Part shown: positions 1 to 34,204 of the stretch, piece after piece | How positions within the stretch are numbered: the stretch's first letter is position 1 | How the letters are laid out: the number at the start of each line of letters is the position of its first letter | NCBI GenBank assembly: GCA_017477465.1 | Contig: JAFUVU010000026.1 | Location: 1 to 34,204 of the forward strand | Source: Bacteroidales bacterium | Lineage (GTDB): Bacteria > Bacteroidota > Bacteroidia > Bacteroidales > UBA932 | Direction of reading: 5' to 3' | DNA length: 34,204 nt | Made by a program: the position numbers and the translations under genes | Notes under the pieces: generated by a model | Told to the model about the DNA's origin: nothing | Seen by the model: only the letters and a program-made list of their open reading frames with translations | Databases searched by the model: none

Positions 1-46
1 CCTGCCGCTAGCGTTCATCCTGAGCCAGGATCAAACTCTTCATTGT
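1..46 (-). rRNA. rrs: 16S ribosomal RNA, 5' end only
   Basis: The reverse complement reads AGAGTTTGATCCTGGCTCAG, the universal 16S 5' sequence (27F primer site), followed by GATGAACGCTAGCGGC, a form common in Bacteroidetes. Aligning with E. coli numbering (UGAAGAG at 5-11) places the mature 5' end near position 46. The rest of the gene lies beyond the left edge of the window. Confidence 0.97.
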
Positions 47-236
47 ATATTCTTATAATGCTTAGCTTGTCCCTGACGCTTTAGTTTCATAAAGAAACTG
101 ACGCTCGTTTAAATAGAAATTGTATTACAACTTCCGGTACTTGCTTGTACTTTACTTTCAGTCTTTTCAATGATCTCTTTAACTCCCCGCCTTTCGGCTT
201 TTGGGGTAGAAAAACCCGCTCGCAGCTCGAACGGGA
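47..236 (-). other. 16S rRNA leader with two hairpins and a boxA-like stretch
   Basis: This is the transcribed leader between the rRNA promoter and the mature 16S end. Seen in it, in transcription order: a hairpin at 235-215 (8-bp stem, 5-nt loop) followed at once by five U (214-210); a second hairpin at 206-185 (CCCC/GGGG outer, GCC/GGC inner stem); a boxA-like stretch GATCATTGAAAAG (175-163); and a small AGTTTC/GAAACT hairpin (99-83) flanked by 8-bp direct repeats CTGACGCT on the plus strand (73-80 and 98-105). Such leaders carry antitermination and RNase III processing signals. The assignment of individual elements is inference. Confidence 0.6.
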
Positions 237-239
237 TTG

Positions 240-270
240 CAAAGGTACAACCTTTTTTTGAACTGACAAA
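240..270 (-). promoter_or_regulatory. rRNA operon promoter, Bacteroidetes sigma-ABfr type
   Basis: Read on the minus strand: TTTG (270-267), 19-nt spacer, TACCTTTG (247-240). This is a perfect match to the Bacteroidetes primary-sigma consensus TTTG/TAnnTTTG. Transcription should start near 234-237, giving a leader of about 190 nt before 16S. Confidence 0.85.
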
Positions 271-275
271 TTTTT

Positions 276-308
276 TCTGCACTTTTTTCGAAAAAAATTT
301 TAACTTTG
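276..308 (+). promoter_or_regulatory. Promoter of the msrA fusion gene
   Basis: TAACTTTG at 301-308 fits the -7 consensus TAnnTTTG. TCTG at 276-279, 21 nt upstream, is a one-mismatch -33 element. Start near 314, leaving about 35 nt of leader before the ATG at 349. It is back to back with the rRNA promoter, the two -33 elements lying only 5 nt apart. Confidence 0.55.
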
Positions 309-348
309 TGAAATGAAATATCGTAACTATCGAATTCTCAATTAAATC

Positions 349-1251
349 ATGAAAGAAATTCATTTTGCCGGCGGATGCTTCTGGGGAGTCCAACATTTCT
401 TTTCCCAGGTAGATGGTGTAATCGAAGCCACCTGCGGCTATGCCAACGGGGACAAAAACAACCCCACATACGAAGAAGTTTACACGGACACTACCGGCTT
501 CGCGGAAACCGTAAGAGTAGAGTACGACCCTTCCCGGGTAAGCCTTGAAGAGCTCACGGAGCTGTTCTTTACTATAATCGACCCTCTGAGCATGAATCGG
601 CAAGGGCACGATGAAGGGACCCGATACCGCACAGGCATATATTATACGAACCCCATCAAGCGCCCGATACTTGAAGAGGTTTACGCGCGCGTGAAGGATA
701 AGCTGGGGGCGCCGTTAGCCGTAGAGCTGGAGCCTCTGAGGAACTTCTTCCCTGCCGAGGAAAGGCATCAGGATTACCTTTCAAAGAATCCGGAGGGCTA
801 TTGCCACCTTTCACCGAAAACCTTCCGCTACCTGCGGCTTTATCAGGATATCAAGCTTTACCTCGGTGACGAGCCGGACACCATAGCCCGCATGGCCGAC
901 ACGGCAGCCCTTCTTAGCGAGCGCATGCACTTCTTCTGGACCGGCTTTTACAGGGCCGATGGGGAGACCCTCGTCCTGGGTCCGTTCCAGGGACCGTCGG
1001 CATGCATGAGGATTGGCTTCGGGAAGGGCGTCTGCGGCACTGCCTGGGAGCAAAAGCGCACGCAGGTTGTGCCTGATGTCGAGCTGTTTCCGGGGCACAT
1101 AGCCTGCAGCAGCGCTTCCAAGAGCGAAATAGTTGTACCTATAATCAAGAACAATGAAGTTACCGCAGTCCTCGACATAGACAGCGACGAGAAAGACAGC
1201 TTCGACCAGACCGATGCCATTTGGCTTGAAAAGATTGCAGGCCTCATTTAG
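349..1251 (+). CDS. msrA: MsrA fused to free methionine-R-sulfoxide reductase (GAF)
   Basis: Bifunctional methionine sulfoxide repair enzyme of 300 aa. Residues 1-155 are MsrA (reduces Met-S-sulfoxide): GGCFWG with catalytic Cys10, and the late family motif HQDYLSKNP with YC at 151-152. Residues 165-300 match the GAF-type free Met-R-sulfoxide reductase (YebR/MsrC family): LVLGPFQG, the three family cysteines at 219, 229 and 253, GKGVCGTA, GHIAC and the C-terminal VLDIDS. The usual MsrA partner for protein-bound R-sulfoxide is MsrB; here the partner targets the free amino acid, so together both epimers of free Met-sulfoxide could be repaired. Cytosolic, with no signal peptide. The start ATG follows a plausible promoter and lacks a Shine-Dalgarno, as usual in Bacteroidetes. 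Domain calls are firm; the joint role is inferred. Confidence 0.93.
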   Translation: MKEIHFAGGCFWGVQHFFSQVDGVIEATCGYANGDKNNPTYEEVYTDTTGFAETVRVEYDPSRVSLEELTELFFTIIDPLSMNRQGHDEGTRYRTGIYYTNPIKRPILEEVYARVKDKLGAPLAVELEPLRNFFPAEERHQDYLSKNPEGYCHLSPKTFRYLRLYQDIKLYLGDEPDTIARMADTAALLSERMHFFWTGFYRADGETLVLGPFQGPSACMRIGFGKGVCGTAWEQKRTQVVPDVELFPGHIACSSASKSEIVVPIIKNNEVTAVLDIDSDEKDSFDQTDAIWLEKIAGLI

Positions 1252-1279
1252 GCATTATCGAAAAAAAGCCTTATATTTG
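1247..1279 (+). promoter_or_regulatory. Promoter of the tricorn-like protease gene
   Basis: TATATTTG at 1272-1279 is a good -7 element, with TTTA at 1247-1250 as a weak -33 element (21-nt spacer) overlapping the msrA stop codon. Predicted start near 1285, about 20 nt before the ATG at 1305. Confidence 0.55.
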
Positions 1280-1304
1280 GGGATTAAGACAGTTCATAAA
1301 GAAT

Positions 1305-4300
1305 ATGAAACGCATCCTTCTCCCCATTGCAGTCTGCCTTTCGACATTGGCGGCATCGGCCCAGGAAACGCCTTCATGGTTAAGGCGCAGCGCCATTTCT
1401 CCTGATGGTAAAACATTGGCATTCAGTTATAAAGGCGATATCTTCACCGTCCCTGTAAGTGGCGGGGAAGCTAAGCAGCTAACCTCCAACCGCGCCTACG
1501 AATCGGATCCCATGTGGTCTCCGGACGGCAGCAGGATAGTGTTCTCCTCCTGGCGGGAAGGCAGCAAAGACATCTATTCCACCACCCCCGAAGGCGGCGT
1601 CCCCAAGCGCATCACAACGCTTCCCGGCAATGAGACGCCCCTCGCCGTCACCCAAAACGGCACAATCTACTTCACCTGGGCCGATTCAGACCTGATGAGC
1701 CCGGGCTTCGACGGCTTCCCCGGAGATCCCGGAGTTTATAAGACCACCCTGGAAGCAGCTGCGCCCCAGATAGTTACCTCGCTTACCATATCGGCAATGA
1801 GCGTGAACGGCAAGGGCGAAATACTTTACGAAGACTGGAAAGGCTACGAGGATCCCCTCAGAAAGCACCATACCTCATCTGTAACGCGCGATATCTGGCT
1901 CCTGAAACCTGCCGCCGAAGGCACCATCGACTCAAAGGGCAGTTTCACTAAGCTTTCCACTTATAAAGGTGAGGACAGAAATCCCGTTTTCGCCGCCGAC
2001 GGCGACACCTTCTATTTTCTGAGCGAGCAGGACGGCAAAACCTCAAACGTTTACCGCAGCAGCGTTTCAAATCCGTCGTCTCAGGTACAGCTCACCTTCT
2101 ACGACAAGAATCCGGTGCGCTTCCTGTCGGTAGCAAACGACGGCACAGTCGCATACTCCTACAACGGCGACCTTTACACCCTCAAGGGCGGTAAAATCGA
2201 CATCACGCTAAGCCGCGACGAAGACCAGAAAGAGATTAACCCCCTCAACCTGAAAAGCGCATCGGATATGGCCATATCTCCTGACGGGAAGGAGGTTGCG
2301 CTCGTAATCCGCGGCGACGTCTTCGTCACTTCCACGGAATACCCCACCACGCGCCGCATCACAAACACTCCGGAGCAGGAGCGCGGCGTCAGCTTCTCAA
2401 AGGACGGCCGTGAAATCTACTTCGCCGCCGAAAGAAACGGCTGCTGGAGCATATACAAAACCTCCCTCACCCGCAAAGAGGACAAGCTCTTCACATACGC
2501 GGCCTCCTTCAAGGAAGAAAGGGTAAGCCCCGAAGGTGAAACATCGTTCCAGGTACAGGTCTCCCCCGACGGCAAATGGCTTGCCTACCTGCGCGACCGC
2601 ACAGAACTTGTAATCCTCCCCACCAAAGGCGGCACGCCCAAGAGTCTTCACAAAGGCAAGAATTACTCCTATCAGGACGGCGACCAGCAATTCGCATGGA
2701 GCCCCGACAGCCGCTTCATCCTTACCAACTGGCAGGCCGACGGCGGCTGGAACAACGAAGACATCGCCCTTGTGAACATCGAGAGCGGCGAAATCACCAA
2801 CCTCACCCGCAGCGGTTATTCCGACGGCGCTTTCCGCTGGGCACTCGGCGGCAAGGCCATGACATGGGAGAGCGACAAGAACGGCTACCGCAGCCACGGA
2901 AGCTGGGGCGCCCAGAACGACATCTACATAATGTTCTTCGACGGCAAAGCTTATACAAACTTCGGCCGCAGCAAGGAACAGAAAGAAATAGCCAAGCTCC
3001 TGATGGGCGAAAAAGCCGCAGAGAAGGCCGAAAAGAAAGAGAAGAAAGACAGCGTCGCAAAGAAAGTCGAGAAACTGGAACTTGACCTCGAATGCAGGGA
3101 TGACCGCGTCCGCCGTCTCACCCGCTTCTCAAACTCAGTCGGCGACCATTTCCTGACTCCGGACGGAGAAAAACTCTACTTTACCCAAAGGCTTGAAAAA
3201 GGCTTCGACCTTTGCGTCCTTAATATTGAAAAAGGAGATGTCTCCGTCGTCAAAAAAGGCGTTACAGGCACGTTTAAGCCTTCTCCCGACGGAAAATCCC
3301 TCTTCATCTTCCGCGGATCGTCCCTGCTTAAGATGGACATTGCAACGGGAAAAGACAAGGCCGTAAGCTTCAGCGGAGAATACGAGTTCAAGCCCCAGCA
3401 GGAAAGACAGTACATTTTCGAGCATTGCTGGAAACAGGTCAAGGAGAAATTCTACGTAAAGGACCTGCATGGCGTAGATTGGGACTATTATCACGACAAT
3501 TACGCCAAGTTTATCCCCTACATAAACAACGACTTCGACTTTGCCGACATGCTGTCGGAAATGCTGGGAGAGCTCAACGGCTCGCACACCGGAGCACGCT
3601 ACCGCGCACAGTCCACCCGCAACCTTGGCCATCTTGGCGTCCTGTACGACACTGAATACAGCGGCGACGGCCTCCGCATTGCGGAAGTCCTGCCCGGCGG
3701 AGTGCTTTCCAATACAGATTCCGAAATCAAAGCCGGCGATATCATAGTTTCCATCGAAGGCCACGATATCAAAGCCGGAGAAGACTGGATGAAGAATCTC
3801 TACGAGAAGGCCGGCAAACAGACCATACTGAGAATCAAGACCGGAGGCAAAGAAAAAGAGTACATCGTAACTCCTTCAGGCAGCGATGCGTCACTGCTTT
3901 ACCGTCGCTGGGTAAGACAGCGTGAAGAGATGACTGAGAAGCTTTCCGGCGGCCGTGTGGGCTATGTCCACATCAAAGGGATGGATTCGCCAAGCTACCG
4001 CGAGCTGTATTCCAAAGCCCTCGGCAAATACCGCAACTGCGACGCCCTTATCGTTGACACGCGCCATAACGGCGGCGGATGGCTCCACGACGACCTGGTA
4101 ACCTTCCTCGGCGGCAAGGAATACTGCCTCTTCACTCCAAGGGACCAGTATATCGGCCATGAACCGTTCAATAAATGGACTAAGCCCAGCTGCGTGCTCA
4201 TCGGCGAGGACAATTACTCCGACGCTTCCGGCTTCCCTTACGCTTACAGAAGCCTCGGCCTTGGCAAGCTCATCGGCGCACCTGTACCGGGCACTATGAC

Positions 4301-4508
4301 GGCCGTCTGGTGGGAGAACCAGATCAACTCCGCCCTTGTGTTCGGCATCCCTCAGGTTGGCAACTGGGGCGTAAAAGACCAGCGCTATATCGAGAATTTC
4401 CAGATAGAGCCCGACATCTTAATCTACAACGATCCGGCCTCAGTGCTCAGCGGACGCGACCTCCAGCTCGAAGCGGCCGTGGAGGAAATGTTGAAACAAC
4501 TTAAATAA
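1305..4508 (+). CDS. Secreted tricorn-like S41 protease
   Basis: 1067-aa exported serine protease of the tricorn/S41 type, likely periplasmic and acting on peptides. A signal peptide (residues 1-19, ending AASA) leads into TolB/WD40-like beta-propeller repeats (ISPDGK, WSPDGS, VSPDGKW and similar, about 25-540). A charged K/E linker follows (about 568-592), then further propeller blades (to about 690), a helical part, a PDZ domain (about 776-865) and the C-terminal S41 core. The tricorn catalytic set can be placed: Ser760-His761 (GSHTGA), nucleophile Ser972 followed by Asp973 (NYSDAS), and Glu1030 (YIENFQIEPD). The Ser972-Glu1030 distance of 58 residues equals that of Thermoplasma tricorn (965-1023). 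The length is typical of full tricorn homologues. The next gene starts 3 nt after the stop, so the two are probably cotranscribed. Substrates are unknown. Confidence 0.93.
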   Translation: MKRILLPIAVCLSTLAASAQETPSWLRRSAISPDGKTLAFSYKGDIFTVPVSGGEAKQLTSNRAYESDPMWSPDGSRIVFSSWREGSKDIYSTTPEGGVPKRITTLPGNETPLAVTQNGTIYFTWADSDLMSPGFDGFPGDPGVYKTTLEAAAPQIVTSLTISAMSVNGKGEILYEDWKGYEDPLRKHHTSSVTRDIWLLKPAAEGTIDSKGSFTKLSTYKGEDRNPVFAADGDTFYFLSEQDGKTSNVYRSSVSNPSSQVQLTFYDKNPVRFLSVANDGTVAYSYNGDLYTLKGGKIDITLSRDEDQKEINPLNLKSASDMAISPDGKEVALVIRGDVFVTSTEYPTTRRITNTPEQERGVSFSKDGREIYFAAERNGCWSIYKTSLTRKEDKLFTYAASFKEERVSPEGETSFQVQVSPDGKWLAYLRDRTELVILPTKGGTPKSLHKGKNYSYQDGDQQFAWSPDSRFILTNWQADGGWNNEDIALVNIESGEITNLTRSGYSDGAFRWALGGKAMTWESDKNGYRSHGSWGAQNDIYIMFFDGKAYTNFGRSKEQKEIAKLLMGEKAAEKAEKKEKKDSVAKKVEKLELDLECRDDRVRRLTRFSNSVGDHFLTPDGEKLYFTQRLEKGFDLCVLNIEKGDVSVVKKGVTGTFKPSPDGKSLFIFRGSSLLKMDIATGKDKAVSFSGEYEFKPQQERQYIFEHCWKQVKEKFYVKDLHGVDWDYYHDNYAKFIPYINNDFDFADMLSEMLGELNGSHTGARYRAQSTRNLGHLGVLYDTEYSGDGLRIAEVLPGGVLSNTDSEIKAGDIIVSIEGHDIKAGEDWMKNLYEKAGKQTILRIKTGGKEKEYIVTPSGSDASLLYRRWVRQREEMTEKLSGGRVGYVHIKGMDSPSYRELYSKALGKYRNCDALIVDTRHNGGGWLHDDLVTFLGGKEYCLFTPRDQYIGHEPFNKWTKPSCVLIGEDNYSDASGFPYAYRSLGLGKLIGAPVPGTMTAVWWENQINSALVFGIPQVGNWGVKDQRYIENFQIEPDILIYNDPASVLSGRDLQLEAAVEEMLKQLK

Positions 4509-4511
4509 GCT

Positions 4512-5228
4512 ATGGAAAAGAAGTTAGTAATAATACCGACTTACAACGAAAAGGAAAACATCGAGCAAATCATCCGTACCGTGCTCGCCCTCAACGGCGG
4601 TTTTGAAGTACTGGTGATTGACGACGGCTCTCCCGACGGCACGGCCGATATAGTAAAAAGCCTGATTCCGGACAGCGGAAACCGCCTCCATATCTTGGAG
4701 AGAAGCGGCAAGCAAGGTCTTGGAACAGCCTACCTTCTTGGTTTCAACTGGGCCCTGGAGCACGACTACGACTATGTCTTCGAAATGGACGCCGACTTTT
4801 CCCACGACCCCAATGACCTGCTGCGTCTCCACAAAGCCTGCGCAGAAGACGGGGCCGATCTTGCCGTCGGCTCGCGTTACTGCAACGGCGTTTCTGTGGT
4901 TGACTGGCCCATCGGCCGCATCATCATGTCATACTTTGCATCGGCCTATGTGAGGACAGTGCTTGGAATGAAGGTCTACGACACAACGGCGGGCTTTGTC
5001 TGCTACAGCCGCAAAGTACTGGAAACCATTAAACTGGACCAGGTAAAGATGAAAGGCTACGGCTTCCAGATAGAGATGAAATACACGGCCTGGAAGCTTG
5101 GCTTCAAGGTCAAGGAAGTGCCCATCATCTTCACCAACCGTCAGAAAGGCACGTCAAAGATGAGCGGCGGCATTTTCGGAGAAGCCTTCTGGGGAGTTAT
5201 CGCCCTGCGCTTCCGGAAGTTTTACTAA
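4512..5228 (+). CDS. Polyprenyl-phosphate mannosyltransferase-like GT2
   Basis: 238-aa family 2 glycosyltransferase of the dolichyl-phosphate mannose synthase (DPM1) type. It would move a sugar from GDP-Man or a UDP-sugar to a polyprenyl phosphate at the inner membrane face. Seen: PTYNEKENI near the start, the nucleotide-binding VIDDGSPDG (Asp37, Asp38), the DxD-type MDADFSHDP (93-95), VGSRYCNG, DTTAGFVCYSR, and the C-terminal GYGFQIEMKYTAWKLGF typical of DPM1. There is no C-terminal transmembrane pair, so it matches the short soluble class. It sits 3 nt after the tricorn gene. Its 3' end overlaps the convergent EamA gene by 32 nt. The sugar is not predictable. Confidence 0.9.
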   Translation: MEKKLVIIPTYNEKENIEQIIRTVLALNGGFEVLVIDDGSPDGTADIVKSLIPDSGNRLHILERSGKQGLGTAYLLGFNWALEHDYDYVFEMDADFSHDPNDLLRLHKACAEDGADLAVGSRYCNGVSVVDWPIGRIIMSYFASAYVRTVLGMKVYDTTAGFVCYSRKVLETIKLDQVKMKGYGFQIEMKYTAWKLGFKVKEVPIIFTNRQKGTSKMSGGIFGEAFWGVIALRFRKFY

Positions 5229-6123
5229 AAAGGTCTTTCTTGCCGATATTCAGCTGCGTAAGCACTACGCCGGCAATCGCTACGCATAGTCCTATCCACT
5301 GCAGATTGCAGAGTTTTTCCTCGCCTAGGACGAAGCCTGCAATTGCGGCAACTACCGGCGTCATCGCCTGGAAGATGCTGGACTTGGCAACGCCGAGATG
5401 CTTGATTGAGTAGGCCCAGAGGGCGAAAGCCACCGAAGAGCAGAGTACCGACAGGCAAAGCACGGGTTCCCAGAAACCCTTGCCAAGGTACACATCGGCA
5501 TCAAAATTCTCCATGCCGCGCGTAAGGAACAGCGGAATAAAGCATACAGTGCCGATAAGGAACTGATACATAACTATTACCGACGGTTCATACCCTCCGG
5601 AAAGAGCCTTGGTGAAAGAAGCGTAGCCCACCTCGGCGAATACTGCCAGCATAAGCACGATTATGCCGAACACGAAGAGCCGGCTTGTACTCCCCTGCGC
5701 CCCGGTAACCAGCACAAGGCCGCTAAGGCAGATGATCATTCCGACAACATGCTGCCAGGTTATCTTCTCCTTGAAGAATATGACGCCGGCGCCGATTGCG
5801 ACGACGGGGGTGGAAGCGATGACAAGGGCGCTGATGGTGGGAGAACCCGTGAACTGGATGCCGTAGGTTTCGCAGAAAAAGTAGATGAACGGCTCACAGA
5901 TAGCCAGGGCCAGGAAATTGCGCCAGTCGTCCTTTTGGATTTTCATATTATACCCGCACAGCAGGTTGACCACGAACAGAATTAGGGCTGCGATAAAGAT
6001 ACGTATCGGCAGGAAATACTCTACCGGGATGCCCTGCTGCAGAAGCCTGTTTGACCAGATGTAGGACAATCCCCAGAAGGTAATGGCAATGACGGTTGCC
6101 GCATACACTTTCACTTTGTTCAT
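5197..6123 (-). CDS. EamA/DMT-family transporter
   Basis: 308-aa inner-membrane protein with about ten hydrophobic helices arranged as two EamA repeats, the layout of drug/metabolite transporters. Recognisable features are the N-terminal ITFWGLSYIWSN, the GSPTISALVIASTPVVAIGA stretch in repeat one, and the SSIFQAMTPVVAAIAGFVLGE motif in repeat two. It starts 12 nt after the tex stop and is probably cotranscribed with it. The last 32 nt overlap the convergent glycosyltransferase gene. Substrate unknown (amino acids or metabolites in characterised relatives). Confidence 0.9.
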   Translation of the reverse strand: MNKVKVYAATVIAITFWGLSYIWSNRLLQQGIPVEYFLPIRIFIAALILFVVNLLCGYNMKIQKDDWRNFLALAICEPFIYFFCETYGIQFTGSPTISALVIASTPVVAIGAGVIFFKEKITWQHVVGMIICLSGLVLVTGAQGSTSRLFVFGIIVLMLAVFAEVGYASFTKALSGGYEPSVIVMYQFLIGTVCFIPLFLTRGMENFDADVYLGKGFWEPVLCLSVLCSSVAFALWAYSIKHLGVAKSSIFQAMTPVVAAIAGFVLGEEKLCNLQWIGLCVAIAGVVLTQLNIGKKDLFSKTSGSAGR

Positions 6124-6135
6124 ATTCGTACCCTG

Positions 6136-8277
6136 TTATTTTTTCAAAAGCCTTAGGCCGATTCTCCCACGGTCCAAATCTATGGAAATAACCTCTACGC
6201 TCACCTGCTGATGCAGTTTGAGCACCTTGGAAGGGACGGCCATTCCGCGAACGCCCATCTGCGAGGCATGTATAAGCCCGTTTTCATGCAGGCCGATGTC
6301 CACGAAAGCGCCGAAAGCGGTGATATTTGTCACGATGCCAGGCAGTTCCATGCCGGGCTTAAGGTCGTCAATCTCGCGGATATCATCGGCGAAAGAGAAG
6401 GTCTGCGCTTGTTCGCGCGGGTCCCTTCCCGGTTTCTGGAGTTCCTGAATGATGTCGTTGACTGTGGGTAGGCCGAAGTCGGCCTCTACGAAGGCGGCAG
6501 CATCTATCTGCTTGCAAAGCTGCTCGTTGCCAACCAATTCTGTCACAGGCACTTTCAGGCTTGCGGCCATGCGGTCAACTATATGATATGACTCCGGATG
6601 AACGGCAGAATTGTCCAGCGGGTTTTCTGCTCCCGGAATACGGAGGAAACCAGCGCACTGCTGGAAAGCCTTCGCCCCAAGACGCGGGACTTTGAGAAGC
6701 TCTTCGCGAGAGCGGAAGTCCCCGTTCTTTGCCCTGAAATCGACAATAGCCTTTGACAAAGCCGGGCCGATGCCGCTGACATACTGAAGCAGATACGGAC
6801 TTGCTGTGTTGAGCGACACGCCGACGCTGTTCACGCAGCTTTCGACGGTATTGTCCAGCTTTTCCTTCAGAAGGCCCTGATCGACATCGTGTTGGTACTG
6901 CCCTACTCCCAAGGACTTGGGATCTATCTTCACAAGCTCTGCAAGAGGGTCCATAAGGCGCCTGCCGATGGAAACAGCGCCGCGCACGGTGACATCCTCA
7001 TCCGGGAATTCCTCCCTGCCGACATCGGAGGCAGAATAGACGGATGCGCCGTCTTCGCTTACCGAAAAGATGCGGACGCTGTCCGGCAATCCTACCTTGC
7101 GGATGAAATCTTCCGTCTCCCGCCCTGCAGTGCCGCTGCCGATTGCAATTACCTCTATATCATACTTTTCGGCCATGTCGGCAATGGTTGTAATGGCCTG
7201 GACTTTCTTGGAAAGCGGCGGATGCGGATATATAACGTCATGCGCCAGAAGATTGCCCTGCGCATCCAGACACACGACTTTGCAGCCTGTACGGAAGCCA
7301 GGGTCGATAGCCATCACTCGCTTTTGGCCGACTGGCGGTGCCAGAAGCAGCTGGCGCAGATTCTCCCCAAAGACTTGGACGGATTCGACATCGGCCTTTT
7401 CTTTTGCTTCGCGAAGGACTTCGCCTGTTATGGAAGGGTCCAGAAGACGCTTCCAGGCATCATCTATGGCCGTCCGAAGCTGCTCACCGCATTCCGGGGC
7501 GGGATATCCGTGATCCTGGCACCAGTCGTAGTACAGTTTTTTGCCGCAACGCTCGCCGTCTGCGTCTATGCTTACCCGCACGTAACCTTCTTCCTGCGCG
7601 CGCAGCATGGCCAGGAGGTTGTGCGAAGGGATCTTGCTTACAGGCACGCTGAAAGAGAAGTAATTGCGGTATTTAGCCGCCTCAGGGGCCGATTCCCCCG
7701 CTTTAGTAACCCTTGATTCCACCCTGCGCGTGCGGTAAATGCCACGCAGCGTTTCACGTGCCGATGCAGTTTCGCTGATACGTTCTGCAATTATATCCCT
7801 TGCGCCTTGGAGGGCTTCGTCGGCAGAGCTGACCTCCCCTTTCACAAACTTTGCCGCATCCTGCTGGGGATGGCGGGATTTGCCGCTCCAGAGAAGGTCC
7901 GCAAGCGGTTCCAGACCATTTGCAATTGCCACTGTGGCGCGTGTTTTACGCTTAGGGCGATATGGGAGGTAAAGATCTTCCAGTTCCTGGGAGGAAAGGC
8001 ACTGCTCTATCTGTTTCTGCAGATCGGGCGTCAGTTTATCCTGCTCGCCGATGGTTTTGAGGATTGAAGCCTTGCGCTTGTCCATTTCTTCATAGACATC
8101 GGCCCAGTGTTTTACCTGGGCTACTTCTATGTCCGTAAGGCCGCCTGTGCGCTCTTTGCGATAGCGGCTTATGAAAGGGACGGTGCAGCCGTCTGCAATT
8201 AGTTCGATGCAGTTTTCCACCTGCCACTGCTGCAGGGACATCTGCTTTGCAATATGCTTAATGTACAGCTGATTCAT
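6136..8277 (-). CDS. tex: Tex-family S1 RNA-binding protein
   Basis: 713-aa Tex homologue, a nucleic-acid-binding protein linked to transcription and RNA turnover. Domain order: helical N-terminus (LQQWQVENCIELIADG, SRYRKERTGGL), YqgF/RNase H-like domain near residue 320 (MAIDPGFRTG), helix-hairpin-helix near 500 (YVSGIGPALSKAI), and a C-terminal S1 domain (about 642-710; GIVTNITAFGAFVDIGLHE). I start it at the ATG at 8277 (MNQLYIKHI), because an in-frame TTG 45 nt upstream would add only a hydrophobic tail not seen in Tex proteins. A weak -7-like TACCTTCG lies at 8293-8286. The EamA gene follows 12 nt downstream. Confidence 0.95.
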   Translation of the reverse strand: MNQLYIKHIAKQMSLQQWQVENCIELIADGCTVPFISRYRKERTGGLTDIEVAQVKHWADVYEEMDKRKASILKTIGEQDKLTPDLQKQIEQCLSSQELEDLYLPYRPKRKTRATVAIANGLEPLADLLWSGKSRHPQQDAAKFVKGEVSSADEALQGARDIIAERISETASARETLRGIYRTRRVESRVTKAGESAPEAAKYRNYFSFSVPVSKIPSHNLLAMLRAQEEGYVRVSIDADGERCGKKLYYDWCQDHGYPAPECGEQLRTAIDDAWKRLLDPSITGEVLREAKEKADVESVQVFGENLRQLLLAPPVGQKRVMAIDPGFRTGCKVVCLDAQGNLLAHDVIYPHPPLSKKVQAITTIADMAEKYDIEVIAIGSGTAGRETEDFIRKVGLPDSVRIFSVSEDGASVYSASDVGREEFPDEDVTVRGAVSIGRRLMDPLAELVKIDPKSLGVGQYQHDVDQGLLKEKLDNTVESCVNSVGVSLNTASPYLLQYVSGIGPALSKAIVDFRAKNGDFRSREELLKVPRLGAKAFQQCAGFLRIPGAENPLDNSAVHPESYHIVDRMAASLKVPVTELVGNEQLCKQIDAAAFVEADFGLPTVNDIIQELQKPGRDPREQAQTFSFADDIREIDDLKPGMELPGIVTNITAFGAFVDIGLHENGLIHASQMGVRGMAVPSKVLKLHQQVSVEVISIDLDRGRIGLRLLKK

Positions 8278-8321
8278 ATCAGATACGAAGGTACAAAAAA
8301 ACCAGCAAAAAGTAAATAACA

Positions 8322-8418
8322 AATAAAAAGGAAGGCCGATCCGCCCATTCTGGACCCGCCTTCCTTAGGTGCAAACAACAGCCGGCGGCGATCATCCGCT
8401 CTCTTACTTATGGTTTGC
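8322..8418 (-). ncRNA. Candidate small RNA, about 95 nt, own promoter and terminator
   Basis: No protein is encoded here, yet a consensus promoter (8454-8423) and a terminator-like hairpin bracket about 95 nt. From the predicted 5' end: GCAAAC (8418-8413) can pair with GTTTGC (8376-8371), enclosing a large internal bubble and a GCGG/CCGC apical stem (8399-8396 with 8388-8385). A short linker follows, then GGAAGGC (8364-8358) pairs with GCCTTCC (8336-8330) and runs into TTTTTATTT. A stem with a big central bubble followed by a terminator is reminiscent of 6S-type RNAs, but I cannot assign a family. It could alternatively be a tex leader with an attenuator. Confidence 0.55.
8330..8364 (-). terminator. 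Terminator-like hairpin of the small RNA
   Basis: GGAAGGC (8364-8358) and GCCTTCC (8336-8330) form a 7-bp stem; the intervening GC-rich segment can pair further. A TTTTTA tract follows (8329-8324) on the minus strand. It would end the small RNA before tex. Confidence 0.6.
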
Positions 8419-8422
8419 AGGA

Positions 8423-8454
8423 CAAAGGTACTGACGAAATATGGCGGGGACAAT
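8423..8454 (-). promoter_or_regulatory. Promoter of the small RNA
   Basis: ATTG (8454-8451), 20-nt spacer, TACCTTTG (8430-8423) on the minus strand, a near-perfect Bacteroidetes promoter. Predicted start about 8417-8418. A perfect 7-bp palindrome (TTTTTAG/CTAAAAA, 8454-8472) abuts the -33 element upstream. Confidence 0.7.
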
Positions 8455-8534
8455 TTTTAGAAGGCCTAAAAAGTTTCAATGCTGCTGCCTTATTTTCAAG
8501 CATTTACAAAGCGCAAATTATTTTTCAGGCTAAC

Positions 8535-8568
8535 AAAAAGCCCTCTCCGTGTTGCGAGAGGGCTTTTT
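8535..8568 (-). terminator. Strong bidirectional terminator after the CLC gene
   Basis: Perfect 13-bp inverted repeat (8535-8547 with 8556-8568; core GCCCTCTC/GAGAGGGC) with an 8-nt loop and A/T tracts on both sides. It begins 16 nt after the CLC stop codon and ends the long minus-strand operon. Confidence 0.9.
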
Positions 8569-8583
8569 GTTGCAAGCAATTAT

Positions 8584-10365
8584 TCAGTCCTGAGAAAAGT
8601 CGCGCAGAAATTCCCTGTAGGCGCTGAAAATCTTGGACTTTGACAGGTAGCCAAGGTATGTGCGGTCTTCCGTTACAACCGGAAGGTTCCAGGCACCGGT
8701 TTTTTCGAATTTCCGCATCACCGAATCCATGGATTCTTCCGGGGACACATATTCCGGAGCAGTGCGTACGTAATTGTAAACGTGACGTTTATCATACAGG
8801 TCTGTGCGGAACATGTCCTTCCTCAGATCGGCCAGAGTTACATAGCCTTGATAGCGGCCGCGGGAATCCAGCACGGGGAAAAGGCTGCGCTCCGAACGGG
8901 CGATCACGTCTGCGAGCTCGCCCAGGGTGGAATCTATCTTCACCGGCAAAAAGTCCTTTTCGACCAGCTGATCGGTCTTCATAAGGGTAAGGACTGCCTG
9001 ATCGGCCTCATGCGTCAGGAGCTCTCCCCTGGCGGCAATACGCTTTGTGTAAATCGAATAGCGCTCGAAGATGCGGGTCACTCCGTAAGAGACTGCCGAT
9101 GTGAGGATAAGCGGGACCAGAAGGGCGTATCCGCCGGAGATTTCGGCAATAAGGAAGATGGCTGTAAGCGGCGCCTGCATAACGCCGGCCATAAGCCCTG
9201 CCATACCGACAAGCACAAAGTTGGAAACCGGCACAGTGTCCGCTTTTATAAGATTCAATGTGGAGGCGACCACCACGCCCGCCAGCGCTCCCACAAACAA
9301 GGTGGGACCGAAGGTTCCGCCCACTCCGCCGCCGGCATTGGTAAAGGTCATGGAGAAGACCTTAAGCAGCAATACGAGCAGGAAGAAAACCGGGACGGCC
9401 CATTTATATTGCAAGAAGAAATTGAGAGGTGTGCCGCCGCCGAAATCGGCCTCTGCGCCATGCAGAAGAGGGGTCAGGAAGTCATAGCCTTCCCCATGCA
9501 GAGGCGGAAAAAGGAAGATAAGCACTCCAAGCGAGACGGCCGACACGAACCAGCGAAGGTAGGCATTGCTTATCTTGCCAAGCTTGTCTTCCATGGCCAG
9601 CGTAGTGCGTATGAAATACACGGCGAAAAAGCCGCAGAGCACTCCCAGAAGCAGATAATAAGGGAGATTGCGCATGGCAAACGGAGCCACATGGGCCAGA
9701 AAAGGCCCGCTCTCCTGCCCAAGGATGAGATAACTCACCAGCGTTGCCGATATCGAACTGAGAAGCAGCGGCAGTATCCCGCTCATCGAGAGGTTGAAAA
9801 GGAGAATTTCAAGGGTGAACAGCACCCCGGCCAGCGGCGCATTGAAAATACCGGCGACTGCACCCGCGGCACCGCATCCAAGCAGGAGAGTCATGCCCCT
9901 GTAGGACATTCCGCAGTATCTGCCAAGATTGGAGCCGATGGCGGCGCCTGTGTACACTATCGGGGCCTCCGCTCCTACGGAACCGCCGAAGCCTATGGTG
10001 AGGGCACTGGTAAGCAGCGAGCTCCAGCAATTGTGCTTTTTGATGCGCGACTCGTTTTTGGAAACAGCCTGCAATACCTTGGTCACGCCATGGCCGATAT
10101 TATCCCGGACCAAATACTTGACGATAAGCAAACTGAGCAGCATTCCCACGCCGGGAAGCACAAGATACGGAAGGCGCGATTCCGGGACCAATGAGGAGAG
10201 GCCACCCTGAATGGCATGGATGGCCAGCTTCAGCAGAACTGCGGCCAGGCCGCTCAATATACCCGTCATCACAGACAGCACAAGCAGCGCCGTACTTTCC
10301 GGCACTTTACGCAAAAGGGCCCTTGAAGGACCCCAAAGATACTTTATGCCGCTGCGCTTTGCCAC
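8584..10365 (-). CDS. CLC-family chloride transporter/channel with CBS pair
   Basis: 593-aa CLC protein with a GTG start that overlaps the upstream stop by one base (TAGTG). The membrane core (about 25-430) shows GHGV (91-94, the GSGIP position), GGSVGAEAP with the gating glutamate Glu133 (usual GREGP), NAPLAGVLFTLEI (175-187) and GGGVGGTFGPTLF (near 345). Residues about 440-590 hold two CBS domains, common regulatory nucleotide-binding modules. At the site of the internal proton glutamate of E. coli ClcA (FIIEE, second E) this protein has Ile187, so proton coupling may be absent or routed differently. It is the last gene of the minus-strand operon, closed by the terminator at 8535-8568. Whether it acts as channel or exchanger is not decided by sequence. 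Confidence 0.93.
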   Translation of the reverse strand: MAKRSGIKYLWGPSRALLRKVPESTALLVLSVMTGILSGLAAVLLKLAIHAIQGGLSSLVPESRLPYLVLPGVGMLLSLLIVKYLVRDNIGHGVTKVLQAVSKNESRIKKHNCWSSLLTSALTIGFGGSVGAEAPIVYTGAAIGSNLGRYCGMSYRGMTLLLGCGAAGAVAGIFNAPLAGVLFTLEILLFNLSMSGILPLLLSSISATLVSYLILGQESGPFLAHVAPFAMRNLPYYLLLGVLCGFFAVYFIRTTLAMEDKLGKISNAYLRWFVSAVSLGVLIFLFPPLHGEGYDFLTPLLHGAEADFGGGTPLNFFLQYKWAVPVFFLLVLLLKVFSMTFTNAGGGVGGTFGPTLFVGALAGVVVASTLNLIKADTVPVSNFVLVGMAGLMAGVMQAPLTAIFLIAEISGGYALLVPLILTSAVSYGVTRIFERYSIYTKRIAARGELLTHEADQAVLTLMKTDQLVEKDFLPVKIDSTLGELADVIARSERSLFPVLDSRGRYQGYVTLADLRKDMFRTDLYDKRHVYNYVRTAPEYVSPEESMDSVMRKFEKTGAWNLPVVTEDRTYLGYLSKSKIFSAYREFLRDFSQD

Positions 10366-10733
10366 TATTCGTCGTCGCTGCCGTTGGAATATTGGGCTAT
10401 GTTGTCGTCCGGCAGGGTTTCGCCTGCAGCGTCCGATGCATCTGCGCTGCCACCGGCTACGGCCTCGTTTTCTGCGTCTTCTTCGCCTTCAAGCCAGCGT
10501 GCTACATCTTCCATGTCGTCGGTCTTTACGTTTATCTTGACAAGGTAGATTGCGTCCGCGGTTTCAATTGTAACGGCGTAGAAACTTGTTCCGTCCGGTT
10601 TCGGATATTTTACAAGGTCTGTCAGGTAATCACTGAAGCCTTTGGGATATTTCTCGGAAAAGGCGGCGGCCAGGTCGGGATGTCCGGCCATTTTTTCGTA
10701 ACTTACCACGTGTCTTTTCTTGCTGTCTGCCAT
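10365..10733 (-). CDS. Small acidic hypothetical protein
   Basis: 122 aa, function not recognised. The first 85 residues look like a compact fold (HVVSYEKM, FSEKYPKGFSDYL, FYAVTIETADAIYLVKI, MEDVARWLEG). The last 40 are a low-complexity acidic tail rich in Asp, Glu, Ala and Gly, probably disordered. No signal peptide or membrane segment. It lies 26 nt after ygiQ and its stop overlaps the GTG of the CLC gene, so translation of the two is likely coupled. This suggests, without proof, a partner of the transporter. Confidence 0.8.
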   Translation of the reverse strand: MADSKKRHVVSYEKMAGHPDLAAAFSEKYPKGFSDYLTDLVKYPKPDGTSFYAVTIETADAIYLVKINVKTDDMEDVARWLEGEEDAENEAVAGGSADASDAAGETLPDDNIAQYSNGSDDE

Positions 10734-10759
10734 ATTATCTATAATGCTTATTTTAAGTT

Positions 10760-12763
10760 TTATTTCTTCTTAGATTTTCGCGCTGCAATATTAAGGCTTT
10801 GTTTTGAACTCTGCAAGGGCTTTTGCGATTTTTTAGAAGAATTTTTAAAGAAAAACGACTTTTGGCGTTGTTTTTTCTCCATATCACGTTCCACGAACAC
10901 CGGACTCATGTCCCTGGGGTCGATTCCAGTGTAGAACATGACGGACGAAGTGGTCATCGGCGTGGGCGTAAAATCCTGCACCTGGTCCATCCAGATTCCC
11001 TTCAGGGCCGGATTCGCGGCAAGGTTCTGCATATCCTTGAGCGTGCAGCCGGGATGCGACGATATAAAATATGGCACAAGCCCAACGTGAGTGCCCGCCT
11101 CGCTGTTTACCTTGTCGAATTCTTTGCGAAGACGCTGGAACAGGCGGAAGCTTGGCTTTGCCATTTTCTGAAGCACGTGGTCTTCGGTATGCTCAGGCGC
11201 CACTTTAAGCCTTCCCGAGGTATGGTCCAGCACCAGGGATTTCAGATACGGCTTCGAGCTTTGGTCCACGAAACCGTCTTCCGTCAGGAACAGGTCGTAG
11301 CGTATTCCGCTGCCGATGTAGCTATGCCGAATGCCTTTTGTTGCATCGATGGCTTTGTATAGCTCCAGGAGGCGCGTGTGGTCACAGTTAAGATTGGGGC
11401 AGCGGGCCGGGAAAAGGCAGCTGCGGCGCTTGCACTTGTCGCAAAGCTGCGGATTCTTCCCATGCATTCCGTACATGTTGGCCGTGGGCGCTCCCACATC
11501 GGAAATGTTTCCCGCAAAGTCCGGCAAATCGTTCAGCGCCTTCACTTCCTTAAGTATCGACTGTTCGCTGCGGGACGATATGAATTTACCCTGATGGGCG
11601 GCGATGGTGCAGAAATTACAGCCTCCGAAACAGCCGCGGTGCGTATTCACGCTGAATTTAATCATATCGTATGCGGGAATGCGCTTGCCTTTGTAACGGG
11701 GATGAGGCAGCTTCGTAAATGGCAGATCCCAGAAAGAGTCCATCTCCTGCGTTGTCGCCGGAGGGAAAGGCGGATTAATCTGAACATACCCATCCCCTAC
11801 CGGTTCCAAGATTGTATCGGGATGCATCATGTTGGCATGGGTCTCAATCCAGTGGAAATTCTCGGCAAAAGCCCGCTTGTCCCGACAGCATTCTTCAAAA
11901 GAATGAAGCACCAAGGTTCCGGAAGGGGTTTCTCTTTCTGAACCGTCGCTTCGCGACCCCTCCCATAACGTCGATTTTCCGGCGGCTTCGCCTTCAGAAA
12001 AATCTAACTGTGGGCCCCTCCCGGCAAGCCGGGAAGTTTGCTCTTTTCCCCCTATTGTCCCCCCAGGGGACATCTGCCCTAACGGGGTGTGGCCGAGGGT
12101 GGCCACAGGTTCAGAAAGAGAAACCCCTTCCGGAACCCTTCCCTTCACAAAGAAGGCTATCTGAGGGATTTGGTGCATGCGGTGAATGGACCAGCCTTTT
12201 TCTATGCCTCTCGTCAGCTCAAGCATCGGCCTTTCTCCCATGCCGTAGCATAGGTAATCGGCCCCTGAGGTTACCAGAACCGAGGGCATCAGGCAGTCTT
12301 TCCAATAATCGTAGTGCGTCAGGCGACGGAGGGATGCTTCTATGCCACCGATGACAACCGGAACGTCGGGGAAAAGCTCCTTCAGTATCTTTGTGTACAC
12401 CGTTACCGCATAATCCGGCCTTGCTCCGGCCTTGCCTTCGGGCGTATAGGCATCGTCGTGTCTCAGACGCTTTGAAGCCGTGTAATGGTTCACCATAGAA
12501 TCCATGGCGCCGGCATTGAGGCCGAAATACAGCCTCGGGCGGCCCAGCTTGCGGAAATCGCGCAGATCATCCCGCCAGTTGGGCTGCGGCACTACCGCCA
12601 CCCTGTAGCCCCATTTCTGGAGCCATCGGCCTATAACTGCAGTGCCGAAGGAGGGATGGTCGATGAAAGCGTCCCCGCTGAAGAGGATTATGTCTATGTA
12701 ATCCCACCCCAGCGCCTGCACCTCCTTGACGGAGGTCGGGAACATATATGCGTTATTCGACAT
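10760..12763 (-). CDS. YgiQ-family radical SAM protein with in-frame insertion
   Basis: 667-aa YgiQ-type radical SAM protein, function uncharacterised in the family. The N-terminal region (PTSVKEVQALGWDYIDIILF, GDAFIDHPSFG) and the [4Fe-4S] motif CFGGCNFC (Cys378, 382, 385) followed by TIAAHQGKFISSRS are typical. A second cysteine-rich patch (CDKCKRRSC, CPNLNCDH) is also a family feature. Residues about 209-283 are not: they are encoded by a 223-bp palindromic element (11915-12137) that keeps the frame open and adds about 75 Gly/Ser/Pro-rich residues between FFVKGRVPEG and TLVLHSFEE. The start ATG overlaps the methyltransferase gene by 11 nt. Activity should survive if the insertion loops out, which is inference. 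Confidence 0.93.
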   Translation of the reverse strand: MSNNAYMFPTSVKEVQALGWDYIDIILFSGDAFIDHPSFGTAVIGRWLQKWGYRVAVVPQPNWRDDLRDFRKLGRPRLYFGLNAGAMDSMVNHYTASKRLRHDDAYTPEGKAGARPDYAVTVYTKILKELFPDVPVVIGGIEASLRRLTHYDYWKDCLMPSVLVTSGADYLCYGMGERPMLELTRGIEKGWSIHRMHQIPQIAFFVKGRVPEGVSLSEPVATLGHTPLGQMSPGGTIGGKEQTSRLAGRGPQLDFSEGEAAGKSTLWEGSRSDGSERETPSGTLVLHSFEECCRDKRAFAENFHWIETHANMMHPDTILEPVGDGYVQINPPFPPATTQEMDSFWDLPFTKLPHPRYKGKRIPAYDMIKFSVNTHRGCFGGCNFCTIAAHQGKFISSRSEQSILKEVKALNDLPDFAGNISDVGAPTANMYGMHGKNPQLCDKCKRRSCLFPARCPNLNCDHTRLLELYKAIDATKGIRHSYIGSGIRYDLFLTEDGFVDQSSKPYLKSLVLDHTSGRLKVAPEHTEDHVLQKMAKPSFRLFQRLRKEFDKVNSEAGTHVGLVPYFISSHPGCTLKDMQNLAANPALKGIWMDQVQDFTPTPMTTSSVMFYTGIDPRDMSPVFVERDMEKKQRQKSFFFKNSSKKSQKPLQSSKQSLNIAARKSKKK
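11915..12137. repeat. Palindromic multi-hairpin element inside ygiQ
   Basis: Exact 30-bp terminal inverted repeats (11915-11944 and 12108-12137) enclose 163 bp packed with smaller hairpins: GTCGC/GCGAC (11945-11957), GGCG/CGCC (11981-11992), CCCGGC/GCCGGG (12020-12033), TGTCCCC/GGGGACA (12056-12072) and GTGGCC/GGCCAC (12089-12106). No transposase is present. It resembles a MITE or a REP/BIME cluster, and its place inside a coding sequence recalls Rickettsia palindromic elements. Copies elsewhere in the genome cannot be checked here. Confidence 0.85.
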
Positions 12764-13946
12764 ACAGGAGAAGGCCTTTGAGGTATTCCCCTTCGGGGTG
12801 ATAGATGTTTACCGGATGATCGGCCCCTTGGGCCAGACGGTCGAGGATGCGGACGCTGCGGCCGGTTTGGGCTGCCGCAGAGAATACGGCAAGGGCAAAC
12901 GCCTCTTTGTCAACGACTTGCGAACAGCTGAAGGTAAACACAAATCCGCCGGGAGCCACCTTGGAGATGGCCGCGGCGTTGAGCCGCTGGTATGCCCTCA
13001 GCGCATTCTTGAGAGCCCCGCGGTGCTTGGCGAATGCCGGAGGATCCACGATTATAAGGTCGTACGCGGCATCGGGAATATTCTTTACGAAGTCGATTGC
13101 ATCCGTGCAGTAGGAAGTGTGCAGACTGGCATCGAAACCATTGTGGGCGACATTGCGCTCGACCATATCCATGGCCCTTTGCGAGCTGTCCACAGAATCC
13201 ACATGAAGCGCACCGCCGGCGAGGGCATAGATGGAGAAGCCGCCTGTGTAGCAGAAGAGGTTGAGCACCCTGCGGCCATGGGCCATTTTGCCGACAAGGG
13301 CACGGTTGTCCCTCTGATCAAGGAAGAAACCAGTCTTCTGCCCTTCTTCCCAGTTTACCAGGAAGCGGTTGCCGTTTTCAAGCACGGCACATTCTGCCGA
13401 TTCGAAGCCCGGAGCCTTGTACAGATATCCGTCCACAAGGTCCAGACCCGCTTTGAAAGGAGCCGTACCGGAGCTTTTGTCATAGACTGCCTTCAGCTCT
13501 TCCCCATACACTTCCCTTAGGGCGGAGGCGATGGCAGCCTTGGCGCGGAACATGCCGACGGAATGGGCCTGCATGACGCACACCCCGTCGTAATAATCTA
13601 CAATGAGCCCGGGAAGACCGTCGCCTTCCCCATGCACAAGACGATAGCAGTTGGTATCGGCCGACTTTGCAAGGCCGAAGGACTCGCGGAGCTTATATGC
13701 CCTCTTAAGCATCCTGTACCAGAAATCCTGCTTTGTGGGATCTTCGTCAAAGCTTAGGATGCGCACTGCGATGGAGCCTATCTGGTAGTGGCCGCAGGCA
13801 AGGACCTGTCCGTCGGCCGATTGTACGCTCACCAGGTCCCCTTCTGCCGGATGGCCTGTGACTTGAGCTATTGCCCCGGAGAACACCCAGGGATGGAAAC
13901 GGAGGATCGACTCCTCTCTATGAGGTTTAAGGATTACTTTATCCAT
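12753..13946 (-). CDS. RlmI-like class I rRNA methyltransferase
   Basis: 397-aa SAM-dependent methyltransferase of the RlmI/RlmK-core family (23S rRNA cytosine-C5 methylation in E. coli RlmI). An N-terminal PUA-like domain (ILRFHPWVFSGAI, GDLVSV) precedes the EEHEE-like region (GLPGLIVDYYDGV). The catalytic domain has motif I NLFCYTGGFS (229-238), motif IV IIVDPPAFAKHRG (298-310) and a conserved Cys in FTFSCSQ (341), the expected nucleophile. I choose the ATG at 13946 (MDKVILKPH) over an in-frame start 54 nt upstream that lies deeper in the exonuclease gene. It overlaps the exonuclease stop by 8 nt, and ygiQ overlaps its end by 11 nt. The target base is inferred from the family. Confidence 0.92.
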   Translation of the reverse strand: MDKVILKPHREESILRFHPWVFSGAIAQVTGHPAEGDLVSVQSADGQVLACGHYQIGSIAVRILSFDEDPTKQDFWYRMLKRAYKLRESFGLAKSADTNCYRLVHGEGDGLPGLIVDYYDGVCVMQAHSVGMFRAKAAIASALREVYGEELKAVYDKSSGTAPFKAGLDLVDGYLYKAPGFESAECAVLENGNRFLVNWEEGQKTGFFLDQRDNRALVGKMAHGRRVLNLFCYTGGFSIYALAGGALHVDSVDSSQRAMDMVERNVAHNGFDASLHTSYCTDAIDFVKNIPDAAYDLIIVDPPAFAKHRGALKNALRAYQRLNAAAISKVAPGGFVFTFSCSQVVDKEAFALAVFSAAAQTGRSVRILDRLAQGADHPVNIYHPEGEYLKGLLLYVE

Positions 13947-14574
13947 TGTCTGTAAAACGTTCGGGGTGAAGTTGTTCCTCCGTAAGGGGGTGTTTTTCAC
14001 TTTGTTGCAGTTTCAGGTACATTTCCCTGCACACCCATGCATCCGTAGCTGCATAGAGCCGCTGGCTGGCCGACAGGTTTTCCGCCTCCCAATTGGAGAG
14101 CTGCTGGGCCTTTGAAATCTTGACGCCCAGGATGATTGCGGTCATTTTTTTTACGCTTTTGTCGCGTATGCCCCATTCCCATACAATATTTTGCAGATCG
14201 ACGAAAGCTTTGGGAGAGAAGCGGGTTATTTTCTGCAAGCCGCGGACATCGTCCAAGGTTGCTGCGCCCACTTTTAGTATGGAGGGATTAGCAAGGATGG
14301 CCGCCAATTTGCGGGGCAGCCCACATTTTTTGAGGCGGAACAGATAGGCCTTCGAATGGCCCGAAAGCTGCAGGAGCGCTGTTCCGGTGGAATGTTGGTC
14401 CGGGGAAAAGGTGGGGCGGGTTTCCGTATCGAAGCCTATGACCTTCTGGCGTTTAAGATAGCGGATGGCCTGCTCCATTGCGGGGCCGTCTTCTTCTATT
14501 ACCACAATCTCTCCCGGGAAAGCGGCCATTTCTAGAGAGCTTATCTGGTCCGGACTAATCGTTATTTGAAACAT
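13939..14574 (-). CDS. DEDDy 3'-5' exonuclease domain protein
   Basis: 211-aa RNase D-like exonuclease domain without extra domains. DEDDy residues visible: Asp49 and Glu51 (VIGFDTETRP, Exo I), Asp109 (GAATLDDVRGL, Exo II), Tyr174 and Asp178 (YAATDAW, Exo III). LQLSGHSKAYLF between them is typical. It probably trims RNA or DNA 3' ends; substrate unknown. The ATG at 14574 (MFQITISPDQ) is preferred; one 24 nt upstream is possible. It overlaps the upstream lipoprotein gene by 20 nt and the methyltransferase gene by 8 nt. Confidence 0.9.
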   Translation of the reverse strand: MFQITISPDQISSLEMAAFPGEIVVIEEDGPAMEQAIRYLKRQKVIGFDTETRPTFSPDQHSTGTALLQLSGHSKAYLFRLKKCGLPRKLAAILANPSILKVGAATLDDVRGLQKITRFSPKAFVDLQNIVWEWGIRDKSVKKMTAIILGVKISKAQQLSNWEAENLSASQRLYAATDAWVCREMYLKLQQSEKHPLTEEQLHPERFTDNG

Positions 14575-15691
14575 AGGTATGCATTGCGTAAGCGGCATCT
14601 GTCTCCACTAGGACAGGAGTGCCGGATTCGGATTCTACCGTCTCGTAATAGTGGACGGCGGGACGCGATATCCTGTGTGTCTGGAGACGCTTTTCCCTTA
14701 TCAGAGTGTATGTAGTGCGAATTGTGGAGCTGACCGGATCCAGCAGTTGGAAGGACGCGGTAAGCATGCTGTTGAATGCGGCATCCTCCTCCGCTGCTGC
14801 GCGGCGAATCATCTTGAGTTCCGACTGCAGGGGGGCAGGGTCTATCGTATAGCTGTCCAGGATAAGTGCATCCAGGGGTTTTCCCTCTGCCTGATATTGA
14901 CGTAGGAAATTGCGAAGCTGGGTACGCACGTCCAGTGCCGATTCCGGAGTTATGACGGAAAGTGAGGCGTTCTCGTAGCCGCTGCGGGCAAAGACATTCT
15001 GCCAGGCTCCGGAGGTGCGCACCTCGCGCGACGTCCAGACGGCTATATTGCGGGCGCCGTTGTTATATGCCTGATCCAGAAGTATTTTCACAGGCGAAAG
15101 GATTATGCTTTTTCCACCGCACAGTTGACGGAGGGTGTCCACATCGAAGAGGCCCCATTCGGCCTGAAGGGAGGAGGTGAATATCAGAATCTTTGCCTGT
15201 TGTTTGCGGCGAAGTTCGTCAAGGGCTTGCGGGGTGCTCAGGCAGGTGCTGTCCCATGCGAAGACCGCGCACTGTACTGCGGCCTCCCTTAGGCTGTCAA
15301 GCACCATGCCGCGCAGGCTGTCGGGAATTGAGCGCGAATCCTGAAAGAAGTGGGTGTAAGGGGCATTGAAGGCGTCCATGATGGCATGGAAGCTTTCGCC
15401 TGCGAAATCCGGCAGGGAGTCGCGGTCTGCGTCGCCGTCCACATTGTCGGCCCAATCTACGCTTTGGAAGCGACGGGCAAGGATGATGGTGCTTTCCGGT
15501 TCTCCTACTATGGCTATGCTGCCTTCCGCCTTTTTCGAGCCGGCAAGGGCTACCAGGCGGCCGGTGCCGAGGGTGTCCGCCGCTATGCTGTAAACCAGCT
15601 GAACGGCAGGGCGGGGCTGCAGGGCTGCACGTCGGCAGGAAGTCAGTGCCGCCAGGACAGCCATTATTACTATGGGAACAATTCTTTTCAT
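14555..15691 (-). CDS. Lipoprotein of unknown function
   Basis: 378 aa, not recognised. The N-terminus (MKRIVPIVIMAVLAALTSC) is a lipoprotein signal with the lipid-accepting Cys at 19. The remainder is soluble with alternating strands and helices (SIAIVGEPESTIILARRF, IAVWTSREVRTSGAW, LDALILDSYTIDP), somewhat like periplasmic Rossmann-type folds. The resemblance is too weak for a call. The start at 15691 gives a clean signal peptide; an in-frame TTG 33 nt upstream would mask it. The gene begins 39 nt after the hydrolase stop and overlaps the exonuclease start, so it belongs to the same operon. Confidence 0.82.
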   Translation of the reverse strand: MKRIVPIVIMAVLAALTSCRRAALQPRPAVQLVYSIAADTLGTGRLVALAGSKKAEGSIAIVGEPESTIILARRFQSVDWADNVDGDADRDSLPDFAGESFHAIMDAFNAPYTHFFQDSRSIPDSLRGMVLDSLREAAVQCAVFAWDSTCLSTPQALDELRRKQQAKILIFTSSLQAEWGLFDVDTLRQLCGGKSIILSPVKILLDQAYNNGARNIAVWTSREVRTSGAWQNVFARSGYENASLSVITPESALDVRTQLRNFLRQYQAEGKPLDALILDSYTIDPAPLQSELKMIRRAAAEEDAAFNSMLTASFQLLDPVSSTIRTTYTLIREKRLQTHRISRPAVHYYETVESESGTPVLVETDAAYAMHTYVSNND

Positions 15692-15730
15692 AAGGATTCT
15701 TGCAGATTTTGCAAAAATAATCATTTCCCG

Positions 15731-16360
15731 CTACTTTTGCAATGCAAGCACTTCCCTGATTTTAGGAACCAGCAGGGACTCTACATACTCGTTTTCCATG
15801 AAATGGGAGCCATCATATTCCGTGAAAGAGCTTTCGCCAAAAAACTGCTTCCAGAGATCCAGTCTGACGACGCCGCTTTTCTTGTAATGGTCCCACTTGC
15901 CGAAGAACGCATAATAATATCCCTTGGCGTCGATTGAAGCGAAGGCTTCCTGCCCTATGCGGCGGTATTTCACAAGGACTTCGGGGACGAATTTAAGCTT
16001 CTGCCTGTCACCGGCCTTTACCGGGAATTTGTGATGCAGATACCATCGGCCGAGTGCGAAACGCGCTATTTTGGACGCTTTATACAGGTTTTCAGGAGCG
16101 CCGAGGGACGGCGACACAAAAAGATGAGGGACATCCTTCACCAAAAGGGCCTGTATCGCCCCTAAGGATTCACCTATCACCAAATCCGGATTTAACTCCT
16201 TCACCCATTCCGCTATTTGTGCCCGGCCGGTATCGGGGTCGAAGTCGTAGGTCCTGACTATGGTTTTTACTTCATCGGGATTGAAGAGAGTATTAAGAAG
16301 GCCGGGGATGCGGCTGTCTCCGCCGCCGCCCATGCCGTGTATGTATAGGATAGTCTTCAT
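15731..16360 (-). CDS. YqiA-like alpha/beta hydrolase (esterase)
   Basis: 209-aa small cytosolic alpha/beta hydrolase of the YqiA/UPF0227 type. It opens with the oxyanion loop ILYIHGMGGG. The nucleophile elbow is GESLGA with Ser65, and a C-terminal His sits in EYDGSHFM. Probable esterase, substrate unknown. It is the first gene of the minus-strand operon. A -7 element TAAATTTG (16374-16367) predicts transcription starting at about 16361, so the mRNA would begin at or one base before the ATG at 16360. This also argues against an ATG at 16369, which falls inside the promoter. Confidence 0.87.
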   Translation of the reverse strand: MKTILYIHGMGGGGDSRIPGLLNTLFNPDEVKTIVRTYDFDPDTGRAQIAEWVKELNPDLVIGESLGAIQALLVKDVPHLFVSPSLGAPENLYKASKIARFALGRWYLHHKFPVKAGDRQKLKFVPEVLVKYRRIGQEAFASIDAKGYYYAFFGKWDHYKKSGVVRLDLWKQFFGESSFTEYDGSHFMENEYVESLLVPKIREVLALQK

Positions 16361-16362
16361 GG

Positions 16363-16394
16363 TTTGCAAATTTACGATTTTCTGTTTACATTTG
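16363..16394 (+). promoter_or_regulatory. Promoter of the C1 peptidase gene
   Basis: TTTG (16363-16366), 20-nt spacer, TACATTTG (16387-16394): full consensus. Predicted start near 16400, leaving about 19 nt before the ATG at 16419. Confidence 0.75.
16367..16374 (-). promoter_or_regulatory. -7 element of the seven-gene minus-strand operon
   Basis: TAAATTTG on the minus strand fits TAnnTTTG. No clear TTTG is seen 19-21 nt upstream. It overlaps the divergent promoter of the C1 peptidase gene, so the two directions may compete. Confidence 0.5.
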
Positions 16395-16418
16395 TCAGTT
16401 ACATATAGTAAAAACGGT

Positions 16419-17618
16419 ATGAAAAATCATCTGATCTGCGCTGCATTTGCAGTCCTCCTGCCCTTGGCCGCCTTTTCACAGGCACGTCCCGCTCCTGTAA
16501 AACCTTCAGACTATCAGTTCACTACTGTAAAGGAGAATCCAATCACTTCCATCAAGAACCAGAACCGCAGCGGCACCTGCTGGTGCTTCAGCACTCTTTC
16601 GTTCCTGGAGTCGGAAGCAATTAAGAACAAAGGCATCAAGGACCCTGCCCTGTATCCGGACTTTTCGGAAATGTACGTAGTTCGCAAAGCATATTCCGAC
16701 CGCGCCCGCAAATTCGTCCGCCTGGATGGCCAGCTGGGCTTCTCCGCAGGCTCGGATTTCGGCGATGTGATTGACGTGGCAAAGGCATACGGCCTCATCG
16801 ACCAGAACTCCTACAGCGGCCTCCAATACGGCTACGACCTCCCCGTCCAGGGCGAGCTTGACGCAGTCCTCAGAGGCTATGTGGACGCAGTCGTCAAAAA
16901 CCCCAACCGCAAACTCACCAACGTCTGGCCCAAAGGCTTTGAGGGCATTCTGGACGCCTACATGGGCGAAATCCCCGAAACCTTCACCGTTAACGGCGCT
17001 TCCTACACCCCGGAAAGCTACCGCGACTCCTTCGGCCTGAAACTGGACGACTACATCGGCATCACTTCCTACACTCACCATCCTTTCTACACTTCCTTCC
17101 CTATGGAGGTTCAGGACAACTGGCGTTGGACTCCTTCCTGGAACGTGCCTCTGGACGAATTCGTAGCAATCATCGATTACGCAATCAACCAGGGCTATAC
17201 AGTTGCTTGGGGCGGCGACGTGTCCGAAGTCGGCTTCACCCGCAACGGCATTGCCGTCCTAATCGACACTCAGGCCAAACCCACTACAGGCTCGGACCAG
17301 GAGCGCTGGGTGGGCAAAGCGGAGGACAAGCCCGCAGAAAAGGCAGCAATCAAGGAAATCGACGTTACTCAGGAAATCCGTCAGCAGATGTACGACGAAA
17401 AAACCTCCACTGACGACCATGGCATGCATCTTTACGGCATCGCCAAGGACCAGAACGGCAACAAGTTCTATCTCATCAAGAACTCCTGGGGCGAAACCGG
17501 TGAATACAAAGGCATCTGGTACATGTCCGAGAACTTCCTCAAAGGCAAGACCCTCAACATCATGGTGAACAAGAATGCCGTTCCCAAGGATATCCTCAAA
17601 AAACTTGGGCTCAAGTAA
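16419..17618 (+). CDS. Secreted C1-family cysteine peptidase
   Basis: 399-aa papain-like (C1, aminopeptidase C/bleomycin-hydrolase-like) peptidase. A signal peptide (MKNHLICAAFAVLLPLAAFS) sends it to the periplasm. Catalytic residues are visible: Cys54 in SGTCWCFST with the preceding oxyanion Gln in IKNQNRS, His334 in DDHGMHLYG, and Asn355 in LIKNSWG. The length fits the bacterial C1B-like group. The ATG at 16419 is chosen because it starts the signal peptide and follows the promoter at 16363-16394; the open frame extends further upstream. pssA starts 3 nt after its stop. Probable role: processing of exported or imported peptides. Confidence 0.92.
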   Translation: MKNHLICAAFAVLLPLAAFSQARPAPVKPSDYQFTTVKENPITSIKNQNRSGTCWCFSTLSFLESEAIKNKGIKDPALYPDFSEMYVVRKAYSDRARKFVRLDGQLGFSAGSDFGDVIDVAKAYGLIDQNSYSGLQYGYDLPVQGELDAVLRGYVDAVVKNPNRKLTNVWPKGFEGILDAYMGEIPETFTVNGASYTPESYRDSFGLKLDDYIGITSYTHHPFYTSFPMEVQDNWRWTPSWNVPLDEFVAIIDYAINQGYTVAWGGDVSEVGFTRNGIAVLIDTQAKPTTGSDQERWVGKAEDKPAEKAAIKEIDVTQEIRQQMYDEKTSTDDHGMHLYGIAKDQNGNKFYLIKNSWGETGEYKGIWYMSENFLKGKTLNIMVNKNAVPKDILKKLGLK

Positions 17619-17621
17619 AGC

Positions 17622-18341
17622 ATGAGCCTTAAAAAACACATTCCCAACAGCATCACTTCCATGAACCTCCTTGCCGGGGCAGTGGGAGTGGTGCTCACTT
17701 TACAGGGCAGGCTTGATATAGCCTTTCCCCTGATGCTGGCCGCCGCCGTCTTCGATTTTTGCGACGGACTCGCCGCCAGGCTCTTGGGAGCATACTCCCC
17801 CATCGGCAAAGAACTTGATTCTCTGGCCGATATGGTCAGCTTCGGCCTTCTTCCCTCCGTTATGCTGGTTGAAACCATGCAAATCCACGGACGCACCGAC
17901 TGGGTCTCATTCATACCGCTTTTTCTGGCCGTCATGAGCGGCTTGCGTCTTGCGAAATTCAACGTGGACGAGCGCCAAAGCACCGATTTCATAGGTGTAG
18001 CAACGCCTACATCGGCCATGATTTGCGGTTCCCTGACATACTTCATCGCAGCCGAGCCGGGCACCTTCCTGGAACAGTGGGCGGGCAGCGCCTGGTTCCT
18101 CCCCGTCATCGCAATCGTCCTGGGGCTGCTCCTGGTGAGCGAGATTCCGATGTTCGGGATGAAGGTTGCCAAAGGGCATAAATTACTGGACGGCAAGCGG
18201 ATAACCTTCCTTGTACTGTCCGCCATTTCACTGGTTGCAGTCATCGCCTTCCGCATGAACTGGAGCCTTGCCGTACTTGCCGTATTCTTAATCTATCTGC
18301 TCGAAAACTTCCTTCTCTTTGCCTTCTCAAAACGTTCATAA
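17622..18341 (+). CDS. pssA: CDP-diacylglycerol-serine O-phosphatidyltransferase
   Basis: 239-aa integral membrane enzyme that makes phosphatidylserine, precursor of phosphatidylethanolamine. The CDP-alcohol phosphatidyltransferase signature is complete: Asp45, Asp48-Gly49, Ala52-Arg53, Gly62, Asp66, Asp70. The N-terminus IPNSITSMNLLAGAVG and LADMVSFGLLPS are typical of PssA rather than PgsA. Several hydrophobic helices follow. It begins 3 nt after the C1 peptidase stop, and its last 23 nt overlap the lysozyme gene, so the three are likely one transcript. Confidence 0.93.
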   Translation: MSLKKHIPNSITSMNLLAGAVGVVLTLQGRLDIAFPLMLAAAVFDFCDGLAARLLGAYSPIGKELDSLADMVSFGLLPSVMLVETMQIHGRTDWVSFIPLFLAVMSGLRLAKFNVDERQSTDFIGVATPTSAMICGSLTYFIAAEPGTFLEQWAGSAWFLPVIAIVLGLLLVSEIPMFGMKVAKGHKLLDGKRITFLVLSAISLVAVIAFRMNWSLAVLAVFLIYLLENFLLFAFSKRS

Positions 18342-19155
18342 ACCGGCCAAACCGCGAAAAAGGCCGGCCGTCACTGTAAAGAAAACGGCTGTCAAAAAGC
18401 GGAAGAAGTCTGCGAAAAAGGTCAAGCTAAGCCCCTGGTGGATCGTGGGGCTTGTCTGTTTATTGGCCCTTTCCGTGATAGTGCCGCATTGGCTGTATAA
18501 CGCCAACCCGGACACCGGAGCTCCCGTCCCGGAAGGCTATCGGCATTTTATGCTTGACCTGTCCCACCACAACCCGCGCGAAGTTGCCTGGGATTCCCTG
18601 AAGGTAGTAATAGATTCGCACGGCAACACCTCCAAAGACCTGAGTGGCGCCAAGGCCATCTTACCCCTCAGTCATGTAGTAATGAAAGCAACTGAGGGTG
18701 AATCGCTTAAGGACAAGCATTTTGAGAATTGGTGGCAGGAGGCAGGCGAAGCCGGCCTGTCGAGGGGCGCCTACCATTTTTTCCGTTCATCCAAGGACGC
18801 CGGGCTGCAGGCTCAGCAGTACATAGAACGTGTCACCCTGACACACAAGGACTTGCCGCCGATCCTGGACATCGAAACCGTCCACAACGGATGCACAAGG
18901 GAGCAGCTCTGCTCCAAGGCCTTGGTGTGGCTGCGGATGGTGGAGGAGCATTACGGACGCACTCCGATAGTCTATACTTCCGACTCCTTTGTCAAAGACT
19001 GGCTCAATAAATCCATAACGGACTATTATCCCCTTTGGATAGCCCGATACAACAAGCAAGAGCCACGGACGCAGCAGTGGCTCTATTGGCAGTTCACGGA
19101 CGAGGCCGTAGTTTACGGAATCAAAGGTAAGGTGGACCTTTCGGTCCTTCGTTAG
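18319..19155 (+). CDS. Membrane-anchored GH25 lysozyme
   Basis: 278-aa muramidase. A very basic cytosolic N-terminus (about 1-37, Lys/Arg-rich) is followed by one transmembrane segment (about 40-57) and a glycoside hydrolase family 25 domain. Family landmarks: LDLSHHN with Asp80, VVMKATEG, GAYHFF, ILDIE with the catalytic acids Asp184 and Glu186, and YWQFTD near the end. It would cut the MurNAc-GlcNAc bond of peptidoglycan from the outer face of the inner membrane. It overlaps pssA by 23 nt and the convergent hslR gene by 4 nt. Confidence 0.92.
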   Translation: MPSQNVHKPAKPRKRPAVTVKKTAVKKRKKSAKKVKLSPWWIVGLVCLLALSVIVPHWLYNANPDTGAPVPEGYRHFMLDLSHHNPREVAWDSLKVVIDSHGNTSKDLSGAKAILPLSHVVMKATEGESLKDKHFENWWQEAGEAGLSRGAYHFFRSSKDAGLQAQQYIERVTLTHKDLPPILDIETVHNGCTREQLCSKALVWLRMVEEHYGRTPIVYTSDSFVKDWLNKSITDYYPLWIARYNKQEPRTQQWLYWQFTDEAVVYGIKGKVDLSVLR

Positions 19156-19589
19156 AAGTCGTCTTCAGTGAGGCCGAAACGCGCGGCCACATCATCGGGG
19201 ATATCGTTGAAATCGATGGCATCCCAAATCTGCTCTATCTCCCGCCTGTCCTTCTTGGTGGGACGTCCTGCACCGCGGTCCCTTGTCAAGAAGAAAGTCT
19301 CCACGGGAGCGCGCAGCTTGTCAAGTTCCTCCTGAGGCGTGAGGTTCTGCGCAAATTCGGGAACAAGTTTGGCGCCCACACGCTGCTCAATGGGCTGGAG
19401 CACCTTGTAAACAAACGTCACCGAGCCTTTTCGAACATGGAGCACATCGCCGGTCTGCACTGCCTTGGAAGGCTTTGCATTAACCTGGCCGATTTTGACC
19501 TTGCCGCCCTTGCACGCCTCAGCTGCTTCGCCACGGGTTTTAAAGGCCCTGATAGCCCACAGGTATTTGTCTATACGTACTTCTGCCAT
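19152..19589 (-). CDS. hslR: S4-domain heat-shock protein 15-like
   Basis: 145-aa small RNA-binding protein. The S4 domain (about 1-60; RIDKYLWAIRAFKTRGEAAEAC, GKVKIGQVNAKPSKAVQTGD) matches Hsp15/HslR, which rescues stalled 50S subunits carrying nascent chains. The C-terminus GRPTKKDRREIEQ is also typical. Its start overlaps the PMI-like gene stop by one base, so the two are probably translated together. Its stop overlaps the convergent lysozyme gene. Confidence 0.92.
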   Translation of the reverse strand: MAEVRIDKYLWAIRAFKTRGEAAEACKGGKVKIGQVNAKPSKAVQTGDVLHVRKGSVTFVYKVLQPIEQRVGAKLVPEFAQNLTPQEELDKLRAPVETFFLTRDRGAGRPTKKDRREIEQIWDAIDFNDIPDDVAARFGLTEDDF

Positions 19590-20536
19590 TATTCTTCCAC
19601 CGGTGCGGATATGATGTCGTTATCTTCCCTTGGATCCATCCTTACCTCGTGCAAAATGCTGTCCTTTTCTTCCGGGATAAGGAAAAAGTCGTTCACCTCT
19701 GCAGGGACAAGGATGACATCGCCTTTTTTGAGCCGATAGTTTTTCCCGTCGGCCTGCAAAGTGGCCGCGCCTGAGATGCAAATGTAAAGCAGGAAGGTGT
19801 CGTCGATATCCCTATGGCTTTTCAAAGGCTCCTGAAGGCGGATTTGGTTGACGGTGAACTGATCTGTCGAAGCCAGAAGGCCCTCCGTGCGGGCCCTGGG
19901 CCTTTCCCCGCCAGTGAGGCGGATAAGGTCGAAGGCCTCTTCGAGGTGGAGTTCGCGCTCCTCAGAGCCCCAGTCGTGCAGGCGGAACCACAGCTCCGAA
20001 CATTCGGCCACTTCCAGAAGGCTTACATCCTGCGCGGCATGTACAAGGCCGGGGGTTATCAGATAGCTCTCCCCTACTTTTGGCTTTACGCTGTAAAGGA
20101 GCTCTTCCACTTCTGAGGCCATGCAGGCTCTGTAGAACTGCTCTGCGCTGACGTCCTTTTTGAAGCCGAGGTACAGCCTTGCCTTAGGGCCGGCCTCCTC
20201 CACCGTCCAAAGGGCGGTTTTGCCGAATGAGTCGTAGCGCTGTTCGGCGGTTTCATCGTCGGGGTTTATGTGAAGGGAATTGCGTCCTTTGACATTGAGG
20301 CGTTTAACCAGCACCGGAAACTGCGTGCCATACCACTCGAAGGCAGTATCTCCAACCACTCTTTCCAGGTAGGTTTGCATTATGTCGCTAAGGGTGTTGC
20401 CCTTCAGATAGCCCTCGCAGGCCATTGAATCCACGAAGCCAAGATCGGCCAGTTTGTATTCTGCAGTGCCCCAGGGAAACTGCTGCACATCCGTGAGGAA
20501 GCGCATCGGGGTCAGTTTTTTGTTCTCACTTTCCAT
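19589..20536 (-). CDS. Type I phosphomannose isomerase-like protein, altered metal site
   Basis: 315-aa member of the class I mannose-6-phosphate isomerase cupin family. Preserved: FLTDVQQFPWGT at the start, FGKTALW, PGLVHAA, FRLHDWG and a C-terminal cupin half. The zinc ligands are mostly lost: the usual Q-x-H of 'LSVQVHPDD' is His89-x-Asn91 (LHINPDD), and the Glu of 'GKTEMW' is Ala108; only His166 remains. Ordinary mannose-6-phosphate isomerisation is therefore doubtful; it may bind a sugar as regulator or use another chemistry. The ATG at 20536 is chosen because the -7 element TACTTTTG (20551-20544) lies just upstream; an in-frame TTG at 20608 lies upstream of this promoter. hslR follows with a one-base overlap. 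Confidence 0.85.
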   Translation of the reverse strand: MESENKKLTPMRFLTDVQQFPWGTAEYKLADLGFVDSMACEGYLKGNTLSDIMQTYLERVVGDTAFEWYGTQFPVLVKRLNVKGRNSLHINPDDETAEQRYDSFGKTALWTVEEAGPKARLYLGFKKDVSAEQFYRACMASEVEELLYSVKPKVGESYLITPGLVHAAQDVSLLEVAECSELWFRLHDWGSEERELHLEEAFDLIRLTGGERPRARTEGLLASTDQFTVNQIRLQEPLKSHRDIDDTFLLYICISGAATLQADGKNYRLKKGDVILVPAEVNDFFLIPEEKDSILHEVRMDPREDNDIISAPVEE

Positions 20537-20543
20537 ACGGCTG

Positions 20544-20551
20544 CAAAAGTA
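20544..20551 (-). promoter_or_regulatory. -7 element of the PMI-like/hslR operon
   Basis: TACTTTTG on the minus strand fits TAnnTTTG; the -33 element is not clear. The predicted transcript start (about 20538) is only about 2 nt from the ATG at 20536, so the mRNA would be nearly leaderless. Confidence 0.55.
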
Positions 20552-20559
20552 CATAAAAA

Positions 20560-20591
20560 TTCGCAGATGCGCGCGTTTTTTTGTAGCTTTG
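20560..20591 (+). promoter_or_regulatory. Promoter of the amgK-rapZ/murU operon
   Basis: TTCG (20560-20563), 20-nt spacer, TAGCTTTG (20584-20591). Predicted start near 20597, giving a 5-nt leader to the ATG at 20602 or a 17-nt leader to the ATG at 20614. Confidence 0.6.
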
Positions 20592-20601
20592 CATAATGTA
20601 A

Positions 20602-22044
20602 ATGCCAAGCATAATGCAGGAAAACTTGCTCAAAACCCTTTTCGAATCCTACACAGGCCTGATTCCGGAAGATATCGCAGAGCTGCCCTCTTCCGGCAGC
20701 AACAGGCGCTACTTCCGCATAAAAAGCGGGAGCGTCCAACTCATCGGCGTAATAGGGACCAGCCTGCGGGAAAACAAAGTGTTTATCGGCCTGGACCGTC
20801 ATTTCATGGAAAAAGGCATTCCCGTGCCAAAGGTTCTTGCCGTCAGTGAAGACTGCCGGGCGTACCTGCAGGAAGACCTTGGCGAGAAAACCCTCTTCGA
20901 CATGCTTGCCCCTGGGCGCGAAAAAGGCGAATACAGCCCCGATGAAAAAGCCATGCTCCGCCAGGCGATTGCAGAGCTTCCGCGCCTTCAATTCCTTGGA
21001 GCCGAAGGACTTGACTGGGAAAAGGACTGCCTCTACCCTTCCATGGACGGCAGGATGATAGACTTCGACCTCAACTACTTCAAGTATTGCTTCCTTAAGG
21101 CCAGCGGCCTCGAGTTTGACGAGGTTGCCCTGCAGGAAGACTTCGAGCGTCTGAAGTCGTCGCTGCTGAAGATCGAAAGCAAAGCATTCATGCACAGGGA
21201 TTTCCAGGCGCGGAATATTATGATGCACGGCGGTCGGCCCTGGATAATCGATTTCCAAGGCGGCAGAAGAGGGCCGATTTACTACGACGTCGCATCCTTT
21301 GTCTATCAGGCGCGCTCCCGCTTCCCCGAGAGCCTGAAGCAGGAACTCCTCAAAACTTACCTCGGGGCTTTGCAAAGCTATCGGCCCATTGAGGAGAAGC
21401 AGTTTATGGAAGAGCTGCGCCTGTTCGTTCTGTTCCGCACTTTGCAGGTGCTAGGAGCCTACGGATTCCGGGGATACTTCGAGAAAAAGCCTCATTTCAT
21501 CGCCAGCGTCCCGTACGCAATGGAAAATCTGCGCACGCTGCTGGAGACGCCTTTCAGCGAGTATCCCTATCTGAACGGCATCCTGGGTGCGCTTAGCCGG
21601 CTTCCGCAGTTCAATCGGCAGGAATCTCCCAAGGAAGAAGGGCTGCTGGTGCATATCTACAGCTTCTCCTACAAAAAAGGCATTCCGGAGGACAGTTCCC
21701 CCAACGGCGGCGGCTATGTATTTGACTGCCGGAGCATCCATAATCCAGGCCGATACCCTTGCTACCGCCAGCTCAGCGGAATGGACGAAGAGGTAATCCG
21801 CTTCCTTGAAGAAAACGGGGAAGCCGCCGTCTTCCTGGAAAGCGTGTTCAAACTTGCCGATGCACACGTAAAGCGCTATCTGGAAAGGAATTTCACTCAT
21901 TTGCAGATATGTTTCGGCTGCACCGGAGGGCGTCACCGTTCCGTTTACTGCGCAGAGCAGCTGGCCGCCCATCTGGCCAAGAATTTCAATGTCAAAGTGC
22001 TCCTGACACACAGGGAGATGAAAGTGGAAAAAACACTCCGATGA
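20602..22044 (+). CDS. AmgK-like sugar 1-kinase fused to RapZ C-terminal domain
   Basis: 480-aa two-domain protein. Residues 1-335 are an aminoglycoside-phosphotransferase-fold kinase of the AmgK (MurNAc/GlcNAc anomeric kinase) group: SSGSNRRYFRI (30-40), the catalytic loop MHRDFQARN (His198, Asp200, Asn205) and the metal-binding IDFQ (Asp218). Residues 347-475 match the RapZ C-terminal domain, which senses glucosamine-6-phosphate in E. coli: VHIYSFSYKKGIP, YVFDCRSIHNPG, the ligand-binding GCTGGRHRSV (439-448) and AEQLAAHL. The RapZ N-terminal P-loop domain is absent. The stop overlaps the murU ATG (ATGA), making the AmgK-MurU pair of cell-wall recycling. The fused sensor suggests feedback by amino-sugar level (inference). 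An alternative start is the ATG at 20614. Confidence 0.92.
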   Translation: MPSIMQENLLKTLFESYTGLIPEDIAELPSSGSNRRYFRIKSGSVQLIGVIGTSLRENKVFIGLDRHFMEKGIPVPKVLAVSEDCRAYLQEDLGEKTLFDMLAPGREKGEYSPDEKAMLRQAIAELPRLQFLGAEGLDWEKDCLYPSMDGRMIDFDLNYFKYCFLKASGLEFDEVALQEDFERLKSSLLKIESKAFMHRDFQARNIMMHGGRPWIIDFQGGRRGPIYYDVASFVYQARSRFPESLKQELLKTYLGALQSYRPIEEKQFMEELRLFVLFRTLQVLGAYGFRGYFEKKPHFIASVPYAMENLRTLLETPFSEYPYLNGILGALSRLPQFNRQESPKEEGLLVHIYSFSYKKGIPEDSSPNGGGYVFDCRSIHNPGRYPCYRQLSGMDEEVIRFLEENGEAAVFLESVFKLADAHVKRYLERNFTHLQICFGCTGGRHRSVYCAEQLAAHLAKNFNVKVLLTHREMKVEKTLR

Positions 22045-22793
22045 AAGCCCTTGTCTTTGCTGCCGGCCTTGGTACAAGGCTCAGGCCCATAACCGACACC
22101 ATCCCGAAGGCACTGGTCCCGGTTTGCGGACAACCTCTTCTGTATCATGTCCTTAACAAACTCAAAAGGGCAGGATACGATGAGGCGGTGGTCAACGTAC
22201 ACCACTTCCCGCAGCTTATCAAAGATTATCTTGCCGGCAGCGAGTTAGGGATGGATATCGCCGTTTCCGATGAATCGGCCTGCCTTCTCGAGACCGGAGG
22301 AGGCGTACTGAACGCCAAGGACTTGATTCTTCCCTGCGCCGGGCCCTTCCTTGTGCACAACGTGGATATTATCTCCAACCTTGACCTTTGCTGGCTCAGG
22401 GAACAGAGCCGCCCCGATGCCCTTGCGACGCTTGTAGTGAGCGAAAGGCCCACAAGACGCAACCTCCTGTTCGACAGCGAGATGAGGCTGGTCGGCTGGA
22501 CAGACAAAGCCACGGGCGAGGTGCGCTCCCCGTATCCGGACCTAAAGTCCGAAAACTGCCGCAGCTACGCTTTTGCAGGCATCCACAACCTCTCACCCCG
22601 CATTTTCGATGCTTTTGGCCGATACGGCTTCAGCGGCCGGTTTCCGATAATGGATTTTTACCTGAAAGCCTGCCGCGAAGAGCCCATATACGGCGCTCTT
22701 GCCGAAGATTTGAAACTGGTGGATGTAGGAAAATTCGACACTCTTGCGGAGGCGGAAAGACAAGCCGCGGAAATACTTTCTAGCGGAGAATAA
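22041..22793 (+). CDS. murU: MurU-like N-acetylmuramate-1-phosphate uridylyltransferase
   Basis: 250-aa sugar-1-phosphate nucleotidyltransferase. The signature FAAGLGTRLRPIT, then IPKALVPVCGQPLLYH, ETGGGVLNAKD, the metal-binding VHNVDII and the C-terminal VDVGKFDTLAEAE are typical of MurU/GCD1-like enzymes. Paired by an ATGA overlap with the AmgK-like kinase, it should turn MurNAc-1-phosphate into UDP-MurNAc, returning recycled wall sugar directly to peptidoglycan synthesis and bypassing the fosfomycin target MurA. Substrate identity rests on this context. Its last 14 nt overlap the convergent DUF721 gene. Confidence 0.88.
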   Translation: MKALVFAAGLGTRLRPITDTIPKALVPVCGQPLLYHVLNKLKRAGYDEAVVNVHHFPQLIKDYLAGSELGMDIAVSDESACLLETGGGVLNAKDLILPCAGPFLVHNVDIISNLDLCWLREQSRPDALATLVVSERPTRRNLLFDSEMRLVGWTDKATGEVRSPYPDLKSENCRSYAFAGIHNLSPRIFDAFGRYGFSGRFPIMDFYLKACREEPIYGALAEDLKLVDVGKFDTLAEAERQAAEILSSGE

Positions 22794-23109
22794 GCTCTGT
22801 AATAAAGCCGACGCTTTTGTTATCGGCAGTGAAAAGGCTGTCTTGGGAAAGGTATGCGTTCATCTTTTCTATCAGGACTGCCCGCTGGAAATACAGTTGA
22901 TTCCTTATCACTGAGGAGCTTAGGGTGATATACAGCTTTCCTCCGCGGAAAAAGCGCTTCAAGGTATAAGGCCCGGCTCCGGAACATGCATCCCAGGCGG
23001 CGAAAATGCGCTGGGTATTGAGCCCGGCGGCCAGTTTCATGGATTTGATGAACTCCTGGACGACTTTGTCCATGCCCACCGCTTCCTTCCTGTGAATCCT
23101 TACCGCCAT
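22780..23109 (-). CDS. DUF721/DciA-like protein
   Basis: 109-aa protein of the DUF721 family, which includes DciA, the helicase-loading factor of many bacteria. Seen: a helical N-terminus (MDKVVQEFIKSMKLAAGLN), then the core AAWDACSGAGPYTLKRFFRGGKLYITLSSSVIRNQLYF, the common pattern of tRNA/DNA-binding DUF721 proteins. I start it at the ATG at 23109, just after the recF stop; a TTG at 23118 overlapping recF is possible. Location after recF, a replication/repair locus, supports the family call. Confidence 0.82.
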   Translation of the reverse strand: MAVRIHRKEAVGMDKVVQEFIKSMKLAAGLNTQRIFAAWDACSGAGPYTLKRFFRGGKLYITLSSSVIRNQLYFQRAVLIEKMNAYLSQDSLFTADNKSVGFITELILR

Positions 23110-23110
23110 T

Positions 23111-24208
23111 TTACTCAACTTTAGTGAATGAACCCGCCACGGCGTTGAAATAGGCCCTGTCGTCGGTAATCCTGTCCACGATGCCGGACAGGCGTTCCTT
23201 GTCCGTATCGGTAATGAAAATCTGGCCGAAATCCTCCCCTGCCACCATGCCGATGAGGTTGGAGATGCGGCCCAGGTCTAGCTTGTCGAACACGTCGTCG
23301 AGAAGCAGCATCGGGGCAAAACCGTAGGAGCGCTTCATTATCTCGTACTGGGCGAATTTGAGGGCTACGAGGAAGGACTTTTGCTGCCCCTGGGAACCGG
23401 CGCGGCGGATTGGATGGCCGTCCATCGAGAAGATGAAATCGTCCCTTTGTATGCCGGCGGTAGTGTATCGGAGCTGGAAATCACGTTCCCTGTGCTCGCG
23501 GAAAAGATCCGTCAGCGAAGCTTTTTCAAGATCCGACTTATAGCTTACGGAGACTTCCTCCTTACCGCCGGAAATAAGCTGGTAATATCTGGCTACCACC
23601 GGATTAAGGTCATGGGAGAACTGCTTCCTGGATTCATGGATAAGCTTTGCCTGGGCTTCCATCCTGCTGTCTATTACTTCCAGAAGAGACGGATCCGGGG
23701 CAAAATCCTTGAGCATTTTGTTTCGCTGGGCAAGAAGCCTTGAATAAGCCTGTGCGGCGGCAAGATACTCCCCGTCCATCTGTGACAGGACAGCGTTGGA
23801 CAGGCGGCGGCGCTCTTCGCCCGAATCACTTACGAGGGCACTGTCGGCAGGAGACACCATTACTAGCGGCAGTGTGCCGATATGCTGCGACATGCGCGGG
23901 CAGGGCTTGTCGTCCCTTGTCAGCTTTTTGCCTTCTTCCGACACTTTTATGCTGAAACGGGATTCGAGGCCGTTTTCCATGGCGTATGTGCCGCCGATGG
24001 TAAAGCCTGCCGTCCCATATCGGAAATTGGTGCTGTCGGGAGCAGGGAAAGCGCTTTTTGTCATTGAAAGATAGTAGATGGCGTCCATCAGATTGGTCTT
24101 TCCTTCCCCGTTGTTTCCGCTTATGCAGTTGACATTGGGGCTGAAGCTGAGTTCCTGAAAAACTATGTTTCTGAAGTCCTGTACTACTATTTTTTTGAGA
24201 GACGGCAT
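23111..24208 (-). CDS. recF: RecF DNA repair ATPase
   Basis: 365-aa SMC-like ABC ATPase that loads RecA at gaps with RecO/RecR. The N-terminus LKKIVVQDFRNI is typical. Walker A is GNNGEGKTN (31-39), the signature region is AGSQGQQKSFLVALK, and Walker B is MLLLDDVFDKLD. The length is normal for RecF. The true start is the ATG at 24208, because the open frame upstream (TTG at 24265) crosses a -7 promoter element. The DUF721 gene follows directly. Confidence 0.95.
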   Translation of the reverse strand: MPSLKKIVVQDFRNIVFQELSFSPNVNCISGNNGEGKTNLMDAIYYLSMTKSAFPAPDSTNFRYGTAGFTIGGTYAMENGLESRFSIKVSEEGKKLTRDDKPCPRMSQHIGTLPLVMVSPADSALVSDSGEERRRLSNAVLSQMDGEYLAAAQAYSRLLAQRNKMLKDFAPDPSLLEVIDSRMEAQAKLIHESRKQFSHDLNPVVARYYQLISGGKEEVSVSYKSDLEKASLTDLFREHRERDFQLRYTTAGIQRDDFIFSMDGHPIRRAGSQGQQKSFLVALKFAQYEIMKRSYGFAPMLLLDDVFDKLDLGRISNLIGMVAGEDFGQIFITDTDKERLSGIVDRITDDRAYFNAVAGSFTKVE

Positions 24209-24224
24209 GATGCAGTTCGTTAGG

Positions 24225-24256
24225 ATTGCAAATATAAGATAATTTTCGTAAATTTG
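24225..24256 (+). promoter_or_regulatory. Promoter of the TPR protein/yebC genes
   Basis: ATTG (24225-24228), 20-nt spacer, TAAATTTG (24249-24256). Predicted start near 24262, about 28 nt before the ATG at 24291. Confidence 0.7.
24229..24236 (-). promoter_or_regulatory. -7 element of recF
   Basis: TATATTTG on the minus strand, predicted start about 24223, 15 nt before the recF ATG. It lies in the spacer of the divergent promoter at 24225-24256. Confidence 0.55.
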
Positions 24257-24290
24257 CAGGCTCAAAAGCTAATTAGAAACAAAAACAAAT

Positions 24291-24971
24291 ATGGCAAAAA
24301 TCACCAAAACAGAAGAGGAAAGCCGTCAGCAAAACGTAGCTGAGGCAGTCTCAAAAACCGAAGAATTCTTCAAAAAGAACGGTAATCTCATTTACGGCTG
24401 CGTCATCGCAGTTCTTGTTATCGCCCTTGGCATCCTGGCCTACAACCGCTTCATCCTGCAGCCCAAGAAGGCCCAGGCAACAGACCAGATGGTCCGTGCA
24501 GAACGTTGGTTCGACGCTGGCGAATACGAACTTGCCCTTAACGGCGACGACAACGACCCCGGCTTTGAAGAACTCATCAACCAGTACGGTTCCAAAGCAG
24601 GCGAGGCCGTGTATCTGTACGCAGGCATCGCAAAACTGCAGACCGGCGCCTTCGAAGATGCAATCGCCTACCTCAAAAAATACAACGGCAGCGATCCCAT
24701 CCTCAAAGCCCGTGCAGAAGCATGCATCGGCGACGCTTACGTAGAACTTCAGGACTATGCAAACGCCATCAGCTGGTTCACAAAAGCCGCCAAGACAACG
24801 GATAACGCATACGCAGCAGCTTATCTTCTGAAAGCCGGCATCGCTGCAGAAGCCAGCGGCGACAACGCCAAGGCTCTCTCCTTCTACAAGGAAATCAAAG
24901 ACCAGTGGGGCAACGCTCCCGAGGCCATGGAAATTGACAAGTACATCTCCCGCATCGAAAACGCAGAGTAA
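24291..24971 (+). CDS. Membrane-anchored tetratricopeptide repeat protein
   Basis: 226 aa. A charged N-terminus precedes one transmembrane helix (about 33-52, LIYGCVIAVLVIALGILAYN). The rest is periplasmic TPR-like helical repeats (FEDAIAYLKKYNGSDPILKARAEACIGDAYVELQDYANAISWF, abbreviated here as two repeats about 120-190). This layout resembles YfgM/TPR_21 proteins associated with the Sec translocon and outer-membrane assembly, but the exact role is not known. yebC starts 2 nt after its stop. Confidence 0.85.
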   Translation: MAKITKTEEESRQQNVAEAVSKTEEFFKKNGNLIYGCVIAVLVIALGILAYNRFILQPKKAQATDQMVRAERWFDAGEYELALNGDDNDPGFEELINQYGSKAGEAVYLYAGIAKLQTGAFEDAIAYLKKYNGSDPILKARAEACIGDAYVELQDYANAISWFTKAAKTTDNAYAAAYLLKAGIAAEASGDNAKALSFYKEIKDQWGNAPEAMEIDKYISRIENAE

Positions 24972-24973
24972 GT

Positions 24974-25732
24974 ATGGGTCGCGCATTTGAATTCCGTAAA
25001 GAGCGCAAACTGAAGCGCTGGGGCCACATGGCCAAAACCTTCACCAAACTTGGTAAGGAAATCACCATCGCCGTCAAGCAAGGCGGAGCAGAAGTAACCG
25101 GCAACCCTCGTCTTCGTGCCCTCATAGCAGAGGCCAAGTCAGAGCAGATGCCCAAGGAAAACATCGAGCGAGCAATCAAGAAAGCCACCGAAGCCAAAAC
25201 CGGAGACTTCAAAGAAATCATCTACGAAGGTTTCGGCCCCTTCGGCATCGCTTATCTGGTAGAAGCAGCAACTGACAACAACACCCGCACCGTGGCCAAT
25301 GTCCGCAGCTATTTCACCAAATGCGGCGGCTCCCTGCAAACCAGCGGCTCAGTTGCATTCATGTTCGACCATAAATGCGTCTTCCGCATCAAGGAAGATC
25401 CTGCAAAACCCATCGACACGGACGAGCTGGAACTCGACCTCATCGACTTCGGCGCTGAAGAAGTCTTCAAGCAGGAAGTAGAAGACGAAGATGAAAACGT
25501 GACAGTGGAAATCTCAATCTACGGAGACTACACCGCCTACGGCCAAATCCAGAAGTACATCGAAGAAAAAGGCTACGAACTCATCTCCGGCGGTTTCGAG
25601 CAAATCCCCAACGTGGATCTCAAGGAAGTCACTCCCGAGCAAAGAGCCACTCTTGACAAGCTCACCGGCCTTCTGGAAGACGACGAAGACGTCACCAACG
25701 TCTATACCACCCTGGCACCGGAAACAGAATAA
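24974..25732 (+). CDS. yebC: YebC/TACO1-family protein
   Basis: 252-aa YebC/PmpR homologue. Seen: the N-terminal KRWGHMAKTFTKLGKEI and the conserved GNPRLRALIAEAKSEQMPKENIERAI, then IIYEGFGPFGIAYLVEAATDN and the acidic C-terminal part ending in TTLAPETE. Members are reported as transcription regulators and, more recently, as translation factors that relieve stalling at proline runs, like TACO1. Two nt separate it from the TPR gene, and a terminator follows. Confidence 0.94.
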   Translation: MGRAFEFRKERKLKRWGHMAKTFTKLGKEITIAVKQGGAEVTGNPRLRALIAEAKSEQMPKENIERAIKKATEAKTGDFKEIIYEGFGPFGIAYLVEAATDNNTRTVANVRSYFTKCGGSLQTSGSVAFMFDHKCVFRIKEDPAKPIDTDELELDLIDFGAEEVFKQEVEDEDENVTVEISIYGDYTAYGQIQKYIEEKGYELISGGFEQIPNVDLKEVTPEQRATLDKLTGLLEDDEDVTNVYTTLAPETE

Positions 25733-25754
25733 CGCTACCGGCGCCCGAAAGCGA

Positions 25755-25782
25755 GCCGGGCTCTATCAGCCCGGCTTTTTTT
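25755..25782 (+). terminator. Rho-independent terminator after yebC
   Basis: GCCGGGC (25755-25761) and GCCCGGC (25769-25775) form a 7-bp GC stem with a 7-nt loop, followed by seven T. The next gene's ATG lies only 6 nt beyond the T tract. Confidence 0.9.
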
Positions 25783-25788
25783 GTGAAT

Positions 25789-26694
25789 ATGCGAAAACTC
25801 TTCCCCCTCATCGCCTTGGTCCTCTCCCTCACTTCTTGCGGTGTAGTCCGCATGAGAAGTTCGGAGAAGTATCTCCCCGGGCCGGCTATTAGGGATGACT
25901 ATACCCCGCAGGAAGGCATAGTGGAAGAAGTTCATTATCCGGGCAGCGTTCCAGGCCCACTGCACCGCAGGATGATAATATACCTTCCGAAAGACTATTA
26001 CAGCTCCAACGAACGTTATCCTGTATTTTACCTTCTGCACGGCGCACGTGGATACGAGACATCCTGGATACGCAAAGGAAGGGTGTATCAGACAACGGAC
26101 AGCCTATGGCGCGAAGGGAAAGCCGCTGAGTGCCTTATAGTAATGCCCAATGTCAACCAGTACAACGACGAAGAGGACTATGAAGGCGGCCGATTCAAAG
26201 ACGCCTTCGAAAGCATCTTGGAAGTTGACGGAGTGGTGGAAAGCGCGTTTGTCCACGATGTGGTCAACCTTGTCGACAGCCTTTACCGCACAATCCCGGA
26301 CAAGGAGCACAGGGCCATCGCAGGCCTTTCCATCGGCGGTTATCAAAGCATATTCATAAGCGCAAACCATCCGGACATGTTCGACTATGTAGGCGCTTAC
26401 TCGCCTTATATGTGGTGCATGTCCAAACCAAGCCCTTACCGCAGGAAATTCTTTGGAAGGCTGTATTCCAAACTCAAGGTTCAGTTCCAGGACCCGCCGC
26501 AGGGCTATTATCTCTATGCAGGCAAATGGGATATCATGCGTCCAACGACGGTGAAATTCCATGAAAAGCTGGAGCAAAGGGGCTATCCCCACACTTATCA
26601 GAAATATCCCGGTTCGCACGACTGGCCCAACGGCTGGATCGAAGAGTTCGGCGATATGCTCCAGAAAGTTTTTAAAGACAGACTTGAACAATGA
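25789..26694 (+). CDS. Lipoprotein esterase (alpha/beta hydrolase)
   Basis: 301-aa secreted esterase of the feruloyl/acetyl-esterase (esterase D-like) type. The signal MRKLFPLIALVLSLTSC gives a lipidated Cys17. The nucleophile is Ser181 in AGLSIGGYQS, the likely His277 is in GSHDWPNGW, and the oxyanion region is YLLHGARG. Such enzymes remove acyl or feruloyl groups from polysaccharides or act on small esters; the substrate is unknown. The start is the ATG at 25789; a GTG two codons earlier is less likely. No promoter is seen between the yebC terminator and the ATG. The stop overlaps the GT4 start (ATGA). Confidence 0.88.
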   Translation: MRKLFPLIALVLSLTSCGVVRMRSSEKYLPGPAIRDDYTPQEGIVEEVHYPGSVPGPLHRRMIIYLPKDYYSSNERYPVFYLLHGARGYETSWIRKGRVYQTTDSLWREGKAAECLIVMPNVNQYNDEEDYEGGRFKDAFESILEVDGVVESAFVHDVVNLVDSLYRTIPDKEHRAIAGLSIGGYQSIFISANHPDMFDYVGAYSPYMWCMSKPSPYRRKFFGRLYSKLKVQFQDPPQGYYLYAGKWDIMRPTTVKFHEKLEQRGYPHTYQKYPGSHDWPNGWIEEFGDMLQKVFKDRLEQ

Positions 26695-27863
26695 AAATAC
26701 TTTTTGTAGTAAATAATTATTATGCCACAGGGAACGGCGTCTCGGCATCGGCCAGGCGAACTGTCCAGTATTTAAAGGACGCAGGCCACGATGTGCGTGT
26801 TCTGTCGGGCCCCAATTTACAGGCCGACAGCCCGCAGCCGGAATACAAACTCAAGGATTATCATTTCCCGGTTTTCCAGCCTCTTATCAGCTCCCACGGT
26901 TACAGCTTCGCTCAAAGCGACCTTCCCCTGATGGAAGAAGCGGCAAAATGGGCCGACGTCGTCCATCTAGAAGAACCCTTCGTGATTGAGGAACGTATGC
27001 TGGATATTTGCGAAAAGCTTGACAAGCCCGTTACCGGAACCTTCCACCTGTATCCGGAAAACATCACCTACTCCGCCGGTCCGCTGCGTTTTCTCAAGAC
27101 AGTGAACCGCGGTCTGCTGAAGTTCTGGAGGGATCATACTTTCAACCGCTGCTACTGCGTGCAGTGCCCCACCGAAAACGTTCATGACAGGCTGCTAAGG
27201 TATCACTTCCGCAGCAAGCTGGAGGTGTTCTCAAACGGTTTGGTACCGGACAAATGCATCCGTCCGGCCACCCCTGGGGCCGATTATCAGTCCAACGAGC
27301 GTCCCCTTCTGGTAGCATGCATCGGCAGGCTTTCACTTGAAAAAGACCAGTCCACCCTGCTTGAAGCCATGCAGTACAGCCTCTTTGCCAAGCGCATCCA
27401 ACTGTATTTCGCAGGACAGGGCCCGTCGGCGGCAAAACTGAAAAAAGCGGCTCACAAGCTCTTTGAAGAAGGTGTACTGGCGTACGATCCTATCTTCGCT
27501 TTCCACGATAGGCAGGGCCTGAGGGAACTTGCAGCAAAGGCCGATCTTTGCATCCACTGCGCCACAATCGAGGTGGAAGGCCTCTCCATAATGGAAGCAA
27601 TGCAGCAGGGAGCAGTTCCAATCATTGCCGAAGGCCGATACAGCGGCACCTCACAGTTCGCCCTGGACGGCCGCAGCATCTTCCCCGAGAAGAATCCGGA
27701 AGCTCTTGCCAAGAGGATCGACTATTGGCTGAACGAGCCCGCAAAGCGCTGGGAAATGGGAAAACGCTATGCCGCTTCAATGGAAAAATACGACATCCAG
27801 AACTCCATCAACTCGCTGGTAAACATGTTCCAGCGCGCCATAGACAACAAGAAAGGCAAGTAA
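26691..27863 (+). CDS. GT4-family glycosyltransferase
   Basis: 390-aa retaining GT-B glycosyltransferase. The N-terminal MKILFVVNNYYATGNGVSAS is the Gly-rich acceptor-side loop of GT4 enzymes. The C-terminal half has ACIGRLSLEKDQSTLLEA and the donor-binding E-x7-E in EVEGLSIMEAMQQGAVPII (Glu295 region). It resembles the diglucosyl/digalactosyl-diacylglycerol and mannosyl-lipid synthases, so a lipid or envelope glycan acceptor is plausible but unproven. It is translationally coupled to the esterase gene. Confidence 0.9.
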   Translation: MKILFVVNNYYATGNGVSASARRTVQYLKDAGHDVRVLSGPNLQADSPQPEYKLKDYHFPVFQPLISSHGYSFAQSDLPLMEEAAKWADVVHLEEPFVIEERMLDICEKLDKPVTGTFHLYPENITYSAGPLRFLKTVNRGLLKFWRDHTFNRCYCVQCPTENVHDRLLRYHFRSKLEVFSNGLVPDKCIRPATPGADYQSNERPLLVACIGRLSLEKDQSTLLEAMQYSLFAKRIQLYFAGQGPSAAKLKKAAHKLFEEGVLAYDPIFAFHDRQGLRELAAKADLCIHCATIEVEGLSIMEAMQQGAVPIIAEGRYSGTSQFALDGRSIFPEKNPEALAKRIDYWLNEPAKRWEMGKRYAASMEKYDIQNSINSLVNMFQRAIDNKKGK

Positions 27864-27866
27864 GGT

Positions 27867-27897
27867 TTTTATTTTCCCATGTTTTTGCATACATTTG
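27867..27897 (+). promoter_or_regulatory. Promoter of the HprK-like/PqqD cassette
   Basis: TACATTTG (27890-27897) with TTTT (27867-27870) as a poor -33 element, 19-nt spacer. The expected start, about 6 nt downstream, falls on the ATG at 27903, predicting a leaderless mRNA. Confidence 0.55.
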
Positions 27898-27902
27898 TAG
27901 AT

Positions 27903-28772
27903 ATGACTGCAATTCATTCATATAAAGTGGCCGGTTTCCTTTTCACAGTCGAAGGGATCATGCCCAAACTGAACAACCTCACTCCCTTTGAAACGGACAG
28001 CAAGGATGCCACAGAGCTGTTCCACCTCACAATCAAGGACAGCCTGCCCCCGGTTCTCCCCCGCCCCGTCTTCACAACGGACGACGGTCCCGGTTTCCCG
28101 GAAATCGCCATCGGCGCTCTCCCGGACGGCGGTTATTCCTTCGTGGTCCGTCCATTGCCCGGAAGGCCCGTCGCCGGGGAGCTGCGCACATCGGCAGATT
28201 TCACCAAAGCGTGCCTCAAAGTCTATGGAGAGGATGATTCATTTGCCATAAACAATGCCCTCATGCTGCTGTTTGCATTCTCGTCGGCCGGGCATGGCCT
28301 GCTGGAAATGCATTCTTCAGTGGTAATGAATGCAGGTAAAGGCTATCTTTTCCTTGGCAAGAGCGGCACCGGAAAAAGCACCCACAGCAGTCTTTGGCTA
28401 AAGCATATCCCAGGCACTGAGCTGCTGAACGACGACAATCCCATCCTCCGCCTTATGCCGGACGGCACTGCCCGCGTTTACGGCAGCCCCTGGAGCGGAA
28501 AAACGCCCTGCTATAAGGCTAAGGACGTTCCCGTAGGAGCGGTTGTACGCATCCGTCAGGCACCTTTCAACAAGATAGAGCGGCTTCCCATCATCCAGGC
28601 ATACGCTTCGCTGATGGCATCGGCCTCCGGATTCCGTCCTTTCCAACAACTGGCCGATGGCTGGCACAAGACCCTCGAAGGTCTCGCCTCCGTAGTACCA
28701 TGCTATACTCTTGACTGCCTGCCGGACCAGGCCGCCGCTGAACTCTGTCACAGCACTGTCGCAAATGGATAA
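27903..28772 (+). CDS. HprK-like P-loop kinase of a peptide-maturation cassette
   Basis: 289-aa protein with the HPr kinase/PEP-carboxykinase-type nucleotide fold. The P-loop is GKSGTGKST (152-160), preceded by LLEMHSSVVMNAGKGYLFL. Downstream are LLNDDNPILRL (Walker B-like) and YGSPWSGKTPCY. Related kinases occur in lasso-peptide and other RiPP clusters, where they can phosphorylate the precursor. HPr itself is not a likely substrate, since no PTS genes are present and the protein lacks the full HprK N-terminal domain. The ATG at 27903 gives the expected N-terminus (SYKVAGFLFTVEG); an ATG at 27879 falls upstream of the promoter's -7 element. The end overlaps the peptidase gene by 8 nt. Confidence 0.85.
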   Translation: MTAIHSYKVAGFLFTVEGIMPKLNNLTPFETDSKDATELFHLTIKDSLPPVLPRPVFTTDDGPGFPEIAIGALPDGGYSFVVRPLPGRPVAGELRTSADFTKACLKVYGEDDSFAINNALMLLFAFSSAGHGLLEMHSSVVMNAGKGYLFLGKSGTGKSTHSSLWLKHIPGTELLNDDNPILRLMPDGTARVYGSPWSGKTPCYKAKDVPVGAVVRIRQAPFNKIERLPIIQAYASLMASASGFRPFQQLADGWHKTLEGLASVVPCYTLDCLPDQAAAELCHSTVANG

Positions 28773-29190
28773 ACGCACGGTTTCCAATGAAGTGCTGCTG
28801 GAAGACGCAGCCCGCCTGATGGAAGAAGGCCGCGAAGTGACCTTCCGCCCTCTCGGCACCAGCATGCTGCCCTTCATCAGGGGCGGACGCGACAGCGTGC
28901 GTCTTCGTAAAATGCCGGACGTGAAAGTGGGCGACATAATCCTTGTACGCCTCAGCGGGCCGCGTTATGTCCTGCACAGGCTTATAGAAAAGGACGGCGA
29001 AAAGCTCACTCTCATGGGCGACGGCAACATCCGCGGCACGGAGCACTGCACAGAGGCCGACGTAATGGGCACCGTAACAGCAATTGAAAAAGGCCGCAGA
29101 GTGGTCAAACCCGGCGACGGCCGCTGGTGGAGGGCCATTCCCCTCTTTTTCAGAAGATATTTTTTGGCTATTTACAGAAGAATAATATGA
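28765..29190 (+). CDS. S24/S26-type peptidase, Ser/His class
   Basis: 141-aa peptidase-like protein of the signal peptidase/LexA superfamily. The nucleophile motif is FRPLGTSMLPFI (Ser of GTSM); the second motif is YVLHRLIEKDGE followed by LMGDGN. The His in place of the usual Lys resembles the ER/SipW-type signal peptidases (Ser-His). There is no N-terminal anchor, but the basic, aromatic C-terminus (RWWRAIPLFFRRYFLAIY) could attach to the membrane. In this cassette it could remove a leader peptide (inference). It overlaps the kinase gene by 8 nt and the PqqD gene by 4 nt. Confidence 0.83.
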   Translation: MDKRTVSNEVLLEDAARLMEEGREVTFRPLGTSMLPFIRGGRDSVRLRKMPDVKVGDIILVRLSGPRYVLHRLIEKDGEKLTLMGDGNIRGTEHCTEADVMGTVTAIEKGRRVVKPGDGRWWRAIPLFFRRYFLAIYRRII

Positions 29191-29456
29191 AACTCAAAGA
29201 AGGATTTATCCTCCGCTCCATCTGCGGAGAACACGTAGTGGTTGGAGAAGGCCTGGCTCAGGTAAACTTCAACAAAATGCTGTCCCTCAACGAAAGCGCG
29301 GCCTACCTCTGGGAAGCCGTTGCCGGCAGGGAGTTCACAAAGGAAGAAATGGTACAGCTGCTTCTGGACAAATACGAAGTAACCCCCGAGCGTGCAGCCG
29401 AAGATGTGGACAACCTGCTCAAGGTCTGGATTGAACAAGGCGTAGCGGAAGCCTAA
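29187..29456 (+). CDS. PqqD-family peptide chaperone (RiPP recognition element)
   Basis: 89-aa stand-alone PqqD-like domain, the leader-peptide binding fold used across RiPP systems. Seen: GFILRSICGEHVVVG as the beta-hairpin, LNESAAYLWEAVAG as the conserved helix, then FTKEEMVQLLLDKYEVTPERAAEDVDNLL. It starts with an ATGA overlap with the peptidase gene and is followed after one base by the exporter, so all four proteins are probably made together. Confidence 0.88.
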   Translation: MKLKEGFILRSICGEHVVVGEGLAQVNFNKMLSLNESAAYLWEAVAGREFTKEEMVQLLLDKYEVTPERAAEDVDNLLKVWIEQGVAEA

Positions 29457-29457
29457 A

Positions 29458-31083
29458 ATGAAAAAATTCAGCGCCTGCATGAAGGCCCTTTGGGGCATGT
29501 CCGCCGCCGTCAGGTGGCGGATAGCGGTGAGCATCGTCATCGGCACGGTGCGCGTCGCCACCTCCCTTGCCTTCGTGTGGGTGAGCAAATATCTGGTTGA
29601 CATAGCAACAGGAGTAAAGGCCGATCCGCTCCGCCCGGCCATCCTCCTTTTCGCAGGCATACTGCTGCTTCAGCTCCTCTGCAGCATTTTAGGCTCGTGG
29701 TGGAACAGCTACAACCAGGTAAAGACGCAGAACATCCTGAGGAAGAATCTCTTCGGCCATGTAATGCGCAGCCGCTGGGACGGCCGTGAGCGTTTTCTCT
29801 CCGGCGACACGGTGAACCGTCTGGAAGAGGACATACGCGTAGTGTCAGACCTTCTGACCGACCGCATCCCCGGCATAATAGTCACCATCCTGCAACTGCT
29901 TGCCGCGTCCGCTTACATGTTGTTTCTTGCGCCCAGTCTGCTTTGGGTTCTGCTCATACTCATGTTCGTGGCTGTTTTCGGCTCAAAGATGTTCTTCCGC
30001 CAGCTCCGCCAGTTGATGGCGGCCATCAGGGCCAAGGAAAGCGAGCTCCAGCAGGTAATGCAGGAAAGTCTGCAACACAGGGTTCTAGTGCTCACGTTAA
30101 CCAACGTGGAAAGGGTGCTTGAAAAGTTCGGCTGGCTCCAGGCCGATGTAGAAAGCAACACCCGCAAACGTCTCAACTACAATGCAGTAGCCCGCGGCCT
30201 AATGTTCCTGGGCTTCCAGGCCGGCCATGCCGCTGCGTTTATATGGGGCGTTGTCGGAATCCGCAGCGGCAGCGTCACCTTCGGCACAATGACGGCCTTC
30301 CTCCAATTGGTCGGCCGCGTTCAGGGCCCCATTGCGGAATTTGGCCGACAGGTGCCCGCTTTCATTCAGGCCATCACCTCCATCGAGCGCCTGATGGACC
30401 TCGAAGAACTGGAGCAGGAGCCTCTGCAAGAACAGATTATCATCTCCGGAGCTCCGGCCATTGAGATTTCGCATATCAACTATGCCTATCCGGGGATTAC
30501 GGAATCGGTAATCCAGGATTTCTCATGCTCTTTCCCCGCCGGCAGCATGACGGCAATCGCCGGGCCCACCGGCATCGGCAAAAGTACGCTGATAAGGCTC
30601 ATCCTTGGGTTGTTGAAACCGTCGGAAGGGTCCATTCTAATTGGCGGACATCCTGCCGGCAGTGCGCTCAGAAGCAATTTCATGTACATTCCTCAGGGTA
30701 ATTCCCTGCTGTCGGGCACTATCCGCAGCAACCTTCTGATGGCTGCGCCAAATGCTTCGGAGCAGGAGCTTAAAGCCGCGCTGGATACCGCCAAGGCGTC
30801 CTTTGTCTTTTCTCTGCCCGAAGGGCTTGAGACCCCTTGCGGCGAAAGCGGCAGCGGCCTAAGCGAAGGGCAAGCCCAGCGTATTGCCATTGCCCGCGCG
30901 CTTCTTCGTCCCGGCGGCATCCTCATTCTGGACGAGAGTACATCGGCCCTTGATCCCGAGACAGAAAAAGGGCTACTGGAGAATCTCAGCAGCCTGTATA
31001 AAGGACGCAAAACCATCCTCTTCATTTCCCACCGCGAAGCTGTCCTCCGCTTTGCCGATCAGGTGGTGAGCATTGGTGCTTAA
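29458..31083 (+). CDS. ABC exporter (fused membrane and ATPase domains)
   Basis: 541-aa half-transporter. Residues 1-320 form a six-helix membrane domain; the ATPase follows with Walker [10 protein letters not shown] (about 365-373), the Q loop IPQGN, signature [17 protein letters not shown] (about 467-483), Walker B ILILDEST and the H loop ISHRE. There is no N-terminal C39 peptidase domain, fitting a cassette that carries a separate peptidase. It likely exports the product of the HprK/S26/PqqD cassette as a homodimer. The TAA stop shares bases with the stop of the convergent kdu relic. Confidence 0.9.
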
Positions 31084-31268
31084 CGCATCTGCGTGTAAGG
31101 GATTTTGTCCATGTCGCCATAGTCGAGGTTCTCACCGGCCATGCCCCAAATGAACATGTAGTTGGAGGTGCCGGCACCTACAAATGCTTTGGCAATGGCA
31201 AAGCCGATTCCTTATGCTGCACCGGTAATCCAGGCGTTTTTGCCTTCGAGAGAAAAGAGATCGGTCAT
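31080..31268 (-). pseudogene. kduD'-'kduI chimeric relic
   Basis: Translation from the ATG at 31268 gives MTDLFSLEGKNAWITGAA, a TAA stop, then [14 protein letters not shown], which is the start of a KduD/gluconate 5-dehydrogenase-type SDR including its nucleotide-binding loop. The frame continues directly as [21 protein letters not shown] and ends IPYTQMR, matching the C-terminus of KduI (5-keto-4-deoxyuronate isomerase; E. coli ends with FIWGMVGENQVFDDMD). So most of both genes was deleted and the ends joined at the shared Gly-x-Gly-Thr stretch, and a nonsense mutation (Tyr to stop is likely) followed. The promoter and a palindromic operator upstream are intact. It is not expected to make a working protein. 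Confidence 0.82.
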
Positions 31269-31285
31269 AGTAATATAGCTTTTTA

Positions 31286-31316
31286 CAAAGATACAAACGT
31301 TTGCACAAAATTCAAA
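31286..31316 (-). promoter_or_regulatory. Intact promoter of the kdu relic
   Basis: TTTG (31316-31313), 19-nt spacer, TATCTTTG (31293-31286) on the minus strand: full consensus, 17 nt before the relic's ATG. It still looks active although the gene is dead. Confidence 0.75.
31292..31305. promoter_or_regulatory. LacI-type operator palindrome in the relic promoter
   Basis: Perfect 10-bp palindrome CAAACGTTTG (31294-31303) with a further matching T/A pair outside it; the central CG flanked by AAA/TTT is typical of LacI/GalR-family operators. It sits in the spacer between -33 and -7, where a bound repressor would block transcription. Probably once controlled uronate genes. Confidence 0.5.
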
Positions 31317-31328
31317 AAAATAATTATG

Positions 31329-31336
31329 TATATTTG
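31329..31336 (+). promoter_or_regulatory. -7 element of the envelope gene block
   Basis: TATATTTG; predicted start about 31342, 16 nt before the ATG at 31358. No good -33 element; the nearest TTTG (31300-31303) is 25 nt away. Confidence 0.5.
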
Positions 31337-31357
31337 TAAGTTGAACATTTGAAGAAT

Positions 31358-31927
31358 ATGAAACGAATTCTTACTCTAATGCTTCTGTGCATCCCCATGC
31401 TGGCACTTGCCGGCGTGCCGGAAGGAAAACCCCGGCATCAAGTCAGCATCGGCTGGGGCGACATGCTGTTTGAAACGCTTGTCTTCCATCCGGGAACCCT
31501 GGATAAAGTCCCACGCACGGACTACGGATACACCGGCCACATATTCGGCGAATACAGCTACAGGCTCAATAAGGTCGTGTGTCTGGGAGCACAGGTGGAT
31601 TTCGAAGGCATCTTCTGGAAAGAAGAGGGCCTCCCCGTCAACAATTATAACCTGATTGCCCTGCCCACCATCCGTTTCATCTATTTCGAGCGGCCCTGGG
31701 TAAGTTTCTACTCCAGCGTCGGCCTTGGGGCAATCATGGCTTTTGACAACTCCGGAGCCAAGGAATTCGCGCCTGCAGGCAACATGAACTTTTTCAGTGT
31801 GCAAGTCGGCAATGGGCACTGGTCAGGCACATTCAGCCTGGGTGCCCTTACCGCTGTCAAGAACGCCAATGCCGTGTACATGGTTGGCTCGCGCATCTTC
31901 TCGTTAAGCCTTAATTACGCCTGGTAA
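31358..31927 (+). CDS. Outer-membrane beta-barrel-like protein
   Basis: 189-aa exported protein, specific function unknown. Signal peptide MKRILTLMLLCIPMLALA with cleavage before GVPEG. The mature part alternates polar and aromatic/hydrophobic residues in strand-like stretches (YGYTGHIFGEYSYRL, VVCLGAQVDFEGIF, WVSFYSSVGLGAIMAF) and ends SLSLNYAW, with a terminal aromatic as in outer-membrane barrels. About eight strands are plausible. The ATG at 31358 is chosen; an in-frame TTG lies three codons upstream. The lipase-like gene begins at the base after the stop. Confidence 0.75.
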   Translation: MKRILTLMLLCIPMLALAGVPEGKPRHQVSIGWGDMLFETLVFHPGTLDKVPRTDYGYTGHIFGEYSYRLNKVVCLGAQVDFEGIFWKEEGLPVNNYNLIALPTIRFIYFERPWVSFYSSVGLGAIMAFDNSGAKEFAPAGNMNFFSVQVGNGHWSGTFSLGALTAVKNANAVYMVGSRIFSLSLNYAW

Positions 31928-33151
31928 ATGAAACGGATCAAACATATCAGCATTCTCGCAGCCGCCCTGTGTCTCATTGGCTGCCATCGCCCCGAGGTCC
32001 AGATTGTGGACTTCGACACCTTCCATCCCCTATCGGTAAAATCGGCCGATTCTTTCCTCGCAAGCGGAGAGCTTAATCCTCAGGTGCACCTGATGGAAAT
32101 CGGCGACACGGAGGAGACCAAAATTGCATCCGTAACCGGACAGAACATTGTAAAGGAACTGCTCGGCTCCATCCAGAGCAACAGCCTCATGCATATCGCA
32201 GGCTCCTATAAAGGCCACAATGTGGACGGCTCTCCCCTCACCCTTTCCGGCAAGCTTCTCATTCCGGCCAAAGGCCCGGTGAAGAACCTTATCATAGTCA
32301 GCCATTTCACTATCGGTGCAAACTATGAATGTCCTTCCGAAAGCTTTCCCCTCGAAGGCATTCTGGCAAGCAAAGGCTACGCAGTGGTAATTGCCGATTA
32401 CATAGGCTTCGGCCTCACCTCCAATATGGTTCATCCATATATGCACACCGCCAGCACTGCCCGCAGCGTAGTGGACATGGCCCTGGCCGTGAAGCCTTAC
32501 CTCGAGCACATCGGCAAAAAACCTGAAAGCGAGGAGGTTATCCTTGTCGGATACTCTCAGGGCGGCTCCACCACAATGGCGGTCATGAAAATGATTCAGG
32601 ACAATTATTCCGACGTGTTTCCCATCAAGAAGGTATATGCAGGCGGCGGGCCCTACGACCTCAACGCCACCTTCGACCTCTCCATGGAAGAAGACGTGAC
32701 AGGCATTCCCTGCGCCATTCCAATGATTGTCCAGGGCATAAGCGTCGGCGAGGAACTGAACCTCGACATGGCCGATTTCTTCCAGCCCAAGCTCCTGGAG
32801 AATTACCAGGACTGGATTAATTCCAAACGCTACACAGTCGGCCAGATTAACAAACTGATGGGCGCAAAGGCCCTGCATGAGCTGATGACCCCCGAAGGAC
32901 GCGACAAGACGAGCGCCAACACGGCACGTCTCTATAAAGCCTTGCTGCTGAATTCCACCCTCAATTTCACGCCCCGTGCGCCGATTTATATGATGCACAG
33001 CCGGCAGGACAGGACCGTCCCGTTCATCAATGCCCAGAAGGCGGAACAGTACTTCAAGTTCAACAACATACATTTCGACTTCGGCGATTACGGCAGCCAT
33101 TCGATGGGTGCCCTGCGCTTTATCCTCAATGTAGCAAACGATCTCCAGTAG
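31928..33151 (+). CDS. Secreted lipase-like alpha/beta hydrolase lipoprotein
   Basis: 407 aa. Lipoprotein signal MKRIKHISILAAALCLIGC with Cys19. The alpha/beta hydrolase core has LIIVSHFTIG (oxyanion side), VVIADYIGFG, the nucleophile elbow VGYSQGGS (Ser210), MMHSRQDRTVPF (acid Asp) and a late YGSHSMG (His), the pattern of secretory lipases and related large esterases. Probably acts on lipid or ester substrates at the cell envelope. It follows the barrel gene directly and precedes another lipoprotein by 2 nt, making one unit. Confidence 0.86.
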   Translation: MKRIKHISILAAALCLIGCHRPEVQIVDFDTFHPLSVKSADSFLASGELNPQVHLMEIGDTEETKIASVTGQNIVKELLGSIQSNSLMHIAGSYKGHNVDGSPLTLSGKLLIPAKGPVKNLIIVSHFTIGANYECPSESFPLEGILASKGYAVVIADYIGFGLTSNMVHPYMHTASTARSVVDMALAVKPYLEHIGKKPESEEVILVGYSQGGSTTMAVMKMIQDNYSDVFPIKKVYAGGGPYDLNATFDLSMEEDVTGIPCAIPMIVQGISVGEELNLDMADFFQPKLLENYQDWINSKRYTVGQINKLMGAKALHELMTPEGRDKTSANTARLYKALLLNSTLNFTPRAPIYMMHSRQDRTVPFINAQKAEQYFKFNNIHFDFGDYGSHSMGALRFILNVANDLQ

Positions 33152-33153
33152 TT

Positions 33154-33981
33154 ATGAAAAAAATCGCATTATTGCCTATACTGGCTTTCTTTGCCGTCGC
33201 CTGCTCAAACAAGCTTACCCAGCCATGCGAGTTTGACATTAAAGTGCAAACAGTCACCCCTACACGCGCCACAATCCGGATTACGCCCGAAAACAAGGAC
33301 GTCTGGTACTCTTTCACCTTTACTTCCGAAGGTGACATATACTGGCCCTATCCCGATGACATACATGCCGACGGCAGCCTGGAGCGTTATCAGCAGATTT
33401 ACGACTCCAACGCGGAATTCGAGTATGTGAGTGTCGCAAGCTTCCTGGACATGTTCTGCTACAAGGGTGACATGGTTTACAAAGCGACGCAGCTTGAAGA
33501 CGGAAAACGTCACAGGATACTTGTTTTCCAGGTAGATCCCGATACCCACAGACGGATAGGAGACATTCACAAAATCGAATTGGAAACTCCGGCAATTAAA
33601 CGGTCCGACCTCAGTTTCGAGATAAGCTTTGAAGGAACGACGGTGAGTATCACCCCCTCAAGAGAAGGCGAAACCTATTTCTGGGATTATGAAAACACCG
33701 ATTTCATAAACGCAAATTATTCTTACTCAAGCCAGCTCTTCCTCTATAAGCTACTTGACATGTACTGGGAATACGGTTTCCTTGACAGCATGGTCGATAC
33801 CGGCAGCATAAGCTGGAACTTTGCAACCCAGGACAGGGACATGGTCGAAGGGGAACAATGCTCCCTAAGCGTTGCTGGCATAGACGAAAATGGTGAGTTC
33901 ACAACGGAACTCACCACAGTCGATTTCATTTACCGGAAAAACGGGATTGAAGTTATTCCTCAACCCGATTACGGGTTCTAA
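33154..33981 (+). CDS. Lipoprotein of unknown function, Fn3-like N-terminal part
   Basis: 275 aa, not recognised. The signal MKKIALLPILAFFAVACS gives a lipidated Cys17. The sequence CEFDIKVQTVTPTRATIRITPENKDVWYSF looks like a fibronectin-type III or similar beta sandwich, and a second such unit begins near residue 150 (DLSFEISFEGTTVSITPSREGETYFW). Such duplicated sandwich lipoproteins are common on the Bacteroidales surface. Its stop shares bases with the convergent MFS relic. Confidence 0.8.
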   Translation: MKKIALLPILAFFAVACSNKLTQPCEFDIKVQTVTPTRATIRITPENKDVWYSFTFTSEGDIYWPYPDDIHADGSLERYQQIYDSNAEFEYVSVASFLDMFCYKGDMVYKATQLEDGKRHRILVFQVDPDTHRRIGDIHKIELETPAIKRSDLSFEISFEGTTVSITPSREGETYFWDYENTDFINANYSYSSQLFLYKLLDMYWEYGFLDSMVDTGSISWNFATQDRDMVEGEQCSLSVAGIDENGEFTTELTTVDFIYRKNGIEVIPQPDYGF

Positions 33982-34064
33982 GCCTCTACCGGCTTGTACT
34001 TGGGCACCAGGGACTTCATTATAACCCAGGCAATCAGGTACGCCAGGCCGCAGAAGCAGAACAT
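33978..34064 (-). pseudogene. C-terminal tail of an MFS (hexuronate-type) transporter
   Basis: The minus strand reads MFCFCGLAYLIAWVIMKSL then VPKYKPVEA and a TAG stop. A last transmembrane helix followed by 'MKxLVPKYKP' is how many ExuT-like MFS transporters of Bacteroidales end. Upstream the frame turns into AT-rich sequence with no transporter likeness, so only about 28 codons survive. Together with the kdu relic it suggests a lost uronate operon. The family assignment rests on a short match. Confidence 0.55.
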
Positions 34065-34125
34065 TTTAGTACATGACAAAATTTGAAAAATATTGTCTTA
34101 ACTTATTGATTTTCAGGTAATTATA

Positions 34126-34157
34126 TTTGGAAAAGACCTCGATTTTTCGTAACTTTA
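34126..34157 (+). promoter_or_regulatory. Promoter of the gene entering at the right edge
   Basis: TTTG (34126-34129), 20-nt spacer, TAACTTTA (34150-34157; one mismatch). The predicted start, about 34163, is some 20 nt before the ATG at 34184. The stretch from 34065 to 34125 is AT-rich and shows nothing else. Confidence 0.5.
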
Positions 34158-34183
34158 AGGTATATAACTACCACATTATTACC

Positions 34184-34204
34184 ATGTTACGAAACACCAA
34201 GGTC
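34184..34204 (+). CDS. Start of a truncated gene at the window edge
   Basis: ATG followed by six codons (MLRNTKV) up to the end of the window, placed about 20 nt after a plausible promoter. Too short to identify. Confidence 0.4.

Follow-up and report, generated by a model that had tools for sequence, protein, structure and literature searches.

The window, by which we mean the whole stretch of 34,204 nucleotides analysed here, contains a gene in which an AmgK-like kinase is fused to the C-terminal domain of RapZ (RapZC), followed directly by a murU-like gene. The reading that we favour, and that we consider a little better than an even bet, is that the AmgK-type kinase and MurU salvage MurNAc, and that RapZC is a dimerising wall-sugar-phosphate module acting on the kinase without RNA. 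It draws on observed domains, gene order, co-occurrence, residue changes and an association with loss of MurA and MurB. In outline, the kinase, an AmgK-type sugar 1-kinase, would convert recycled MurNAc to MurNAc-1-phosphate, a substrate suggested by the genomic context, and the adjacent MurU-like enzyme would convert MurNAc-1-phosphate to UDP-MurNAc, by-passing MurA and MurB. RapZC would be a phosphosugar-binding module, putatively dimerising, whose ligand would be a wall-sugar phosphate, lactyl-bearing MurNAc phosphate being likelier than GlcN6P; it would regulate or assist the kinase directly, and we infer both the direction of this regulation and the absence of RNA. Competing readings are weighed below; they overlap, and their probabilities need not sum to one. 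The features of the module in the window are as follows.

20602..22044, plus strand: kinase-RapZC fusion gene, 480 aa, an AmgK-like kinase followed by the RapZ C-terminal domain
20674..21387, plus strand: APH-fold kinase domain, residues 25-262 (Pfam)
21193..21201, plus strand: HRD catalytic loop (presumed), residues 198-200 (alignments A1, A2)
21247..21258, plus strand: IDFQ, residues 216-219 (alignments A1, A2)
21562..21636, plus strand: linker, residues 321-345 (AlphaFold2 model, conservation comparison)
21646..22023, plus strand: RapZ C-terminal domain, residues 349-474 (Pfam)
21697..21714, plus strand: family-specific insertion region, residues 366-371, SPNGGG in the window protein (alignment)
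21742..21753, plus strand: NPGR, residues 381-384 (alignment to E. coli RapZ)
21916..21942, plus strand: phosphate loop GCTGGRHRS, residues 439-447, corresponding to E. coli G246-S254 (alignment, model)
22041..22044, plus strand: ATGA overlap of the fusion stop and the murU start
22041..22793, plus strand: murU-like nucleotidyltransferase, 250 aa (NCBIfam MurU, PF00483)

The fusion, which the first-pass annotation had described from the sequence, is confirmed as real: the RapZ C-terminal domain in the 480-aa open reading frame is complete (Pfam, E 1.6e-34), and the NCBIfam RapZ model matches the protein in its C half only, under its equivalog cut-off. The P-loop N-terminal half of RapZ (PF03668), likewise said to be missing, is absent from the protein by Pfam and from all 37 genomes searched, including the window's own (G000, 82.5% complete, with a single RapZ C domain); the control matched in 6/14. 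An AlphaFold2 model of the fusion protein has a mean pLDDT of 94.5 and matches 3csv across the kinase and E. coli RapZ across the C-terminal domain. Among the three parts compared, conservation is lowest in the linker, whose residues 340-344 have pLDDT below 50.

The kinase shows the APH fold together with the RD and DxQ motifs expected of AmgK. R199 and D200 are invariant and H198 is frequently replaced by Tyr or Phe, and D217 and Q219 of IDFQ are also invariant (alignments A1 and A2; A2 and A3 comprise 53 of the 74 fused loci plus the window). Going by the APH family, we take the HRD loop to be catalytic and IDFQ to bind metal. The protein scores far under the cut-offs of the curated AmgK models, with 61.6 of 550 bits for NF045759 and 37.7 of 500 for NF045698 (NCBIfam); it is thus a relative of AmgK but not AmgK by curated model, and its sugar is therefore deduced from context. 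The downstream gene overlaps the end of the fusion, a spacing of -4 bp, as had been claimed from the ATGA overlap, and MurU is the top-scoring of the 25 NCBIfam models listed for its 250-aa product (E 1.4e-33, 116.7 bits, under the cut-off of 250). Two other genes lie nearby in the window. A class I mannose-6-phosphate isomerase-like gene (19589-20524, minus strand) diverges from the fusion across a short gap, and none of the other loci scanned has a match to a relative of it next to the fusion. Upstream, and separated from the fusion by two genes, is a putative GH25-type lysozyme-like gene with a basic N-terminus (18319-19155, plus strand).

A search for the same domain pair across the phylum, proposed in the first-pass annotation, found it fused in 27 of 296 genomes. 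RapZC as such has 36 carriers: besides the 27 fusions, it is a separate gene in the order kinase-rapZC-murU in seven, and is unlinked in two, lying on a different contig or at a distance of some 550 kb. The kinase is present in all 36 (E 1.2e-42 or better), whereas among the 260 genomes without RapZC a kinase of equal strength occurs in G009 only (Fisher P 1.4e-45, uncorrected for kinship). RapZC thus stays with the kinase through evolution, whether fused, split to a neighbouring gene or unlinked. Weaker kinase relatives (E 6e-28 or worse) are found in 63 of the 260, all in family f18. In G009, as in the five loci of f18 that were read, the kinase has a murU-like partner, and the existence of such pairs without RapZC implies that RapZC is dispensable for the chemistry.

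Every genome with RapZC also has a MurU-like match and MurC above cut-off (36/36 for each, or 37/37 with G009). In 28 of 36 loci murU follows the module on the same strand, in 27 of them at a distance of no more than 300 bp; in the remaining eight genomes it does not adjoin the module. The MurU-like match is weak in G271 (E 4.5e-30) and G180 (E 6.4e-23), where it may be a different sugar nucleotidyltransferase. A quick tree built from 42 kinase rows, in which G180, G017 and G271 form long branches and some joins may be false, places the split genes within the fused group, with two changes. In a MAG contig (L122:5010-7292), kinase, RapZC and MurU-like nucleotidyltransferase are joined in one frame of 760 aa. 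Of 585 confirmed stretches, the best 80 are all fused, although this list was ranked by likeness to a fused query and 80/80 is not to be read as a rate. They include Bacteroides, Parabacteroides, Phocaeicola, Prevotella, Tannerella and other genera, as well as single MAGs labelled Ignavibacteriales, Chitinophagales, Calditrichia and Elusimicrobia. The kinase-RapZC module is widespread in Bacteroidota, many of which appear to recycle a wall sugar through it.

A role in MurNAc salvage, also put forward in the first-pass annotation, gains support from this co-occurrence, from the gene order and the triple fusion, and from an association with loss of MurA and MurB. A MurA match at or above the cut-off is present in 288 of the 296 genomes; the eight below it were identified from profile-search E-values. 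Five of these (G115, G132, G180, G216 and G267) have no convincing MurA, and all five carry RapZC. The other three (G104, G237 and G272) do not carry RapZC and have matches that are under the cut-off yet strong (E 1.8e-72 to 3.9e-115), and were scored as MurA-bearing. On this scoring MurA is lacking in 5/36 genomes with RapZC versus 0/260 others (Fisher P 2.1e-5, uncorrected for kinship); with the three scored as MurA-less, the comparison becomes 5/36 versus 3/260 (P 8.7e-4). The five span four families and represent four changes on the tree. MurA absence here is the outcome of a profile search, and its weight is lowered by kinship and by gaps in the genomes. Weak MurA matches in G115, G132 and G267 are presumably AroA relatives.

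MurB, searched in 40 genomes, has no match in G115, G132, G216 and G267, and in these same four murU adjoins the fusion, a combination that supports MurNAc salvage. All five genomes without convincing MurA retain MurC, whose substrate is UDP-MurNAc, so that the kinase and MurU are the sole evident route to it there. The five are candidate MurNAc auxotrophs or scavengers, and the module would be an enzyme that Bacteroidota with no recognisable MurA seem to need for their cell wall. The window's genome has MurA above the cut-off and partial matches to MurB, and the route would there be salvage beside de novo supply. In that genome MurA adjoins a 515-aa frame (G000:C16:7591-9813) that matches MurB in two parts, neither of them reaching the cut-off; the frame may be a divergent or rearranged MurB. 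MurQ is above its cut-off in 14 of the 40 genomes searched and has no match in the window's genome. A replacement for MupP was also considered through co-occurrence with AnmK and was rejected, there being no association (26/36 vs 182/260).

The residues of its pocket bear on what RapZC contributes. In E. coli RapZ the pocket consists of H190, T248, G249, H252 and R253, with C247 nearby; H190A (in PMC9841335), R253A and C247S/A each leave RapZ inactive, and co-elution of sRNA is also lost in the variants tested (PMC5737377, PMC9841335, PMC7073468). Our alignment combined 74 of the 80 loci (six were omitted because their frames fell outside 440-560 aa or ran off the locus), 26 fused and nine stand-alone proteins from the 296-genome set, and the window. 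Removal of one duplicate (L138 = G216) left 109 distinct rows, 100 fused and nine stand-alone, which were compared with ten canonical RapZ proteins (nine of 49 plasmid records plus E. coli).

The equivalents of C247, T248, G249, G250, H252, R253 and S254 are invariant in all 109 rows, and in the model the phosphate loop has the arrangement strand, C-x5-R, helix. The opposite side of the pocket is rebuilt. Position 190 is Gly in 109/109 rows as against His (seven) or Tyr (three) in canonical RapZ; a basic residue, Arg or Lys, occupies position 191 in 108/109; and a GNGGG-type insertion, absent from the ten canonical proteins, precedes the VFDCR strand. The insertion reads S/T-GNGGG in 87/109 rows, and each of its eight commonest patterns (95/109 rows) contains GGG. 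In the window protein His190 and Trp191 of E. coli correspond to Gly383 and Arg384. By mean majority fraction RapZC, at 0.70, is better conserved than the kinase, at 0.60.

These changes bear on the central proposal of the first-pass annotation, that RapZC senses GlcN6P and thereby adjusts MurNAc salvage allosterically to the pool of amino sugars made de novo, and for which loss of pocket residues had been named as a refuting sign. The alignment gave a divided answer, in that His190 is lost and the other named pocket residues are kept. The proposal can point to the shared fold, to the invariant phosphate loop, and to the binding of GlcN6P by the E. coli C-terminal domain alone, with a reported KD of 10 nM by SPR (PMC7073468). 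Against this, the His or Tyr of the canonical pocket has been replaced without exception, the adjacent charge and the insertion are new in the kinase-RapZC family, and PMC9841335 terms the GlcN6P site yet uncharacterised even for E. coli RapZ. We therefore regard a GlcN6P sensor as rather doubtful. The ligand would still be some sugar phosphate, though GlcN6P is not a safe assignment. Gly190 would give room and Lys/Arg191 could form a pair with the carboxylate of a lactyl group; this suggests MurNAc phosphate, towards which, by such residue reasoning, RapZC has probably been retuned.

Another possibility is that RapZC is a mere structural dimeriser inherited from RapZ, its loop kept for folding. 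F181 and D182, which the E. coli domain needs to form dimers (PMC5737377), have invariant equivalents in all 110 rows, and kinase-murU pairs do occur without RapZC. Yet the entire ligand loop is among the invariant positions, and the persistence of RapZC as a separate gene, unlinked in two genomes, is unexpected of a mere linker. We consider a purely structural role decidedly unlikely, and keep dimerisation as one property of the sugar-phosphate module that we favour.

The invariant loop also invites an enzymatic reading. A C-x5-R-S/T loop is the motif of Cys-based phosphatases, and RapZC has such a loop between a strand and a helix. MurNAc-6-phosphate dephosphorylation is in pseudomonads the job of MupP. 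RapZC could be a thiol phosphatase of the C-x5-R-S type that releases free MurNAc from MurNAc-6-phosphate for the fused 1-kinase. Stated more broadly, it could act catalytically, as a cysteine phosphatase whose substrate is some wall-sugar phosphate, with MurNAc-6-phosphate as the first choice, and the protein would then be a bifunctional phosphatase-kinase leading from MurNAc-6-phosphate to MurNAc-1-phosphate. No phosphatase homology of RapZC was found by sequence. We hold both forms of the idea to be unlikely. If it were true, RapZ itself would descend from, or still be, a sugar-phosphate enzyme. The Cys-based motif is given as HCX5R in a soil-phosphatase paper (PMC6355987); that paper was also tried as a source on YvcJ and set aside, the accessible part of its text containing nothing on YvcJ or RapZ.

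The last question is whether the fusion acts through RNA, as a metabolite-responsive RNA-binding regulator like RapZ joined to a kinase. PMC9841335 names seven basic RNA-contact residues in E. coli RapZ. The kinase-RapZC family, which shares the RapZ fold, retains the equivalents of K170 and R184 and in most rows has Lys or Arg for R196, and positions 194, 211, 238 and 251 are changed. K194, R211, K251, K270 and the tail also vary among the ten canonical RapZ proteins, so that their change alone says little. Position 238 is more telling, being Lys or Arg in 10/10 canonical proteins and Phe, Trp or Tyr in 109/109 rows. The net charge of the tail averages +0.8 (range -4 to +7) versus +7 in E. 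coli, the sole canonical tail compared. In addition, the N-terminal half of RapZ is missing throughout the genomes searched, and an Rfam covariance scan of window positions 18000-25000 gave no match at E up to 1. The first-pass annotation had envisaged action without small RNAs; the loss of R238 agrees with this and the retention of K170 and R184 does not. The residue evidence is thus mixed, but taken together an RNA function of RapZC appears unlikely, and an RNA-binding regulator in the full sense of RapZ very improbable.

If our preferred reading of a wall-sugar-phosphate module acting directly on the kinase holds, the RapZ metabolite domain would here be found in an RNA-free setting, with the kinase-murU pairs that lack the domain as a natural control. 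The ligand or activity of the RapZ pocket, and the need of E. coli RapZ for Cys247, become testable. A practical consequence concerns naming. In Parabacteroides distasonis the kinase-RapZC fusion (L147:2981-4411, WP_005858754.1) bears the NCBI name 'RNase adapter RapZ', which is misleading because such proteins lack the P-loop half; the analysis corrects this public name.

Finally, we compare the module with known systems. From RapZ and YvcJ it differs in having no P-loop NTPase half, in its fusion to a kinase, and in the pocket Gly in place of His or Tyr, the GNGGG-type insertion and the loss of R238, whereas the fold of the C-terminal domain and the phosphate loop are common to both. The AmgK-MurU pathway of MurNAc salvage operates in Pseudomonas and Caulobacter. 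The module resembles it in that an APH-fold sugar kinase gene directly precedes a MurU-type uridylyltransferase gene, and differs in that the kinase is far under the AmgK cut-offs and comes with a RapZ C-terminal domain, fused or as a separate protein. Tannerella forsythia is a MurNAc auxotroph without MurA and MurB whose UDP-MurNAc is attributed to AmgK and MurU; a RapZ domain is unmentioned for this route in the available portions of these sources (PMC7670621, PMC5790795), and a Tannerella MAG (L087) in our set carries the fusion and murU. In the open-access literature searched, we found no paper on a kinase-RapZC fusion and none that treats AmgK and RapZ together. The kinase-RapZC protein is not RapZ, and belongs with the AmgK-MurU type of salvage system as a variant that is new to the literature searched.
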